From Flavobacterium limnophilum (lineage in GTDB: Bacteria > Bacteroidota > Bacteroidia > Flavobacteriales > Flavobacteriaceae), in NCBI RefSeq assembly GCF_027111315.2, contig NZ_CP114289.2, positions 2,232,001 through 2,296,000 of the forward strand: 64,000 nt of DNA, written 5' to 3'. Made by a program: the position numbers and the translations under genes. Below, piece after piece: positions 1 to 64,000 of this stretch. The notes below the pieces were generated by a model. The model made no database searches. It saw nothing but the letters and a program-made list of their open reading frames with translations, and had not been told where the DNA came from. Positions within the stretch are counted from its first letter, which is position 1; the number at the start of each line of letters is the position of its first letter.

Positions 1-2
1 GC

Positions 3-1025
3 ATAAAAGAGGCAGTAGGAACCTATAAAGATATTTTTGCAGCACTCCTTTACACGGACACCTCCATCAAAAACTTTATGGAAGCGTATTCCAAAAGACC
101 GGAATACAAAAACACCATTTTCATCATTACGGGTGACCACCGATTGATTCCGATACCGCAAAAAGATGAATTATGTCGTTTTCACGTGCCGTTAATTATT
201 TATAGCCCGATGCTGAAAAAAGCAGAAAAATTCAAATCTGTCTCTTCTCATTGGGACGTTACTCCTAGCCTGCTTGCTTTTTTAATGAATAATTACCAGT
301 TCAACAAGCTGGCAAAAACAGCTTGGATGGGTGACGGATTGGACACCGCCAAAGAATTCAGGAACATTCACAAAATCCCTTTGATGAGATATAAAGGAAG
401 CATTAATGATTATATTTATAAAGATTATATGTATTCCGGCGGAGAACTCTATAAAATAAATGAAAATTTTGAAACCAATAAAATTTATGACGAAACCATG
501 GTCAAAACCATTGCGGACTCCTTGTTCAGTTTCAAAAAATTAAATGCTTATTTAACCCAGAAAAACAAAATTTTCCCGGCTTCTTTAAACATCTATTCAC
601 AACCGGCAGTCCAATTTTCCAAAGCCGAATTAGCAACAATAAAAGAACTGACAAAGGGATTGACTTTTGATCAGACTTTTCTTGCTGCCAGAGATTTGGC
701 ATTCAAAAAAGATTACAAAAAATCGAGATTGTTGTGTGATTATATCTTGAATGATGTGCCTAATTATTCCGAAGTCCGAACTTTAAAAGGAAGAATGTTG
801 GCTTGGGAAGGCAATTACAGAAAAGCGGAATCTGAATTATTGGATGCAATCAAAAGAACCCCTTTTGAAACCGATGCTTATTTGGCACTAATGGACGTGT
901 ATAAATGGTCAAACCAGAATGCAAAAGCAATTGAAATTGGCAAGAAAGCAATAGATTCTGGAATAAAGAACCCTGAAATAAAATCCAAATTGGCTCAGGC
1001 GTACAAAAATAAGCAAAAAGTCTAA
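3..1025 (+). CDS. Sulfatase/phosphoglycerol-transferase-like protein with C-terminal TPRs (5' end outside window)
   Basis: The open frame runs in from the left edge with no start codon, so only the last 341 residues are visible. The first part is the end of an alkaline-phosphatase-superfamily sulfatase fold: FIITGDH carries the late Asp-His metal ligands, followed by a segment of the VPLIIYSP type. This is typical of LTA-synthase or phosphoethanolamine-transferase relatives acting at the cell envelope. From about visible residue 215 the protein changes to tetratricopeptide repeats. The same TPR type begins the next gene, 77 bp downstream on the same strand, so the two products probably act together. 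The substrate cannot be read from this fragment. Confidence 0.75.
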   Translation: MKEAVGTYKDIFAALLYTDTSIKNFMEAYSKRPEYKNTIFIITGDHRLIPIPQKDELCRFHVPLIIYSPMLKKAEKFKSVSSHWDVTPSLLAFLMNNYQFNKLAKTAWMGDGLDTAKEFRNIHKIPLMRYKGSINDYIYKDYMYSGGELYKINENFETNKIYDETMVKTIADSLFSFKKLNAYLTQKNKIFPASLNIYSQPAVQFSKAELATIKELTKGLTFDQTFLAARDLAFKKDYKKSRLLCDYILNDVPNYSEVRTLKGRMLAWEGNYRKAESELLDAIKRTPFETDAYLALMDVYKWSNQNAKAIEIGKKAIDSGIKNPEIKSKLAQAYKNKQKV

Positions 1026-1102
1026 ACTGTAAAATATTAAGGATAGAGACAAGCTTGTACAACAATTGAAGCTGGGAATAAAAACACTTAACTTTCAAAA
1101 AC

Positions 1103-2371
1103 ATGATTTCAAAAATAGCTGCTAAACTGACTTTAATATTGCTGTTTTTATTTGCCTTTCAAATGTTTGGGCAGGACAAAAAATTCAGTGGAGACCCGGA
1201 CACCGCCTTCAAGACAGCCCGTGAATTGGCATTCAACAAGCAACGGAAACAAGCGCAGGATACTTTAGTTTTGATTTTGACAAAATATCCCGATTATCAC
1301 GACATCCGCGAATTTTTGGCAACAACCTATTCTTGGGACGAAGACTATAAAAAAGCCAGAAAAGAATTTACCTATATTTTAGACAAAGATTCCAAAAGAA
1401 AAACCACTTGGCTAGCGGCCATCAAGAATGAATTATGGGCAAATATGCCGTTTATCGCTTTGGAAATGTCAAATGACGCCTTGAAAATTTTCCCGAATGA
1501 TCCAGATATATTGTATTTGAAGGCCAGTGCCTATGAAAAAACAAAAAATCCTCTGGAAGCGCTGAGTACGATTCAATTGGTGCTAAATCAAAATCCGGAA
1601 AATCAAGAGGCAAAAGATTACAAAATTAATTTAAACAAAACCCTCAGTCAAAACACCATTGGAATTAATTCATCGGTAGACATTTATTCGGCAACATTTA
1701 ATCCAATGCAATACTACACATTCCGATATGGACGACAAACAAAATACGGAAGCATCATTGCAAAAGTGAATATAAACAGGAGATTTGATGAAAATGGCGC
1801 CCAATATGAAGTGGATTTATACCCCAAAATCACCAAGGGACTTTATGCCTATGTCAATTTCGGCTTGGCCAATTCTTTTCTGTTTCCAGATATGAGATAT
1901 GGTGCAGAGTTATACAAATCATTACCTAAAAGCTTTGAAGTTTCACTCGGTTTCCGAACGTTAAAGTATGCCACATCCACCACAAACATCTTCACGGGTT
2001 CCGTGGGTTGGTATAATGGAAACAACTATTGGTCTTTTCGTCCATACCTGACTCCAGGCGACACCGGAACCAGTAAATCGGGTAATCTGATTTTCAGAAG
2101 ATACCGAAGCGATGCCGATAATTATTTGGAACTTTCTGCAGGAATGGGCTATTCTCCCGAGAACAACCAGAATAATATTAGCGGAAATTTGGCTCCAATT
2201 GTCGATTTGAAATCGCAAAAAATCAATACTGGTTATTATTTTTCTTCACCCAACAAGCGAAATAATTGGGGAACACAATTTGGAGTTACCCACCAAGAAA
2301 AGAGTTTTGACCAAGGTAATTATTTTTGGATTTACACACTTGCCTTAAGTTGGGAATTGAAATTCAAATAA
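1103..2371 (+). CDS. TPR plus YaiO-family outer membrane beta-barrel protein
   Basis: This 422-residue protein starts with a signal peptide (hydrophobic core LILLFLFAFQ, cleavage near FGQ). Residues about 30-185 are TPRs, and residues about 195-422 are alternating amphipathic strands rich in Tyr, Gly and Asn that end in an aromatic-rich strand, as in YaiO-family outer membrane barrels. The neighbouring sulfatase-like gene carries a closely similar TPR segment, and such pairs recur in flavobacteria, probably for export or modification of a surface polymer. The family assignment is from remembered patterns. The transport substrate is unknown. Confidence 0.7.
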   Translation: MISKIAAKLTLILLFLFAFQMFGQDKKFSGDPDTAFKTARELAFNKQRKQAQDTLVLILTKYPDYHDIREFLATTYSWDEDYKKARKEFTYILDKDSKRKTTWLAAIKNELWANMPFIALEMSNDALKIFPNDPDILYLKASAYEKTKNPLEALSTIQLVLNQNPENQEAKDYKINLNKTLSQNTIGINSSVDIYSATFNPMQYYTFRYGRQTKYGSIIAKVNINRRFDENGAQYEVDLYPKITKGLYAYVNFGLANSFLFPDMRYGAELYKSLPKSFEVSLGFRTLKYATSTTNIFTGSVGWYNGNNYWSFRPYLTPGDTGTSKSGNLIFRRYRSDADNYLELSAGMGYSPENNQNNISGNLAPIVDLKSQKINTGYYFSSPNKRNNWGTQFGVTHQEKSFDQGNYFWIYTLALSWELKFK

Positions 2372-2418
2372 TGCAACCGTTAGCCATTTATCTACTTAAA
2401 ATGAAGACATTAACCAGA

Positions 2419-2602
2419 GCATTCGCTTTTAAAAAAGAAAAATAAAGTTAGCCACTAATTACGCCAATTGCCACTAATTTTTATCAAACTTGAAATTGAA
2501 TTGCACGAATTTTATCTATTTTTAAGAATTCGTGTAATTAAAAATACATTTAAATTTGTGTTTATTAGTGCAATTCGTGTCTAAAATTTTAAGAGTGAAT
2601 GC
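2419..2602. repeat. Imperfect inverted-repeat intergenic element, copy A
   Basis: The left end 2419-2434 (GCATTCGCTTTTAAAA) and right end 2587-2602 match as inverted repeats at 14 of 16 positions. The interior holds further inverted words: CACGAATT near 2508 and GCAATTCGTG near 2571. A better-preserved copy with the same ends lies at 32541-32728, and an interior-only relative lies at 8842-8914. No transposase is present, so this is a non-autonomous MITE-like or REP-like element. It fills nearly all of the 298-bp gap between the YaiO gene and the helicase. Confidence 0.7.
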
Positions 2603-2644
2603 CTTGTCTTTAAAAGGCAAATAGGAGTATCCTTAAAAATAACG

Positions 2645-2652
2645 TACCTTTG
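2645..2652 (+). promoter_or_regulatory. Bacteroidota -7 promoter element (TACCTTTG)
   Basis: TACCTTTG fits the TAnnTTTG consensus of the Bacteroidota primary sigma factor and lies 17 bp before the helicase ATG. I see no clear TTTG -33 box. The right end of the repeat element finishes 42 bp upstream. Confidence 0.55.
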
Positions 2653-2669
2653 CACAAAATTTACGTTTT

Positions 2670-4019
2670 ATGACCACTTTCGAACAATTCAATCTCCCTA
2701 AATCTGTACAAAAAGCAATCGATGATTTAGGATTTACCACCCCTACTCCCATTCAGGAAAAAACTTTTTCCGTGATAATGTCGGGACGTGATATGATGGG
2801 AATTGCACAAACAGGAACGGGTAAAACTTTCGCCTATTTATTGCCTTTATTAAAATTATATAAATTCACACCAGGTCATACTCCTAAAATAGTAATTCTG
2901 GTTCCAACGCGTGAATTAGTAGTTCAAGTTGTGGAAGAAGTTGAAAAATTAACCAAATATATGTCGGTTCGTACCGTTGGCATTTTTGGAGGAGTAAACA
3001 TCAATACTCAAAAAACAGTCGTTTATACGGGTTGTGACATTCTAGTAGGAACTCCGGGACGTGTCATGGATTTAACATTAGACAATGTCATCCGATTTGA
3101 AGAAATGCAAAAATTAGTCATCGATGAGTTTGACGAAATGCTAAATTTAGGTTTCCGTACCCAATTGACCGCTATTTTGGCGATGATGCCTAAAAAACGC
3201 CAAAACATTCTATTTTCAGCCACGATGACGGATGAAGTAGATAAAGTTTTGAATGACTATTTCGATTATCCTGAAGAGGTTACGCTTTCTGCCTCGGGAA
3301 CTCCATTGGAAAATATTACTCAAGTTACTTATAGTGTTCCCAACTTTAACACCAAAATCAATTTACTGAAGCACTTGTTGCAAACCAACGAAGATATGAG
3401 TCGTGTTTTGGTTTTTGTGAACAACAAGAAGATTTCGGATATGGTTCATACTCGAATAGAGGAAGATTTTGAAGGTCAATTTGGGGTTATCCACTCCAAT
3501 AAATCCCAGAATTATCGTTTGAGCACGATGGCAGAATTCCAAGAAGGAAATCTTCGTGGACTAATCACTACTGATATTATGGCGAGGGGTTTGGATATTT
3601 CGAATATTACCCACGTTATCAACTTTGAAATGCCCGAGCTTCCTGAATTGTATATGCACCGTATCGGTAGAACTGGTCGTGCCGATGCCACAGGAACAGC
3701 CATCAGTTTGATTACGCCTCGTGAAGAAGAATCAAAATTTGCCATTGAATTATTGATGGATATGGAATTGCCTGTTGAGACTTTTCCTGAAACCGTTGAA
3801 ATATCCTTGAAACTAATCGAACCTGAAAAAGACCGTCAGCCGATGAAGTTCATGATGAAAAAGGTAAAACTGGAAGGCGATGGCGCATTCCACGAGAAAA
3901 GTAAAAAGAACAAGAAAGTCAATCTCGGTGGGCCTGGTGTAACCAAGAAAAAAACACACGGCTCCGTCAATAGAAATATGCTGAAAAACCAAGCCAAAAA
4001 GCGCAAGGACAAGAAATAA
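2670..4019 (+). CDS. DEAD-box ATP-dependent RNA helicase, RhlE/CshA-like
   Basis: This 449-residue protein has the complete SF2 helicase motif set: Q motif (FEQFNLPKSVQKAI, TPIQ), motif I AQTGTGKT at 46-53, PTRELV, TPGRVMD, SAT, ARGLDI and HRIGRTGRA. Motif II reads DEFD (152-155) where the family has DEAD. The acidic Asp and Glu that coordinate magnesium are kept, so activity is still likely. The last 60 residues are a lysine-rich RNA-binding tail. Such helicases unwind structured RNA during ribosome assembly, mRNA decay or cold adaptation. The gene is monocistronic and ends at a long hairpin. Which RhlE/CshA paralogue this is remains uncertain. Confidence 0.92.
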   Translation: MTTFEQFNLPKSVQKAIDDLGFTTPTPIQEKTFSVIMSGRDMMGIAQTGTGKTFAYLLPLLKLYKFTPGHTPKIVILVPTRELVVQVVEEVEKLTKYMSVRTVGIFGGVNINTQKTVVYTGCDILVGTPGRVMDLTLDNVIRFEEMQKLVIDEFDEMLNLGFRTQLTAILAMMPKKRQNILFSATMTDEVDKVLNDYFDYPEEVTLSASGTPLENITQVTYSVPNFNTKINLLKHLLQTNEDMSRVLVFVNNKKISDMVHTRIEEDFEGQFGVIHSNKSQNYRLSTMAEFQEGNLRGLITTDIMARGLDISNITHVINFEMPELPELYMHRIGRTGRADATGTAISLITPREEESKFAIELLMDMELPVETFPETVEISLKLIEPEKDRQPMKFMMKKVKLEGDGAFHEKSKKNKKVNLGGPGVTKKKTHGSVNRNMLKNQAKKRKDKK

Positions 4020-4026
4020 AAAATAA

Positions 4027-4098
4027 CTATTTGTCACGCTGGAAGCGTCTCAACTCAAATGAGCAACTTAATCTAGACGCTTCCAGCGTGACAAATAG
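4027..4098. terminator. Perfect 24-bp-arm inverted repeat between convergent genes
   Basis: The arms 4027-4050 and 4075-4098 are exact reverse complements (core TTTGTCACGCTGGAAGCGTC) around a 24-base loop. The site lies between the converging helicase and lactonase genes, so it could end transcription from both sides. It lacks a strong T-run and is more perfect than usual for a terminator, so a dispersed palindromic repeat is an alternative. Confidence 0.65.
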
Positions 4099-4158
4099 CA
4101 AGAATAAATATAGCCAAACAAAAGACTACGAAATAAATATAATTGGATAACTATTTCT

Positions 4159-5271
4159 TTACTGCTTCGTAAACACCAAACAAACTGGTGAACACAATTC
4201 TATCTTTTTTCCGGTATTGCTAAGTATTCCTGTCTTTTTGTCTCTTTTGAAAATCACGATATCATTGGTATATTGATGCCCCACCAAAAGAAAATTTCCC
4301 GTTGGATCAATATTGAAATTTCGAGGTCCTTTTCCTAAAGTGCTCGTTCTTTGCACCAATTCCAATTTTCCGTTTTTCAAAATTTTAAAAACCGAAATAT
4401 CATTGGCAGTTCCTCGATTGGTAGCATACAAAAACTTCCCGTCAGGCGAAATATGGATATCGGCTGCTCCAATATCTCCTTTAAAATCTGGCGCAACAAC
4501 TGTAGTTTCGCTTACTTTTTTCAACATTCCCTCGGCATAACTAAACGAAGTTATGGTTCCGTCCAATTCTTGCAAAACGTACACATATTTACCGTCTTTA
4601 CTGAAGATTAAATGTCTCGGACCACTTCCAGGTTTAACATCAATACTGCTTTTGAGCGTTAAAACTTCTGTCGCGGAATTTGGATTATTTTGGTACAAAT
4701 ACACTTTGTCGGTTCCTAAATCATTGGCCAAAACATATTTTTTGTCTGGCGAAAAATATACCATATGGGCGTGTGGTGCTTCTTGTCGACTGGCATTGAT
4801 GCTTTTTCCGGTGTGTTGCACAACTTGTTTAACTACACCAATACTTCCATCACTATTTTTACCCAAAACCGAGATACTACCACTGGAATAATTGGCCGTA
4901 ATCACGTTTTTTTCATCATTGATTATGTAACAAGGATTCAATCCGTTTGGATTTTGATAATTAATAAAATCCAATTTTCCACTTTTTGAATTAAATCCAA
5001 AAGCACTAACTGAACTTTTTTTATCGTTTTCGCTTACCGAATAGACAAATTTATTGTCGTTGGAAACCGTTAAATAACTAGGATTGATAATTTTTTCGGT
5101 ATTACTTTTAAGACTGAAATCTCCCGTATTCGAATCGAATTCATACACATAAATCCCTTTACTTTCGCAACTTTTGGTGTAAGTTCCAACAATCAAATTG
5201 AGTTTGTTTTCCTGGGCTTGTAATGTTGTCAAAGCTAAAATGGAAAGAAGAATGGTAACTGTATTTTTCAT
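4159..5271 (-). CDS. Secreted lactonase-family seven-bladed beta-propeller protein (6-phosphogluconolactonase-like)
   Basis: This 370-residue protein begins with a signal peptide (TILLSILALTTLQAQ). The rest consists of repeated propeller blades with motifs such as SPDKKYV, SKDGKYVYVL and SPDGKFLYATNRG, and the PRHLIFS and GPRNFNIDPTGNFLLVG segments typical of the lactonase family (YbhE/Pgl type). Cytoplasmic members hydrolyse 6-phosphogluconolactone. The signal peptide makes that role doubtful here, and a periplasmic or surface sugar-lactone function is more plausible. It stands alone, converging on the helicase across a large hairpin. Confidence 0.8.
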   Translation of the reverse strand: MKNTVTILLSILALTTLQAQENKLNLIVGTYTKSCESKGIYVYEFDSNTGDFSLKSNTEKIINPSYLTVSNDNKFVYSVSENDKKSSVSAFGFNSKSGKLDFINYQNPNGLNPCYIINDEKNVITANYSSGSISVLGKNSDGSIGVVKQVVQHTGKSINASRQEAPHAHMVYFSPDKKYVLANDLGTDKVYLYQNNPNSATEVLTLKSSIDVKPGSGPRHLIFSKDGKYVYVLQELDGTITSFSYAEGMLKKVSETTVVAPDFKGDIGAADIHISPDGKFLYATNRGTANDISVFKILKNGKLELVQRTSTLGKGPRNFNIDPTGNFLLVGHQYTNDIVIFKRDKKTGILSNTGKKIELCSPVCLVFTKQ

Positions 5272-5314
5272 ATTATGTCTATTGAATTTGTTATTGAAAT
5301 TGCAATTGATATTG

Positions 5315-6133
5315 CTACTGTTTTTTATCTTCCAAAAGTGTCTTTGAAGAAATACTTGTAACTACTTTTTTACCCGTCTTGGCTTCCAATTCTTTCAAAG
5401 CAACTTTGGCTACATTTCCGCCTTGTTGCGCCACTTTTTGACTTTCCGCAAAATTCTTTGGATCAACCGCCTGCGAAATATCTTTGGTTGAAGCTTCGGC
5501 AAGCATATTCAAAATCAACTCCGTATTACTCATATTATCCCGAAGATTTTCTTTTTTCAAACCCTTCAAAATTTTGTATTCTTTGGTTGTTTTATCAGAC
5601 CAAGCTTTTGTAATTATATCGGTTAATATGGCAAATTGTGTACCTTCTTTCAATCCTCTACTTTTCCATTCGTCAGTAAGTTCTTTTCTAATTTCAATGC
5701 TTTTCAAACGCTGATTAATCCAGTTTTCAGAATAACCCAATTGCAAATAATGTTGCAAAGCCCTGTCAATTCCTATTTCGGGATCCTGCATTTCGTCTAA
5801 TCTTTCGCTACCTACTTGAGCCAACCAAAGCTTAAAAGGTTCTGCTTTTGGCGATGGAATGGATTGGATTAAGCGAAATAAATGAGTCGTGTTTAAACAA
5901 TCCGTAGCATATTTTTTCCCATCAGCTGCAACAAATTTCAGTTGTACGATATTATCGTACAACTGACTTCCTTCCTTGGTTAGTTTCTTTTTTAAATCAG
6001 TCCAATATCTTTTTGGAATAGAACTACCTGTTAAAACTTCTATTACATCTACAACCGAAAAATACCATTGCTCCTCTTTTTCATCCCAATAGGAACGCAT
6101 TCTTTTATCTTCAAATAATTTTATGTCGCTCAT
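5315..6133 (-). CDS. BRO family N-terminal (Bro-N) domain protein
   Basis: The first ~105 of 272 residues match the BRO-N/phage antirepressor domain: WYFSVVDVIEVLT, RYWTDLKKKL, and a DCLNTTHLFRLIQSIPSPKAEPFKLWL segment read in order. The remainder is helical and charged and resembles chromosomal BRO-type proteins rather than a phage KilA-C or ANT domain. These proteins bind DNA, but their role in bacteria is mostly unknown. No other phage genes are near, so this is likely a resident single gene. It lies 43 bp upstream of the lactonase gene on the same strand and 23 bp downstream of the broken channel gene. Confidence 0.75.
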   Translation of the reverse strand: MSDIKLFEDKRMRSYWDEKEEQWYFSVVDVIEVLTGSSIPKRYWTDLKKKLTKEGSQLYDNIVQLKFVAADGKKYATDCLNTTHLFRLIQSIPSPKAEPFKLWLAQVGSERLDEMQDPEIGIDRALQHYLQLGYSENWINQRLKSIEIRKELTDEWKSRGLKEGTQFAILTDIITKAWSDKTTKEYKILKGLKKENLRDNMSNTELILNMLAEASTKDISQAVDPKNFAESQKVAQQGGNVAKVALKELEAKTGKKVVTSISSKTLLEDKKQ

Positions 6134-6156
6134 AATTATTTTGCGTTTAAAGTTTA

Positions 6157-6809
6157 TTACTTTTCTCTTTCCTCAACAAACAAAGACGATGCGTAAGCGG
6201 TAAATGTTCCAAAAAGCCCAACTCCAGCGGTCATCAATACAACGGCAATAATTCTACCTTCTGTTGTTACTGGAAATTTATCTCCATAACCAACCGTTGT
6301 TATTGTAACATAAGCCCACCACAAAGCATCTTCAGCCGTTTTTATATTTCCTTCTTTTGTATTTTCAACCTGTAAAATAGCTATCGATGAAAATATTATC
6401 AGCATTACTGCAAAAATGGAAACAGTTGTAAATGTTCCTTTTGCCTTATTCTTGAAAATGTGATGCAAAAGCATTCTCGAAGAACGGAAAGCTCTAACAA
6501 TTCTGAACAACCTAATCAATCTTAACAATCTTCCTGCTCTAAAATAATTTATCATTGGAATACTTGAAATTAAATCAATCCAACCCCATCGCATAAATTT
6601 CAATTTGTTCTCAGCCTTATAAAAACGAACAGTAAAATCTACAAAAATAGGAGGCAAATGACATTGTCAATGAATTTTAAAAGTTTGGAAGTTTCTGGCG
6701 GTAAAACAAAAATTGTTTCTAATAATAATGCTCCTAACACATAAATCGTTAGAACCATTATTATAATATTAAAGTACCCCAATTTATCTTCCTTTACTGT
6801 TGTATCCAT
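6157..6809 (-). pseudogene. Voltage-gated potassium channel, frameshifted at a homopolymer
   Basis: A start at 6809 (MDTTVKEDKLGYFN) gives the first transmembrane helix and FIDNVIC, then stops at a TAG just after a run of five T on the coding strand (A5 at 6643-6647). The other frame continues with VDFTVRFYKAENK, an arginine-rich S4 helix (RAGRLLRLIRLFRIVRAF), and the pore helix and filter TTVGYGD. One extra T in the run would join both parts into one ordinary ion-transport protein of about 217 residues. The downstream frame has only a TTG start lacking S1. The cause may be a real mutation, slippage or a sequencing error. Confidence 0.8.
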
Positions 6810-6894
6810 TGATTTTATAAAATTTATTCCTCAAATATAATCTAAATTCCTGCAAAATCTGAAATCCAATTTCTTAAATATAAAATCAAAATAC

Positions 6895-6902
6895 TATCTT
6901 TG
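6895..6902 (+). promoter_or_regulatory. Bacteroidota -7 promoter element (TATCTTTG) almost abutting the start codon
   Basis: TATCTTTG matches TAnnTTTG and ends only four bases before the ATG at 6907. Transcription would then begin at or next to the start codon, giving a leaderless or nearly leaderless mRNA. Confidence 0.5.
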
Positions 6903-6906
6903 AAAA

Positions 6907-8835
6907 ATGCAATTCAAACATCCAGAAATCCTCTATTTCCTTTTCTTGTTGGTTATACCAATTCTGGTTCATTTGTTTCAATTGCGCCGTTTCAAAAAGG
7001 AATATTTCACGAATGTCCGTTTCCTGAAAGAGCTTTCCATTCAAACCCGAAAGAGTTCCAAAATCAAGAAATGGCTGCTTTTAGCCACTCGTTTGTTATT
7101 GTTAACTTGCATTATCATTGCTTTTGCCCAGCCTTTTTTCAAAGCCAAAGACAGCAAAAACAATTCCAACGAAATGTATATCGTTTTGGATAATTCTTTT
7201 TCGATGCAAGCCAAAGGTCAAAAAGGTGAACTACTGAAAAGAGCCGTTCAGGAATTGCTGGAAAACACACCCGAAAATCAAACTTTTTCCCTGATTACTA
7301 ATTCCGAAACGTTTTGGAACACCGATATCAAATCCATTCGAACGGAATTACAAAACCTAAAATACAGTGCGTTGCCGTTTCAGTTGGAAAGTGCAATGGC
7401 AAAAATAAAATCCAGAAAATCAGCTTTTAACAAAGATATTGTCGTGATTACTGACGCTGTTGGATTGGAATCCAAACAAGTAAAAAGCATTGACAAAGAT
7501 TTCAATACGTATTTTATTATCCCGGAAACGGAACACGAAAACAACACTTCGATTGACAGCGTTTTTATTCATCAAACTCTGGACGATTTCTATGAAATTG
7601 GTTTAAAATTATCTGCTTTTGGCGAAAAAGACAAGCAAATTCCTGTCGCTCTATACAATCAAAATAAACTGATTGCAAAGACTCTGACGAAATTTGAAAC
7701 CAAAGACAAAACCATCTATTTTACTATTCCGAAAAAGGATTTCCACGGTTATGCTTCTATAATTGACAATGGATTGGAATACGATAACAATTTGTATTTC
7801 AGCATTTCGAAACCTAAAAAAAACAATGTAATCAGCATTGGAACGCCTGAAAAATCGAACTTTTTGTCACGAATTTATACCAATGACGAATTCAATTTCA
7901 ACAATTTTTCGATTGAAACCTTGGATTACAATGCGCTCGAAAAGCAAAATACGATTGTTTTAAATGAATTGGATGAAATTCCGCAAGCCTTGCAAACCAC
8001 TTTGAAATCATTCGTGGAAAAAGGCGGAAATCTTGTTCTTATTCCATCAGCAAAAACTTCTACGACAAACCTCAATCCGTTTTTGAAAATCTTTGGAAAC
8101 ATCCAATTCAAATCTTTGGAAAACAAGGAAAAATTAATCACTAAAATAAACTTCAATCATCCTTTGTTTAGTGGTGTTTTCGAGAATAAAATCAATAATT
8201 TTCAATATCCAAAAACGAAAACTTTTTTTAGAATTACTGGCTCTAATCCAGCGGTATTGTATTATGAAGATCAGACTACGTTTTTGACTTCCATTAGCAA
8301 TCCAATTTCTTCTGTTTATGTTTTTGCTGCGCCAATTAATCAGGAAAATTCCAATTTTCAACAATCGCCTTTGATTGTTCCTGTTTTTTACAAAATGGGG
8401 ATTCATAATCAAAATAATGGCGTGAATGCCTTGACAATCGGCAATAACAATCCATTTTTGGTTGATGCCACTTTGTCAAAAGACGAAATTTTGAAAGTTC
8501 AAAACGATGCTGAAACCTTTATTCCTGTACAACAAATGCTGAACGATAAAGTAAAGTTGACATTCAACGATTATCCAGAACTAGCAGGAAATTTTGGAAT
8601 TTACAACCAAAAAGAACGTTTACAAAACATCAGTTTTAACTACAATAGAACCGAAAGTGATTTGGCTCAAGCCAATGAAAATGTCCTTTCTGACTACAAA
8701 ACCATCGATTCTATTGAAACTGTTTTCGATACCTTACAAACCGACCGAACCGACAGTCAAATTTGGAAATGGTTTGTTATATTTGCATTGCTTTTTCTGG
8801 TAACCGAAATGGCAATTATACGATTTGTGAAGTAA
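6907..8835 (+). CDS. BatA-domain (aerotolerance regulator N-terminal) membrane protein with vWA domain
   Basis: This 642-residue protein opens with the conserved BatA N-terminus: FLFLLVIPILVHLFQLRRFKK, then the FLKEL and second membrane helix region at residues 58-78. A von Willebrand A domain follows, with the metal-site motif DNSFS in IVLDNSFSMQ and a DIVVITDAVG strand. A last helix at about residues 620-640 anchors the C-terminus. The family is membrane-bound and linked to envelope stress or aerotolerance, but its exact function is unsettled. The start is supported by the conserved N-terminus. It lies 106 bp upstream of the dihydroorotase-like gene, with a repeat element between. Confidence 0.82.
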   Translation: MQFKHPEILYFLFLLVIPILVHLFQLRRFKKEYFTNVRFLKELSIQTRKSSKIKKWLLLATRLLLLTCIIIAFAQPFFKAKDSKNNSNEMYIVLDNSFSMQAKGQKGELLKRAVQELLENTPENQTFSLITNSETFWNTDIKSIRTELQNLKYSALPFQLESAMAKIKSRKSAFNKDIVVITDAVGLESKQVKSIDKDFNTYFIIPETEHENNTSIDSVFIHQTLDDFYEIGLKLSAFGEKDKQIPVALYNQNKLIAKTLTKFETKDKTIYFTIPKKDFHGYASIIDNGLEYDNNLYFSISKPKKNNVISIGTPEKSNFLSRIYTNDEFNFNNFSIETLDYNALEKQNTIVLNELDEIPQALQTTLKSFVEKGGNLVLIPSAKTSTTNLNPFLKIFGNIQFKSLENKEKLITKINFNHPLFSGVFENKINNFQYPKTKTFFRITGSNPAVLYYEDQTTFLTSISNPISSVYVFAAPINQENSNFQQSPLIVPVFYKMGIHNQNNGVNALTIGNNNPFLVDATLSKDEILKVQNDAETFIPVQQMLNDKVKLTFNDYPELAGNFGIYNQKERLQNISFNYNRTESDLAQANENVLSDYKTIDSIETVFDTLQTDRTDSQIWKWFVIFALLFLVTEMAIIRFVK

Positions 8836-8841
8836 AAAATT

Positions 8842-8914
8842 AGACACAGATTTCACGAATTTTCACGAATTTATTTAAAATAATTTGTGGAAATTTGTGC
8901 AATTCGTGGCGAAA
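8842..8914. repeat. Interior fragment of the inverted-repeat intergenic element, copy B
   Basis: The left part has two CACGAATT words, and the right part has ATTTGTGG and GCAATTCGTG, which form an imperfect hairpin. These words match the interior of the copies at 2419-2602 and 32541-32728. The outer GCATTCGC ends are missing, so this is a shortened or decayed copy. Confidence 0.55.
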
Positions 8915-8941
8915 AGAAATATTCAATAATTAGAAAGTACT

Positions 8942-10192
8942 ATGAATACAATCATCCGGGAAGCCAAAATTATCGATTCCGAAAGTCCTTTTCACAACCA
9001 AACCGTTGATATTTTAATTGTTGATGGTGTCATCAAAAAAATAGGAACTTCGCTTCCCAATCCAGAAAATGCCGAGGAAGTAAAACTCGACAATTTGCAT
9101 CTTTCACAAGGTTGGTTTGACAGCAGTGTTTCGCTTGGAGAACCTGGTTTTGAAGACCGGGAAACGATTGCAAACGGCTTGAATGTTGCTGCAAAAAGTG
9201 GCTTCACGGCCATTGCTTTGCAACCCAACTCCTACCCGATTATCGACAATCAATCGCAAATAAATTTTGTAAAAAGCAAAGCCAATGGTTTTGCCACCGA
9301 ACTTTTCCCAATTGGCGCTTTGACCAAGGGAAGCGAAGGAAAAGATATGGCGGAATTATTCGATATGAAAAATGCGGGAGCTGTTGCTTTTGGAGATTAC
9401 AACAAAAGTTTAGACAACGCCAATTTGCTGAAAATTGCCCTGCAATACGTTCAGGATTTTGATGGATTGGTCATTGCTTTCGCCCAAGATTCGAATATAA
9501 AAGGAAACGGAGTTGCCAATGAAGGCATTGTTTCAACAAGATTGGGATTGAAAGGAATACCAGATTTGGCTGAAGAATTGCAAATTGCCAGAAATTTGTT
9601 TCTATTGGAATATACTGGTGGAAAGTTACATATTCCAACCATTTCAACTGCAAAATCAGTAGCGTTAATCAAGGAAGCCAAAGCCAAAGGATTGAAAGTA
9701 ACTTGCAGCGTTTCTGTGCATCATTTGGTTTTAACCGATGAAAAACTGGAAAATTTTGATACAAGATGCAAAGTTTCGCCACCATTGCGAACAGAAACCG
9801 ACAGACAAGCATTGCTTGCCGGAATTCTTGACAATACGATTGATATGATTACAACCGACCACAATCCAATTGACATCGAACACAAAAAAATGGAATTTGA
9901 TTTGGCCAAAAACGGAACAATCAGTTTAGAAAGTGCTTTTGGTGCCTTGTCAACCGTTCTATCTTTAGAAAAAATAATCGAAAAATTGACTTCTGGAAAA
10001 AATACTTTTGGTATTGAATCACAAACCATTGCCGAAGGTCAAAAAGCCAACATCAGCTTATTCAATCCCGAAGGAAAAAGTGTTTTTACCAACGATAATA
10101 TACTATCAAAATCTAAAAACTCCGCTTTTCTGGGAACTGAATTGAAAGGAAAAGTATATGGAATTTACAATCAGGGGAAATTAGTTTTGTAA
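8942..10192 (+). CDS. Dihydroorotase-like protein lacking the metal-binding HxH motif
   Basis: This 416-residue amidohydrolase aligns by eye along its length with the PyrC type found in multifunctional complexes: LSQGWFDS, GEPGFEDRETI, VSVHHLVLTDE and TTDHNP. The usual DxHxH at the first strand reads DSSVS (residues 60-64), and the HxxHxS histidine is changed (HIPTIS). The late His and Asp (SVHHL, TTDH) remain. Dihydroorotase would close the ring in pyrimidine synthesis, but with three metal ligands lost this copy is probably a non-catalytic partner, like inactive pDHO subunits that assemble with aspartate transcarbamoylase. A second, active pyrC elsewhere is expected. It begins a likely run of three genes. 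Confidence 0.8.
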   Translation: MNTIIREAKIIDSESPFHNQTVDILIVDGVIKKIGTSLPNPENAEEVKLDNLHLSQGWFDSSVSLGEPGFEDRETIANGLNVAAKSGFTAIALQPNSYPIIDNQSQINFVKSKANGFATELFPIGALTKGSEGKDMAELFDMKNAGAVAFGDYNKSLDNANLLKIALQYVQDFDGLVIAFAQDSNIKGNGVANEGIVSTRLGLKGIPDLAEELQIARNLFLLEYTGGKLHIPTISTAKSVALIKEAKAKGLKVTCSVSVHHLVLTDEKLENFDTRCKVSPPLRTETDRQALLAGILDNTIDMITTDHNPIDIEHKKMEFDLAKNGTISLESAFGALSTVLSLEKIIEKLTSGKNTFGIESQTIAEGQKANISLFNPEGKSVFTNDNILSKSKNSAFLGTELKGKVYGIYNQGKLVL

Positions 10193-10225
10193 TCACCAAA
10201 CCTCAAAGGCTTAAATCAAATAAAA

Positions 10226-10555
10226 ATGGAAAATAACAACATCGATGAAGGAAAAAGCATTGCAATTGTGAGTTACATCACCATTATTGGTGCGATTGCA
10301 GCTATTTTTATGAACCAAGACAAGAAAAATAGTTTTGCTGCTTTTCATATTCGTCAGGCATTAGGAATATTTATTTCGTTTTTTTTAATCGGGTATTTCA
10401 TAGGTTATTTTGATAGTTGGATGATATCTTCTGCTTTTTATGTTTTTTACTTCATACTCTGGATTTATGGATTTCTTGGAGCATTGCAAGGCCAGATGAA
10501 ACTGATTCCGTTATTGGGAGAACAATTTCAAAAAATATTTAAAAATATCGAATAA
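10226..10555 (+). CDS. DUF4870/Tic20-like small membrane protein
   Basis: This 109-residue protein has about three to four membrane helices (SIAIVSYITIIGAIAAIF, ALGIFISFFLIGYFIGYF, AFYVFYFILWIYGFLGAL) and the conserved FAAFHIRQALG signature of the DUF4870/Tic20-type family between the first two. No catalytic residues are evident and the function is unknown. It lies 33 bp after the dihydroorotase-like gene and 3 bp before the esterase gene, so all three are probably co-transcribed. Confidence 0.75.
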   Translation: MENNNIDEGKSIAIVSYITIIGAIAAIFMNQDKKNSFAAFHIRQALGIFISFFLIGYFIGYFDSWMISSAFYVFYFILWIYGFLGALQGQMKLIPLLGEQFQKIFKNIE

Positions 10556-10558
10556 TAT

Positions 10559-11209
10559 ATGAATTTATCACTAGAATATCTCGTAAGAGAACCCAAAATA
10601 AAGTTGGACAAAAATCCACTTTTACTATTAATTCACGGTTACGGTAGCAACGAACAAGATTTATTTTCATTCGCCACCGAACTTCCTGACGAATATTATA
10701 TTGTTTCGGTACGTGCTCCCTACGATATACAATACGGAAGCTACGCTTGGTACGCTATCAACTTTGATGCTGACCAAAACAAGTTTTCCGACAACGAGCA
10801 AGCCAAAACTTCGAGAGATTTAATTGCTCAATTTATTGATGAATTAGAAGCCAATTACCCGATTGATAATGAAAACGTGACTTTAATTGGTTTTAGCCAA
10901 GGAGCCATATTGAGTTATGCTGTGGCGCTTTCACATCCTGAAAAAGTGCAAAGAGTGGTGGCGATGAGCGGTTACGTCAACCCGGAAATTATAGAAGAAA
11001 ATTACCTAAAAAATTCCTTTTCGAATCTTAAAATATTCACTTCCCACGGAACGGTTGACCAAGTAATCCCGGTGGAATGGGGACGAAAAGCAAAACCTTT
11101 TCTGGAGAATTTAGGCATCAATTCGACGTATAAAGAATATCCGATTGGTCACGGCGTTTCACCACAAAATTTTTATGATTTCAAGAATTGGATTTTGGCA
11201 AATACGTAA
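10559..11209 (+). CDS. Alpha/beta-hydrolase, phospholipase/carboxylesterase family
   Basis: This 216-residue esterase has the oxyanion-region motif LLIHGYGSNEQDLF, the nucleophile elbow GFSQG (Ser near residue 117), the acid in TVDQVIPVEWG and the catalytic histidine in YPIGHGVSP. The fold and length match YpfH/YtpA-type carboxylesterases. There is no signal peptide, so it is cytoplasmic. The natural ester substrate cannot be predicted. It is the last gene of the short plus-strand run and is followed at once by a palindrome. Confidence 0.88.
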   Translation: MNLSLEYLVREPKIKLDKNPLLLLIHGYGSNEQDLFSFATELPDEYYIVSVRAPYDIQYGSYAWYAINFDADQNKFSDNEQAKTSRDLIAQFIDELEANYPIDNENVTLIGFSQGAILSYAVALSHPEKVQRVVAMSGYVNPEIIEENYLKNSFSNLKIFTSHGTVDQVIPVEWGRKAKPFLENLGINSTYKEYPIGHGVSPQNFYDFKNWILANT

Positions 11210-11217
11210 AATAACAC

Positions 11218-11246
11218 GTAGAGACGGGTTTGAAACCCGTCTCTAC
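11218..11246. terminator. Perfect 14-bp-arm palindrome between convergent genes
   Basis: GTAGAGACGGGTTT and its exact complement flank a single central G at 11232. The site sits between the converging esterase gene and the gene at 11262-11762 and could act as a bidirectional terminator. Similar GTAGAGACG...CGTCTCTAC hairpins are scattered in many genomes, so it may also be a mobile palindromic unit. Confidence 0.6.
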
Positions 11247-11261
11247 TGCGCAGGAATCCGT

Positions 11262-11762
11262 TTATTTCTGGTACAACAAAGATTGAAATGTTTCGAAAGA
11301 AACCGTTTCGTCATCATTGACAAAATACTTTATCAATACCTCTCCCCAATATTCTCCGTCACTGAAATCGGCAATAATCCAACGGTGGTTCAAGACTTTC
11401 ACTTTATTGATGATGAATTTATTGGCTCCAATTTGATCTTGTCCTGTGTATGGATTCCCTTTTGGATTGGCATTCAAATCCATTAATTTTTCGGTTACAA
11501 AAGGAATCAACTTTTCGACTTGAATTGTTTTTGTAGCATTGTCGGGATTGAAATAATTCTGTGCATTTTCATTTTTTTCCAAAGAAAAATAGTTGGCATC
11601 GACCAATTTGGCATTGGCTGCTTCTAAATCTTTCTTCAATTTTGCTTCTGTTTTAGTGCATTTGTTTTGTTGGAAAGCCAGTTCTTTGCTGAAATACATA
11701 TACGTAAAAACATTAAAAAGCAGCACAAGAATAAAAAGATAAAGCAATAAAGATTTTTTCAT
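11262..11762 (-). CDS. Membrane-anchored hypothetical protein with coiled coil
   Basis: This 166-residue protein has a single N-terminal membrane helix (residues 5-25), then a charged helical stretch likely to be a coiled coil (ELAFQQNKCTKTEAKLKKDLEAANAK in part). A compact C-terminal domain ends in DFSDGEYWGEVLIKYFV. I do not recognise a family with a known function. It lies 12 bp downstream of the metallo-hydrolase gene on the same strand, so the two are probably one operon. Confidence 0.6.
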   Translation of the reverse strand: MKKSLLLYLFILVLLFNVFTYMYFSKELAFQQNKCTKTEAKLKKDLEAANAKLVDANYFSLEKNENAQNYFNPDNATKTIQVEKLIPFVTEKLMDLNANPKGNPYTGQDQIGANKFIINKVKVLNHRWIIADFSDGEYWGEVLIKYFVNDDETVSFETFQSLLYQK

Positions 11763-11774
11763 TTTCAGGTAATA

Positions 11775-12539
11775 TTAAATAGTAATTTCCAAGTTGTCAT
11801 AAGCCAAATAAACGTTTTCCGGCAATTTTTGTTGCACTTCTTCATGAAAACCCATAAGATGGCTAATATGTGTGAGATAGGCTTTTTCGGGTTGAATCAT
11901 TGCGATAAAATCCAAGGCTTCCTGCAGGTTGAAATGCGTGTCGTGGGGCGTTTCTCGTAGCGCATTTATAACCAATACTTTCAGGTTTTTCAATTTGGCA
12001 ATTTCACTTTCTTCTACCGTTTTAACGTCGGTCAAATAAGCAAAATTATCTATTCGGTATCCAAAAACAGGAAGGTTACCGTGCATCACGTTTATGGGAA
12101 TTGCCTTTTTATTTCCAATGGCAAAAGGATAATTATTGACTACTTCAATTGCTTTTACGGAAGGAGCGCCGGGATATCTATTTTCAGTTTTAAAAACGTA
12201 ATCGAATCGCAATTTCAAATTATCAATTACGCGTTGATTGGCATAAATCGGGATTTCGCCCTGCTTGAAATTGAACGGACGGATGTCATCCAATCCAGCA
12301 GTATGATCCGAATGTTCGTGGGTGTATAAAATTCCATCCACTTTTTGACAATTCGAAGTCAACATCTGTTGTCTGAAATCGGGACCACAATCGACAACAT
12401 ACGAATGGTTTTCCCAATGAATCCAGACCGAAACCCGGAGTCTTTTGTCCTTTAAATCAGTACTTAAACAAACCGGATGATTACTGCCAATTATGGGGAT
12501 TCCTTGCGAGGTTCCAGTTCCTAAAAAATATACTTTCAT
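11775..12539 (-). CDS. MBL-fold metallo-hydrolase, PhnP-like
   Basis: This 254-residue enzyme shows the metallo-beta-lactamase metal motif THEHSDHTAGLDD (HxHxDH near residues 74-79), with the later metal histidines in VMHGNLPVFGYRI and THISHLMGFHEE. The N-terminus FLGTGTSQGIPIIG is typical of the PhnP/RNase Z-like branch. PhnP is a cyclic ribose phosphodiesterase, but no phosphonate genes are nearby, so the substrate is open. It is the first gene of a two-gene minus-strand unit. Confidence 0.85.
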   Translation of the reverse strand: MKVYFLGTGTSQGIPIIGSNHPVCLSTDLKDKRLRVSVWIHWENHSYVVDCGPDFRQQMLTSNCQKVDGILYTHEHSDHTAGLDDIRPFNFKQGEIPIYANQRVIDNLKLRFDYVFKTENRYPGAPSVKAIEVVNNYPFAIGNKKAIPINVMHGNLPVFGYRIDNFAYLTDVKTVEESEIAKLKNLKVLVINALRETPHDTHFNLQEALDFIAMIQPEKAYLTHISHLMGFHEEVQQKLPENVYLAYDNLEITI

Positions 12540-12610
12540 CTAGCACGATATTTGCTAATTATTTTTACAAAAATAGGATTAATTTCTCTTTCATAAGAAG
12601 CCTATTTAAT

Positions 12611-12618
12611 TAACTTTG
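12611..12618 (+). promoter_or_regulatory. -7 promoter element (TAACTTTG)
   Basis: TAACTTTG matches TAnnTTTG and lies 28 bp before the ATG at 12647. No convincing -33 box was found. Confidence 0.5.
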
Positions 12619-12646
12619 TAGAAATAATCCCTATACTTCTAATAAT

Positions 12647-14107
12647 ATGGATAAAAAGATAAAACTCAAGGGTGACAGAGTCATCGAACAAATCCCTTCC
12701 ATCAAAGACAAAGCGCTTCGTATCAACTTGAACGAAAACATTTATGGGACTTTTGCCGAAATTGGAGCTGGACAAGAAACAGTGAGACATTTTTTTAGGG
12801 CTGGGGGTTCTTCTGGAACAATTGCAAAGGCAACATCTGCTTATGACAAGGACTTTAGCGACGTTATTTACGGTATCGAAGCCGATGGTCGTTATGTAAC
12901 CGAAAGTCGTCTCAAAAAAATGCTTTCGCACGAGGTAAATCTTATCGAAAAACGGTTGAGCAGAGCCAAACATCCCAACAAAATGTTTTTCAGTTATGCC
13001 AATACCGTTGCCACCATTGACTTTGCCAAACAATTTAAAGGACACGGATGGGTTGGTATCCGATTTCAAATCGAACCAAACGAAGATTACAACGACATCA
13101 TTCTGCACATTCGTTTCAAGGAAACCGATGTGCGATTGCAACAAGAAACATTGGGAATTCTTGGGGTGAATTTAATTTATAGTGCTTTTTACAAACACAA
13201 CGATCCTAAAAAAATCCTGCGTTATTTATACGACCATTTAGACAAAGACCAGCTGGAAATAGACACCATCAATTTCTCTGGCCCTTGTTTTAAAGATGTC
13301 GATAATCGTTTAATGAGTTTGCAATTGGTAAAAAACGGAATGACCGATGCCGTGATATTTGACCCTCAAGCCAGAAACGTGCTGCCGGCAGCCATATTGT
13401 ACAAAAAAAACATTCTTACCCTGAGAGGGAGTTTCCGTCCCGTGACCAAGGTAAACATGGACATGTACAAAGAGTCGCTTAAAATGTTTTTGAACGAAAA
13501 CAAAGTGGATGCCGAAAACACCTTGGTAATCTTTGAAATCACCTTGTCCAACTTGCGTTCCGATGGGGAAATCGACGAAAGAGATTTTATGGATCGAGCC
13601 GAATTGCTTTGTTCATTGGGACAAACGGTAATGATTTCGAATTTTCAGGAATATTATAGAGTGGTCGAATATTTCTCCAAATACACCAAAGCCAGAATGG
13701 GATTGGCAATGGGTGTCAACAACTTGGTTGACATTTTTGACGAAAAATACTATCGCCACTTGAGTGGTGGTATCTTGGAAGCCTTTGGAAAATTATTCTA
13801 CCGAGACATGAAAGTATATTTGTATCCAATGCTTGGCGAAAACGGTGAAATATTGAATTCTGAAACATTAAAAGTTCATCCCCGAATGAAGGAATTGTAC
13901 AAATTTTTCAAATTCAACGGCAAAGTGGTCGATATCACCAACTTTGACCCCGAAAACTTGGAGGTTTTCTCCCGTGAAGTATTGAAAATGATTGGCCAAA
14001 ACAAACCCGGTTGGGAAACAATGCTTCCTCCCGGAGTTGCCGAAATCATCAAGAAAAAATCACTTTTTGGATACAATCCAAATGCATTGTTGGAGACGAG
14101 TAATTAG
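12647..14107 (+). CDS. Conserved soluble protein of unknown function, 486 residues
   Basis: This protein has no signal peptide or membrane helix, and a striking conserved N-terminal part (NENIYGTFAEIGAGQETVRHFF, then RAGGSSGTIAKA) of a type I remember as widely conserved in flavobacteria and some other phyla. Databases sometimes label it a TonB-dependent receptor or nucleotidyltransferase. Nothing visible supports either: there is no plug, no barrel and no nucleotide motif that I recognise. Its conservation and solo position with its own promoter and terminator suggest a housekeeping cytoplasmic role. I do not assign a function. Confidence 0.7.
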   Translation: MDKKIKLKGDRVIEQIPSIKDKALRINLNENIYGTFAEIGAGQETVRHFFRAGGSSGTIAKATSAYDKDFSDVIYGIEADGRYVTESRLKKMLSHEVNLIEKRLSRAKHPNKMFFSYANTVATIDFAKQFKGHGWVGIRFQIEPNEDYNDIILHIRFKETDVRLQQETLGILGVNLIYSAFYKHNDPKKILRYLYDHLDKDQLEIDTINFSGPCFKDVDNRLMSLQLVKNGMTDAVIFDPQARNVLPAAILYKKNILTLRGSFRPVTKVNMDMYKESLKMFLNENKVDAENTLVIFEITLSNLRSDGEIDERDFMDRAELLCSLGQTVMISNFQEYYRVVEYFSKYTKARMGLAMGVNNLVDIFDEKYYRHLSGGILEAFGKLFYRDMKVYLYPMLGENGEILNSETLKVHPRMKELYKFFKFNGKVVDITNFDPENLEVFSREVLKMIGQNKPGWETMLPPGVAEIIKKKSLFGYNPNALLETSN

Positions 14108-14130
14108 TTAACCTATCCGATTTAGATACA

Positions 14131-14166
14131 AAAAGCCGAGGAAAAAATATTTTTTTTCGGCTTTTC
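14131..14166 (+). terminator. Rho-independent-type terminator
   Basis: AAAAGCCGAGGAAAAAAT pairs with ATTTTTTTCGGCTTTT downstream of the 486-residue protein gene and ends in T-rich DNA. Confidence 0.75.
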
Positions 14167-14209
14167 AATTTTAAACGTCAGAAAAATCTTTAAATATTAA
14201 AAAGATATG

Positions 14210-14217
14210 TATCTTTG
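14210..14217 (+). promoter_or_regulatory. -7 promoter element (TATCTTTG)
   Basis: TATCTTTG lies 43 bp before the ATG of the next hypothetical gene and just after the preceding terminator. Confidence 0.5.
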
Positions 14218-14260
14218 ATTTAAAGTTTAAAAAAAAATAATTTAAGTTCAAATAACAAAA

Positions 14261-14872
14261 ATGAAATTTCCAATTGTAATTCACCAAAAGCCAACTATAT
14301 TAGAAATATTTTTTATTATAATCATACTTTCAATTACTTTTATTCCTTTCGTTTATGGGATAAATACTAAACACCCAATATTTTGTATTAGCCTCATTTT
14401 GGGTATAATCTGCTTTATACAATTTAATAAAATTAGAAAAGGCAAATTCACTCCTTTGAAAATGATACAAAAAACAATAGTAGTTAGTTTTTCTGAAAAC
14501 AACATCGAAATTAACGAAAATAAAAATAGTACAATTTACAAATGGAGCGATTTACAAGAAATCGAAATTAATATATTTGCTTATAAAGGCAGGTTTTATG
14601 GAAGTGACAATAGAACTTATAATGGAATCGAAAATTCAATAAAATTTATCAAGAACGAACAAAAATTTAAATACCAATTTTACATCGAAAATATTAATCA
14701 ATTTAAATTATTAAAAGAACAATTTAAAACAATAATTCTACCCCAATTAAAACAATTCCAAAATTTAAAAAAAATAAGTCGTTTACAGTCTCAATTAAAT
14801 TTTGCCAGAGATAACAGAAACCTTAATCTTAATAACGATATTGATTATCTAGACGTTACGGATTATCAATAA
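14261..14872 (+). CDS. Hypothetical protein with two N-terminal membrane helices
   Basis: In this 203-residue protein, helices at about residues 14-33 and 39-56 form a short hairpin in the membrane. The cytoplasmic part has a YKWSDLQEIEI segment like bacterial PH-type (YcxB/DUF-type) domains, then a helical Gln/Lys/Asn-rich tail. The gene is very AT-rich with A-rich codons compared with its neighbours. No function is recognised. It converges on bcp. Confidence 0.55.
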   Translation: MKFPIVIHQKPTILEIFFIIIILSITFIPFVYGINTKHPIFCISLILGIICFIQFNKIRKGKFTPLKMIQKTIVVSFSENNIEINENKNSTIYKWSDLQEIEINIFAYKGRFYGSDNRTYNGIENSIKFIKNEQKFKYQFYIENINQFKLLKEQFKTIILPQLKQFQNLKKISRLQSQLNFARDNRNLNLNNDIDYLDVTDYQ

Positions 14873-14910
14873 AATCAATACAAAAGGAATTGCTTTGTGG
14901 CGTTTTTGAT

Positions 14911-15363
14911 TTACTTCAAAATCTGCGCAGCGTGAGCTTTGGTTTTTACATCCGATATAACATCCTCAATAATTCCATTTTCGTCAATGACAAACGTGGT
15001 TCTGTGGATACCGTCATATTCTCTTCCCATAAACTTTTTGGGACCCCAAACTCCAAAGGCTTCTATTACCGATTTGTCTTCGTCTGCCAATAACGGAAAC
15101 GGGAAATCATATTTTTCCTTGAACTTGGCTTGGGCTTTGGCGGCATCGGCACTGACTCCCAAAAGCGCATAATTATTGGCTTGAAAACGTTCAAAATTGT
15201 CTCTCAAGTCACAGGCTTCGGCGGTACAACCAGGAGTACTTGCTTTTGGGTAGAAAAAAACGACTAATTTTTTCCCTTTATAATCTTCAAGTTGATGTGG
15301 TTTTCCGTCTTGATCTACTCCAAAAAACGCTGGGGCTTGATCTCCTTTTTTTAGTGTTGTCAT
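14911..15363 (-). CDS. bcp: Thioredoxin-dependent thiol peroxidase (Bcp/peroxiredoxin Q)
   Basis: This 150-residue peroxiredoxin has the active site FYPKASTPGCTAEACDLRDN, in which PGCT carries the peroxidatic Cys and the second Cys five residues later is the usual Bcp resolving residue. The length and the ending ADEDKSVIEAFGVWGPKKFMG are standard. It reduces hydroperoxides with thioredoxin in the cytoplasm. It is divergent from nth, with 75 bp between the start codons. Confidence 0.93.
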   Translation of the reverse strand: MTTLKKGDQAPAFFGVDQDGKPHQLEDYKGKKLVVFFYPKASTPGCTAEACDLRDNFERFQANNYALLGVSADAAKAQAKFKEKYDFPFPLLADEDKSVIEAFGVWGPKKFMGREYDGIHRTTFVIDENGIIEDVISDVKTKAHAAQILK

Positions 15364-15438
15364 CTATTTTTAAATTGAATTTGATTTTTGCTATTGAAAT
15401 TGAAATTCCTTTTCTTTACCATTCAAAATTAAACTAAA

Positions 15439-16098
15439 ATGACCAAACAAGAACGTGTAACGTTTGTTATAAATACGTTAAAAGAATTGTATCCCGAGAT
15501 TCCAATTCCCTTGAATCACAAAGATCCATATACATTATTGATAGCGGTTTTACTCTCGGCTCAATGCACGGATGTTCGCGTCAACCAGATTACACCACTG
15601 CTTTTTGCCAAAGCCGACAATCCGTATGATATGGTAAAAATGTCAATTGAGGAAATCAAGGAAATCATTCGTCCTTGTGGTTTGTCGCCAATGAAAGCGA
15701 AAGGAATTCACGGTTTGTCGCATATTTTGATTGATAAACACGGTGGCGAAGTGCCGCAAAGTTTTGAATATTTGGAAGAATTGCCAGCCGTGGGACATAA
15801 GACGGCTAGTGTCGTAATGTCACAAGCCTTTGGTGTTCCCGCTTTTCCGGTGGATACCCACATTCACCGATTAATGTATCGATGGAATTTATCCAATGGA
15901 AAAAATGTCGTGCAGACCGAAAAAGATGCAAAAAGGATTTTCCCTGAGGAAACCTGGAATGATTTGCATCTTCAAATGATTTGGTACGGTCGAGAATATT
16001 CGCCGGCAAGAGGTTGGGATTTAGAGAAAGATATTATCACCAAAACGGTTGGCAAAAAATCAGTTTTAGAAGAATACTACAAAAAAACGTCCCGATAA
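15439..16098 (+). CDS. nth: Endonuclease III-type DNA glycosylase without the C-terminal iron-sulfur cluster
   Basis: This 219-residue protein has the helix-hairpin-helix LPAVGHKTASVVMSQAFG with the catalytic Lys, and the catalytic Asp in PVDTHIHRL. The family excises oxidised pyrimidines and nicks abasic sites in base-excision repair. The end (WYGREYSPARGWDLEKD onward) contains no cysteine, while E. coli Nth has a Cys-X6-Cys-X2-Cys-X5-Cys cluster there. The fold is otherwise complete. It starts 75 bp from divergent bcp and ends inside a terminator hairpin. Confidence 0.9.
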   Translation: MTKQERVTFVINTLKELYPEIPIPLNHKDPYTLLIAVLLSAQCTDVRVNQITPLLFAKADNPYDMVKMSIEEIKEIIRPCGLSPMKAKGIHGLSHILIDKHGGEVPQSFEYLEELPAVGHKTASVVMSQAFGVPAFPVDTHIHRLMYRWNLSNGKNVVQTEKDAKRIFPEETWNDLHLQMIWYGREYSPARGWDLEKDIITKTVGKKSVLEEYYKKTSR

Positions 16099-16112
16099 TT
16101 TCGGGACGTTTT
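16084..16112. terminator. Terminator hairpin overlapping the end of nth
   Basis: The arm 16084-16095 (AAAACGTCCCGA) pairs exactly with 16101-16112 and is flanked by A and T runs, so it can stop transcription from nth and from the converging small gene. Confidence 0.75.
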
Positions 16113-16113
16113 C

Positions 16114-16257
16114 TTAATTAGCTATAATTTCGAAACTTTTATCATTTACTTTTATCACGTTCAACGCTTTAGAGTAATTTAATAAAAAAGAAATAGTCTC
16201 TTTATTTGGTTTCATTGAATTAACAGCTACTGTTTTTTTAGAGTAAATTTTTGCCAT
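16114..16257 (-). CDS. Small conserved flavobacterial protein, 47 residues
   Basis: Starting at MAKIYSKKTVAVNSMKPNK gives a compact basic 47-residue protein. A longer frame to 16314 adds an unlikely N-terminus that would run into the sigma gene's stop. The sequence type (MKPNKETISFLLNYSKAL) resembles a small protein I remember after an ECF sigma gene in other flavobacteria. No function is known. It lies 53 bp downstream of the sigma factor on the same strand and may be co-transcribed with it. Confidence 0.6.
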   Translation of the reverse strand: MAKIYSKKTVAVNSMKPNKETISFLLNYSKALNVIKVNDKSFEIIAN

Positions 16258-16310
16258 ATTGTAATAAAGTTTTTGTTTCTTATTACAACGGAAGAATTTA
16301 CAATTTAGTA

Positions 16311-16895
16311 TCAATTCGTTAAAATAATTTGATGTTTGTCAATCACTTTTCTCATATTCATCAAAGCGTAACGCATTCTACCTAAGGCAGTATTGATACT
16401 AACCCCCGTAATTTCGGAGATTTCCTTGAAGCTCATGTCTTGATACATTCGCATAACCAAAACTTCTTTTTGGTCTGCTGGAAGTTCCTCGATTAATTTT
16501 TTCAAATCCATTTCCACTTGGTCTCGAATAATTTTGTTTTCTATCGTAAGGGAATCGTCGGTCATAATCGAAAAAATGGAGAATTCCTCCGTTTCCCTGA
16601 ACATTGGCATTTTTTTGTTTTTTCGAAAATGGTCGATGATCAAATTGTGCGCAATTCGCATCACCCAGGGCAAGAATTTGCCTTCTTCATTGTAAGATTG
16701 CGATTTTAAAGTTCTAATGACTTTAATGAATGTGTCTTGAAATATATCATTCGAAATATCCCTGTCAGAGATTTTGGAATATATAAAACCGAAAATTTTC
16801 GATTGATGTCTATTGATTAATACAGTCAAAGCATCTTCATTGCCATCAACGTATTTCTTTACCAATAAAGCGTCTGGAAGTTGAATATCAGCCAT
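16311..16895 (-). CDS. ECF-type RNA polymerase sigma factor
   Basis: The start at MADIQLPDALLVKKYV is preferred over one twelve codons upstream because it opens directly with the sigma region 2 pattern. Region 2 (SDRDISNDIFQDTFIKVIRTL, read around residues 50-70) is present, as is region 4 (ADQKEVLVMRMYQDMSFKEI, then GVSINTALGRMRYAL). There is no adjacent anti-sigma (FecR-like or zinc-binding) gene, so control of this sigma is unclear. It is of the sigma-70 family group 4. Its target promoters are not visible. Confidence 0.88.
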   Translation of the reverse strand: MADIQLPDALLVKKYVDGNEDALTVLINRHQSKIFGFIYSKISDRDISNDIFQDTFIKVIRTLKSQSYNEEGKFLPWVMRIAHNLIIDHFRKNKKMPMFRETEEFSIFSIMTDDSLTIENKIIRDQVEMDLKKLIEELPADQKEVLVMRMYQDMSFKEISEITGVSINTALGRMRYALMNMRKVIDKHQIILTN

Positions 16896-17227
16896 AGTTA
16901 TACTTTTAGTTTTAATAAAAAATTGAATCAATTTCTCTAAAAAGTAATTCTATACGATAGGCTAAAGTTTTTTTGTAGTTATTTATTAGTCAAATTTAAC
17001 AAATAATTATCCTAAATCACAAAGAAAACTATAAAATTTATCAAAACAGAAAATTTCGCAAAGGCTATACATACTTTTTCTTCTATAAACTCGTTTATAT
17101 TGGCCAAAAATCAAAAAATTTCATTGATTTTAAAATTTTAAAACTCCTTGACCATAATAATTTGGGATTGCTTCGATGCCAATTCCCATTTCAAAATTGA
17201 TTACTTTTGTGAAAATTCGATTTTCTC
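16896..17227. other. Divergent intergenic region between the sigma gene and uvrA
   Basis: These 332 bp are AT-rich and contain no open frame worth calling. TACTTTTG at 17202-17209 fits a -7 element 18 bp before the uvrA ATG. No convincing SOS-type box, repeat or hairpin was seen. Confidence 0.45.
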
Positions 17228-20020
17228 ATGCAAATTGACCTTTCAACACTAGATCCAAAAAAGAATATAATCATCAAAGGAGCCCAAGTTCACAACCTCA
17301 AAAATGTGGATGTTGCGATTCCAAGAAACAAATTAGTGGTGATTACCGGACTTTCGGGTTCGGGAAAATCAAGTTTGGCTTTCGACACTTTGTATGCCGA
17401 AGGACAACGCCGTTATGTGGAAAGTTTATCTTCTTATGCGCGTCAATTTTTGGGAAGATTGGACAAACCAAAAGTGGAATACATCAAAGGAATTGCTCCA
17501 GCCATTGCCATCGAGCAAAAGGTAAATACCACCAATGCACGTTCCACCGTAGGAACTTCAACCGAGATTTACGATTACATCAAATTATTGTTTGCCAGAG
17601 TTGGCAGAACTTTTTCGCCCATTTCGGGTCAAGAAGTCAAAAAAAATACGGTTTCAGATGTTATTGCCGACGTTAAAAAAATTGGAATCGACAGCAAATG
17701 GTTGCTCCTCGCGCCTATTCATTTGGAAAACGGAAGAGCATTGGAAGATAAATTGAAAGCCTTGCTCAATCAAGGATTTTCAAGAATATTGGTTGATAAT
17801 GAGACATTTCGTCTCGATGAAATCGATGGTCATACCTTAGACAATAAAGACATTTTACTTATCATTGATAGAATTGTTGTCAAAGACGAAGAAGAATTCT
17901 ATAATCGCCTTGCCGATGCCGTACAAACGGCCTTTTATGAAGGAAAAGGAATTTGTCATTTGCAGGAATTAAACACGCACAAACGTTTTTCGTACAGCAA
18001 TAATTTCGAATTGGACGGCATCAGTTTCTTGGAGCCAAACGTTCATTTGTTCAGTTTCAATAATCCGTATGGTGCTTGTCCGGTTTGCGAAGGTTATGGA
18101 AACATCATCGGGATTGACGAAGAATTGGTTATCCCGAATACTTCATTATCCATTTTTGAAAATGCCATTTATCCTTGGCGTGGCGAAAGTATGGGCTGGT
18201 TTCGAGACGAATTGGTAAACAACGCCTACAAATTTGATTTCCCCATTCACAAACCGTTCTTTGAACTTTCAGATGCGCAGAAAGATTTGGTTTGGACAGG
18301 AAACAGCTATTTTCAAGGTTTGAATGCCTTCTTCAAGGAATTGGAAGACAAAAATTATAAAATCCAGAATCGGGTAATGCTTTCGCGTTATCGTGGCAAA
18401 ACCAAATGTCACGCCTGTAAAGGAAAACGACTGCGAATAGAAGCTTCTTACGTAAAAATCAATTCCAAAACCGTTTCTGATTTGGTCGATTTGCCAATTA
18501 AACATTTGGTTACTTTTTTCGAAAATATCGATTTGGATGTCTATGAAAAGCAAATTGCCAAACGATTGTTATTGGAAATCAACAACCGTTTATCCTTTTT
18601 GACAGAAGTTGGTTTGGATTATTTAACCTTAAACAGAAACTCGGCAACCCTTTCTGGTGGTGAATCACAACGTATCAATTTGGCGACTTCGTTGGGAAGT
18701 AGTTTGGTGGGTTCAATGTATATTCTGGACGAACCGAGCATTGGTTTGCATCCAAAAGACACCGAACGTTTAATCAAAGTGTTGCAATCTTTACGTGATT
18801 TAGGAAACACCGTTATTGTGGTCGAACACGATGAAGACATCATGAAAGCCGCCGACATGATTATAGATATTGGTCCGGAAGCAGGCACTTTTGGTGGCGA
18901 ATTAGTTGCCCAAGGCACATTCGATGAAATCCTGAAATCGACTTCCTTGACGGCAAAATACCTCAACGGAGAACTGGAAATCAAGACACCTCGCATTCGC
19001 AGAAAATGGAGCAATTACATTGAAATTCTGGGAGCAAGAGAAAATAATTTACTAAATATAGACGTCAAATTTCCTTTGGAATGTTTGACCGTAATTACAG
19101 GTGTTTCCGGAAGTGGAAAAAGTACTTTGGTCAAAAAAATCTTGTTTCCAGCGATGCAGAAAAAACTGGATGGCGTTGGCGATAAAGCGGGACAATTTAC
19201 CGAAATGCGTGGCTATTACCACAAAATCCAGCATATCGAATACGTGGATCAAAACCCAATTGGAAGAAGTTCGCGTTCGAATCCCGTGACGTATATCAAG
19301 GCGTATGATGATATTCGGGAATTGTTTGCCAAAGAAAAACTATCGAAAATTCGCGGTTATCAAGCCAAACATTTTTCGTTTAACGTAGATGGTGGAAGAT
19401 GCGAAACCTGCAAAGGTGAAGGAACCATAAACGTCGAAATGGTTTTTATGGCTGACGTGCAATTGCATTGCGAAACCTGCAACGGCAAACGATTCAAGAA
19501 AGAAGTCCTTGAAGTCAATTTTGATGGAAAGAACATTCACGATATTTTGACAATGACCGTTGATGATTCGATTGCCTTTTTCACTGCCAATAAACAAACC
19601 AAAATTATCCAAAAATTGCAACCGCTACAAGACGTTGGTTTGGGTTATGTGCAATTGGGACAATCCTCTTCAACCCTTTCCGGTGGCGAGGCGCAACGTA
19701 TCAAACTGGCTTCGTTCTTGGTTAAAGGTGCCACGAAAGAAAAAGCACTTTTCGTTTTTGACGAACCTACAACCGGATTGCATTTTCACGACATCAAGAA
19801 ACTCTTGGCTTCGTTTGATGCCTTGATTGATAAAGGACATTCTATATTGGTGATTGAACACAATCTCGATTTGATAAAATGTGCTGACTGGATTATTGAT
19901 TTAGGTCCCGAAGGTGGCGAAAATGGTGGACAATTACTCGCCGAGGGGACTCCAGAAGAAATCATAAAAATAAAAAAATCGGTTACAGCGAAGTATTTGA
20001 AGGAAAAATTACAAAAGTAG
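17228..20020 (+). CDS. uvrA: Excinuclease ABC subunit A
   Basis: This 930-residue protein has the duplicated ABC ATPase architecture of UvrA: Walker [10 protein letters not shown] near residue 42 and GVSGSGKST in the second half. The two signatures are LSGGESQRI and LSGGEAQRI. Zinc-binding Cys pairs are seen as CPVC and CHAC in the first half, and CETC with a second CETC in the C-terminal half. UvrA scans DNA for helix-distorting lesions and loads UvrB in nucleotide excision repair. The length matches the family. It is a single gene followed by a hairpin terminator. Confidence 0.97.
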
Positions 20021-20048
20021 GAACATCATTTAATTCGATAATAAACAT

Positions 20049-20085
20049 AAAAAAGCATCATTATCATCCATAATGGTGCTTTTTT
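20049..20085. terminator. Terminator after uvrA
   Basis: AAAAAAGCATCATTAT pairs with ATAATGGTGCTTTTTT (one G-U pair) around a five-base loop, between uvrA and a converging minus-strand gene. Confidence 0.8.
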
Positions 20086-20118
20086 GTAAAAAACGTATTT
20101 GACCCATTTTGCTATACT

Positions 20119-20565
20119 TTATGATTTCTGTCTTTTGCCAAAAAGTGATTTATGGCTGGAAGTGGCAAGATTTGAATTGCTGTTGATAACATTAAAATCC
20201 AAGACTTGGGTTTCATTTGAAATGTTGTTTCCCGTAATTGCATTGTCTTGGGCTATGAGTTCGTCTGTGGATTTTTCAGCTTTATTGGTATTCACGCTTT
20301 CAACAACTTCATCAGGTATTGAATTGCTGTTTATAAAAATAAAGTCCAGGACTTGGATCTCGTTTGAAATGTTGTTTTCCGTGATTGCATTGTCTTCTGC
20401 AATACGTTCGTCGGCCGTTTTTCCTATTTTGTTTGTTTTTATACTATCGACTGCTTCAAAAACCGCTGAACTCGATTCCAATTGTTTTTCAATTCCATTA
20501 AATGCATTGCCTACATTAACAAAAGAAAGTAATGCGATTCCGATAAATACTATTGAATTTTTCAT
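20119..20565 (-). CDS. Small secreted protein with a duplicated 44-residue unit
   Basis: This 148-residue protein has a signal peptide (IVFIGIALLSFVNVGNA). The mature part is mostly two copies of one unit, residues 39-82 and 88-131, sharing IAxDNAITxNNISNE and QVLDF. Each copy contains the IAEDN-type motif that I recall in small flavobacterial secreted proteins. The function is unknown. The gene follows the ankyrin gene by 82 bp on the same strand and has a very similar signal peptide, so the two are probably co-transcribed. Confidence 0.65.
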   Translation of the reverse strand: MKNSIVFIGIALLSFVNVGNAFNGIEKQLESSSAVFEAVDSIKTNKIGKTADERIAEDNAITENNISNEIQVLDFIFINSNSIPDEVVESVNTNKAEKSTDELIAQDNAITGNNISNETQVLDFNVINSNSNLATSSHKSLFGKRQKS

Positions 20566-20647
20566 GATAAATAATTTTAATGTTGATTTTGCTTGATTTA
20601 TTAAAAAAAGACACCACTCGCCTTGAATGATGTCTTATTGAAGTTAA

Positions 20648-21028
20648 TTAGGCTTGTTTTAAAATTTGAACAGCGTTAATGGCATTGGATAATTCTGCAT
20701 GTTTCAAAGCCGTAAATCCTTTCTCGTCTTTTGCATTAAGAAGAGCTCCGTTTGACAATAAAATTTTTATAATTTCTACCTTGTTGTAACGGGCAGCTAA
20801 CATTAATGGACTCAAACCGTTCGATTTTTCATTCACGTTCGCTCCATATTCTATAAACTTTTTTACAGCTTCAACATCCCCTTTTAATACCGCAGTGCCA
20901 AGAGGCGTTACACCATCATAAGTTGTGGTTACAATTTTGGCCGCCGCCAAAGAATTCGAATTGGAAGCCAAAGAAACATTTGTAAAAGCTAATAAAGCCA
21001 TACCTAGATAAACGATTGATTTTTTCAT
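20648..21028 (-). CDS. Secreted ankyrin-repeat protein
   Basis: The start MKKSIVYLGMALLAFTNV is chosen because it opens with a signal peptide. The longer frame to 21094 adds a basic stretch without one. After the signal come about three ankyrin repeats: GVTPLGTAVLKGDVEAVKKF, GLSPLMLAARYNKVEIIKIL and GFTALKHAELSNAINAVQIL. It likely mediates protein binding in the periplasm. Partners are unknown, and the following secreted repeat protein is a candidate. Confidence 0.75.
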   Translation of the reverse strand: MKKSIVYLGMALLAFTNVSLASNSNSLAAAKIVTTTYDGVTPLGTAVLKGDVEAVKKFIEYGANVNEKSNGLSPLMLAARYNKVEIIKILLSNGALLNAKDEKGFTALKHAELSNAINAVQILKQA

Positions 21029-21340
21029 GATAATTGTTTTTTTTGATTGATTGTTCATTTTTTGATTGATTGATTTTTGAAATATTAAAATCATATAATA
21101 ATATCCTATGCAAATATATATCTAAAAGACAGTATCTTGTTTTACATAGTACTTAATTTTAACATTAATTTAACATATGAAAAACCAGAAAGACAAATAA
21201 AAACACTTTAAAAACCAACAGTAATCACCTATAAACAAGCTATTTAAAAAACAAATAGATGTAGAATTTGCAAAAAAAAGAATTAAGATTTTTTTTAGGA
21301 CAGTACTATTTTCGATAACTTTACTTCAAACAAAACTACT
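21029..21340. other. Divergent intergenic region with promoter elements
   Basis: These 312 bp are AT-rich. TATATTTG on the minus strand (21111-21118) is a good -7 element for the ankyrin gene, and TAACTTTA near 21319 may serve the DUF1801 gene. GATTGATT is repeated several times at 21041-21077. Nothing else was seen. Confidence 0.45.
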
Positions 21341-21808
21341 ATGCAATCATCAGCCAAAACCGTAAATGACTATCTGGAGGAACTTCCAGAGGAGAGAAAA
21401 CCTGCTTTCTTGAAGCTTCGAAACAGTATTTTGAATCACCTCCCAAAGGGATTTGAAGAAGAAATAAGTTATGGAATGTTGGGTTATGTGGTCCCACATT
21501 CTATTTATCCAACCGGCTATCATTGCAATCCCAAACTACCGTTACCTTTCATAAATATTGGTTCGCAAAAGAATTTTTTCGCCCTACATCATTTGGGAAT
21601 TTATGCAAATCCAGAACTATTGGATTGGTTTACGAATCAATATCCAAAACATAGCTCCCAAAAATTGGATATGGGAAAAGGATGCATCCGATTCAAGAAA
21701 TGGGATCAAATTCCTTTTGATTTTATTGCAGAACTTGCAGGGAAAATGTCGGTGGAAGACTGGATTGAATGCTATGAAACGCAAATAAAAAGCCGCAAAT
21801 CCAAATAG
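21341..21808 (+). CDS. DUF1801-domain protein
   Basis: This 155-residue protein carries the DUF1801 (YdhG-like) pattern: TVNDYLEELPEERKPAFLKL, then EEEISYGMLGYVVP and FFALHHLGIY. The family fold is related to iron-chaperone-type domains, but its biochemical role is unknown. There is no signal peptide. A terminator hairpin overlaps its last codons. It converges with purC. Confidence 0.75.
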   Translation: MQSSAKTVNDYLEELPEERKPAFLKLRNSILNHLPKGFEEEISYGMLGYVVPHSIYPTGYHCNPKLPLPFINIGSQKNFFALHHLGIYANPELLDWFTNQYPKHSSQKLDMGKGCIRFKKWDQIPFDFIAELAGKMSVEDWIECYETQIKSRKSK

Positions 21809-21819
21809 ACTTGCGGCTT
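21790..21819. terminator. Terminator hairpin at the end of the DUF1801 gene
   Basis: AAGCCGCAA (21790-21798) pairs with TTGCGGCTT (21811-21819), followed by a T-rich run. The loop contains the stop codon. Confidence 0.7.
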
Positions 21820-21843
21820 GTTTTATTATGTGATTATAACTTT

Positions 21844-22797
21844 TTATTTGTTTGCCAAATAAGCCAAAACATTTTTTTCGATACGCTCGTTGATATTTGA
21901 AATATCGGCTTTGACGAATTTTTCTCCCAAAATATTTTCGTACAATTCGATGTATCTTTCTGAAACCGTTTCGATATATTCGTCGGACATATCAGGAATT
22001 TGTTGACCTTCTTGTCCTTGAAAACCATTTTCAATCAACCAACGACGAACGAATTCTTTCGATAATTGTTTTTGCTCTTCTCCCCTGTCTTGACGTTCTT
22101 GATAGCCTTCAGAATAGAAATAACGAGAAGAATCCGGTGTGTGAATTTCATCAATAAGAACAATTACACCGTCTTTGGTTTTTCCAAATTCATATTTGGT
22201 ATCCACCAAAATCAATCCACGACTGGCGGCAATTTCGGTTCCTCTTTGAAACAAGGCTCTGGTATATTTTTCCAACACCAAATAATCTTCTTCGGTAACA
22301 ATTCCTTTCGACAAAATATCTTCACGCGAAATGTCTTCGTCGTGTGAACCATTGTCGGCTTTGGTTGTTGGCGTAATTATTGGTTCCGGGAATTTGTCGT
22401 TTTCTTTCAATCCTTCGGCCATTGTCACTCCACAAATTTGTCTTCTTCCAGCAGCATATTCGCGAGCGGCGTGACCAGAAACATATCCACGAATCACCAT
22501 CTCTACCTTGAAAGGTTCACATAAATGACCAACGGCCACGTTTGGATCTGGTGTTGCAATCAACCAATTGGGAACAATATCTTGGGTAAGTTCCATAAAT
22601 TTGGTGGCAATTTGGTTCAGGATTTGTCCTTTGTATGGAATTCCCTTTGGCAAAACCACGTCAAAAGCCGAAAGCCTATCGGTGGCAACCATAACCAAAA
22701 GTTCATCGTTGATATTGTAAACTTCTCTAACTTTTCCTCTGTAAACAGATTTCTGGTTTGGAAAATTAAAATTGGTGGTGGTAATTGTATTGCTCAT
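21844..22797 (-). CDS. purC: SAICAR synthase (purine biosynthesis)
   Basis: This 317-residue enzyme joins CAIR and aspartate with ATP in de novo purine synthesis. Family signatures are [27 protein letters not shown] (parts read separately), SGHAAREYA, the [12 protein letters not shown] motif and LVDTKYEFG. It is the long form (over 300 residues) found in Bacteroidota and eukaryotes rather than the short ~240-residue bacterial form. It is not beside other pur genes. No purine riboswitch was recognised in its leader. Confidence 0.95.
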
Positions 22798-22890
22798 CGG
22801 TGTTAAATTGTTGTTTTTAAGGTTACAAATTTAAGATTATTTTCAAGGCAAAAACAAGAATTGTGTTTTGATTTTATTTTTCGAAAGGTA

Positions 22891-23706
22891 TTAAGCCAAA
22901 AGCGTTTCTTCAAGATATTTTGCCACTCCATCATTATCATTAGACGAAATCACTTCTAAATGCGGAAGTTTGTTTTTTAAACTTTCAACAGCATTGCTCA
23001 TTATCAAGCCTTTTTGGGTTGACAATAGCATTTTTTCGTCATTGAAACCATCTCCAAAAGATATGGATTCCTGGAAAGTATAATTCTCCATTTCCAAAAT
23101 TTTAGAAATAGCCACACTTTTGTCCACGGATTTGTCCATAAATTCCAAACAAAACGGAAGACTAAACGCATAATGAAATTCATCAGAATGGTTTTCCATA
23201 ATTTTGTCTTTCAAATCGACCAATTTATAATGGTCATTGTGCGTGAAAAACAATTTTATGGCACTGAAATCGGTAACCAATTTAAAATCTACAATTTCAA
23301 ACGGATAATTCATCACGGTTTGAAAACTGTTCAACTTTTTATTTTCCTTGTTGGTTTGCCAAACTTTTTCTTTAAACAACACGGTCGTAAAATCGGAAGG
23401 AATATCCAAATCCAAAACCGATTTTATGGCCTCACTTTTTATGTCGAAAGAATACAGTAGCTCTTTTTTGGGCGAATGAATTCTTGCCCCATTGGAGGTA
23501 ACCAAATAAACAGGACAACCCAAGCTTTCTACAATAGGCAAAGCATCGAGATGATGACGACCTGTGGCAACAATTATAAGGTAGTTTTCGCTATGAAGTT
23601 GTTGAAAAACAGTTTTGGTGTAATCTGATATTTGATGTTCTGAATTGAGTAAAGTGCCGTCTAAATCGCTTATTAGAACTTTTATATTCGCAGGATTTGC
23701 ATTCAT
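22891..23706 (-). CDS. HAD-superfamily Cof-type phosphatase
   Basis: The start at MNANPANIKV is preferred over one four codons upstream. The protein has HAD motif I LISDLDGTLLNS, motif II VTSNGARI, a type IIB cap, and motif IV SFGDGFNDEKMLLSTQKG. Cof-type enzymes dephosphorylate sugar phosphates, flavin intermediates or pyridoxal phosphate, and the substrate is not predictable here. It is cytoplasmic and about 270 residues, as usual. Confidence 0.88.
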   Translation of the reverse strand: MNANPANIKVLISDLDGTLLNSEHQISDYTKTVFQQLHSENYLIIVATGRHHLDALPIVESLGCPVYLVTSNGARIHSPKKELLYSFDIKSEAIKSVLDLDIPSDFTTVLFKEKVWQTNKENKKLNSFQTVMNYPFEIVDFKLVTDFSAIKLFFTHNDHYKLVDLKDKIMENHSDEFHYAFSLPFCLEFMDKSVDKSVAISKILEMENYTFQESISFGDGFNDEKMLLSTQKGLIMSNAVESLKNKLPHLEVISSNDNDGVAKYLEETLLA

Positions 23707-24039
23707 GTTAAAAACCAAGTATTTATGAATTGCAAATTTAAGGCTTTATGCTTGGAGGAAAAAAAAATCAGGAGGCAAACAGTGAGAAATAAATCAAGTT
23801 TATTATTAAATTAACACCCTAATAGTACTTTATCCCTACTCTACCTGATTATGAAAAGCGGATTAACATCATTTAGGCAGGTACTTTTTTAGGGTACCAC
23901 AGCCTAGGCTTATCTATGGCTTTGACTAGGCTTTGACTAGGCTTTGATTAATACAGGCATAACCCTTTGGGGGCAATTCTTTTTACCTTCTATTTCAAAA
24001 ATATAATAATTACCCCCAACGAGTATCATAGTACCTTGT
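23707..24039. other. Intergenic region with 11-bp tandem repeats and an inverted repeat
   Basis: No gene was seen in these 333 bp. GGCTTTGACTA occurs three times in tandem at 23918-23950 (the last copy has one change). TTGGGGG near 23968 and CCCCCAA near 24014 form an inverted pair that could make a stem of the phoH transcript end. Confidence 0.5.
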
Positions 24040-24990
24040 TTAATCGTGATTTTCAATCATCTTGTAGGCATCAATCACTTTTTTGACCAAGCGGTGACGT
24101 ACAATATCTTTGTCGTCAAGGTAGATAATTCCAATTCCGTCGACGTCTTTCAAGACCAATATGGCTTCTTTCAATCCAGAAATGGTTCTGCGTGGCAAAT
24201 CGACTTGACCCGGATCGCCGGTAATCATGAATTTGGCATTTTTTCCCATACGGGTCAGGAACATTTTCATCTGGGAATGGGTGGTGTTTTGGGCTTCGTC
24301 CAGAATCACGAAAGCATTGTCCAATGTTCGTCCCCTCATGAATGCCAAAGGTGCAATCTGGATAACGCCCTTCAAGATATAATCTTCCAGCTTTTCGTTG
24401 GGCAACATGTCGCGCAAGGCATCGTACAAAGGCTGCATGTAAGGATCCAGTTTTTCCTTCATGTCACCTGGAAGAAAACCAAGATTTTCCCCTGCTTCAA
24501 CTGCTGGACGAGTTAAAATGATTCGTTTGACTTGTTTTTCTTTCAGTGCTTTTACTGCCATGGCAACACCGGTGTAGGTTTTCCCTGTTCCTGCTGGACC
24601 TACGGCAAAAACCATGTCGTTTTTGTTCATCGTGTCCACCAACAATTGTTGGTTTGGCGTCATCGCCTTGATGATTTTTCCGCCCACGCCGTGAACCAAA
24701 ATTTTGTCGTTGTCAAAAGCCTTTCTGTCCTCTTGGATGCCGCCTTGAATAACCCTTTCGATCACGTTGTCGTCAATGTTGTTGTAACGTGTAAAATGAA
24801 GCATCAAGCGGTTGAAGCGGTTTTCAAACTCATCCAAGACTTCTTTCTCGCCAAATGCTTTAAGGGTTGTTCCTCGAGCAACAATCTTCAATTTGGGATA
24901 GTATTTTTTAATGGTTTCAAGATGAGAGTCTTGAGCGCCCCAAAAATCTTTTGGAGCGATGTCTATGAGCTCGATGATTCTTTCGTTCAA
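24040..24990 (-). CDS. phoH: PhoH-family ATPase
   Basis: This 316-residue protein has Walker A GPAGTGKTYTGVAMAVKAL, Walker B VILDEAQNTTHSQMKMFLTR, and the TRPAVEAGENLGFLPGD segment diagnostic of PhoH. An N-terminal KH-like/RNA-binding region precedes the ATPase. PhoH proteins are ATPases associated with RNA metabolism, often beside ybeY, which is not here. It is divergent from the following gene with 107 bp between starts. Confidence 0.92.
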   Translation of the reverse strand: MNERIIELIDIAPKDFWGAQDSHLETIKKYYPKLKIVARGTTLKAFGEKEVLDEFENRFNRLMLHFTRYNNIDDNVIERVIQGGIQEDRKAFDNDKILVHGVGGKIIKAMTPNQQLLVDTMNKNDMVFAVGPAGTGKTYTGVAMAVKALKEKQVKRIILTRPAVEAGENLGFLPGDMKEKLDPYMQPLYDALRDMLPNEKLEDYILKGVIQIAPLAFMRGRTLDNAFVILDEAQNTTHSQMKMFLTRMGKNAKFMITGDPGQVDLPRRTISGLKEAILVLKDVDGIGIIYLDDKDIVRHRLVKKVIDAYKMIENHD

Positions 24991-25097
24991 GATGGATATA
25001 GTTTTAATTAATAAATTAAGGTTATTATTATTAGCTTTGCGTTTCTCAAATTTAATGAGTTTTAGGTTCCGTTTTCGTTTTATTTATAAACAATTTT

Positions 25098-25934
25098 ATG
25101 TCAATAATTACCCTTACCACCGATTACGGCTTGAAAGACCACTTTGTTGGCGCTTTGAAAGGGAAAATTTTATCCGAGTATTCCGAGGCCACCATTATTG
25201 ATATTTCGCATTATATTGATCCATTTAACACAGCTGAAGCCAGTTACGTTATCGGGGCTGCTTATTCCAGTTTTCCAAAAGGTACCGTGCATCTCATTGG
25301 CGTGGATTTGGAATTAAATAAAGAAAACCAACATATTGCCATGCAGTGGAACAATCATTATTTTATTGCCGCCGACAATGGCATTTTGAGTATGCTGACG
25401 CAAAAAATTGTTCCCCAAAAAATAGTCACCATCAACATACACGATCGTTTGCCCAGCGATGCCACCGATTTGGATGTTTTTGTGAAAGTGGCCTGTCACA
25501 TTGCCAAAGGCGGTTTGCTGAACGTAATTGGCAAGGAAATAAAATCCATCAAGCAAGTCACCGATTTGCAGGCTGTTCCCGCCAGTGACGGAAACTCCAT
25601 AAAAGGATACGTGATTTACATTGACCATTTTGGGAATGCGGTGACCAATATTTCCAAAAAACAATTCTTGGAAGTTGCCAAAGGCAGACCTTATGAAATT
25701 GATTTAAGAAGTAACAAAACCAAAAACATCAAAACCATTCTGCCCAATTATTCAGCGATTGCTAGTTCTGAAAAATACCCGATCAAATATTATGAAGGTG
25801 AAAAATTGGCGATTTTCAACGAGGCCGGTTTTCTGGAAATAGCCATTTTCAGAAGCAATCCATCCAAAGTGGGTTCTGCAAACAGCTTGTTGGGATTGAA
25901 TTATAGGGATGTGGTAAATATCGTGTTTGGTTAA
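25098..25934 (+). CDS. S-adenosyl-L-methionine hydroxide adenosyltransferase (DUF62) family
   Basis: This 278-residue protein matches the DUF62 family: ITLTTDYGLKDHFVGALKG, a central adenosine-binding domain with AADNGILS, and a C-terminal barrel containing GYVIYIDHFGNAVTNIS. Family enzymes split SAM into adenosine and methionine using water. The chlorinases and fluorinases are specialised relatives. No halogenation partner is nearby, so the plain hydrolase is likely. It leads a plus-strand run of two small genes. Confidence 0.88.
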   Translation: MSIITLTTDYGLKDHFVGALKGKILSEYSEATIIDISHYIDPFNTAEASYVIGAAYSSFPKGTVHLIGVDLELNKENQHIAMQWNNHYFIAADNGILSMLTQKIVPQKIVTINIHDRLPSDATDLDVFVKVACHIAKGGLLNVIGKEIKSIKQVTDLQAVPASDGNSIKGYVIYIDHFGNAVTNISKKQFLEVAKGRPYEIDLRSNKTKNIKTILPNYSAIASSEKYPIKYYEGEKLAIFNEAGFLEIAIFRSNPSKVGSANSLLGLNYRDVVNIVFG

Positions 25935-25952
25935 ACCTAAGATAGTGAATAA

Positions 25953-26447
25953 ATGAAAATCAAATTATTTCTCTTAGTTACTATAATTGCACTTTCTAGT
26001 TGTAAAAAAAACAACCCAAAAATTGAAGAAAATTCAAAGTTTGTAAGAGTTTGGTTTGACACTGTAAGATCATACCCTTTCAAGGCAAAACTAATAATTA
26101 ATAAAAACAAAACATTTGAATATCGTGGTGGAGCTTGTACTTCTAGTTTTGGAGCAAAAGGAATTTGGAGAATCGAAAAGGATACCATAATTTTGAATAG
26201 CATCAAACCAAAAGAATGTATGTGGAAGCACGATTTTGGACTCATTTGTGAAAAATTAACTGACAATGACTATAAAACAATTAAAGACTGTGAACCTAAA
26301 AGCGAGGATTCCTATGAGAATTTTGAAAACGAAAAATTTTACTTTAGAAATGACACTTTGATTCACAAAAATGATGAAAATGATAAATTGAAAAATTGTC
26401 CAAAATCAATAATAGCATTTTCAGATAAAGAAAAAATCAGAAAATAA
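25953..26447 (+). CDS. Putative lipoprotein of unknown function
   Basis: In this 164-residue protein the N-terminus is a lipoprotein signal with lipobox ALSSC (Cys17). The mature part contains FEYRGGACTSSFGAKGIWRIEKD, a short beta-rich segment like small copper-resistance/NlpE-like or DUF-type lipoproteins, but I cannot name a family. It is 18 bp after the SAM-hydrolase gene and 14 bp before the monooxygenase-domain gene. Confidence 0.55.
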   Translation: MKIKLFLLVTIIALSSCKKNNPKIEENSKFVRVWFDTVRSYPFKAKLIINKNKTFEYRGGACTSSFGAKGIWRIEKDTIILNSIKPKECMWKHDFGLICEKLTDNDYKTIKDCEPKSEDSYENFENEKFYFRNDTLIHKNDENDKLKNCPKSIIAFSDKEKIRK

Positions 26448-26461
26448 TAATCCTAAATCAA

Positions 26462-26758
26462 ATGTTCACACGAATAGTAAAAATGTCCTTTCACGAAGCA
26501 AACATTCCCGCATTTTTGGAAAACTTTGAAATTATAAAAGAAAAAATAAGAAACGCGCCGGGAAACCGTTTATTGGAACTGTATCAAGACAAAACCAACA
26601 AATGTATTTTCTTTACCTACAGTTATTGGGAAACCGAAGAAGACTTGGAAAATTACAGAAAATCGGAACTTTTCAATGAGGTTTGGGCATTTACAAAAAA
26701 GTTATTCAACGACAAACCTGAAGCTTGGAGCGTAGATAAATTAGTTTCTTTAGTTTAA
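26462..26758 (+). CDS. Antibiotic-biosynthesis-monooxygenase (ABM)-type dimeric alpha/beta barrel protein
   Basis: This 98-residue single-domain protein shows the ABM pattern: an N-terminal strand RIVKMSF, a helix, a central ELYQDKTNKCIFFTYSYWET strand pair and a final helix with FNEVW. Such proteins act as small oxygenases or quinone- or heme-related stress proteins. The substrate cannot be predicted. It closes the small plus-strand run before gldF. Confidence 0.7.
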   Translation: MFTRIVKMSFHEANIPAFLENFEIIKEKIRNAPGNRLLELYQDKTNKCIFFTYSYWETEEDLENYRKSELFNEVWAFTKKLFNDKPEAWSVDKLVSLV

Positions 26759-26782
26759 GGTTTTTTTAGTTTCAAGTTGCTC

Positions 26783-26820
26783 AACCTGAAACTTTAAACC
26801 TGAAACCTGAAACTTTAAAC
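26783..26820. repeat. Direct repeat in the gldF leader
   Basis: AACCTGAAACTTTAAAC occurs at 26783-26799 and again at 26804-26820, exactly 21 bp apart, in the 70-bp gap just before gldF. The two-helical-turn spacing allows a protein-binding role, but simple slippage repeats are equally possible. Confidence 0.6.
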
Positions 26821-26828
26821 AAAAAACA

Positions 26829-27554
26829 ATGAAATCAATAGTAGTAAGAGAAATAAAATCCTTTTTTGGTTCGCCAATTGGTTATTTGGTGATTGCCGTT
26901 TTCTTGATTGGGAATGGCTTGTTCCTTTGGGTTTTTGAAGGAGAATATAATATTTTGAATAGCGGTTTTGCCGATTTGAGTCCGTTTTTTACTTTGGCGC
27001 CCTGGATCCTGATTTTCTTGATTCCGGCGGTGACGATGCGCAGTTTTTCGGACGAGAAAAAGCAGGGAACATTGGAATTGTTGTTGACAAAACCCTTGAG
27101 TATTTGGCAAATCGTGAACGGAAAATTCCTGGGTTCGATGTTGTTGATCGTTATGGCGATTATTCCAACTTTTATTTATGTTTGGGTAATTTCTGATTTA
27201 GGTTCACCGGAAGGCAACATCGATATGGGTAGCACGATGGGTTCTTATTTTGGGTTATTGTTCCTGATTGCAGCCTATTCCGCGATTGGAATTTTCTCTT
27301 CCACCCTATCCGAAAATCAAATTGTGGCTTTCATCGTGTCCGTGTTTTTGTGTTTCTTTTTCTACTTTGGATTCGAAAGTTTGACAACGATTGTTCCTAG
27401 TTTTCAAGGTTTAATTTCGAGTATTGGAATGCAGGAGCATTTCAGGAGTATGAGTCGTGGCGTGATTGACACTCGTGATGTTGTTTATTTTGCGAGCATC
27501 ACGGTCTTGTTCCTTTCATTTACAGTTTATAATTTAAAATCCATTAAATCGTAA
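26829..27554 (+). CDS. gldF: Gliding-motility ABC transporter permease GldF
   Basis: This 241-residue ABC-2-type permease has six membrane helices, beginning MKSIVVREIKSFFGSPIGYL, with the conserved FSDEKKQGTLELLLTKPLS cytoplasmic loop. GldF works with the ATPase GldA and with GldG in an inner-membrane complex needed for gliding and, in some species, chitin use. The stop overlaps the gldG start by one base (27554), indicating coupling. gldA is not in this window, as is usual for flavobacteria. Confidence 0.93.
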   Translation: MKSIVVREIKSFFGSPIGYLVIAVFLIGNGLFLWVFEGEYNILNSGFADLSPFFTLAPWILIFLIPAVTMRSFSDEKKQGTLELLLTKPLSIWQIVNGKFLGSMLLIVMAIIPTFIYVWVISDLGSPEGNIDMGSTMGSYFGLLFLIAAYSAIGIFSSTLSENQIVAFIVSVFLCFFFYFGFESLTTIVPSFQGLISSIGMQEHFRSMSRGVIDTRDVVYFASITVLFLSFTVYNLKSIKS

Positions 27555-29239
27555 TGACAACTTCCAAGAAAAACAACATCCAATCTTTACTGATTCTCAT
27601 TGCCATTTTACTGGTTTTAAATGTAATAAGCGGCTATTTTTTCCATCGTTTTGATTTAACCAAGGACAAAAGATACACGCTTTCGCCCACTTCTTTGAAT
27701 ATCATCAAGCAAGTACAAAATCCGTTGTCGGTAAAAATCTATCTGCAAGGTGATTTACCCGCTGAATTCAAGCGTTTGCAAAGCGAAACCCGAGATTTAT
27801 TCGAAGAATTTCAAGCCTACAACAAGAATATTATTTTCGAATTTGTCGATCCTTTGGAAAACGAGGAAGAAAGTATGGACAACATCAAGGAGTTGTATCT
27901 AAAAGGGTTGACACCAATAAACATTACCGTTGACGACAAAGGCAAACAATCGCAAGAGATGGTTTTTCCTTGGGCAATTGCAGTTTACAACAATAAGGAA
28001 GTCAATATTCCCTTGCTGAAAAATATCATGGGCGCATCGACTACCGAAAAAGTGGTGGGTTCCGTGCAACATTTGGAATATTCCATAGCCGATGCCATCA
28101 ACAAAATTACCAAAGAAAAACAGAAGAAAGTGGCCGTAATCAAAGGAAACGGCGAACTTCCAGATGTTTTTATTGCCAAATTCCTGATGCAGGTTCGGGA
28201 AAGCTACCACATAGGGCCATTCACCTTGGATTCGGTGGCCAAAAACCCAACGGGAAGTTTGGAAGCTTTGCAAAAATACGACTTGGCGATCATTGCCAAA
28301 CCAACCGAAACCTTCACGGATGCCGAAAAACAGGTTTTGGACCAGTTCATCGTCAATGGCGGAAAAACCTTGTGGCTCATTGACCAAGTCAATATGGAAA
28401 TGGACAGTTTGTACAATGATTCCGGTGCTACCTTGGCCTTTCCAAGAGACTTGAATTTGAACGACATGTTCTTTAAATACGGATTTCGAATCACTCCCGA
28501 TTTGGTAAAAGACGAAAGCGGAAGTTCCATAAAACTGGCCACTGGCGAACAAGGAAGTGCCACGCAATATCAAGAATTCAATTGGAAATTTGCGCCACAA
28601 GTATATCCAAGCAGCAAACACCCCATCGTGAAAAATTTGGGTGGAATCAAGTTCGATTTTGCCAATCCGATTGACACTTTAAAGAACGGAATCAAGAAAA
28701 CCGTGTTGTTGCAATCTTCGCAATATTCCAAGAAAATTGGTTCCCCGGTTGAAGTCAACTTGAACATCGTGGAAGAAGAAACTTCCCCAAACCACTACCT
28801 GAAAACGGGCTATATTCCGCTTTCGGTATTGCTGGAAGGCTCCTTTCATTCGATGTTTGAAAACCGGGTTTTGCCTTTTGACCAGCAATCTTTTCAATCG
28901 CTGGGCAAAGCCAATAAAATGATCGTGATTTCGGACGGTGATTTGATTAAAAACCAATTGGACAAGAACTTTCAACCCGTGGAATTGGGTTACGACCAAC
29001 GTTCTGGAAACTTGTACGACAACAAGGATTTCTTGATGAATTGCGTCAATTATTTATTGGACGACAACGGACTTATCAACATCCGAAGCAAAGACCTCGA
29101 CATCCCTTTATTGGACAGAAACAAGGTTTCTGAAAATTATACTGCAACACAAATCCTAACTATCGGGTTTCCAATATTGGTATTGTTGTTTTTTGGCTTA
29201 ATTTTCACGTTTCTCAGAAAGAAAAAATACAGCAAGTAA
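27554..29239 (+). CDS. gldG: Gliding-motility ABC transporter component GldG
   Basis: This 561-residue protein has an N-terminal membrane helix (LLILIAILLVLNVISGYFF), then RFDLTKDKRYTLSP, the signature of the GldG/ABC-type auxiliary family. A large periplasmic part follows, and a C-terminal helix (ILTIGFPILVLLFFGLIFTFL) before a basic tail. It forms a complex with GldF. Translation is probably coupled to gldF through the overlapping stop and start. Confidence 0.93.
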   Translation: MTTSKKNNIQSLLILIAILLVLNVISGYFFHRFDLTKDKRYTLSPTSLNIIKQVQNPLSVKIYLQGDLPAEFKRLQSETRDLFEEFQAYNKNIIFEFVDPLENEEESMDNIKELYLKGLTPINITVDDKGKQSQEMVFPWAIAVYNNKEVNIPLLKNIMGASTTEKVVGSVQHLEYSIADAINKITKEKQKKVAVIKGNGELPDVFIAKFLMQVRESYHIGPFTLDSVAKNPTGSLEALQKYDLAIIAKPTETFTDAEKQVLDQFIVNGGKTLWLIDQVNMEMDSLYNDSGATLAFPRDLNLNDMFFKYGFRITPDLVKDESGSSIKLATGEQGSATQYQEFNWKFAPQVYPSSKHPIVKNLGGIKFDFANPIDTLKNGIKKTVLLQSSQYSKKIGSPVEVNLNIVEEETSPNHYLKTGYIPLSVLLEGSFHSMFENRVLPFDQQSFQSLGKANKMIVISDGDLIKNQLDKNFQPVELGYDQRSGNLYDNKDFLMNCVNYLLDDNGLINIRSKDLDIPLLDRNKVSENYTATQILTIGFPILVLLFFGLIFTFLRKKKYSK

Positions 29240-29252
29240 TGTTAATAAAAAA

Positions 29253-29285
29253 TTTGAAAAAGTAAAATAGTTTACGATATATTTG
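29253..29285 (+). promoter_or_regulatory. dnaN promoter (TTTG, 21-bp spacer, TATATTTG)
   Basis: TTTG at 29253-29256 and TATATTTG at 29278-29285 fit the Bacteroidota -33/-7 consensus and spacing. The start codon at 29432 is about 140 bp downstream, leaving a long leader in which I see no clear structure. Confidence 0.55.
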
Positions 29286-29431
29286 TAGCTAGCATAAGTT
29301 TTGGAATTATATCCAAATTTATACCTCAACAAATAAAATAAAACAGATGAAATCGCCATGTTTCAAAAAAGTAAATTAATATAAAAAATGGCGATACCCT
29401 ATTCCAATAAAAAATTAAATATAATCTTCAT

Positions 29432-30550
29432 ATGAAATTTATAGTATCGAGTTCGTACTTATTAAAACAACTACAGGTTTTAGGAAGCGTTATCAACAGC
29501 AGCAATACGTTGCCTATTTTGGACAATTTTCTTTTTGAATTGGACCACAATACCTTGACCGTTTCTGCTTCTGATTTAGAAACAACGATGTCAGCCACTC
29601 TGGACATCGATTCCACCAGCAAAGGAAGCGTTGCCGTTCCTGCAAAATTGCTTTTGGAAATCCTTAAAACTTTTCCAGAACAACCCTTGACTTTCACCGT
29701 TGAAGAAAATAGCACGATAGAAATTAGTTCCAATTCAGGAAAATATGCTTTGGCGTATGCTCCGGGTGAAGAGTTTCCAAAATCAGTAAACTTGGACGAA
29801 CCATCAGTAACCTTGGTTCCTGCCGATGTTTTGGCAACAGCCATCAGCAAAACTATTTTTGCGGCCGGAAACGATGATTTGCGTCCGGTAATGTCCGGTG
29901 TTTTCTTCCAATTTTCACCGCAAGGCTTGATTTTTGTGGCTACCGATGCACACAAATTAGTAAAATATGCCCGCACTGACGTAACGGCTTCACAGGTTGC
30001 CGATTTCATCATGCCAAAGAAACCTTTGACTATTTTGAAAAGTATTTTGGGTGCTTCGGATGCGGAAGTAAAAATAGAATACAACGATTCAAATGCCACT
30101 TTTTCTTTCGACAATTATGTTTTGATGTGTCGTTTGATTGATGGAAAATATCCAAACTACGAAGCGGTTATTCCAAAAGAAAATCCGAACAAATTGATGA
30201 TTGACCGTTCCCAATTCTTGAGTTCTGTTCGTCGTGTTGCGATTTTCTCGAACAAAACCACGCACCAAATTCGTTTGAAAATTGCCGGAGCCGAATTGAA
30301 TATTTCTGCCGAAGATATTGACTACTCGAACAAAGCCGAGGAGCGTTTGACTTGTGATTATCAAGGTGACGATATGCAAATTGGATACAATTCCCGTTTC
30401 TTGACAGAAATGTTGACCAACCTGCAATCGGACATGATTATGCTTGAAATGTCATTACCCAACAGAGCCGGAATCCTAACGCCAGGTGATGGATTGGAAG
30501 AAGGAGAAACCGTTACAATGCTGGTAATGCCTGTAATGTTGAATAATTAA
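29432..30550 (+). CDS. dnaN: DNA polymerase III beta sliding clamp
   Basis: This 372-residue protein has the three-domain clamp pattern: KFIVSSSYLLKQLQVLGSVI with SNTLPILDNFLFEL, the central FAAGNDDLRPVMSGVFFQF, and the C-terminal LTEMLTNLQSDMIMLEMS ending in VMLVMPVML-type residues as in other bacterial clamps. The ring tethers the polymerase to DNA. In flavobacteria dnaN commonly follows gldFG, as here. Confidence 0.96.
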   Translation: MKFIVSSSYLLKQLQVLGSVINSSNTLPILDNFLFELDHNTLTVSASDLETTMSATLDIDSTSKGSVAVPAKLLLEILKTFPEQPLTFTVEENSTIEISSNSGKYALAYAPGEEFPKSVNLDEPSVTLVPADVLATAISKTIFAAGNDDLRPVMSGVFFQFSPQGLIFVATDAHKLVKYARTDVTASQVADFIMPKKPLTILKSILGASDAEVKIEYNDSNATFSFDNYVLMCRLIDGKYPNYEAVIPKENPNKLMIDRSQFLSSVRRVAIFSNKTTHQIRLKIAGAELNISAEDIDYSNKAEERLTCDYQGDDMQIGYNSRFLTEMLTNLQSDMIMLEMSLPNRAGILTPGDGLEEGETVTMLVMPVMLNN

Positions 30551-30596
30551 TTCAACTAAATAATACGTTAACTAACCAAACCACTTTTTTTATTTC

Positions 30597-30634
30597 AAAA
30601 CCGTCCCGATATTTTTTATCGAGACGGTTTTTTT
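30597..30634. terminator. Bidirectional terminator after dnaN
   Basis: AAAACCGTCCCGAT pairs with ATCGAGACGGTTTT (one mismatch), followed by a run of T, between dnaN and the converging stress-protein gene. Confidence 0.8.
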
Positions 30635-31464
30635 TATTCGTGCATCGCCAAAATTGGAATACCGGAAGTGTTCACTATTTTTTGTGTCAAACTAAGATTA
30701 AATAGTTCCACGAAAAAGTTTCTTTTGTAAGTAAGCATCGCCAACACGTCTATATCCTTGAATAAAACAAAATCCAGGATTGTTCCCTTCACGTCATCAC
30801 TTGGAATTACGGAGAACTGTATGGGTTCACTTTTGAATTCAGTTTCCCAATGTTTTATGGTTGTTTCAGAAACATCGGAATTGCCGGTTTTCACATAAAG
30901 GCATCTTACTTTGGCATTGGTTTTTTTGGCAATATTTATGACATCTTTAAGGGCTTTTTTGTCTTTGGCCCTGTAACGGGTGGTGAATCCAATGGTTTCA
31001 ATTTTCTTGAATTTGGCTTCCAATGGCACGCATAAAACAGGCACATCTATGGCACTGATAACGGAATCGGCATTGCTTCCCAAGAAAAAGGCTTCCCAAC
31101 CCGAAGCGCCTGAAGTGCCCATAACCACAAAATTTATTTTCTCTTCCTTGATGGCTTTTTTGATATTGTAAATTAAATTACCGTCCATCAGTCTGTGGCT
31201 CATTTTTATTTTATCCAGTTTTCGCTCTTCGGCTATGGCACGAAGTTTTGGAATCTCGTCTTTAAACATGTCAAATTCCGATAATTGAAGCGAGTCAAAA
31301 ATGACATTGTAATTCTCGGGAAAAAACTGGTTGTCGTAAATTGGCAATTCAAATGTGTGCAACAAAACGAGTTCACCATTGACAACTTTTGCAAATTCCA
31401 AAGCATGCACAAAGGCATTGGTGGCCACTTCGGAAAAATCTGTTGGAAACAAAATCTTTTTCAT
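30634..31464 (-). CDS. Universal stress protein, tandem UspA domains (first paralogue)
   Basis: This 276-residue protein begins with ILFPTDFSEVATNAFVHALEFAK, and its first Usp domain ends with the nucleotide-binding pattern VVMGTSGASGWEAFFLGSNA. A second, shorter Usp-like domain ends in GIPILAMH. UspA proteins bind ATP or AMP and protect during starvation or stress. It lies 100 bp downstream of a close paralogue on the same strand, so the pair arose by duplication. Confidence 0.9.
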   Translation of the reverse strand: MKKILFPTDFSEVATNAFVHALEFAKVVNGELVLLHTFELPIYDNQFFPENYNVIFDSLQLSEFDMFKDEIPKLRAIAEERKLDKIKMSHRLMDGNLIYNIKKAIKEEKINFVVMGTSGASGWEAFFLGSNADSVISAIDVPVLCVPLEAKFKKIETIGFTTRYRAKDKKALKDVINIAKKTNAKVRCLYVKTGNSDVSETTIKHWETEFKSEPIQFSVIPSDDVKGTILDFVLFKDIDVLAMLTYKRNFFVELFNLSLTQKIVNTSGIPILAMHE

Positions 31465-31564
31465 TTTTAATACTATTAAAGTGAATAAACAATTAGAAAC
31501 ACCTATAAAGATACGCTATTAACACGTTAATTACTAACAACTTAAATTTAATTTCACATTATTT

Positions 31565-32395
31565 TCAAGCATGGATAACCAAAATGGGAATAGGAATATC
31601 GGCCTCATTTTTCTTGGCATAATTTGGGACAAACATGCCTTCGAAAAAACTGCTTTTATACGTCAACATCGTTAAAACATCAATTTCCTGATGTGAAACA
31701 AAATCCAGTATCATTTGCTTTATTTCGTCGTTTCGAACCTCAAAAAAAGCTATTGGTTCATTGGCAAAGTTTTCTTCCCATCTGTTTTTGGTTTCGGCAT
31801 CCATTTTTGATTTACTTGTTCTCACATAAAGGGATTTAACCACGGCATTTAACATTTTGGCCATATTCAATACTGCGGCAAGTGCTTCTTTGTCCTTGGA
31901 CGTGTAGTGATTAACATATCCAATCGTCTTGATTTTTTTAAATTTCACACCCAAAGGAATACAAAACATGGGGACGTCAAGGCCAAGAACTACGGTACCT
32001 GAATTGGATCCGGCAAAAAGAGCCTCCCATCCCATATTGCTGGAAGTTCCCATAACCACATAGTCTATTTTATTCTGGTGGATCGATTTTTTGATATTTG
32101 TAAACAAATCACCCTCCATAAGTTCATGCATCATTTTGACATGTCCCAATTTATGCTTGTCCATTATATCGCGAAGCCTTGGCACCTCATCTTTAAACAG
32201 GTCAAGATTGGCAAACTCTACCGAATCATAAAGTTCATTGAAGTTTTCCGGAAAAAACTGATCGTCCATTGGAATCAAATCATAGGAATGCAATACTATC
32301 AATTCGCCATGCACTATTTTAGCCAACTCCAAGGCATAAACAAAGGCATTTGTAGCGGCTTCAGAAAAATCTGTAGGAAACAGGATCCGTTTCAT
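31565..32395 (-). CDS. Universal stress protein, tandem UspA domains (second paralogue)
   Basis: This 276-residue protein has the same domain layout and length as its neighbour: ILFPTDFSEAATNAFVYALELAK at the start, VVMGTSSNMGWEALFAGSNS in the first domain and IPILVIHA at the end. Roughly half of the residues look identical by eye. It is the upstream gene of the pair. Confidence 0.9.
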   Translation of the reverse strand: MKRILFPTDFSEAATNAFVYALELAKIVHGELIVLHSYDLIPMDDQFFPENFNELYDSVEFANLDLFKDEVPRLRDIMDKHKLGHVKMMHELMEGDLFTNIKKSIHQNKIDYVVMGTSSNMGWEALFAGSNSGTVVLGLDVPMFCIPLGVKFKKIKTIGYVNHYTSKDKEALAAVLNMAKMLNAVVKSLYVRTSKSKMDAETKNRWEENFANEPIAFFEVRNDEIKQMILDFVSHQEIDVLTMLTYKSSFFEGMFVPNYAKKNEADIPIPILVIHA

Positions 32396-32540
32396 TTTTC
32401 TTTTTTTAAAGAATTAAACATAAACTTACACCCATAAAGATACGATTTTAACAGATTAATTACCAGTAATTTACCTTTTATTTTACACTAAATAAAAAAG
32501 CAGGACGTTTTGATTGTTTTAAAATTTCCGTGGGCAATAA

Positions 32541-32728
32541 TTCAGGGTATTCGCATTTAAAATTATCGGACACGAATTGCACAAATTAATACCGATCGTA
32601 TCGTTTATTAGAATTGGATTGTCACTAATTATCACCAGTTTTATGAATTAGTTAAAATTTTCAAAACTTACTCTTCGTGCAAATTTGTGGAATTTGTGTA
32701 AAACTTTTTTAAAAGCGAATGCCCTGAA
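32541..32728. repeat. Imperfect inverted-repeat intergenic element, copy C (best preserved)
   Basis: The 22-bp ends 32541-32562 and 32707-32728 match as inverted repeats at 20 of 22 positions (core AGCGAATGCCCTGAA on the right). The interior carries CACGAATTGCAC near 32571 and complementary TTTGTGGAATTTGTG-type words near 32688. The element ends 13 bp before the mnmE -33 box. It encodes nothing and explains most of the 392-bp gap between the stress-protein gene and mnmE. Confidence 0.75.
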
Positions 32729-32740
32729 CTAATTTTAAAA

Positions 32741-32769
32741 TTGATACTAATTTAGATTTAGTAACTTTG
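32741..32769 (+). promoter_or_regulatory. mnmE promoter (TTG, 18-bp spacer, TAACTTTG)
   Basis: The -7 element TAACTTTG is at 32762-32769, with a TTG -33 at 32741-32743. It sits too close to the alternative upstream start (32767), so translation must begin at the ATG at 32788. Confidence 0.6.
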
Positions 32770-32787
32770 CATCCAAGAACTAAAAAA

Positions 32788-34182
32788 ATGCTGTACAACG
32801 ATTCTATTGTGGCCTTGGCCACACCTTCTGGGGCAGGAGCCATTGCGATAATCCGGATTTCCGGTGATGATGCCATTGCTATTGGGAATTCGGTCTTTCA
32901 ATCGATCAAGGGAAAGGATTTGACCCAACAAAAAACCCACACCTTGCACTTGGGACACATTATCGACAACAACAAAACGCTGGACGAAGTTTTGGTTTCC
33001 CTATTCAAGGGACCCAACTCCTATACCGGCGAAAACACCATCGAAATTTCCTGTCACGGTTCGACTTATATCCAACAACAAATCATTCAATTATTGCTTC
33101 GAAAAGGCTGCCGAATGGCCAATCCCGGTGAATTTACCCTGAGAGCTTTTTTGAACGGCAAACTCGATTTATCGCAAGCCGAAGCCGTAGCAGACTTGAT
33201 TTCGTCCGACAATGAAGCTTCGCACCAAATTGCGATGCAACAAATGCGTGGTGGTTTCTCGAACGAAATCGCAAAACTGCGGGAAGAATTGTTGAATTTT
33301 GCTTCCTTGATTGAACTCGAATTGGACTTTGCCGAAGAAGACGTGGAGTTTGCCGACAGAACACAATTTCACGAATTATTGAATCGAATCGAGTTTGTCT
33401 TGAAACGCTTGATTGATTCCTTTGCCGTTGGAAACGTCATCAAAAACGGGATTCCCGTGGCGATTGTGGGCGAACCAAACGTTGGTAAATCGACTTTGCT
33501 GAATGCTTTATTGAACGAAGAACGTGCCATCGTTTCCCACATTGCAGGAACCACCCGTGATACGATTGAAGATGAATTGGTTATTGGCGGGATCGGTTTT
33601 CGATTCATCGATACGGCAGGGATTCGAGAAACGGAAGACGTTGTGGAAAGCATTGGCATCCGAAAAACTTTCGAAAAAATTGAACAAGCACAGGTGGTAA
33701 TTTATTTATTGGACAGCAGTTTGCAGATGGCAGACGGCAGTTTGCAGATGAACCAAATAGAAATTGAAAAAATCAAGAATCAGTTTCCGTTGAAACCCCT
33801 AATTATTATTGGAAATAAATCGGATTTACTTTCCAAAAATGAAGCCGACAACCTTAAATCTGAAATACACAATCTGAACCTAATTTCTGCCAAGGAAAAA
33901 TTAGGCGTTGATGAACTCAAAAATCAACTCCTTTCCTTTGTAAACACGGGTGCTTTAAGAAATAATGAAACTATTGTAACGAATACGCGTCATTATGATT
34001 CCTTGTTGAAAGCCTTGGACGAAATCCAGAAAGTAAAATACGGACTGGAAACCCATTTGTCGAGCGACTTGATGGCTTTGGACATTCGGGAAGCTTTGTA
34101 CCATTTTGGGATGATTACCGGCCAAGTGACCAATGACGAGCTTTTAGGAAATATTTTTGCCAATTTTTGCATCGGAAAATAA
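32788..34182 (+). CDS. mnmE: tRNA modification GTPase MnmE
   Basis: The start MLYNDSIVALATPSGAGAIAIIR was chosen because an upstream start would lie inside the promoter. The 464-residue enzyme has the formyl-THF-binding N-domain, a helical domain, and a G domain with GEPNVGKSTLLNALL, DTAGIRETED and NKSD. It ends in the catalytic CIGK box (Cys near residue 461). With MnmG it makes cmnm5U34 in tRNA wobble positions. The G domain carries a short repeat LQMADGSLQM after LLDSS. A recombinase module begins directly after its 3' end. Confidence 0.96.
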   Translation: MLYNDSIVALATPSGAGAIAIIRISGDDAIAIGNSVFQSIKGKDLTQQKTHTLHLGHIIDNNKTLDEVLVSLFKGPNSYTGENTIEISCHGSTYIQQQIIQLLLRKGCRMANPGEFTLRAFLNGKLDLSQAEAVADLISSDNEASHQIAMQQMRGGFSNEIAKLREELLNFASLIELELDFAEEDVEFADRTQFHELLNRIEFVLKRLIDSFAVGNVIKNGIPVAIVGEPNVGKSTLLNALLNEERAIVSHIAGTTRDTIEDELVIGGIGFRFIDTAGIRETEDVVESIGIRKTFEKIEQAQVVIYLLDSSLQMADGSLQMNQIEIEKIKNQFPLKPLIIIGNKSDLLSKNEADNLKSEIHNLNLISAKEKLGVDELKNQLLSFVNTGALRNNETIVTNTRHYDSLLKALDEIQKVKYGLETHLSSDLMALDIREALYHFGMITGQVTNDELLGNIFANFCIGK

Positions 34183-34210
34183 GTTTCACAAAACATCACA
34201 AAATAAAACA

Positions 34211-34259
34211 AAGAATCCCAGTTAAAATGTCATAAAACGGCATTTTAACTGGGATTCTT
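34211..34259. terminator. 19-bp-arm hairpin downstream of mnmE
   Basis: The arms 34211-34229 and 34241-34259 are perfect complements (AAGAATCCCAGTTAAAATG on the left). It may end the mnmE transcript. No long T-run follows, so a role at the integration junction is possible. Confidence 0.65.
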
Positions 34260-34323
34260 CGTTCTGTTTATTTAGCTTTATTTACAGATAGTTTGTTCCT
34301 TTTTGTACCATTATTGTACCACG

Positions 34324-34353
34324 AAAAAAAAATCTGCATCAAGATTTTTTTTT
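34324..34353. terminator. A/T-rich 12-bp perfect hairpin
   Basis: Nine A plus TCT (34324-34335) pair with AGA plus nine T (34342-34353) around the loop GCATCA. It could terminate transcription in either direction and insulates mnmE from the recombinase module. Confidence 0.6.
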
Positions 34354-34364
34354 GGTGAGATGAT

Positions 34365-34400
34365 GACACAATCTGACACACATAGACACAATGGGATACA
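34365..34400. promoter_or_regulatory. Four 10-bp-spaced GACACA repeats (iterons)
   Basis: GACACA occurs at 34365, 34375 and 34385, and GATACA at 34395, each exactly ten bases apart and so on one face of the helix. They lie just upstream of the HTH gene and suit cooperative binding by that protein or by the recombinase arm domain. Confidence 0.6.
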
Positions 34401-34414
34401 AAATTAATCACATT

Positions 34415-34978
34415 ATGAGTTCTAAAATTGAGGTTATCAGAATTTGTGAGCACTGCAAAAATCAGTTCACAGCCAAAACAACACGAACGCGATATTGTTC
34501 ACCCATTTGCAACAGTAGAGGCTATAAAGCACTGGTGCGTAAAGGAAAAGTAGAAAAAAGCAATAACGAAACCGTTCAGCTTTTAAACACAGATTTGGAA
34601 AAAATAAAGCCGCTTGAGTTTCTAAAAATTACTCAGGCCAGCCTTCTTTTCGGGATCAGCAGGAGTACTATTTACAGGTTAGTTAACAATGGATACCTGG
34701 ACATTGCAAAGTTTGGCAAACGAACAGTTATTCGCAGATGCGACCTTGAAGCTTTCTTTGCTATTCCCATACAGGATGTAACTTTGAAAACTGGACAGCA
34801 ATTTCCTGGCTTTGACAATTGCTATACTATCACGCAAATTCAGCAGAAATACAATATTTCTTCAGGAGCACTCTATCTATTGATTCAACGGCAGGGTATA
34901 GTAAAATATTCCGTTGGAAAATTCACCTGTGTAGCCAAACAGGATATTGATATAATTTTTAATGCCGCAGGAAGATGA
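34415..34978 (+). CDS. Zinc-finger plus helix-turn-helix protein, excisionase-like
   Basis: The start at MSSKIEVIRICEHC is preferred to the ATG at 34391, which lies inside the GACACA repeats. The 187-residue protein has an N-terminal zinc-ribbon (CEHC, then CSPIC), then an MerR/HTH_17-type excisionase fold (ITQASLLFGISRSTIYRLVN, then FGKRTVIRR). A second similar helix-turn-helix follows (YTITQIQQKYNISSGALYLL). Its stop overlaps the recombinase start (ATGA), so the two are coupled. It probably directs or regulates the recombination. Confidence 0.75.
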   Translation: MSSKIEVIRICEHCKNQFTAKTTRTRYCSPICNSRGYKALVRKGKVEKSNNETVQLLNTDLEKIKPLEFLKITQASLLFGISRSTIYRLVNNGYLDIAKFGKRTVIRRCDLEAFFAIPIQDVTLKTGQQFPGFDNCYTITQIQQKYNISSGALYLLIQRQGIVKYSVGKFTCVAKQDIDIIFNAAGR

Positions 34979-36117
34979 AAAAGATAAATGTTACGCTAAG
35001 AAAAAGGACGCTGCCAAGTGGAAAGATTACATTATACCTTGATTTTTTTCCTCCAATCTATAACGCTAAAACTCGTAAATTTTCGCGCAGAGAATATTTA
35101 GGTTTATATCTGATTTCAAAACCAAAAAACAATATTGATAAAGCAATGAACTCAGAAAATTTGCACAAGGCCGAGATGATTTGTGCAAATAGGCTTAATG
35201 AATTAAACAAGCAGCAAATCTATACACCATTTGAACAAGAGCGGCTACGTCTGCAGGAAATAGGAGAAAAATCATTTCTACAGTATCTAAAACAGACAGC
35301 AGAAATCAAGACTGGCAATAACGCTGAAATCTGGAAATATGCAATTATCCACTTCGAAAAGTTTCTTAAGAACGAGGACATATTAATGCAGGAAATAGAT
35401 GTAACAATTATTGAAGACTTCAGAGAATACATTTTGAAGGCAAAATGTTTAAAGAAAAAAGACCAGTTTTTGGCTCAAAACACTGCATTATCCTATTTTA
35501 ACAAGATCAAGGCCACCCTTCGAAAAGCTTATAAGAAAGGATTACTGCAAACTGATATTAATGCTGCGGTTGATAGCATCAAGGAACAGGAGTCCCAAAG
35601 AAATTTCCTGACTATGGAAGAAGCTTCAAGGCTATTTAGGACACCATGCAAAAAAGAGATTGTTAAACGCATCTGCATGTTTTCTCTGCTAACAGGAATA
35701 CGCTATTCCGATATTGCAAAACTTACATGGGAAGAAGTGCAGTATAGTAAAAGCGAAGGATATTACATCAGATTTAAGCAACAAAAAACTGACAGACCAG
35801 TAACTCTTCCTATTTCCCAGGAAGCGTTCGAGTTCTTAGGTGAAAAAGAGACACAATATAAGAGAGTCTTTTATGATTTAAAAAAATGGGACGTGGATCG
35901 ACTGCTGCCTATTTGGGTTAAAGACGCATCAATTGAAAAACATATTACATTTCACTGCTTTAGGCATACGTATGCAACATTGCAGATGGCGGCAGGTACC
36001 GACATTTTTACGGTATCGAAAATGTTGGGACACAAAAACATAAAGACAACGCAGATATATACAAAAATCATTGACGAGAAAAAAAGAGAAACAACTAATA
36101 AAATTTCATTTAAATAA
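34975..36117 (+). CDS. Tyrosine recombinase/site-specific integrase
   Basis: This 380-residue protein has an N-terminal arm-binding domain (RKRTLPSGKITLYLDFFPPI), a SAM-like core-binding domain, and the catalytic domain with Arg in LLTGIRYSDIAKL, HxxR in HCFRHTYATLQM, and His and Tyr in MLGHKNIKTTQIYTKI. It belongs to the Bacteroidota class used by conjugative and mobilisable elements. Its position right behind mnmE suggests that the 3' end of mnmE is the attachment site. No transfer genes follow at once, so the element may be small or decayed. Confidence 0.92.
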   Translation: MKKINVTLRKRTLPSGKITLYLDFFPPIYNAKTRKFSRREYLGLYLISKPKNNIDKAMNSENLHKAEMICANRLNELNKQQIYTPFEQERLRLQEIGEKSFLQYLKQTAEIKTGNNAEIWKYAIIHFEKFLKNEDILMQEIDVTIIEDFREYILKAKCLKKKDQFLAQNTALSYFNKIKATLRKAYKKGLLQTDINAAVDSIKEQESQRNFLTMEEASRLFRTPCKKEIVKRICMFSLLTGIRYSDIAKLTWEEVQYSKSEGYYIRFKQQKTDRPVTLPISQEAFEFLGEKETQYKRVFYDLKKWDVDRLLPIWVKDASIEKHITFHCFRHTYATLQMAAGTDIFTVSKMLGHKNIKTTQIYTKIIDEKKRETTNKISFK

Positions 36118-36289
36118 GAAGGATCTTGAACTCTTAAAATAATAGTATCATAACGAGTACAGTCAATTAAACTTTAACCATCAAAAACCAAAACCATTCC
36201 TAATGTCCACCAACAAAACCGACATATACGTTTCGGCATCTTTTTTCTTTATCTAAATAAATTAAAGTCAAGCAATAATCACAAATTTA

Positions 36290-36421
36290 TTATTTGTCTG
36301 ATTTTCGTTTGGGAGGCTTTAATGAAGGTGTATTGCCAGGCGTATCTTTATTATCACGTTGACGTCTATCTGGTTTTCCTGTTGAGTCTGCTATTCTTTT
36401 TGGTCCTGGTTTGAGTGCCAT
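36290..36421 (-). CDS. Small basic hypothetical protein, 43 residues
   Basis: The frame reads MALKPGPKRIADSTGKPDRR and continues to a proline- and lysine-rich end. It is hydrophilic, rich in Lys, Pro and Asp, and probably disordered. I recall similar small PGPK-type proteins in Bacteroidota, but no function. The start codon is followed by clean coding-type composition, and the gene has its own space between two other features. Confidence 0.6.
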   Translation of the reverse strand: MALKPGPKRIADSTGKPDRRQRDNKDTPGNTPSLKPPKRKSDK

Positions 36422-36509
36422 AATTATAAATTTAATTGATTAGATATCAAAGATATAAATAAAAAAATGAGACTAATTATGTTTAATAAATATATTATCA
36501 GTTGTTCCC

Positions 36510-36544
36510 AATTTGACAAGTGATAATTCTAAATTGACAAGTGA
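36510..36544. promoter_or_regulatory. Two direct repeats containing the TTGACAA half-site
   Basis: AATTTGACAAGTGA (36510-36523) and AAATTGACAAGTGA (36531-36544) are 21 bp apart, two helical turns. TTGACAA is also the half-site of the palindrome at 36881-36900, so the XRE protein may bind at both ends of its own gene. Confidence 0.55.
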
Positions 36545-36557
36545 CTTAAAGGCACAA

Positions 36558-36582
36558 AAAAAGATGCTACTGGCATCTTTTT
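36558..36582. terminator. Terminator of the XRE gene
   Basis: AAAAAGATGC pairs with GCATCTTTTT around a five-base loop, 25 bp beyond the XRE stop codon. On the minus strand it ends in a T-run. Confidence 0.75.
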
Positions 36583-36606
36583 CAGTGGTATTGTATATAA
36601 TTTACA

Positions 36607-36849
36607 TTATTCTTTATCTAGAAAAAATTCAAAATCAAATAATTCTTTAGGTTCAATATCTAATCCTTTAGCTAACGAAATTATAGTCCCTAAGGAAGCT
36701 CCGTGTTCTCCATTTAAAACTCTATATACACCTTTAGGCTCAATCTTCCCTATAGAAGCTACAGTCATAACGTCTTTGTTATAATTTTCCATTAGCTTTT
36801 GTAAATTTTGGCCAAATGCTATATAATATTTTTTCCTAATCTCTTTCAC
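36607..36849 (-). CDS. Small XRE-type helix-turn-helix regulator
   Basis: This 80-residue protein is nearly all one Cro/C1-type HTH: FGQNLQKLMENYNKDVMTVASIG, then PKGVYRVLNGEHGASLGTIISLAKGL. An acidic tail follows (KELFDFEFF). It has the single-domain size of stand-alone repressors. It is divergent from a promoter whose -33 box lies within a perfect palindrome 32 bp from its start, so it probably represses that transcript and perhaps itself. Confidence 0.82.
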   Translation of the reverse strand: MKEIRKKYYIAFGQNLQKLMENYNKDVMTVASIGKIEPKGVYRVLNGEHGASLGTIISLAKGLDIEPKELFDFEFFLDKE

Positions 36850-36880
36850 TATGTGAAATTGAGATAATCAAAAGAAAAAA

Positions 36881-36900
36881 AATTGTCAAATTTGACAATT
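36881..36900. promoter_or_regulatory. Perfect 20-bp palindrome, candidate operator
   Basis: AATTGTCAAATTTGACAATT reads the same on both strands. Its right half contains the TTTG -33 box of the promoter ending at 36923. This is a classic position for a repressor operator, and the small XRE gene starts 32 bp away. Confidence 0.7.
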
Positions 36901-36923
36901 TTGTGATTTTTTTCATATATTTG
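36891..36923 (+). promoter_or_regulatory. Promoter (TTTG, 21-bp spacer, TATATTTG) of the SusC leader
   Basis: TTTG is at 36891-36894 and TATATTTG at 36916-36923. A second -7-like TAAATTTG at 36957-36964 has no matching -33 box. Transcription from here would give a leader of about 510 bases before susC. Confidence 0.6.
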
Positions 36924-36994
36924 AATTATTAAAAAAATCCTTAAATAGGATTTTATTAAATTTGCGATTCTTCAAATAAAACATTGAAGCATTC

Positions 36995-37121
36995 GCTTTG
37001 AATTTCGTCTTAGAAAACTGGTAATTTTAAAAGGAACGAAATGATAAGTAAGATGCTCACGCTCTATGGCGTGGGCTCACTTATTGTTCCTCGGTATACC
37101 AGTACCTCTAAGGCAATAAGC
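36995..37121 (+). ncRNA. Structured RNA with nested helices (candidate 6S-like RNA or leader element)
   Basis: Nested complementary segments, from outside in: GCTT 36995-36998 with AAGC 37118-37121; CTTAG 37009-37013 with 37108-37112; ACTGGTA 37017-37023 with 37097-37103; GGAAC 37033-37037 with 37086-37090; ATAAGT 37044-37049 with 37079-37084; GCTCACGC 37055-37062 with 37069-37076 (one G-U pair) closed by a six-base loop. The unpaired bulge between ACTGGTA and GGAAC resembles the central bubble of 6S-type RNA. I cannot confirm a family. Confidence 0.6.
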
Positions 37122-37227
37122 TGAGTTCCATGCCATTTTTATTCCCATTGGTTTCTCTCTTCAATTCTTGGCGCTGCAACTTATATTAAGACTTCGCAAA
37201 AACACAATTAGTTCACTGAATTAGTCT

Positions 37228-37279
37228 GGAAAGACACCGCCAACGCTTGGCTGCAACAAGCAACGGCGGTGAACTTTCC
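37228..37279 (+). promoter_or_regulatory. Second leader hairpin upstream of susC
   Basis: GGAAAG 37228-37233 pairs with 37274-37279, CACCGCC 37235-37241 with 37265-37271, and GCTTG 37245-37249 with 37257-37261, all perfect. It is a strong three-part stem 166 bp before the susC start. A smaller stem (CCTCTA 37369-37374 with TAGAGG 37394-37399) follows. Confidence 0.65.
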
Positions 37280-37444
37280 TTTTAACCCTATAAATTCAAA
37301 TGCCTATGAATTAAAAAACAAAAACCTTCGTGCCTTGACGTCTTCATGGCATCAGCACAAAAAAAGGCCCTCTACCCTGTCGCCAAACTAGTATAGAGGA
37401 CCAAAGCCAACAAAACCAATGTTTCATTAAACCCATCCAAAAGT

Positions 37445-40400
37445 ATGAATAAATATTCACTCTTCAAGCCTTGGGTAGTTACAGCACTGCCCAAATTGTA
37501 CTGCCTTTTTTTCCTGTGCTGCTTTACAGGAGTTTATGCCCAAAATACCAACATCACGGGTATCGTGACCGATGACAACGGGGCTTTACCCGGAGTTACC
37601 ATACTAATAAAAAGTAGATCCATTGCAACCCTCACCGATGAAAAGGGCAATTATTCCATAATCGCAAGACCCAATGACATCTTGTTTTTTTCCTTTATGG
37701 GCTACAAATCTGTCGAAATACCCGTTACCAATCGTTCCATAATTAATGTACAATTACGGGAAGATGCGACCAACCTCAAGGAGGTCGTCATCAATGCCGG
37801 TTATTACTCCACCAAGGAAAGTGAAAGCACGGGAAATATTTCAAAAATCACTTCCAAGGATATCGAAAAACAACCCGTCACCAATATCTTGGCTGCGATG
37901 CAGGGACGAATGGCGGGTGTCAATATCACGCAGGAAACCGGTGTTCCCGGTGGTGGTTTCAACATCCAAATTAGAGGAATCAACAGTTTGAGGGCAGACG
38001 GAAACGAACCACTGTACATCATTGATGGCGTACCCTATGCCTCACAAGCCCTGAGTTATTCCCAAATTTCGACCAATATGCCGGGTGACGGCAGTCCACT
38101 GAACAGTATCAACCCCGACGACATCCAAAGCATCGAAGTCCTTAAAGATGCCGATGCCACTGCCATTTATGGTTCCCGTGGTGCCAATGGCGTGGTGCTT
38201 ATCAGTACCAAAAAAGGAAAACAAGGCAAAACCCAGTTTACGGTCAATGCCTCCAAAGGTTCGGGACGCGTGACACAAACGATGGAGCTGATGAATACGG
38301 AACAATATTTGGCGATGCGCCGCCAAGCTTTTGCCAATGACGGGATTACGCAATATCCGGACTATGAGTATGACGTCAACGGAACTTGGGATCAAACCCG
38401 GAATACGGACTGGCAAAAAGAACTCATTGGCGGCACTGCCGAAATTACGGGAGTCCAAACTTCCGTTTCAGGTGGCAATGAGCACACCCAGTTTTTGTTG
38501 AGCGGTACTTACCATTCTGAAAGTACCGTTTTTCCGGGGGATTTCATCTACAAGAAAGCCGCCTTCCATTCCAACATCAACCACGAGTCCGAAAACAAAA
38601 AATTCAAGTTGAACTTTTCCGCCAACTACACCCATCAGGACAACGACCAGCCTTGGACTGATTTCACGCTTATGGCAATGTCGCTGGCACCCAATGCACC
38701 CGCTTTGTACGATGCCCAAGGCAAGTTGAATTGGGAAAACAATACTTGGGAAAACCCCTTGGCCAATCTGGAAGGAAAATTCAATTCCAAAAATGGCGAC
38801 ATGGTGGCCAACACTCTTTTGTCCTATCAACTGTTCCAAAACCTGGAATTGAAATCCAGTTTTGGCTATACCAACCTGCAATACGAGGAAAGCCGCACTA
38901 CCCCATCCACAATCAACAATCCAGCCTACAACATCACCAGCAAGAACTCCTCCATTTTGGTCAACAACACCAACAGACAATCCTGGATTATCGAACCACA
39001 GATTAATTGGAAAAAAGAATTGGGTAAATCAAATGTGGACGTTCTTTTGGGTGGTACTTTCTTGAACCAAGACAGTGACCGACTAATTATAAGAGGTCGA
39101 GGCTTTACCAGCAACAGCCTGATGTATGATCTGGCATCAGCCACCACCATAACGGTACTCAACAATCAGGAAACCGCATATAAATATCAAGCTTTTTTTG
39201 GTCGCATCAACTGGAATTGGCAGAACAAATACATTTTGAACGCCACGGGAAGAAGAGATGGTTCCAGTCGTTTTGGACCAGGCAAACAATTCGCCACTTT
39301 TGGAGCGGTCGGCGGTGCCTGGATCTTTTCCAAAGAGCAATTTGTAAAAAACAATGCCTCCTTTTTGAGTTTCGGAAAACTGAGGGCCAGTTATGGTACC
39401 ACGGGAAGTGACCAAATCGGCGATTACCAATTCATGGATACCTACAGTTCTTCGGGCAGTAGCTACCAAACAATTGTGGGACTGCAACCCACCCGCCTTT
39501 TTAATCCCGATTACGGCTGGGAAACCAACACCAAACTGGAGATTGCCTTAGAAACAGGCTTTTTGGAAGACCGAATCTTCTTCACTTGGGCTTGGTACAA
39601 CAACCAATCTTCCAACCAACTCGTCGGGATTCCATTGCCTGCCACAACGGGATTTAGTTCCCTGCAAGCCAATTTGGATGCTACCGTTCAAAATACCGGA
39701 GTTGAAGTTACGTTGCGCAGCACAAATATTCAAACACCACAATTCCATTGGACAACCAATTTCAACCTGACAGTACCCCAAAACAAACTGGTTTCCTTCC
39801 CGGGGCTGGCGGGTTCCACCTATGCCAACCAATATGTCGTTGGGCAATCCATAAACATCCAGAAATTGTACCACAATACCGGTTTAAATCCACAAACGGG
39901 GATATATGAATTTGAAGACGTAAATGGAGACGAAGTCATCACCTATCCCGACGATTCGCAAACCATCCGGAATTTAAGTCCAAAATATTTTGGAGGACTG
40001 CAAAATCATCTGGAATACAAAGGATGGCAACTGGATTTCTTGTTCCAATTCGTCAAACAAGAAAACTACAACTGGGCATATATCGCGGGACTTCCCGGTG
40101 CCTTTGTCAACCAGTCGGTCTATGCTGCCGACAGCTGGAAACAAGCCGGAGACACCAATCCCTATCAAAAATATTCCACGGGAGTCAACAATGACGTGGT
40201 GGAAGCCTATTACAAATATATTTCCAGTGATGCAGCAGTAAGTGACGCCTCTTTTATTCGACTTAAAAACATTGCATTTTCCTATGATATTCCGAAACAT
40301 TGGATCAAAGACTTGAGATGCAAAATCTATGTACAAGGCCAGAATTTGCTGTTGTTCACGCCTTACAAAGGTGCTGACCCCGAATTTAGATCCGCAGGCT

Positions 40401-40450
40401 ATTTGCCTCCCCTAAAAGTGGTAACAGCAGGCATTCAACTGAATTTCTAA
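37445..40450 (+). CDS. SusC/RagA-family TonB-linked outer membrane transporter
   Basis: This 1001-residue protein has a signal peptide (cleavage near GVYAQ), a carboxypeptidase-regulatory-like domain (ITGIVTDDNGALPGVTIL), a plug (IRGINSLRADGNEPLYIIDG, then SIEVLKDADATAIYGSRGAN) and a 22-strand barrel ending in a Phe-terminated strand (AGIQLNF). With the SusD partner 18 bp downstream it imports large substrates using TonB energy. The adjacent S9 peptidase points to peptides rather than glycans. There is no hybrid two-component regulator or ECF/anti-sigma pair nearby. Confidence 0.95.
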   Translation: MNKYSLFKPWVVTALPKLYCLFFLCCFTGVYAQNTNITGIVTDDNGALPGVTILIKSRSIATLTDEKGNYSIIARPNDILFFSFMGYKSVEIPVTNRSIINVQLREDATNLKEVVINAGYYSTKESESTGNISKITSKDIEKQPVTNILAAMQGRMAGVNITQETGVPGGGFNIQIRGINSLRADGNEPLYIIDGVPYASQALSYSQISTNMPGDGSPLNSINPDDIQSIEVLKDADATAIYGSRGANGVVLISTKKGKQGKTQFTVNASKGSGRVTQTMELMNTEQYLAMRRQAFANDGITQYPDYEYDVNGTWDQTRNTDWQKELIGGTAEITGVQTSVSGGNEHTQFLLSGTYHSESTVFPGDFIYKKAAFHSNINHESENKKFKLNFSANYTHQDNDQPWTDFTLMAMSLAPNAPALYDAQGKLNWENNTWENPLANLEGKFNSKNGDMVANTLLSYQLFQNLELKSSFGYTNLQYEESRTTPSTINNPAYNITSKNSSILVNNTNRQSWIIEPQINWKKELGKSNVDVLLGGTFLNQDSDRLIIRGRGFTSNSLMYDLASATTITVLNNQETAYKYQAFFGRINWNWQNKYILNATGRRDGSSRFGPGKQFATFGAVGGAWIFSKEQFVKNNASFLSFGKLRASYGTTGSDQIGDYQFMDTYSSSGSSYQTIVGLQPTRLFNPDYGWETNTKLEIALETGFLEDRIFFTWAWYNNQSSNQLVGIPLPATTGFSSLQANLDATVQNTGVEVTLRSTNIQTPQFHWTTNFNLTVPQNKLVSFPGLAGSTYANQYVVGQSINIQKLYHNTGLNPQTGIYEFEDVNGDEVITYPDDSQTIRNLSPKYFGGLQNHLEYKGWQLDFLFQFVKQENYNWAYIAGLPGAFVNQSVYAADSWKQAGDTNPYQKYSTGVNNDVVEAYYKYISSDAAVSDASFIRLKNIAFSYDIPKHWIKDLRCKIYVQGQNLLLFTPYKGADPEFRSAGYLPPLKVVTAGIQLNF

Positions 40451-40468
40451 CCTTTAAAATTTTTCAAG

Positions 40469-41893
40469 ATGAAAATCAACAATCATACAATCCTTATGCA
40501 CTTATTTACGAATAGGTTGCACAACAAAAAATGGATACTCTTACTGATACTGCAATCTTGTTTGCTGAACAGCTGTGACAATTTTGTGGAAGTGGACTTG
40601 CCCAATTCGCAATTGACTTCTCCTGCTGTTTTTGAAGACAAAGCGACAGCCAATGCGGCCATGGTGGACATTTACAACAAAATCAGGGACAATGGATTGC
40701 TGACGGGAACATCCGCGGGGATTTCCAATCAGTTGGGCAATTATACCGATGAACTGGTCTGTTACGGCTCAACAGCCAGCGCATCATTCGACTTTTACAA
40801 CAATGCACTGGTAGCCACCAACAGCAACATTTCTGGAATGTGGAACAGCAGTTACAATCAAATCTATGGTGCCAACAGTGTGTTGGAAGGAGTAATAAAT
40901 GCCGTTGCCTTGCCAACACCAGACCGTGACCAACTTGCCGGAGAGGCATTGTTCGTCAGGGGCTTGATTCATTTCTACCTGACGAATCTTTTTGGAGACA
41001 TCCCTTATGTCTCTTCTACGGATTACAAACAAAACAGTACCCCAAAACGAATTCCCCAAGCGCAAGTGTACGACAAAATCAAGGCCGATTTGGCACAAGC
41101 CATTGCCTTGTTGCCGGAAGCCTATATCAGTACCGAAAAAGTGCGTCCCAACAAATATGCCGCTATCGCACTGTTGGCAAGAGTCGATTTATACTCGAAC
41201 AATTGGGCGGAAGCTGCCGCAAACGCCACCCAAGTAATCAACAATACTGCGTTGTACCAATGGACTAGCTTGAACAAGGTGTTTTTAAAAAATAGCACCA
41301 CCACCATTTGGCAACTGATGCCGGCCGTCAAGGGTAAAAACACCAACGAAGGGGAAACTTTCATTTTCACTGCCGGCCCTCCTCCTTTGACGGCATTGAG
41401 TCCTGGACTAATGAATGCTTTTCCGACAGGGGATTTGCGCAAAAGTTGGTGGACAAAAGCCGTAACCAACGGAACCACTACTTGGTATCACGCCTACAAA
41501 TACAATCAATACCAAAACACCACGACCTCGTTGGAATATTCCATTGTATTGCGCTTGGCGGAACAATACCTGATTCGTGCCGAAGCCAAAGCGCATTTAA
41601 ACGATCTAGTCGGTGCTGCCCAAGACTTGAATGCCGTCCGCAATCAAGCGGGATTGGGCAATACAGCTGCAACCACCGCCAACGGGCTTCTTGAAGCTAT
41701 TTTACAGGAACGAAGGCTGGAATTCTTCACGGAATTCGGTCACCGCTTCTTTGACCTGAAAAGAACCCATACATTGGACAGTACACTTTCAGGTGTCAAG
41801 TTGGGTTGGGATGCCAAAGACCAGCTTTGGCCTATTCCTGCCACGGAATTGTTGGTCAATCCCAATTTACAACCCCAAAATTTTGGTTATTAA
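40469..41893 (+). CDS. SusD/RagB-family surface substrate-binding lipoprotein
   Basis: This 474-residue protein has a lipoprotein signal ending LLNSC (Cys36 from this start; a start nine codons later, at 40496, is also possible and gives a shorter n-region). The SusD fold is shown by AGEALFVRGLIHFYLTNLFGDIPY and the TPR helices, and by YLIRAEAKAHL and ILQERRLEFFTEFGHRFFDL near the end. It caps the SusC barrel. It is co-transcribed with the flanking genes, being 18 bp after susC and 2 bp before the peptidase start. Confidence 0.94.
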   Translation: MKINNHTILMHLFTNRLHNKKWILLLILQSCLLNSCDNFVEVDLPNSQLTSPAVFEDKATANAAMVDIYNKIRDNGLLTGTSAGISNQLGNYTDELVCYGSTASASFDFYNNALVATNSNISGMWNSSYNQIYGANSVLEGVINAVALPTPDRDQLAGEALFVRGLIHFYLTNLFGDIPYVSSTDYKQNSTPKRIPQAQVYDKIKADLAQAIALLPEAYISTEKVRPNKYAAIALLARVDLYSNNWAEAAANATQVINNTALYQWTSLNKVFLKNSTTTIWQLMPAVKGKNTNEGETFIFTAGPPPLTALSPGLMNAFPTGDLRKSWWTKAVTNGTTTWYHAYKYNQYQNTTTSLEYSIVLRLAEQYLIRAEAKAHLNDLVGAAQDLNAVRNQAGLGNTAATTANGLLEAILQERRLEFFTEFGHRFFDLKRTHTLDSTLSGVKLGWDAKDQLWPIPATELLVNPNLQPQNFGY

Positions 41894-41895
41894 AA

Positions 41896-44559
41896 ATGAG
41901 AGCTTTACAACATACTACCGTAAAAAAAGGATTCCATTTGATAGGAAACCTGCCAGCAAAGTGCCTTCCCCTTGGGGCACTCTTTATTTTTGTTTTAGTA
42001 GCCTGTCCCCTTTTGGGACAGGTAAAACAAAAAAAACAACTTACCCCCACCGATTATCCCCTTTGGGGTAATTTACAACTGGAGGAACTATCCGAGAAAG
42101 GAAATTGGGTCAGTTATTCTATGCGTTATGATGAACAACCCACCGACACCGTATTCCTGAAAAACACCAAAACCAAAAAAATGATCCCCTTTCCAAAGGG
42201 TTCGGAGGGAAAATTCAATAAAGAAGAATCTTTTGCCTGTTTAACTCCTGCGGGATTGGCAGCAATAAATCTGAAAACAAATGAACAACAGTTGATTCCC
42301 GATGCCGTTGCCTTTGCCTTTTCGGCAAACGGGCAATACCGGATAGTCTTAAAAAAGGATTCCAATAACCAAAATAGCCTTGAAATCAGTACATCCAATA
42401 GTCAATGGAAAGAAGAAATCAAAGACGCAACTGTATTCCTCTTGAATGCAGCCGGAAACAAAATGATATGCTCCATTGAATCCAACAAACGTAATGCCGT
42501 ATTACTGGTAAACTTGGACAACATCCTAACCAAAAAAGTACTTATCGAAGATACAAAATACCATTTCACGAATCTCGCTTGGAATGCTTCGGGCAATGCC
42601 CTGGCTTTTTTCCAAGTAGCATTGGACAAAACTGCCAAGAAAGACACGAAGTTGATCTATTACAACTGCAACGAGAATAATCCCGTCTCATTTTCATTGG
42701 AGGACCAGCCCAATATTCCAGAAGATATGCAAATGGACACAGGCAGAATCATCCCATTGACGATTTCCGATGATAGTCAAAAAGTGTTTTTTGGAATAAA
42801 GGAAAAAGACCAGATAGAGAATAAAAATAATCCAGAAACCGTCCAAATCTGGAAAGGTAGCGACAACTGGATTTATCCACAGCAAAAAGGCATCCAGAAT
42901 TGGAAAAAAACAGTAAAGACAGCCGTATGGTGGCCTTCCAAAAACCAATGTATCCCAATAACCACAACCAAATTCCCCAGGCTGATGCTGGATGGAAAAC
43001 AACAGTGGGCACTGGTGTACAATCCGATGGCCAACAAACCACAATATCAATACGATGATGACAGGAATCTCTATTTGAAGAATCTGGAAACGGATGAATC
43101 TACCTTATGGGTCGAAAAACAGTCGGCCAACATCAACCACCTCTTGGCCTCACCCAACGGCAAATACTTTGTTTATTTCAAAAACAAGAACTGGTGGATT
43201 TTCGACCTGAATACCAAGACACATCGAAATATCACCGAGTATTTGGGCATCAACTGCGAGGATGTGGACTATGACAATGCGGGAGAAATCCCTGCTTACG
43301 GCATCGCTGGATGGACCAAAAATGACGATTCCATATTGATTTACGACCAATACGATATTTGGGAAATAAGCCCGGACGGCAAAAAAGCAACGCGACTCAC
43401 CGCCGGCAAAGAAAAACAAATTTGCTTCCGGATTCCCAAAAACAAGGACGGCACCTGGAACAAACAAAATTTTGACGGTTTAACCAGCACCGAAGTGGAC
43501 TTGGACAATGGGCTTCTGCTGCAAGCCAAAGGAGACAACTTGTTTTCAGGTTATTATTTCTGGAACAGGAAACAAAGAGAAAAAGCACTAGTCTATTCCA
43601 ACAGCCGAATAGACCAAATACTGAAAGCTTCCAAAGGCAATGCGTATATCTTTAGAGAACAAAAATACGACAGTCCACCCTCTTTAATTCTTAAAGAAGA
43701 ATCGAAAAACACGCCCAAAAAGCTTTTTGAAAGCAATCCACAACATCATCAATACGAATGGGGAAAGTCGGAACTTATTTATTATCAAAATGCAAAAGGA
43801 AAAACATTAAAAGGAGTTTTGTATTACCCTGCTGGTTATAATCCTGCCAAAAAATACCCGATGATAGTCCATCTTTACGAACGACAGTCCCATGAATTGC
43901 ATTATTATATAAATCCCTCCGAGCTGGATTCAAGGGGATTCAACAGAACCAATTTTACTACCCAAGGCTATTTTGTCTTGTATCCCGACATCAGTTACGA
44001 AATCGGAAATCCGGGAGTTTCTGCACTGGATTGTGTGGTTGCCGCAACACAATCTGTAATCGATAAAGGATTGGTACTACCCAATAAAATAGGTCTTATA
44101 GGACATTCTTTCGGTGGCTATGAAAGCAGTTTCATTGTCACCCAAACCGATCTTTTTGCTACGGTAATTGCGGGAGCTGCAGCCACCGACTTGACGAGTT
44201 GGTACCTTACCGTGGGCTGGAATAATGGCAGACCCGAAATTTGGCGGTTTGAAAGCCAACAATGGAGAATGGGAAAATCCCTTTTCGAAGATATGGAAGC
44301 GTACAATCGAAACTCCCCGGTTTTAAACGCCAAAAAAATCAAGACACCGCTACTTTTTTGGACTGGAGAAGAGGACAAGCAAGTCAACAGCAATCAAAGT
44401 ATCGAATTCTATCTGGCGTTGCGAAGATTGGAAAAACAAGCCACGATGTTGGTCTATCCAAAAGAACGTCATGAACTACTGAAAGAAGCCAATCAAAAGG
44501 ATTTGACGCATCGCATTCAAAATTGGTTTGATTATTATTTGAAAGACAAGCAACAATAA
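41896..44559 (+). CDS. S9-family (prolyl oligopeptidase-type) peptidase
   Basis: The start at MRALQHTTVKKG, 2 bp after the susD stop, is preferred over one inside susD. The 887-residue protein has a signal-like hydrophobic segment ending near PLLGQ, a beta-propeller domain, and the C-terminal hydrolase domain. The nucleophile is in GHSFGGYES, the acid in WTGEEDKQVNS and the histidine in PKERHELL. The family cleaves short peptides, often after proline or at dipeptides. It probably trims peptides brought in by the SusC/SusD pair. Confidence 0.92.
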   Translation: MRALQHTTVKKGFHLIGNLPAKCLPLGALFIFVLVACPLLGQVKQKKQLTPTDYPLWGNLQLEELSEKGNWVSYSMRYDEQPTDTVFLKNTKTKKMIPFPKGSEGKFNKEESFACLTPAGLAAINLKTNEQQLIPDAVAFAFSANGQYRIVLKKDSNNQNSLEISTSNSQWKEEIKDATVFLLNAAGNKMICSIESNKRNAVLLVNLDNILTKKVLIEDTKYHFTNLAWNASGNALAFFQVALDKTAKKDTKLIYYNCNENNPVSFSLEDQPNIPEDMQMDTGRIIPLTISDDSQKVFFGIKEKDQIENKNNPETVQIWKGSDNWIYPQQKGIQNWKKTVKTAVWWPSKNQCIPITTTKFPRLMLDGKQQWALVYNPMANKPQYQYDDDRNLYLKNLETDESTLWVEKQSANINHLLASPNGKYFVYFKNKNWWIFDLNTKTHRNITEYLGINCEDVDYDNAGEIPAYGIAGWTKNDDSILIYDQYDIWEISPDGKKATRLTAGKEKQICFRIPKNKDGTWNKQNFDGLTSTEVDLDNGLLLQAKGDNLFSGYYFWNRKQREKALVYSNSRIDQILKASKGNAYIFREQKYDSPPSLILKEESKNTPKKLFESNPQHHQYEWGKSELIYYQNAKGKTLKGVLYYPAGYNPAKKYPMIVHLYERQSHELHYYINPSELDSRGFNRTNFTTQGYFVLYPDISYEIGNPGVSALDCVVAATQSVIDKGLVLPNKIGLIGHSFGGYESSFIVTQTDLFATVIAGAAATDLTSWYLTVGWNNGRPEIWRFESQQWRMGKSLFEDMEAYNRNSPVLNAKKIKTPLLFWTGEEDKQVNSNQSIEFYLALRRLEKQATMLVYPKERHELLKEANQKDLTHRIQNWFDYYLKDKQQ

Positions 44560-44573
44560 TCTTCCCTTTGACT

Positions 44574-44617
44574 AAAGAACAAAGCACTTGTTTTACAAAG
44601 GGCTTTGTTCTTTTTTT
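44574..44617 (+). terminator. Strong terminator after the peptidase gene
   Basis: AAAGAACAAAGC pairs perfectly with GCTTTGTTCTTT (44602-44613) and is followed by T residues to 44617. It ends the SusC/SusD/peptidase operon. Confidence 0.85.
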
Positions 44618-44735
44618 AGGCAAAATAGAATCTATCGTTAAAGAAATGTTCGACAATAATCAGGCAGAAAATCAAGGTGAAATCAAGGCAATATTGGATT
44701 TCTATAACTTATTTGAAAATTGTTTATGGCAATTA

Positions 44736-47700
44736 TCAATAAGTTCTGTATTTCTTAAAATTTTCTGCTTGATCGAAGATTTCTTTATACACTTCGTCTC
44801 TATCTACAGGAGGATACCCACTATCAGCCAAAAGAATGATGAGATCCACTTTAAGTTCGGCCTTGATGTCGTCACGTTTACTCCAATCGGTATATTTTGC
44901 TTTGTCATCCACTACCCCTTTTACTTTTTGTGCCAAAAGAATAAGTTTATCCTCGGGATATTCAAAATCGTATTTTACTGCTAAAGCTTTCAGGATGTCA
45001 TAAAAAGCTTTTTCCTCAAAGTCAATGCCCAGGTCTTTAAAGGAATCTTTTTCTTTTTTTAAGGCATAGTACAAATCAATAATTTCATCTGTGAAATCCT
45101 CCAAAACTTCGCTTCGCAATACATCACTTTCTTTTCGTTCGTTGTATTTGTCAACTATGAATTGCAAACGTTTAGAAAAATCAATTCCAGTTATCTTGTT
45201 AATTTTCTTTACATCGTCAATAGCTTTGGCCAAAAGCTTTTGTAAAAGCTTGATTTTGGTATTGGGAAGTTTGATTTTATCAATCTTGGCCATATAATCC
45301 TCCGAGAAAATATCTACTTCGGTTTGATTGTCTTCTCCCAGTTTGAAAATTTCCTCCACTCCATCACTTTCAATGGCTTCCTGCAGCATTTGGCGCACTT
45401 TATTGTTCATTTGCGCAGTATCCGGGGCAACACCTTTGGTGAGTTTGAATACTATGGAGCGTACAGCCAAATAGAAATGAATTTCATCTCGTTCGGTTTC
45501 GCTAAACGCACCACTACCGGAACAAATATCGTAAGCCGATTTTAATCGTTTTACGATGTACATAAATCTCTTTTCCAGCTCTTGGGTAAGCTGGACAAAC
45601 TCTGCTGCCTGATTCAAAGTCTGTAATTGTGCTATTGGCGAACCCTTGAAATAATTTGATTTATCGAATTTATGGAACAATTTGCCCAGTAAATCCAATT
45701 GGTCTTTAACAACCACTATGGATTGCTCTATATCTTCTATGTTCTGGGCATCGGCACTGCTGTATTGCGCCAAAGCCAAATTCATTTGTTTTTTGATTCC
45801 AATATAATCAACTATCAAGCCTTTTTCTTTACCTTCAAACTTTCGGTTTACCCTTGAAATGGTTTGGATTAGGTTGTGTCTTTGTATCGGTTTGTCAATG
45901 TACATCGTGTCCAGGAACGGCACGTCAAAACCAGTCAGCCACATATCGACGACAATGGCAACTTTGAAATTGGATTTTTCATTTTTAAACTGGCGGTCAA
46001 ACTCCTTGCGGTCTTCTTTGGTTCCTAGCAGATTGTATAGGACTTCGGGGTCGTCTTTTCCTCTGGTCATCACCATTTTGATGCGCTCCATTGGTTTGAT
46101 TTCCTTTTGTTCTTTTTCAGAAAGCACGACACCTTCTTCTGCAATTTTCACTTCGCCCCATTCCGGACGGAGTTCCAAAATATTTTTATACAATTCATGA
46201 GCGATCGGACGGCTACTGCAGACAAACATCGCTTTTCCTTTTACCGTAGCACCTTCTGCAATTCTGTTTTCATAATGCTTCACGAAATCTTCGGCCACGG
46301 TTTTCAATCGTGTGGGATCGCCAATGATGGCGTTCATTTGCGCCATCGCTTTTTTGCTTTCCTCCACCTGATGCTCGTTACTGCCTTCCTCGGCACAACG
46401 ATTATAATATTCCTCAATTTCCTGAAGCTTGCTGTTATTAAGCAGCACTTTGGCAGCACGACCTTCATAAACAATGCGTACCGTAATTTCATCAATCACG
46501 GATTCCTTCATCGTATAGGTATCGACGATATCGCCAAATACATCAATCGTGGCATCAATGGGTGTTCCCGTGAAACCTACATAAGTGGCATTAGGCAGGG
46601 AATCGTGTAAATATTTGGCAAAGCCGAAAGTTTTGGACACCCCTTTATCGGTAACTTTTATTTTCTGGTCCAAATTGGTTTGACTGCGGTGTGCCTCGTC
46701 GGATATACAAATTACATTATTTCGTTTGGTCAATAATCGGGTATCTTCCGTAAACTTGTGAATGGTCGTCAGGAATACCCCTCCGCTGTTTCTGCCTTGC
46801 AATAGTTCCCTTAGTTGACTTCTGCTTTCAACGCTGATAATCATTTCATCACCGATAAATCCTTTGGCATTGGTAAATTGACCCGACAATTGGTCATCCA
46901 AATCAGTTCTGTCCGTGATTAATACGATGGTAGGACTTCCAAAATAAGTGCTTCGCATCAACAGACGGCTCAAATACAACATCGTGTAGCTTTTTCCGCA
47001 ACCTGTGGTGCCAAAGTAGGTACCGCCTTTTCCATCACCTTCAGGACGTTGATGTATTTTTATATTTTCAAAAAGTTTAATCGCGGCATAGTATTGAGGA
47101 TAACGGCAAACTATCTTGTCATTTTTCTTGGAACTGTCCGGTAGGTAAATAAAATTCTGGATGATGTTTCTTAACCTGTTTCGGTTGAACATTCCCTGAA
47201 TGAGCGTAAACATGGCGTCTATTCCATCCACTTCATTGACCATGCCTTCAATTTTACGCCAGGCATAAAAGAATTCGTAGGACGAAAAAAAGGAACCAGC
47301 TTTAGTATTGACTCCATCGCTTATGACACAAAAAGCATTGTATTTGAAGAGTTCGGGAATATCTCTTTTGTATCTTGTGGTCAATTGAACAAAAGCATCA
47401 TGAATGGATGTGTTTTCCTGAATGGCAGTTTTAAATTCAAAAACCACCAAAGGCAATCCGTTGATGTACAAAATTAAATCGGGAATACGCATCTCATACC
47501 CCTTAATCGCCAATTGATTGACAATTCTATAACTGTTGTTATCCTGCTCGGAATAATCAATCAGCTGAATGTAAACATCTTTCTGGTTGCGGTCTTCGCG
47601 TTTCAACAGGAAACCGTCGCTTACCATTTTCATGATGGTTTTGTTGGTTTCATACAAATCAGAAGCCGGCAGACGATCCAAATCCCTGAGGATCGAATCA

Positions 47701-47927
47701 ATTTCGTTTTCCGTGATATTTTCAGTCTTGTATTGGCTGCGCAGGTAATTTTTAAAATCGGCAACTAGCAGCACCTTTTCACTTACCACATGACCATAAA
47801 CCATTGGAGGTTCGCTCAAACCATTGAATTCTGCTTTGCGCACATCACCGCCGGCAAGATGCGTCATTCGCTCTTCTTGCAGCAAGAATATAAATGCCTT
47901 TTCTAATTGTGATTCGGTGAATTTCAT
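44736..47927 (-). CDS. hsdR: Type I restriction enzyme R subunit
   Basis: The start MKFTESQLEKAF at 47927 gives a four-base ATGA overlap with the upstream stop, a sign of translational coupling. The 1063-residue protein has a PD-(D/E)XK nuclease near the N-terminus (IPDLILYINGLPLVVFEFKTA), then SF2 motor motifs: Walker A TTGCGKSYT, DEAH box ISDEAHRSQ, GFTGTP, and a later TVSR-type motif QTISRVNRK. The C-terminal helical region contacts the methylase. It cuts DNA after ATP-driven translocation. It is the last gene of the defence operon. Confidence 0.94.
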   Translation of the reverse strand: MKFTESQLEKAFIFLLQEERMTHLAGGDVRKAEFNGLSEPPMVYGHVVSEKVLLVADFKNYLRSQYKTENITENEIDSILRDLDRLPASDLYETNKTIMKMVSDGFLLKREDRNQKDVYIQLIDYSEQDNNSYRIVNQLAIKGYEMRIPDLILYINGLPLVVFEFKTAIQENTSIHDAFVQLTTRYKRDIPELFKYNAFCVISDGVNTKAGSFFSSYEFFYAWRKIEGMVNEVDGIDAMFTLIQGMFNRNRLRNIIQNFIYLPDSSKKNDKIVCRYPQYYAAIKLFENIKIHQRPEGDGKGGTYFGTTGCGKSYTMLYLSRLLMRSTYFGSPTIVLITDRTDLDDQLSGQFTNAKGFIGDEMIISVESRSQLRELLQGRNSGGVFLTTIHKFTEDTRLLTKRNNVICISDEAHRSQTNLDQKIKVTDKGVSKTFGFAKYLHDSLPNATYVGFTGTPIDATIDVFGDIVDTYTMKESVIDEITVRIVYEGRAAKVLLNNSKLQEIEEYYNRCAEEGSNEHQVEESKKAMAQMNAIIGDPTRLKTVAEDFVKHYENRIAEGATVKGKAMFVCSSRPIAHELYKNILELRPEWGEVKIAEEGVVLSEKEQKEIKPMERIKMVMTRGKDDPEVLYNLLGTKEDRKEFDRQFKNEKSNFKVAIVVDMWLTGFDVPFLDTMYIDKPIQRHNLIQTISRVNRKFEGKEKGLIVDYIGIKKQMNLALAQYSSADAQNIEDIEQSIVVVKDQLDLLGKLFHKFDKSNYFKGSPIAQLQTLNQAAEFVQLTQELEKRFMYIVKRLKSAYDICSGSGAFSETERDEIHFYLAVRSIVFKLTKGVAPDTAQMNNKVRQMLQEAIESDGVEEIFKLGEDNQTEVDIFSEDYMAKIDKIKLPNTKIKLLQKLLAKAIDDVKKINKITGIDFSKRLQFIVDKYNERKESDVLRSEVLEDFTDEIIDLYYALKKEKDSFKDLGIDFEEKAFYDILKALAVKYDFEYPEDKLILLAQKVKGVVDDKAKYTDWSKRDDIKAELKVDLIILLADSGYPPVDRDEVYKEIFDQAENFKKYRTY

Positions 47928-49438
47928 TTTTGTTCTATTATTTTCCAATAACCACTTTTTGTTGAACCTTCTCTTTCAATCACTTCATCATCCTTAAATT
48001 TAGCGATAACTTTTTCTATTGTACTTGCCGCTAGTTCAAGAATAACAGCAATATCTTTAGACCTAATAGATGGCTCAAGCATGAAGAGCATAAGAATATC
48101 AATTGCATTTCTTCCGTATTTCTTCCGTATTTCTTCCGTATTTATTCCGAACTTCTTCCGTATTTCTTCCGTAAATACCCCGTAATTACCCCGTAAAAAA
48201 GCAATATTCTTTTCCTTGCCTAGAGCAATTCGGTCTGACAACAACCCAAATTCCCTTCGAACTTGTTCTATAGACTTCTCTAAATCATCAACTTGACCAC
48301 CTGCCACAGCATTATCTTGGTCGTTTAAAGACGAAGTTTCTTTTTTAAATACAGTAACCAAAATACCTCCATCCAAGTTCGTGATTTCCGGTTCAGGTAA
48401 TCCGGCTTCTTTACAGGCTTCATATATTTTCAAGGTACCGCGACCCCAAGAATCAATATAACCCGCTTTGAAACAAACATCGGCTATCAGCGGATTTCTC
48501 GGGCGTGAAATATGGTGATGTTTTAGGCTTTCCAAGTCCATTCCTTCAGGCAGTAAACCTTCGTTCCAGATATTTAATTTATCGTCATACACGCGCATTT
48601 GAACCATTGAACCCATATAGGAACGGTGCACCAAGGCGTTCAACAGCATCTCTCGTATGGCAGCCACGGGATACTCCTCTTTTTCGATACGCAGCAAACC
48701 TTCGAAATCGATGGGCTTGATAAAAAACTTGTAGTTTAACTGATTGGGAACTGTTTTCAGTAATTCAATGATATTGCCTTCTTCGACTTCCTGAAAACGC
48801 AGGTCGGCATCATTGATGCCAAAACGGCCTATTTTTACTTTGATGTTGGGATAAAAACGATTCGGGTCTTTACCAAACAAGATAATGGCGGCTCTTTTGA
48901 GTTTGCCTTGATCGAGCAAACGAATTTTCTCCAAAAGCTCTACCGTAGAAAGCTCTCCAATATCATGGGGCATGCGTCCGCTTTTTAAGGCATCTTTAAC
49001 AAATGTCTTTATACTATTGTCATCGATGTCATCCAAACTGGCACCTTCTTCGATGACATCATCCCATGTTTTACCCGCTTTTTTGAGTAAAAACTCGTTG
49101 AGGGTATTTCCGGTCATTTCCATTTTGGAACTGCCGGAACGGTAATAGTAACGCCCACGGAGCGACACGGGAACCGAATACGGATTGACCCTAATTTCGA
49201 TATATTTTTTACCCGCTTCATCATGCAAATTGACATCACAGATGATGCCCAAATTTTCACGGATTTTATTGGGCAGGGATTCCATTAGGGCTTTGTGATG
49301 CTCCAAATGTGTTACCGCACCATCATCATCCTTTCCGATGTAGATAATTCCTCCAACTGCATTGGCAAAACCGCATATCCATTTCAGATAGTCGTTATGC
49401 CAGCTTCGTTTCCATTCTATGTTTTGAGATTCGCTCAT
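47924..49438 (-). CDS. AlbA_2/Schlafen-like ATP-binding protein with an 11-bp repeat tract
   Basis: This 504-residue protein has an N-terminal AlbA_2 (divergent AAA_4/Schlafen-like) domain: NIEWKRSWHNDYLKWICGFANAVGG and IYIGKDDDG. A HATPase-like domain follows with AIREMLLNALVHRSYMG and DSWGRGTLKI. Next is a tract reading TEEIRKKFG and TEEIRKKYG in 11-residue period, and a terminal winged helix. The tract comes from eight 11-bp units, so adding or losing one unit would shift the frame and remove the end. Such proteins are found within type I restriction loci with an unclear role, perhaps regulation or anti-phage activity. Confidence 0.85.
   Translation of the reverse strand: MSESQNIEWKRSWHNDYLKWICGFANAVGGIIYIGKDDDGAVTHLEHHKALMESLPNKIRENLGIICDVNLHDEAGKKYIEIRVNPYSVPVSLRGRYYYRSGSSKMEMTGNTLNEFLLKKAGKTWDDVIEEGASLDDIDDNSIKTFVKDALKSGRMPHDIGELSTVELLEKIRLLDQGKLKRAAIILFGKDPNRFYPNIKVKIGRFGINDADLRFQEVEEGNIIELLKTVPNQLNYKFFIKPIDFEGLLRIEKEEYPVAAIREMLLNALVHRSYMGSMVQMRVYDDKLNIWNEGLLPEGMDLESLKHHHISRPRNPLIADVCFKAGYIDSWGRGTLKIYEACKEAGLPEPEITNLDGGILVTVFKKETSSLNDQDNAVAGGQVDDLEKSIEQVRREFGLLSDRIALGKEKNIAFLRGNYGVFTEEIRKKFGINTEEIRKKYGRNAIDILMLFMLEPSIRSKDIAVILELAASTIEKVIAKFKDDEVIEREGSTKSGYWKIIEQK
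48106..48193. repeat. Eight 11-bp tandem repeats inside the AlbA-type gene
   Basis: Units of consensus TATTTCTTCCG (plus strand) end at 48116, 48127, 48138, 48149, 48160, 48171, 48182 and 48193. Three are identical and the rest differ by one to four bases. Eleven is not a multiple of three, so copy-number slippage would switch the reading frame. Confidence 0.8.
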
Positions 49439-49441
49439 AGC

Positions 49442-49897
49442 TTATAAAACTATTTTTATTTTTTCCTCTAAAGGAACTTCTCTGTTTAAACTCGTCAAAA
49501 TTCCTTTTGAAAGAGTATAAAAAGTTTCTTTATAATGTTTTAAATTTCTTTTTTGAATATAATGTTCTACAATGAAACTACCTGGTCCATTATACAATTC
49601 TTCTAGTTCTCCGTTCTCAAGTATATTTATGCTCAAGAAATAGTCGGGTATTTTATCTTCTCCAAAAGGGAAATAACTATAGTTCTTAAACGAAGCTTTT
49701 ATTTGTACTTTCCTTCCTGTCGTTTTTTCAAAACCATCATAAATAGCAGTATTTTCATTATACAGTTCCAAACCATATTTCTCAGCTGCCAAAACTTCAC
49801 CAATATCACCTACTAGGCGACCATCCAATGAAAAACTTCTTTGGTATTGGCTTCTCAACTTTTGAGTGATTTCGAGTAGCTGTTTGATTTCTTGCAT
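49442..49897 (-). CDS. Putative PD-(D/E)XK nuclease-like protein (DUF6998-type)
   Basis: This 151-residue protein contains a candidate nuclease core: E34 in GDIGEVLAAEKYGLEL, D54 in AIYDGFEKTTG and QIK at residues 65-67, the E-D-(D/E/Q)xK order of restriction-like nucleases. No DNA-binding motif is visible. It lies 3 bp upstream of the AlbA-type gene and is very AT-rich. I infer a nuclease or accessory role in the restriction locus from this order alone. Confidence 0.55.
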   Translation of the reverse strand: MQEIKQLLEITQKLRSQYQRSFSLDGRLVGDIGEVLAAEKYGLELYNENTAIYDGFEKTTGRKVQIKASFKNYSYFPFGEDKIPDYFLSINILENGELEELYNGPGSFIVEHYIQKRNLKHYKETFYTLSKGILTSLNREVPLEEKIKIVL

Positions 49898-49915
49898 TTT
49901 ATCTTTGACGCTATT

Positions 49916-50572
49916 TTATGCTCGGACAACTTCCCAAGCTATTAATCGAGTTTCCAAATTTATTTTGTCAGCGATAATTTCTTCATTGAAAATCAGTTTA
50001 GCATTAAAGCTCAGATTTAATTCTTGCATCTTATTGATAAAACGTCTATCAAAATCAGATGTTTTCTTCAAGCATAATTCGTTTACTAAATCTAAATTAA
50101 TCTGATAATCTGAAGGGAATGGACCTAAACTTTTAGATTGCAATTGATGTCTTAACATTTTACTATCTGCAACACAAATAAAATAGGCATTTCGTTTAGT
50201 AAAATTGGATTCCAATCCCAATCTTATCATATCGTTTAAAGTCTTAATTAACCTGTTTGTTTTGTTTATAGTCCCTTCTTCATTACTATTTTGCCTAAAC
50301 AAACCGAATTCTGCACAAATATTTAATTTATCTATCACAATATCCATTTTTGGTTTTTGCTTTCTTAATGTATTTGGGCTCACTTGTCTTGGAATATAGG
50401 CTTGACTACTAATTGCACTTTCTAAAACAATTTCATAATTTTTTAGATTTTTAACTTCAGTTGAAGCAATGAAAAAGTCATACCTAACAGAATCTTCTCC
50501 AATTTCTAATAAGGGAATGTTATGGCATCGTTGAGTAAATAGTTTCTTATAAGTTTTAAATATTTTATCCAT
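49916..50572 (-). CDS. Unrecognised protein in the restriction locus
   Basis: This 218-residue protein has no signal peptide or membrane helix. The central part MDIVIDKLNICAEFGLFRQNSN has acidic residues around a short beta segment, and C-terminal helices follow. I do not recognise a family. A restriction-type fold is conceivable, but no clear catalytic triad was seen. It is 18 bp upstream of the previous gene. The pair lies between two copies of the AlbA start. Confidence 0.5.
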   Translation of the reverse strand: MDKIFKTYKKLFTQRCHNIPLLEIGEDSVRYDFFIASTEVKNLKNYEIVLESAISSQAYIPRQVSPNTLRKQKPKMDIVIDKLNICAEFGLFRQNSNEEGTINKTNRLIKTLNDMIRLGLESNFTKRNAYFICVADSKMLRHQLQSKSLGPFPSDYQINLDLVNELCLKKTSDFDRRFINKMQELNLSFNAKLIFNEEIIADKINLETRLIAWEVVRA

Positions 50573-50708
50573 AATTTCTTTTGTATGTACTTTGAATCTT
50601 AACTATTTATTAAAAAAAATTTGATTGTATTATTTACTTTGCTCTTTTATAACGGGAAGAGTTATTTGATTTCTTAAATTATAAAAAAAAATCTATGTAA
50701 TTAATTTT

Positions 50709-50762
50709 TTAAAATCCTGATATCCAACTTTGTTTCCATTCTATGTTTTGAGATTTGCTCAT
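50709..50762 (-). pseudogene. Remnant of the AlbA-type gene start
   Basis: The frame MSKSQNIEWKQSWISGF then stops. Its first 39 bases differ from the start of the AlbA gene at 49438 at only three positions. Beyond that the two sequences diverge. It marks the old position of that gene or a recombination joint. The surrounding gap 50573-50778 is very AT-rich with nothing else visible. Confidence 0.75.
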
Positions 50763-50778
50763 TGTATTATTCTATAAT

Positions 50779-52020
50779 TTATTCTCTTTCTAATATCGAA
50801 TTTTCAATATTATCATAGGTAATAGTTTCTCGGTCAAACAATACAAATTCTTTACGAGGAAATAATGCTTGTAATTTTTCATTATCTTTTTCAAATCTAT
50901 TTTCGGAAGAAGCAAAAAATATCTTGTTCACATTACTATTATTTATACAATCAAAAACATGTTTATCATTATCGTCTAGTGAGCTACCTATAATAACCAT
51001 ACTTCCTCTCAAATTTGAAAGTTCAGTAAAATTTCTTTTTAAATATAAACTATCATTAATTTCTTCAATTTTATTCTCATTTGTAAAAACACAAATCAAA
51101 TCTTTAGATTCATTATCCAAAATCCCATCGATTATTTCATATAAAGCCTTATCACTTTCTTTTGTTATTTTATAAATACTTTTTTTGTCTTTATATAAAT
51201 GAAAAGCGCCATGGAGAAAAAATAAATTTCTATTTATCTCAGGATTATATTTGAATAAAGATAGTGGTTCTGAAAAAGTAAAACCATCGTTAATTTCTAA
51301 TTGTATTGAATTTGAGCGGAGTTCCTCATATAAAACCTCTAGACATTTTTTATAATTTTTAATATTTTTGGATTTTAATACATCACTCAATTGTTTTTCA
51401 AAATCGGTTTTAGTCAATTTACTAAAATCCTTTTCTAATATTTGTATTCCTTTACTATTAAAAATATCTTTCTTGTATGTAAAATAAATTTCTTTAATAG
51501 TTTTATACGTTTCAGAAGTTTGAATGTTTAAATCAATTTCTATAAATGGAATTGAATTGTTGAAAACAAGTAAGTTTTCATTTTTTTTATACTTCAAAAG
51601 CAGTAAGTATAAAAAAGGATCATAATTAAGTGAAAAATAAGTGGTGAAATTCTTAAAAAGCAATCCTATTCCGTTATTTTTTTCTTCATAAATATTTTTA
51701 ATTGATTCTTTAACAATTGCAAAACACGCTTTAATAAAATCTTTTTTAACTTGATTGTTAATGAATGAATCTAAAAAATCTTTATCTGGATTATTGATGT
51801 TGTTTTTCAACCTACCAATTATCCCCTCAATATCATAATTATTATCTTCAATATTTAAACTATTGTATATGGGATTTAGTTCTTTCATAACATCAAAAAT
51901 ATTCTTATATCCAGTATTTACACCCAAAGAATAATTAAATCCATTACCTAATAATAGATGATTTTCTGTATTTTCAATTTCAGATAACATTTCCGAATAT
52001 TTCACTAAACTATTACTCAT
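50779..52020 (-). CDS. DUF4917-type (SIR2-like) protein
   Basis: This 413-residue protein has a Rossmann-type start NHLLLGNGFNYSLG, the central FTTYFSLNYDPFLYLLLL, FFLHGAFHLYKDK and VIIGSSLDDNDKHVFDCI, which together match DUF4917/SIR2-like proteins. SIR2-like defence proteins deplete NAD during phage infection, but the catalytic His/Asn of sirtuins cannot be confirmed here. It is 18 bp after the Abi_C-type gene in the same operon and is strikingly AT-rich. Confidence 0.65.
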   Translation of the reverse strand: MSNSLVKYSEMLSEIENTENHLLLGNGFNYSLGVNTGYKNIFDVMKELNPIYNSLNIEDNNYDIEGIIGRLKNNINNPDKDFLDSFINNQVKKDFIKACFAIVKESIKNIYEEKNNGIGLLFKNFTTYFSLNYDPFLYLLLLKYKKNENLLVFNNSIPFIEIDLNIQTSETYKTIKEIYFTYKKDIFNSKGIQILEKDFSKLTKTDFEKQLSDVLKSKNIKNYKKCLEVLYEELRSNSIQLEINDGFTFSEPLSLFKYNPEINRNLFFLHGAFHLYKDKKSIYKITKESDKALYEIIDGILDNESKDLICVFTNENKIEEINDSLYLKRNFTELSNLRGSMVIIGSSLDDNDKHVFDCINNSNVNKIFFASSENRFEKDNEKLQALFPRKEFVLFDRETITYDNIENSILERE

Positions 52021-52038
52021 GATTCTTTTTTTTTAGCT

Positions 52039-52809
52039 TCAATTGTTAGAAAGTTTTTCATCTAAATTCTTCTTTTCAGTATAAGTTCTAAATAAAAACA
52101 TGGTCATTGAACCAGCCAAATTGACAGCAAGCTCACTATGTCTTAAACTTGGTTTTACATTGGTTTTGCTTTTTCCGTGAGCATCACCTAATTTATTTCG
52201 TAAAGCTCCCAAACCGGTTACAACACTTGTTACTCCACCAAGTATTTGTTTAAATATACCTTCATTATGTAGTTCAGGAGCTAGATTTAAGGATTTCGCC
52301 ACCTCTTTATATAATACGGGAAGATCGGCACTTTCGTTATAGGGAATAGCTTGGTCGTCAAGAATGTGTTTTAAAACACTTTCGATTAAAGTTCTGGCAG
52401 ATGTAATGGCTCCTTCGGGATCACTTTCTTTCCTTTCCAATGCTTTTTCCCATAAAGAATGAAGATGAACTTCGTTAAAAACAATTGTTTCATTTAAAGG
52501 CGATGTTTTTCCGCTTTCAAGATGAGAAAGTAAAATATTGAATTCACCCCAAATAAACTCTCTTCTCTCCTGATAGGTACTGTAACGCGCTTTTATAAAT
52601 GTCCAAAACTGATCGATGGTACGATTAGCGTCAATCCATTTAGGCAGAAGATGAGAAATAGATTTGTTATCAACCAATTTTTTTCTGCTTTTAGTATAGG
52701 CATCTTTATCAAATCCATCACCAGTAGCACGCATAATTAAATGGTCTTGAAAGTATTGAACCAATTCAAAATCATTCAATAAATCTATATGTTTTAATTC
52801 ATCATCCAT
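52039..52809 (-). CDS. Abortive-infection (Abi_C/HEPN-like) protein
   Basis: This 256-residue protein has a C-terminal domain of the abortive-infection type: SARTLIESVLKHILDD, VVTGLGALRNKLGDAHGKS and PSLRHSELAVNLAGSMTMFL. R204 and H211 in RNKLGDAH fit the Rx4-6H active site of HEPN ribonucleases. The N-terminal part is an uncharacterised helical domain. It ends between hsdS and the SIR2-like gene, so it may act as a backup that kills or stalls the cell if restriction fails. Confidence 0.7.
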   Translation of the reverse strand: MDDELKHIDLLNDFELVQYFQDHLIMRATGDGFDKDAYTKSRKKLVDNKSISHLLPKWIDANRTIDQFWTFIKARYSTYQERREFIWGEFNILLSHLESGKTSPLNETIVFNEVHLHSLWEKALERKESDPEGAITSARTLIESVLKHILDDQAIPYNESADLPVLYKEVAKSLNLAPELHNEGIFKQILGGVTSVVTGLGALRNKLGDAHGKSKTNVKPSLRHSELAVNLAGSMTMFLFRTYTEKKNLDEKLSNN

Positions 52810-54087
52810 TTAAACCAATCCCTTTTCAGTTTCAACTTTTGTCATTTTGGCTAACAATAAAACATTCAATTCTTCAAGTTTATCAATCATTTCTAGACTT
52901 TTAAAATTGTCTATTGCATTAGACATTATTGAAAATTTCATTAATATGTTTTCATGTGGAATTAATATTTTTAAATCTTTTATTTGACCTGGGGAAATAT
53001 TTGCTTGATTTGCACTTCCTGTGGATCCATTCAACAGTTCAGTCTGAATTTCTTTGGAGGAGACATATTGATAAACAAACTCTTTATAATAAGAATGGAC
53101 TGGAGATAGTTTGCTTACTCTTTGGTTTAACAGCGATGGAAAATTAAAGTAATATTTACCTACTTGACCAACTGCTGAATTTAATTGATTTGCTCCTGAT
53201 CCCGTCATTGATATAAGGATATCGCCCTTTGTAATAATAATTCTATTAAGGGTTTTAGGTAGATTACCCATAAAATATTGAGTATCTTCTTGGATATATA
53301 CATATGGAGCTTTTATGTTTTTTATTTTTAAAATTGGATATTTTCCAACATCATAAAATTCATCGCTCTTAAATGCATATCCATTAATAGTTTCAATCAA
53401 ACTCCCTAAGTTGTTGTAATTCCACCCCTCAGGAATTTCCTTCTCCAATTCTTCACACCAGACCATTTTTCCACAATTACTTTTATAAGGCTTCCCTTTT
53501 TCATCAGGAAACTCAAAATCCACAAACCATTGTTTGTAAAGCGTTTGGGCAGTTTCTTCGAGTTTAGAAATAAGTTGATTATTGAGGGTAATACGGTTTC
53601 GAATGACTTTGTATTCACGGACTATTTCTAGTTGTTTTTCGGGAGACGGAATAGGTAATTTCATACCACAAAAATCTTCCCATTCCAAACTTCCTCTCAC
53701 ACCACCAACAGCATGAAAACAAGCTTCTCTATCAAATTCTGAACGAGTAAACCACATCATTAAATATTCAGGCAAAAGTTCGTCCGTATCTATTATTTCG
53801 AAAATTGGATAAGCTTGTGATATGATAGCCGGTTCATCTTCTGTATATAACGCAACAGGCATTTTCCTGTCACGTCTTACCTGCATAGTGCTACAAGCAA
53901 ATTGACTTTTGCGTATGATTTTGTAATTCTCCATATCTGTTCCAATGATATTGGCAACAGATTTTATAAACTGCTTGGAAATACTAAGTCCTAACAATGC
54001 TTTTACTTTTAATCCCTTGTTCCGTTCGTCAACCAGACGAATGTAATTACCTATCGGCTTATAATTCGATTGCATAGCCCAATTCAT
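52810..54087 (-). CDS. hsdS: Type I restriction specificity subunit
   Basis: This 425-residue protein has two target-recognition domains. The first ends near PIPSPEKQLEIVREY and the second in the LIPHENILMKF region, separated by coiled-coil-like spacers (ITLNNQLISKLEETAQTLYKQWF). It reads a bipartite DNA site for the HsdM/HsdR complex. The first ATG overlaps the hsdM end by 29 bp. An inner ATG at 54075 is also plausible. Confidence 0.9.
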   Translation of the reverse strand: MNWAMQSNYKPIGNYIRLVDERNKGLKVKALLGLSISKQFIKSVANIIGTDMENYKIIRKSQFACSTMQVRRDRKMPVALYTEDEPAIISQAYPIFEIIDTDELLPEYLMMWFTRSEFDREACFHAVGGVRGSLEWEDFCGMKLPIPSPEKQLEIVREYKVIRNRITLNNQLISKLEETAQTLYKQWFVDFEFPDEKGKPYKSNCGKMVWCEELEKEIPEGWNYNNLGSLIETINGYAFKSDEFYDVGKYPILKIKNIKAPYVYIQEDTQYFMGNLPKTLNRIIITKGDILISMTGSGANQLNSAVGQVGKYYFNFPSLLNQRVSKLSPVHSYYKEFVYQYVSSKEIQTELLNGSTGSANQANISPGQIKDLKILIPHENILMKFSIMSNAIDNFKSLEMIDKLEELNVLLLAKMTKVETEKGLV

Positions 54088-55642
54088 TAAATACGTTTAA
54101 CAAATCGTTTTTAGACTTCGTTTCGGCTCTCAAGAGTTCTGAAAACTCGGTTTGTAAAGCGATCATCTTATCATCAAAATCAATATTCTCATCGCGATTT
54201 ACAAAAGTGATGTATTTGCTGGGTACCAAAGAAAAATCTTTAGCAACTATCGTTTCAAATGAAGCCGAATAACAAAATTCGGGAACATCTTTGTATTGAC
54301 TTAAATTAGCTTGCCAATTATGGTAAGCTCCAGTTACATCTTTAATATTTTTCTCTGAAAACTGAATAAACTTTTTCTCAAATGGAATCCCCACTTCTCG
54401 CAAATCCATAAAAAGAATTTCATTTTGTCTGTCACGGTAGTTTCGGGTTTCATCCGGCAAGTGAACTGTTCTGGCTTTTTTGTTTTTGTTCAGAATCCAG
54501 AGCGTGACGCTGATATTGGTGGTATAAAACATATTTTGTGGCAAAATCACAATGGCTTCCACCAAATCGTTTTCAATCAGTTTTCTTCGAATTTTGTATT
54601 CTTCGCCACCGCCAGAAAGGGCACCATTGGCCAAGATAAAACCGGCTACGCCGTTTTCGGACAATTTACTTACCATATTCAGAATCCAGGCATAGTTGGC
54701 ATTGCTGGTTGGCGGAATATCATAGCCTCTCCAGCGAGGATCATCTACCAGTTCATCACTGGCTCTCCAGTCTTTTTGGTTAAAAGGAGGGTTGGCCATT
54801 ATATAATCGGCTTTCAAATCGGGGTGTTGGTCACGACCAAAAGTGTCGGCTGCCACATCACCCAAATTCGCCGAAATACCGCGAATGGCTAGGTTCATTT
54901 TGGCCAGTTTATAAGTAGTGGCCGTATATTCCTGTCCGTAAATGGAAATTTCTTTTTTGTTCCCGTGGTGGTTTTCAATAAACTTGATGGATTGCACAAA
55001 CATGCCACCAGAACCGCAAGCGGGGTCATAGATAACCCCTTTGTAAGGTTCTATCATTTCGGCGATGAGGTTTACGATACTTTTTGGAGTGTAGAATTCA
55101 CCTTTCCCTTTTCCTTCGGCCAAGGCAAACTTGCTCAGAAAATATTCATACACGCGACCCACAATATCAGTCTGCTTGTCCTTGATCGTGTCAATATTGT
55201 TGATGGTATCCAACAAAGCCGCCAATTTGCTCACATCCATATTCAGGCGAGAGAAATAATTGTCCGGCAAAGCGCCTTTCAGGGCAGGATTGTTCTTTTC
55301 TATGGTATGCAAAGCGGTGTCTATCTTCAGGGCAATATCGCTTTGCTTGGAATTTTCGATAATAAACGACCAACGGGATTCCTCCGGCAAAAAGAAAATG
55401 TTCGACATATTGTAGAATTCCTTCATCTCAAGATATTTCTCTTTTCCATCAGTTATCAATTCCTTACGTCGTTCTTCAAACTTGTCACTGGCAAATTTCA
55501 GGAAAATCAACCCCAGTACTACGTGCTTGTATTCTGATGATTCGACGGTTCCTCTTAGTTTGTTGGCGGAGTCCCAAAGGGTTTCTTCGATGCTTTTTTC
55601 TTTTTTGGGTTTAGCTTGTTTTGGGGTAACTTGTTTGGACAT
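54059..55642 (-). CDS. hsdM: Type I restriction DNA methyltransferase
   Basis: This 527-residue protein has the SAM-binding DPACGSGGMF and the catalytic motif IV ANPPFNQKDW of N6-adenine methylases, and the N-terminal HsdM_N domain (EETLWDSANKLRGTVESSEYKHVVLGLIFLKF, given here in part). It modifies host sites and forms M2S and R2M2S complexes. It is the first gene of the defence operon, with the other members following in order on the minus strand. Confidence 0.95.
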   Translation of the reverse strand: MSKQVTPKQAKPKKEKSIEETLWDSANKLRGTVESSEYKHVVLGLIFLKFASDKFEERRKELITDGKEKYLEMKEFYNMSNIFFLPEESRWSFIIENSKQSDIALKIDTALHTIEKNNPALKGALPDNYFSRLNMDVSKLAALLDTINNIDTIKDKQTDIVGRVYEYFLSKFALAEGKGKGEFYTPKSIVNLIAEMIEPYKGVIYDPACGSGGMFVQSIKFIENHHGNKKEISIYGQEYTATTYKLAKMNLAIRGISANLGDVAADTFGRDQHPDLKADYIMANPPFNQKDWRASDELVDDPRWRGYDIPPTSNANYAWILNMVSKLSENGVAGFILANGALSGGGEEYKIRRKLIENDLVEAIVILPQNMFYTTNISVTLWILNKNKKARTVHLPDETRNYRDRQNEILFMDLREVGIPFEKKFIQFSEKNIKDVTGAYHNWQANLSQYKDVPEFCYSASFETIVAKDFSLVPSKYITFVNRDENIDFDDKMIALQTEFSELLRAETKSKNDLLNVFNELGYAIEL

Positions 55643-55936
55643 TGTAGTAGATGTTGTTTCTGAAAAATTATACTTTGCTAAGGTATTGAAAATAATTTCA
55701 TACAGAATACGAGAAACCGTAAATGAGTAATTATTTTTTATTATTTCTCAAATTAATATTAACTTTTGCCATTAAGCCTATGTCATTCGATTTGGATTCA
55801 ACCATCATTAAAGTTAATACTGCCAAAGCATTGTTTTCAATAACTTTATTTCATTGGGAATAATAAAAAAAAACAATGCAGCCACCATACTTTTAGTGAC
55901 TGCATCGCAAAAATTACTCAAATTCATTGACAATTT
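55643..55936. other. Region between hsdM and the DUF6520 gene
   Basis: These 294 bp are AT-rich and contain a terminator near 55862-55911. No clear TAnnTTTG element for hsdM was found, so its promoter is not obvious by eye. Nothing else was recognised. Confidence 0.4.
55862..55911 (-). terminator. Terminator of the DUF6520 gene
   Basis: On the minus strand ATGCAGTCAC pairs with GGTGGCTGCAT (one G-U pair) and is followed by a run of T, downstream of the 89-residue peptide gene. Confidence 0.75.
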
Positions 55937-56206
55937 TTAATTGCTTGGTCTGTACAATTCCACTTCGCAATCTCCAGCTTCGTTTTTTCCAAAAACTTGT
56001 TGATTGGAGGAAGTTTTACACAGCATATTGCCGGTATCACTACACTGGATGGATTGATTACAGGCTCCTGCAACTGGAAGCCAACCTTGAATGGCGGCAG
56101 GGGCTCTTTTTTTGGCAACATTCTCGGCATGGGAGGCAAAAGCTCCAGTAATGGCCAATGCAAATACCGCCATTGGCAGGATCATTTTTACAATACTCGT
56201 TTTCAT
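55937..56206 (-). CDS. Small secreted DUF6520-type protein with four cysteines
   Basis: This 89-residue protein has a signal peptide (ILPMAVFALAITGAFASHA), then a short mature part with Cys at residues 49, 55, 63 and 80, enough for two disulfides. It resembles DUF6520 proteins of Bacteroidota, whose role is unknown. The gene lies 94 bp after a MauE/DoxX-type membrane protein on the same strand and is probably co-transcribed. Confidence 0.7.
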   Translation of the reverse strand: MKTSIVKMILPMAVFALAITGAFASHAENVAKKRAPAAIQGWLPVAGACNQSIQCSDTGNMLCKTSSNQQVFGKNEAGDCEVELYRPSN

Positions 56207-56300
56207 AATAATTCAATTTAAATTTAAAATAGGATCTACTCTTTTTTACAGGTTTTCGATCTACTTCCTGATACTGGCCAGTATGTCATTGCGAGAATTC

Positions 56301-57818
56301 CTATTGGGAATTTCTCGATTTATTTTTAAATAAATCTCCAAGCGAATAAGCAACAATTTGATTGTCTATCAAGGCAAACAAATGCGAATCGGTAACAACG
56401 AAACTTCTCATTTTTTGACGATTATGGTGGTAAACATAAAAGCTGAACTGATATGAATTTTCCACAATATCATAAACATCAACTACGGAAGCCTGCTCCC
56501 ACATTTTTTGGGATTCAAATTTCCCTTCCAAATTGGAGTGGACAAAAAGTAAATTGTTAAATACCGAACTGGAGACATTGACGGTAAATGGTGGCGCCGA
56601 AAATTGCTTTATGCCCCGTTCAGGCAAATAAGCTATTTTTAATTTGGCCACACTATTGGTGTCAATGGTCTTTCCACGATAAATTAATTTAAGATGGGGG
56701 TCTGAAACAATAAATTGATTTCTATAATAATACACATAAACCAGCTTTTGCAATGCTTGACTATAATGCAAACTGCCATCTGTATCAAAAACACCGTCAA
56801 TTTGTTTTTGCAATAATTTGGGTGCCAACTGTACCTTGGCAGGATTCCCAAATTGGATAACACCTAGGGTATTTTCTCTTTTTTGGGTATCGCGAGTTCG
56901 TATGGCAATGACATCGTTGTGCATTATTGCTGCCGCTGAAAAATGGATATTTCGATACCTAATTAAGTTAGCTTTCCAATTTCCAATGGCTCCTTTAAAA
57001 ATACAGGGAACTGTGCCGTCAAGAACATAAAAATAAGGAGGAACTACTTTGACTTGAATGGAACGAAAAGGAAAATTCACGTTATCAAGCTGGATCGTGT
57101 ATTGTTTTCTATTTTTTAAGGTAGAGTCCAAAACCGTAATTCGTGAAGGGTCGGTATAATTCCCCAGATAAATTGTACCCTTTCCAGTACCGGCAAAATA
57201 ATACGAGTTGTAACCCAGATCCTCTTGATGTTGTTTGTTGATGCGATGTGGAATAAAGCGACGAACAAAAGGATTACGATGATGGATAATTTCTTCGGAA
57301 GTCACGAAAAGCAGCATGACGATGGCAACACTGCCAACAAATAAAGCCGAAATCACAATCCAAAGACGATTCATTTTTGTGGAACTTGGGTCAGTCTCGA
57401 AAGCTGTCAACATATAAATTCCTACTATAGCCAAAACAACAAAGAAAATATTGAAGACGAGATGTTGTGTCCAGCTCATGTTTTCAAGAATGCCTCCACA
57501 AGAACAAGGAACAAAAGAACTGAAATTCAAAATGACGACAATATAAGTACTGAACAGAACCATTAAACTAAAAGCCGCATAAAGCCCCGTCAAACGACAT
57601 TTTGGAAACACCAACAACAAGACAATGAATAGCTCAAGAAAAGGAGTGCCAAAAGCAACCCAATGGGCAAAAGCACTCAATAAGGGTGATTGTCCCAATT
57701 GCACCTGAAAGTTTTCAAAATCCAAAATTTTGCTCACTGCTGCATAAACAAACAACAATACATAAAGAAGTGCAATAATCTCGACAATAAGGTTTTGTGT
57801 CTTGGCAGCTAATTTCAT
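56301..57818 (-). CDS. MauE/DoxX-type membrane protein with a C-terminal extracytoplasmic domain
   Basis: This 505-residue protein has about five N-terminal membrane helices of the MauE/DoxX redox type, with VSKILDFENFQVQLGQSPLL and the conserved CSCGG loop in FVPCSCGGIL. The remaining ~330 residues form a beta-rich domain of unknown fold after the last helix. MauE/DoxX proteins handle electron or thiol transfer at the membrane, so it could oxidise or supply the neighbouring small Cys-containing secreted protein. Confidence 0.78.
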   Translation of the reverse strand: MKLAAKTQNLIVEIIALLYVLLFVYAAVSKILDFENFQVQLGQSPLLSAFAHWVAFGTPFLELFIVLLLVFPKCRLTGLYAAFSLMVLFSTYIVVILNFSSFVPCSCGGILENMSWTQHLVFNIFFVVLAIVGIYMLTAFETDPSSTKMNRLWIVISALFVGSVAIVMLLFVTSEEIIHHRNPFVRRFIPHRINKQHQEDLGYNSYYFAGTGKGTIYLGNYTDPSRITVLDSTLKNRKQYTIQLDNVNFPFRSIQVKVVPPYFYVLDGTVPCIFKGAIGNWKANLIRYRNIHFSAAAIMHNDVIAIRTRDTQKRENTLGVIQFGNPAKVQLAPKLLQKQIDGVFDTDGSLHYSQALQKLVYVYYYRNQFIVSDPHLKLIYRGKTIDTNSVAKLKIAYLPERGIKQFSAPPFTVNVSSSVFNNLLFVHSNLEGKFESQKMWEQASVVDVYDIVENSYQFSFYVYHHNRQKMRSFVVTDSHLFALIDNQIVAYSLGDLFKNKSRNSQ

Positions 57819-57927
57819 AAAGCAATAGTTTATTTTGATTCCGTAAAATTCTGGATTTCAAAATAATAACAGTTGTCATTTTAGGACAAAAACTTTACTA
57901 AAACGGATAAGTTGTTATTAACTAAAC

Positions 57928-58851
57928 CTAATCTTCTTGTTGAGGGGTAAATTCAACTTCATTTCGCTTGACTTCATAAGGGGAGAAACCAAAACGTTTT
58001 TTAAAGGATTTCGAAAAATTGGGGTAATTATTAAAACCATTCATTATTGATATATTTTTCAAAGGTATTTGGGTGTGTTCTATCATAAAACAAGCCCTTT
58101 TCAAACGCTCTTCATTATAAAATTGATAAATGCTGGTTTTAAAAAAATAACGAAAACCATCTTTCAATTTGTGCTCATTAGTACCAAATTTCCTGGCCAG
58201 TATTTTTAATGAAGGAAGTGGCTCTTCAAGATGGGCCAAAATATAATCATATAATTTCTGAATTAAAAATGCATCAACTTTTCTGGTTTTTAATTGTTTT
58301 TCATCTTCCTTTTTGAAAGCCATTGGATAATAAGTATCAGCCTTTTTAGGAGTAAAAAGATTCAATATAATTTCCGAACTTTTAATTAATCTTCCAACAC
58401 TACAAGAAACAGAAATTGGCAGTTGGTCTTTTCTGGTAAAATCTAAAGTCACAACCTCAGGTATTGAAGTCTCGAATAATTTTTCGATTTGTTCCACTGA
58501 AGTCGTTGCAATAATATCGGTTAATGGCTGATTCATCAATTCACTTTCAGCATAACCCAAAAGAAGAATTAATTCTGGTGTAAAACTTTTAATGTAGTAA
58601 TTTTTATCAAGTAGAATTGTAGTTTGAGTTATAAACTGATGGGTACTATGAGAATTAACAAAACCAAAATTAAAAAAGGACTCCTTCATTTCCTCCGCAA
58701 CCATATTGATTAAGACAATTAATGTTTCCATTTCATCATTTTCATCATTATTGGTACTTAAAGGAATACGACTATTGAAATTACCTCTGGCCATTTCAAA
58801 CAGCATTTGATGTATAGTAACAATTTGCGCTTGATTAGAAGGTTTATCCAT
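57928..58851 (-). CDS. PAS-containing AraC-family transcription regulator
   Basis: This 307-residue protein has a PAS-like sensor (LLDKNYYIKSFTPELILLLGYAESELMNQPL, given in part) at about residues 73-150 and a C-terminal AraC double HTH at about 200-300: LKILARKFGTNEHKLKDGFRY and FNNYPNFSKSFKKRFGFSPYEVKR. There is no membrane helix, so it is a soluble regulator. It lies 66 bp after a STAS-like gene on the same strand. Targets are unknown. Confidence 0.82.
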   Translation of the reverse strand: MDKPSNQAQIVTIHQMLFEMARGNFNSRIPLSTNNDENDEMETLIVLINMVAEEMKESFFNFGFVNSHSTHQFITQTTILLDKNYYIKSFTPELILLLGYAESELMNQPLTDIIATTSVEQIEKLFETSIPEVVTLDFTRKDQLPISVSCSVGRLIKSSEIILNLFTPKKADTYYPMAFKKEDEKQLKTRKVDAFLIQKLYDYILAHLEEPLPSLKILARKFGTNEHKLKDGFRYFFKTSIYQFYNEERLKRACFMIEHTQIPLKNISIMNGFNNYPNFSKSFKKRFGFSPYEVKRNEVEFTPQQED

Positions 58852-58917
58852 AATAATACCATTTTTAGAATTTTATTTTTCCTTTTGCATTCCTTATTAA
58901 TCATCTAAAAATACTAC

Positions 58918-59310
58918 TTAGTTCTTTTCGATAAAATCTTTCAAATAATTCAAAGCAGCAGCTTTAGTTGTAAAAATTTGTGTAGGAACGGAAGGCTTGC
59001 TTACTTGTAAATAAAAAGTACTTATGGTCAATAGTACTTTTTCATGTGCTACAAGTGCAACGGCATGTGTCAGTACAGACCCAGATTGCGCCAAAAAATC
59101 CCTGCCAGCTTTATCGGTACCAACCACTCCCCGAATATCACATAAAACGGGAAAAGTTCTTTCTCGTTGAAAGTGTATCCTAGCTGTAACAACAAGTTGG
59201 GCTACTTTAAGGTCAATGAATGTTTTGGATTTATATTTAAAAAAGAGAATGCCTTCTTTTATCCAAAATTGGGCATAGTCATTCTCATAAAAGTCATGGG
59301 CTGCAAACAT
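58918..59310 (-). CDS. STAS/SpoIIAA-like small protein (DUF7793-type)
   Basis: In this 130-residue protein, strand-helix alternation and the core FPVLCDIRGVVGTDKAGRDFL match SpoIIAA-like STAS-type domains. No phosphoserine motif could be checked. It may relay a signal to the AraC-type gene 66 bp downstream. The 207-bp gap to the next gene (59311-59517) shows no feature. Confidence 0.6.
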   Translation of the reverse strand: MFAAHDFYENDYAQFWIKEGILFFKYKSKTFIDLKVAQLVVTARIHFQRERTFPVLCDIRGVVGTDKAGRDFLAQSGSVLTHAVALVAHEKVLLTISTFYLQVSKPSVPTQIFTTKAAALNYLKDFIEKN

Positions 59311-59517
59311 GTCTTATGAATTTAGTTTTGATTTAACAAAAATATAAACATTTACAAACACTGCAGTTGTTAATTTGGGATTATTTATTGCGTTTTGAGC
59401 ATTTTGTTGTCAATTTAGGAATATTTCTTGTTACATTGGGAGTATTCATCCATATAATGCAAAAACTTTCATTTTTTATAATGACTTTTAGAATACTATT
59501 TTCAAAGACTATAAAAA

Positions 59518-61944
59518 ATGGCAAAAATCAAACACAATAACTTCATCGATACAGTTGATGAAGTTTTATCGGGAGCAAAAAAAGAAGGTGTTTTACATCT
59601 ATATGCAGAAAACAAAATTTTAACGGGTAGAACCATCCAAATCAAGGGTAAAGAAATGTTTCATTTCGGTACAACTGGATACCTTGGATTGGAACAAGAC
59701 GACCGACTCAAAGAAGCAGCAATTCAAGCAATCCGAAATTATGGTACGCAATTCCCGCTTTCAAAATCCTATATTTCTCATCCGCTGTATAGCGAACTAG
59801 AAAGTAAAATCGAACAAATGTATGGCATCCCAGCCATCGTTACCAAAAATAGTACTTTAGGACATCTTGCCGTTATACCGACATTGATTCGGGATGAAGA
59901 TGCGGTTATTATGGATCATCAAGTGCATTGGAGCGTTCAAAATGCTTGTCAATTACTGAAGTTGAGAGGAATTCCCGTGGAAATGATTCGTCACAGTAAT
60001 TTGGAAATGTTGGAAGACAAGATCAAACAGCTGGCAACAAAATGTAACCTAATCTGGTATATAGCAGACGGTGTGTATTCGATGTTTGGAGATTATGCTC
60101 CAATACAAGAATTACTGAACTTGACTAAAAAATACCCTCAACTCCACCTCTATTTTGATGATGTCCATGGCATGAGCTGGAAAGGGGAAAATGGTACTGG
60201 TTTTGTTTTTGATGTCCTCAAGGAGCTCCCTGAAAACATTGTGGTAGTGGGAACTTTAAGTAAAACCTTTGGAGCTAGTGGCGCCACATTTTTTTGTAAA
60301 AACCAGAAACTAAGGGATAAAATTAAAAACTTTGGAGGTCCCTTAACGTTCTCGGCACAATTAGAGCCTGCTTCTGTGGGAGCTGCAATTGCTTCTGCCG
60401 ACATCCACTTATCTCCTGAAATAATAATTCGCCAACAAGACTTGGCCGATAAAATCGCCTATTTTAACCAATTACTCTCTGAAGGAAACCTTCCCATAAT
60501 TTCAAAAAATGATTCTCCAGTTTTCTTCTTGGGAATGGGAACGCCACTAACGGCTTATAATTTTGTACATCGTTTGTTCAAGGAGGGCTTCTTTCTGAAC
60601 TTGGGAATTTATCCCGCAGTACCCATCAAGAATACAGGAATTAGAATTACCCTTTCGGCTCACAATCACAAACAAGACATTAAAGCATTGGCAGAAGCAA
60701 TGGAATTCCATTTCCCCAAAGCATTGGAGGAAACGAACAACTCTGAATACAAAATAAGGAAAGCTTTTGGAATGCCTGTCGAAAAATTAGAAGTGATTTC
60801 AGAAACTCAAATGCAAGAACTCATCATTGAAGAAAAAAACACCATCGCTGATATGTCAAAATCAGATTGGAATCTTTGGATGGGAAAAGAAAATATTTTC
60901 GATTGGGAGGGAATGATGTATTTGGAAAACTCGTTTAAACAGAATCCAGACCCAACAAACCAATGGGATTTTTATTATTATACGGTCAAGGACAGTCTGG
61001 GCACCATACTTCTAATGACCTTTTGTACTTATGGTCTTTGGAAAGACGACATGTTGGCAACGGAATCCGTTTCCATACAACTGGAAGAACTAAGAAAAAC
61101 AAACCCTCTTTATCTCACTTCAAAAGTACTGAGTATGGGGTCTTTGTTTACCGAAGGAAAACACTACTACATCAATCAAGAACATCCATTGGCTGAAAAA
61201 GCAGTGAAAGTACTGTTGGATAAATTGGAAGAAAAATACAATGCTTTAAATGCCGATATGCTGGTGTTGCGAGACTTTGAAGAAGACAACAAATTCGACA
61301 AAACAATACAAGAACAAGGTTATTTCAAAATAAATATGCCTGAATCCTGTGTCGTTGAAAACAAAAGCTGGACTACTTACGAGGAATACGCAAAAGAATT
61401 GTCCCCACGTTCCCGAAAACATTTCAGTAAAGAAATTTTGCCATTTGAAAGACATTTTGATGTGGTAATAAAAGACAAATTGGACAACACAGAAATCGAA
61501 AGAGCCTATCAACTGTACAATAACGTCAAAAATAATAACTATGCCATCAATACATTTCGCTACGGTATGGAAGTTTTTGAAAACATGAATAAAAGTCCCA
61601 ACTGGGAATTTATCTTGTTGGCCTTGCATAACGACACAGAAACCCCGTTCGTTGGAGTAATGTTTTGCTACAAAAACTGTAATAATACTTATGTTCCCGA
61701 ACTGGTGGGAATGGACTATAAATGGGCAAAAGAATACCAGCTCTATAGACAACTCCTGTTTCAAACCATTAAACGAGCCAATGCATTGCAGTTCCCAAAA
61801 ATAGACTTTGGAGTATCGGCCTCCTTTGAAAAAAGAAAATTGGGCGCCAAAATAATTCCAAAAGTAGCTTATATTCAAGCTAGAGACAATTATGCCATGG
61901 AAGTAATGAATACGATGCAAAACGATTTTAAATCCCTCAAATAA
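59518..61944 (+). CDS. Alpha-oxoamine synthase fused to an acyl-CoA N-acyltransferase-like domain
   Basis: The N-terminal ~400 of 808 residues are a PLP-dependent alpha-oxoamine synthase: HFGTTGYLGLEQD, the cofactor-binding DDVHGMSW region (YFDDVHGMSWKG), and the PLP lysine in VGTLSKTFGASGATFF. Residues about 430-800 resemble GNAT/FemAB-type acyltransferases (ELSPRSRKHFSKEILPFERHF, then GVSASFEKRKLG). Synthases of this type join an amino acid and an acyl thioester, as in sphingoid base or 7-keto-8-aminopelargonate synthesis. The fusion could also acylate the product nitrogen, giving a ceramide-like lipid. The product is an inference. Confidence 0.8.
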   Translation: MAKIKHNNFIDTVDEVLSGAKKEGVLHLYAENKILTGRTIQIKGKEMFHFGTTGYLGLEQDDRLKEAAIQAIRNYGTQFPLSKSYISHPLYSELESKIEQMYGIPAIVTKNSTLGHLAVIPTLIRDEDAVIMDHQVHWSVQNACQLLKLRGIPVEMIRHSNLEMLEDKIKQLATKCNLIWYIADGVYSMFGDYAPIQELLNLTKKYPQLHLYFDDVHGMSWKGENGTGFVFDVLKELPENIVVVGTLSKTFGASGATFFCKNQKLRDKIKNFGGPLTFSAQLEPASVGAAIASADIHLSPEIIIRQQDLADKIAYFNQLLSEGNLPIISKNDSPVFFLGMGTPLTAYNFVHRLFKEGFFLNLGIYPAVPIKNTGIRITLSAHNHKQDIKALAEAMEFHFPKALEETNNSEYKIRKAFGMPVEKLEVISETQMQELIIEEKNTIADMSKSDWNLWMGKENIFDWEGMMYLENSFKQNPDPTNQWDFYYYTVKDSLGTILLMTFCTYGLWKDDMLATESVSIQLEELRKTNPLYLTSKVLSMGSLFTEGKHYYINQEHPLAEKAVKVLLDKLEEKYNALNADMLVLRDFEEDNKFDKTIQEQGYFKINMPESCVVENKSWTTYEEYAKELSPRSRKHFSKEILPFERHFDVVIKDKLDNTEIERAYQLYNNVKNNNYAINTFRYGMEVFENMNKSPNWEFILLALHNDTETPFVGVMFCYKNCNNTYVPELVGMDYKWAKEYQLYRQLLFQTIKRANALQFPKIDFGVSASFEKRKLGAKIIPKVAYIQARDNYAMEVMNTMQNDFKSLK

Positions 61945-61981
61945 TAGCTTAGATCGACTGAACAATTAAAATTTTCACACG

Positions 61982-62812
61982 ATGTTTAAAGATATAATTG
62001 AATCATTTAACGACACTTGCAACACAATTCTGGGAGCAAGTGAAACGATGCTGACCAAGGCCAGCAATGGAATCTTGGCATGCAACAAAACGTTGGCCGA
62101 ATTAAAGGAAATAGTGGACAAGAAGGATTTTAATACCGTTCCAGAGGAAATTGATTTTTTCAAAAATGTCAAACCAATCCCCATGAGTTTATTAATTTAC
62201 TTCACTGAAGTCCGTTCCTGTGAATTAAGGATGCCTAAAGCGGGTAATACCTATAAAATTCAATTCCTTCAAAAAGAATTGCGAAAAATCAACAAGTTCT
62301 TTCATCGCAATGCCGATTTTGTCCATTATATGGAACAAGGATACAGCTATCTGGATCATCAATTCTTTACCCGAAACCACCGAAACAATTTCCCGTTTAC
62401 ACCAATGACGGACTATTACCAGTTTCCAGAATTTTCAACTTCTCAAGATATGCTCTGGGCTAAAGTAAAAGCAATGTATCGGTTCATTCACTATATCCGC
62501 CAAGCACTGAAAAGGCTGAAAGTGCATGATTCCGATATTTTTGAAGAAAGAAGACACAAAGTATTGGTATGGACAGGACCAAAAACAGCTCTGACGGAAT
62601 TAATCTATGCCTTATTTTCGAATGGGGCAATCAATCACGGCGCAGCGGACATCAACACGATTACGGATTCCTTTGAAGATTTTTTCAACATCAAATTGGA
62701 AAACGTATACAAAACCTACTCTGAAATAAAAGCACGCAAAAGCAGCAAGACCAAATTTTTGGAGGAGTTGACCTTAAATTTACAGCAAAAAATAGCCCGA
62801 GAGGATTCTTAA
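61982..62812 (+). CDS. RteC-domain protein
   Basis: This 276-residue protein has a C-terminal half matching the RteC family: HKVLVWTGPKTALTELIYAL, then NHGAADINTITDSFEDFF and NVYKTYSEIKARK. The N-terminal half is helical. In CTnDOT, RteC activates excision of the element. Family members also occur outside conjugative transposons. It lies 37 bp after the fused enzyme on the same strand and could be part of its unit. Confidence 0.8.
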   Translation: MFKDIIESFNDTCNTILGASETMLTKASNGILACNKTLAELKEIVDKKDFNTVPEEIDFFKNVKPIPMSLLIYFTEVRSCELRMPKAGNTYKIQFLQKELRKINKFFHRNADFVHYMEQGYSYLDHQFFTRNHRNNFPFTPMTDYYQFPEFSTSQDMLWAKVKAMYRFIHYIRQALKRLKVHDSDIFEERRHKVLVWTGPKTALTELIYALFSNGAINHGAADINTITDSFEDFFNIKLENVYKTYSEIKARKSSKTKFLEELTLNLQQKIAREDS

Positions 62813-62935
62813 TCCATTAGAAAATATGTAATATTTTCATTTGAAATTATTGGAGCGTCAAGGGACAAAAGATAATGCTTGGATTTACATCACTAAAATA
62901 AAAACTTGACTATCAGATTTACTCTACTTGTCAAT

Positions 62936-64000
62936 CTAAAGTCTAAACCAATTTTGAATAATTTCATTTTCAATATTTCTTTTATTGATATGAATAAATT
63001 CATTTTTAACAGCATCATAGGTGTAGTCACTTCCCCATTCTTTAAAATGAGTTGCCACATATCCGATTGAATTACAGATGAACTCAATTTCAGCATTGGT
63101 CATTGCAGGATGTATGGACATCCGAATCCATCCCGGGCGATCGATAAGGCAGCCTTCCAAGATTTTTTGTTCAATGGATTTTGAGGTATCGTGATCCACA
63201 TTTAAAAGATAATGCCCATAAGTTCCCGCACACGAACAGCCTCCTCTGGTTTGAATCCCAAATTTATCATTCAGCAATTTGACAATTAAATTATAATGAG
63301 CATCTTCAATGTAAAATGAAAATACGCCAAGTCTTTCCGTATGGTCTGGAGCAAGTATTTTCAAATTTTCAATTATTGAAAGCCTATTGAAAATAATGGC
63401 ATTAAGTTCGTGCTCTCTATCGAGAATGTTTTGAATTCCCATTTCATCTTTTAACTTTATGGCAAGTGCTATTCGGATGGTTTGCAGAAAACCGGGAGTT
63501 CCACCGTCTTCGCGGGTTTCTATGTCATCAATGTAATCGTGGCCTCCCCACGGATTTGTGTATGTTACCGTTCCTCCTCCAGGATTATCAGGTACTAAAT
63601 TTTTATACAGTTTTTTATGAAAAATTAAAACACCAGAAGTTCCAGGCCCTCCTAAAAATTTATGGGGAGAAAAAGTAATGGCATCCAAATATCGCTCATC
63701 ATCGGGATGCATGTCCATAGGAACATAAGGAGCAGAACAGGCAAAATCCACAAAACACAAACCTTTGTGCTGATGCATTAATCGAGCAATTTCTTGATAA
63801 TTGGTTCTAATTCCTGTCACATTGGAGCAGGCCGTTACTGCCGCAATTTTTATTGGACGGTCTTTATGTTCCTCCAACAATCTTTTAAGATCATTAAGAC
63901 TTGGCAATCCATTTTCATCAGCTGCAATAACCCGAACTTTGGCAGTGGTCTCTAGCCAAGAAGTCTGATTGGAATGATGTTCCATGTGAGAAATAAAAAC
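62936..64000 (-). CDS. Class V aminotransferase/cysteine desulfurase-like enzyme (5' end outside window)
   Basis: The frame continues past the right edge (VFISHMEHHSN upstream of the first visible ATG), so the start is missing. The visible ~355 residues have the PLP lysine in ITFSPHKFLGGPGTSG and CSCAG in TRGGCSCAGTYGHYL near the C-terminus. The fold type I layout matches cysteine desulfurase/isopenicillin epimerase relatives. It converges on the RteC gene. The substrate is uncertain. Confidence 0.85.
   Translation of the reverse strand, partial: VFISHMEHHSNQTSWLETTAKVRVIAADENGLPSLNDLKRLLEEHKDRPIKIAAVTACSNVTGIRTNYQEIARLMHQHKGLCFVDFACSAPYVPMDMHPDDERYLDAITFSPHKFLGGPGTSGVLIFHKKLYKNLVPDNPGGGTVTYTNPWGGHDYIDDIETREDGGTPGFLQTIRIALAIKLKDEMGIQNILDREHELNAIIFNRLSIIENLKILAPDHTERLGVFSFYIEDAHYNLIVKLLNDKFGIQTRGGCSCAGTYGHYLLNVDHDTSKSIEQKILEGCLIDRPGWIRMSIHPAMTNAEIEFICNSIGYVATHFKEWGSDYTYDAVKNEFIHINKRNIENEIIQNWFRL

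Follow-up and report, generated by a model that had tools for sequence, protein, structure and literature searches.

A constant-length 11-bp coding repeat at the edge of an exchangeable winged helix in a type I restriction cluster of Flavobacterium limnophilum

Introduction

A non-triplet repeat within a coding region is usually read as a sign of phase variation, and in phase-variable mod genes the numbers of repeat units vary. In the HsdS proteins of EcoR124I and EcoR124II, the spacer contains a TAEL repeat encoded by an in-frame 12-bp unit, and the presence of two or three copies of this unit alters DNA specificity (PMC3874165). The mod gene of M. mycoides subsp. capri carries a non-triplet AG repeat that leads to early termination and is described as phase variable (PMC3498834), and so is modA of Neisseria and Haemophilus, with simple sequence repeats (PMC3311624). 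Campylobacter RloA, considered here as a possible relative, is described as an ATPase (PMC9490421).

The 11-bp tandem repeat described here lies in a 64,000-nucleotide stretch of the F. limnophilum genome (contig NZ_CP114289.2; hereafter the window), within the reading frame of a gene for an AlbA/ATPase protein. It resembles the repeat of EcoR124I/II HsdS in that a protein of a type I restriction system has a short tandem repeat in its helical spacer, and the number of units would set the geometry between two domains. However, it is not a 12-bp HsdS unit of variable copy number: the unit is 11 bp long, the gene is a different, regulator-like one, and the number is constant here; the spacers of relatives can, however, contain 12-bp units. 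With the phase-variable mod genes, the locus shares a coding-region repeat in a restriction-modification locus, but in-frame variation was found in 0 of 48 proteins, two proteins are truncated, and the repeat lies in a gene other than mod or hsdS. Proteins that combine SLFN_AlbA_2 and HATPase_c_4 domains, such as DIP2311 (3lmm), are similar in both domains by Pfam and by the match to 3lmm, whereas the 11-bp repeat of the linker, with its 11-residue period, sets the present protein apart from most of the other such relatives read. Nothing on the tract was found among the matches listed for the open-licence literature on 11-bp repeats, AlbA, COG2865, rloA, Flavobacterium phase variation and repeats between genes.

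The reading that we favor, with a probability of roughly 0.6, is that the tract is a coding repeat of fixed length that connects the ATPase with a DNA-reading head open to exchange and is sometimes broken by slippage.

Gene, Protein and Gene Cluster

The repeat-bearing gene (47924..49438, minus strand) is intact and encodes a protein of 504 residues. An SLFN_AlbA_2 domain at residues 3-108 (46.8 bits; cut-off 25.3) is followed by an HATPase_c_4 domain at residues 276-362 (75.8 bits; cut-off 26), a combination that we take to correspond to COG2865. The closest solved relative is 3lmm, found by Foldseek (E 5.9e-19, at a TM-score of only 0.40) and by a profile match to residues 244-358 (E 7.6e-06). 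An AlphaFold2 model made with 56 sequences (mean pLDDT 73.4, pTM 0.55) places short helices at residues 390-397, 400-406, 408-417, 419-430 and 434-441, ahead of the winged helix, with pLDDT values of 68 to 85 in the blocks from 391 to 450 and of 27 to 45 in the preceding spacer. The repeat region is therefore predicted, at middling model confidence, to be folded protein, which would account for three units not being freely added.

The gene belongs to a type I restriction-modification cluster in which hsdM (54059..55642), hsdS (52810..54087) and hsdR (44736..47927) all lie on the minus strand. In the direction of transcription, hsdM and hsdS are followed by an Abi_C/AbiJ-like gene (52039..52809), a DUF4917 gene assigned to PDC-S21 by PADLOC (50779..52020), a gene for 218 residues with no Pfam or PADLOC family at E 0.001 (49916..50572), a DUF6998 gene identified by Pfam (49442..49897), the repeat gene in seventh place and hsdR in eighth. 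These eight genes of one direction would form a single operon; the four between hsdS and the repeat gene occupy 49442-52809. As the original prediction held, the TGA stop codon of the repeat gene and the ATG of hsdR overlap as ATGA (47927-47925), and this arrangement makes translational coupling to hsdR possible. Bacteroidota rely little on Shine-Dalgarno sites, and an A-rich stretch before the ATG might allow hsdR to start independently as well.

The Repeat Tract

The tract consists of eight 11-bp units at 48109..48196 (minus strand) and codes for LRGNYGVFTEE IRKKFGINTEE IRKKYGRN. It is the same array that had been predicted, in a different phase, at 48106-48193, and its translation bears out the predicted protein period of 11 residues per three units. 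Upstream of it, 48197..48370 (minus strand) codes for a spacer, from GGILV to FGLLSDR, and the first part of the linker, and downstream, 47927..48108 (minus strand) codes for the C-terminal winged-helix module, which in the window is of the type here called a and is exchanged among relatives. On the coding strand, from 48196 to 48109, the units are TTACGGGGTAA, TTACGGGGTAT, TTACGGAAGAA, ATACGGAAGAA and GTTCGGAATAA, followed by three further copies of ATACGGAAGAA. The core is TACGGGGTA in the first two units and TACGGAAGAA in the next six, one of which is changed to TTCGGAATAA.

Tandem Repeats Finder reports a period of 11 at 48107-48173, with 6.1 copies, 89% matches and a score of 113, and again at 48169-48197. 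Four of the eight units are identical, and perfect 11-bp periodicity extends over 37 bp at most. All five matches in the window to a 20-base probe of two units (up to three mismatches) fall inside the tract, and the probe gave no match in 100 shuffles. Similarly, the six exact matches in the whole genome to a degenerate three-unit pattern, searched with up to two mismatches, are all in the tract; the three matches elsewhere, each with two mismatches, are meaningless because the reversed control pattern gave 14+13 matches in the same genome. Within the tract, CGG is used for three of four arginine codons, compared with 8 of 287 outside it (16 open reading frames of the window), and this skew indicates that the sequence obeys the DNA unit and not the usual codon choice.

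Another 11-bp repeat, GGCTTTGACTA in 2.7 perfect copies, occurs between genes at 23918-23947. A reversed control pattern with GGCWT cores has 4+4 matches in the same genome and may mark more repeats of that kind.

Slippage and the Number of Units

The original prediction was that the tract could act as an on/off switch. In its full form, this idea is a contingency locus at which slippage would toggle the winged helix and, by translational coupling, hsdR at a high rate. The geometry of the gene agrees with this proposal, since the unit is non-triplet and the predicted truncation ahead of the winged helix is reproduced in silico: with one unit more the frame stops at 48031 and with one unit less at 48099, both short of the winged helix, and with three units more or less the reading frame is retained.

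Two relatives also speak for unit loss. From residue 16 as far as the tract, P0034 does not differ from P0006; its last residues are RKKCN, exactly the end predicted for the window protein after loss of one unit. Against its use as an example of switching, another frameshift is present close to the start of P0034, and because of this shifted start it is possibly a pseudogene or the product of a poor assembly. In P0025 the front is intact and the C-terminal end is IICFRANFH, which, when the proteins are compared by eye, fits a type b winged helix read in another frame after one-unit loss. Frameshifted alleles thus seem to exist, as judged from these sequences, and make up two of the 50 anchor-bearing proteins when P0054, P0103 and P0117 are set aside.

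The length of the tract among relatives argues against a switch. In the protein search, 7999 candidates were scored, 5362 passed, and among the best 120 of these 5362 the anchor FGLLSDR was found, unchanged or slightly altered, in 53. The distance from FGLLSDR to the recognition helix is exactly 75 residues in every one of the 48 full-length proteins that could be measured (that of the window and 47 relatives), a set that includes many near-copies, e.g., P0012, P0014-P0017 and P0019-P0021. A contingency switch should leave variants that differ by three units, yet no such gain or loss was seen in any of the 48. P0054, P0103 and P0117 (57-60% identity), which bear the anchor, fall outside the measuring pattern; a count by eye makes P0054 about seven residues longer. 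Two further searches queried with tract regions yielded 24 and 31 proteins, all of them already among the 120, and no truncated variant besides P0025 and P0034. The constancy could reflect a selection of working copies, as minority alleles are hidden in assemblies and clustered proteins.

Just upstream, the spacer from GGILV to FGLLSDR ranges from 29 to 44 residues (47 proteins, P0034 left out), often in steps of four residues, as expected from 12-bp units. Flavobacterium sp. ZT3R18 (L011) and F. laiguense LB2P30 (L012), which are 98-100% identical in aligned blocks over the repeat gene, differ by one 12-bp unit in the spacer, whereas their eight 11-bp units are identical. The region is therefore open to length change, but the tract itself shows no in-frame change. 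Taken with the shortness of the longest perfect stretch, these findings leave the switch weakly supported: the frame ends and the two truncations stand in its favor, the fixed length in all 48 proteins stands against it, and we regard it as doubtful.

The units themselves have changed at constant number. When unit types are assigned from the residues (with x for unclear ones) or, for DNA copies, from the DNA, the boundary between GGGTA and AAGAA units comes after two to five units in the proteins that have both types, and the total is the same. Loss followed by regain, which would pass through out-of-frame stages and which the switch would also produce, or in-register recombination would both give such moving boundaries. 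Between the window and L011, the tract segment has one synonymous and six amino-acid changes in 27 codons, compared with 85 and 20 in the 320 codons of the front part (Fisher p 0.0006), and all five pairs tested, which share sequences and are not independent, point in the same direction (p 0.045 or less; 2e-6 to 0.044 in the four others). The winged helix of window/L011 likewise has few synonymous changes (two, compared with four amino-acid changes), so that for this pair a recent exchange that took in the complete 3′ part may be explanation enough.

Exchange of the Winged Helix

Behind the linker, four types of winged helix are found in 47 proteins (a in 10, b in 15, c in 14 and d in 8, set by short motifs, with the truncated P0025 typed by hand), and front parts that are nearly identical precede different types. 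When the types are mapped on a front-part tree, they change 19 times, compared with a possible minimum of three and a mean of 25.5 for shuffled labels; none of 200 shuffles is as low as 19, and the types are therefore partly inherited with the front part. Taken singly, type c is clustered (0 of 500 shuffles as low), and types a, b and d, for which 99, 320 and 179 of 500 shuffles are as low, respectively, do not exceed the shuffled labels. This tree is a quick and only partly resolved one, in which nine of 41 inner branches are starred and 23 are open, and the starred branches alone force six changes for b, three for c, five for a and four for d.

DNA comparisons locate the seam. Identity between the window and L013 is 88% in the block leading to the tract and 83% in the block that contains it; it then falls to 45%, 50% and 63% in the winged-helix blocks, the drop beginning at the end of the tract, and returns to 87% in the block at the start of hsdR and 72-97% thereafter. 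The winged-helix blocks of the window and L011, in comparison, are 98%, 95% and 95% identical. L013 and L014, which have type c in common, are about as alike in this module (77-92%) as in their front parts (68-92%). These comparisons show that the winged-helix module has been exchanged between alleles, with the tract at its front edge. In P0039 and P0041 the difference starts upstream of the tract.

From its position, the shared repeat probably promotes this exchange. A stronger form of this idea is that the tract serves as a recombination adaptor with a frame check: near-identical units would let alleles of an hsdR-linked regulator swap their winged-helix heads, and, the unit being non-triplet, only in-register crossovers that restore eight units would work. 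We put this forward tentatively, as an unlikely reading.

Occurrence in Other Genomes

Relatives at E 1e-40 or better were found in 20 of 398 sampled genomes of the same genus, and protein tails reveal the 11-bp tract in four of these 20: the genome itself, G534, G304 and G273 (the tails in L036, L041 and L042 are unreadable). G534 shares its match length and protein tail with L012, and G304 with L011. In the family, 7 of 249 genomes have a relative at E 1e-60, with the tract in F. limnophilum only, and 150 further relatives gave no new copy among those read. Five different DNA copies are known, including L013, each with eight units in frame; in L014, the same copy as that of G273, the first unit is degenerate. 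In most of the other relatives examined at the tail, the linker contains 12-bp repeats or no repeat at all. In an Aliarcobacter relative, from another phylum, the gene likewise lies directly before hsdR (L085, 1486-2829), and a 12-bp repeat in its linker encodes KTRV.

Viral contigs contained no match to the tract pattern or the protein. The matching plasmid and phage records (115 and 25, respectively) are each below 60% identity, and the tract was absent from all five loci read, four of plasmids and one of a phage; in L084, a repeat is present in two and a half copies, spaced by one step of 11 bp and one of 12 bp. The tract pattern occurs in 3 of 395 genomes of the order, including the genome itself, where the reversed control gave none among the matches listed, and in 8 of 395 genomes of the class, again including the genome itself, compared with 4 of 395 for the control. 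Among the loci read for these matches, only L061 resembles this gene by sequence, and the others seem intergenic. L061, a distant relative as judged by sequence, has similar 11-bp coding units (DDFGKISEEIRKKFGRSSEEIRKKYG) near position 1500, and its frame ends soon after in RTVEKK. Further genomes of the class carry arrays of 11-bp units with TACGG cores at a number of sites, most of which lack a long reading frame (L048, L051, L053, L055, L058, L059 and L060, all in G783; L062 and L071 in G1012; L063; L067).

Possible Passive or DNA-Level Origins of the Tract

The apparently intergenic 11-bp arrays in other class genomes indicate that such repeats arise readily, and the tract might be a passive relic of unit duplication that has no role and whose number is kept solely because shifts break the gene. 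If length were irrelevant, however, changes of three units would be permissible, and none occurs in the 48 proteins, which makes a relic improbable.

Stand-alone relatives without linker repeats carry direct repeats, 11, 9 and 11 bp apart, just behind the stop codon. In a set of 26 hand-picked loci, and with a spacing fixed after some had been looked at, 13 of 16 stand-alone loci beat all 200 shuffles, compared with 0 of 10 loci with linker repeats. Twelve of the passing loci are L004, L006, L007, L008, L009, L017, L018, L019, L021, L023, L024 and L035; the thirteenth, L038, looks accidental, and L010, L015 and L037 fail. The cores differ by locus (TTGCACC, TTGCATC, TTGGCC and others), and the repeats are possibly operators of the winged helix. 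An operator role of the 11-bp array in the cluster was considered and rejected on its absence from the two intergenic stretches examined.

These post-stop repeats and the few synonymous changes in the tract would suit an array kept as DNA, with one binding site per helical turn for the winged helix of the protein itself or another regulator, but this is very unlikely, because much the same units precede winged helices of different types, such an array is absent from two intergenic stretches of the cluster, no other site in the genome rises above the control for the tract pattern, and eight steps of exactly 11 bp do not stay on a single face of the helix.

A Model for the Fixed-Length Linker

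In the fixed-length linker that we favor, the eight 11-bp units, read in three frames, would form a row of short predicted helices that link the AlbA/ATPase core to the winged helix. Slippage, gene conversion or recombination would account for the turnover of the units, and selection would keep their number because only arrays of eight units preserve both the reading frame and a linker of the right length. An occasional loss of one unit would yield a protein that stops ahead of the winged helix, as one relative matches exactly and another fits; such a loss may also lower the translation of hsdR.

Relatives with as little as 58% identity have the same coded repeat length, even as the domain that follows is exchanged. 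This combination calls for caution with automatic calls of phase variation and makes a regulator-like gene of restriction clusters a case in which modular exchange can be tested.
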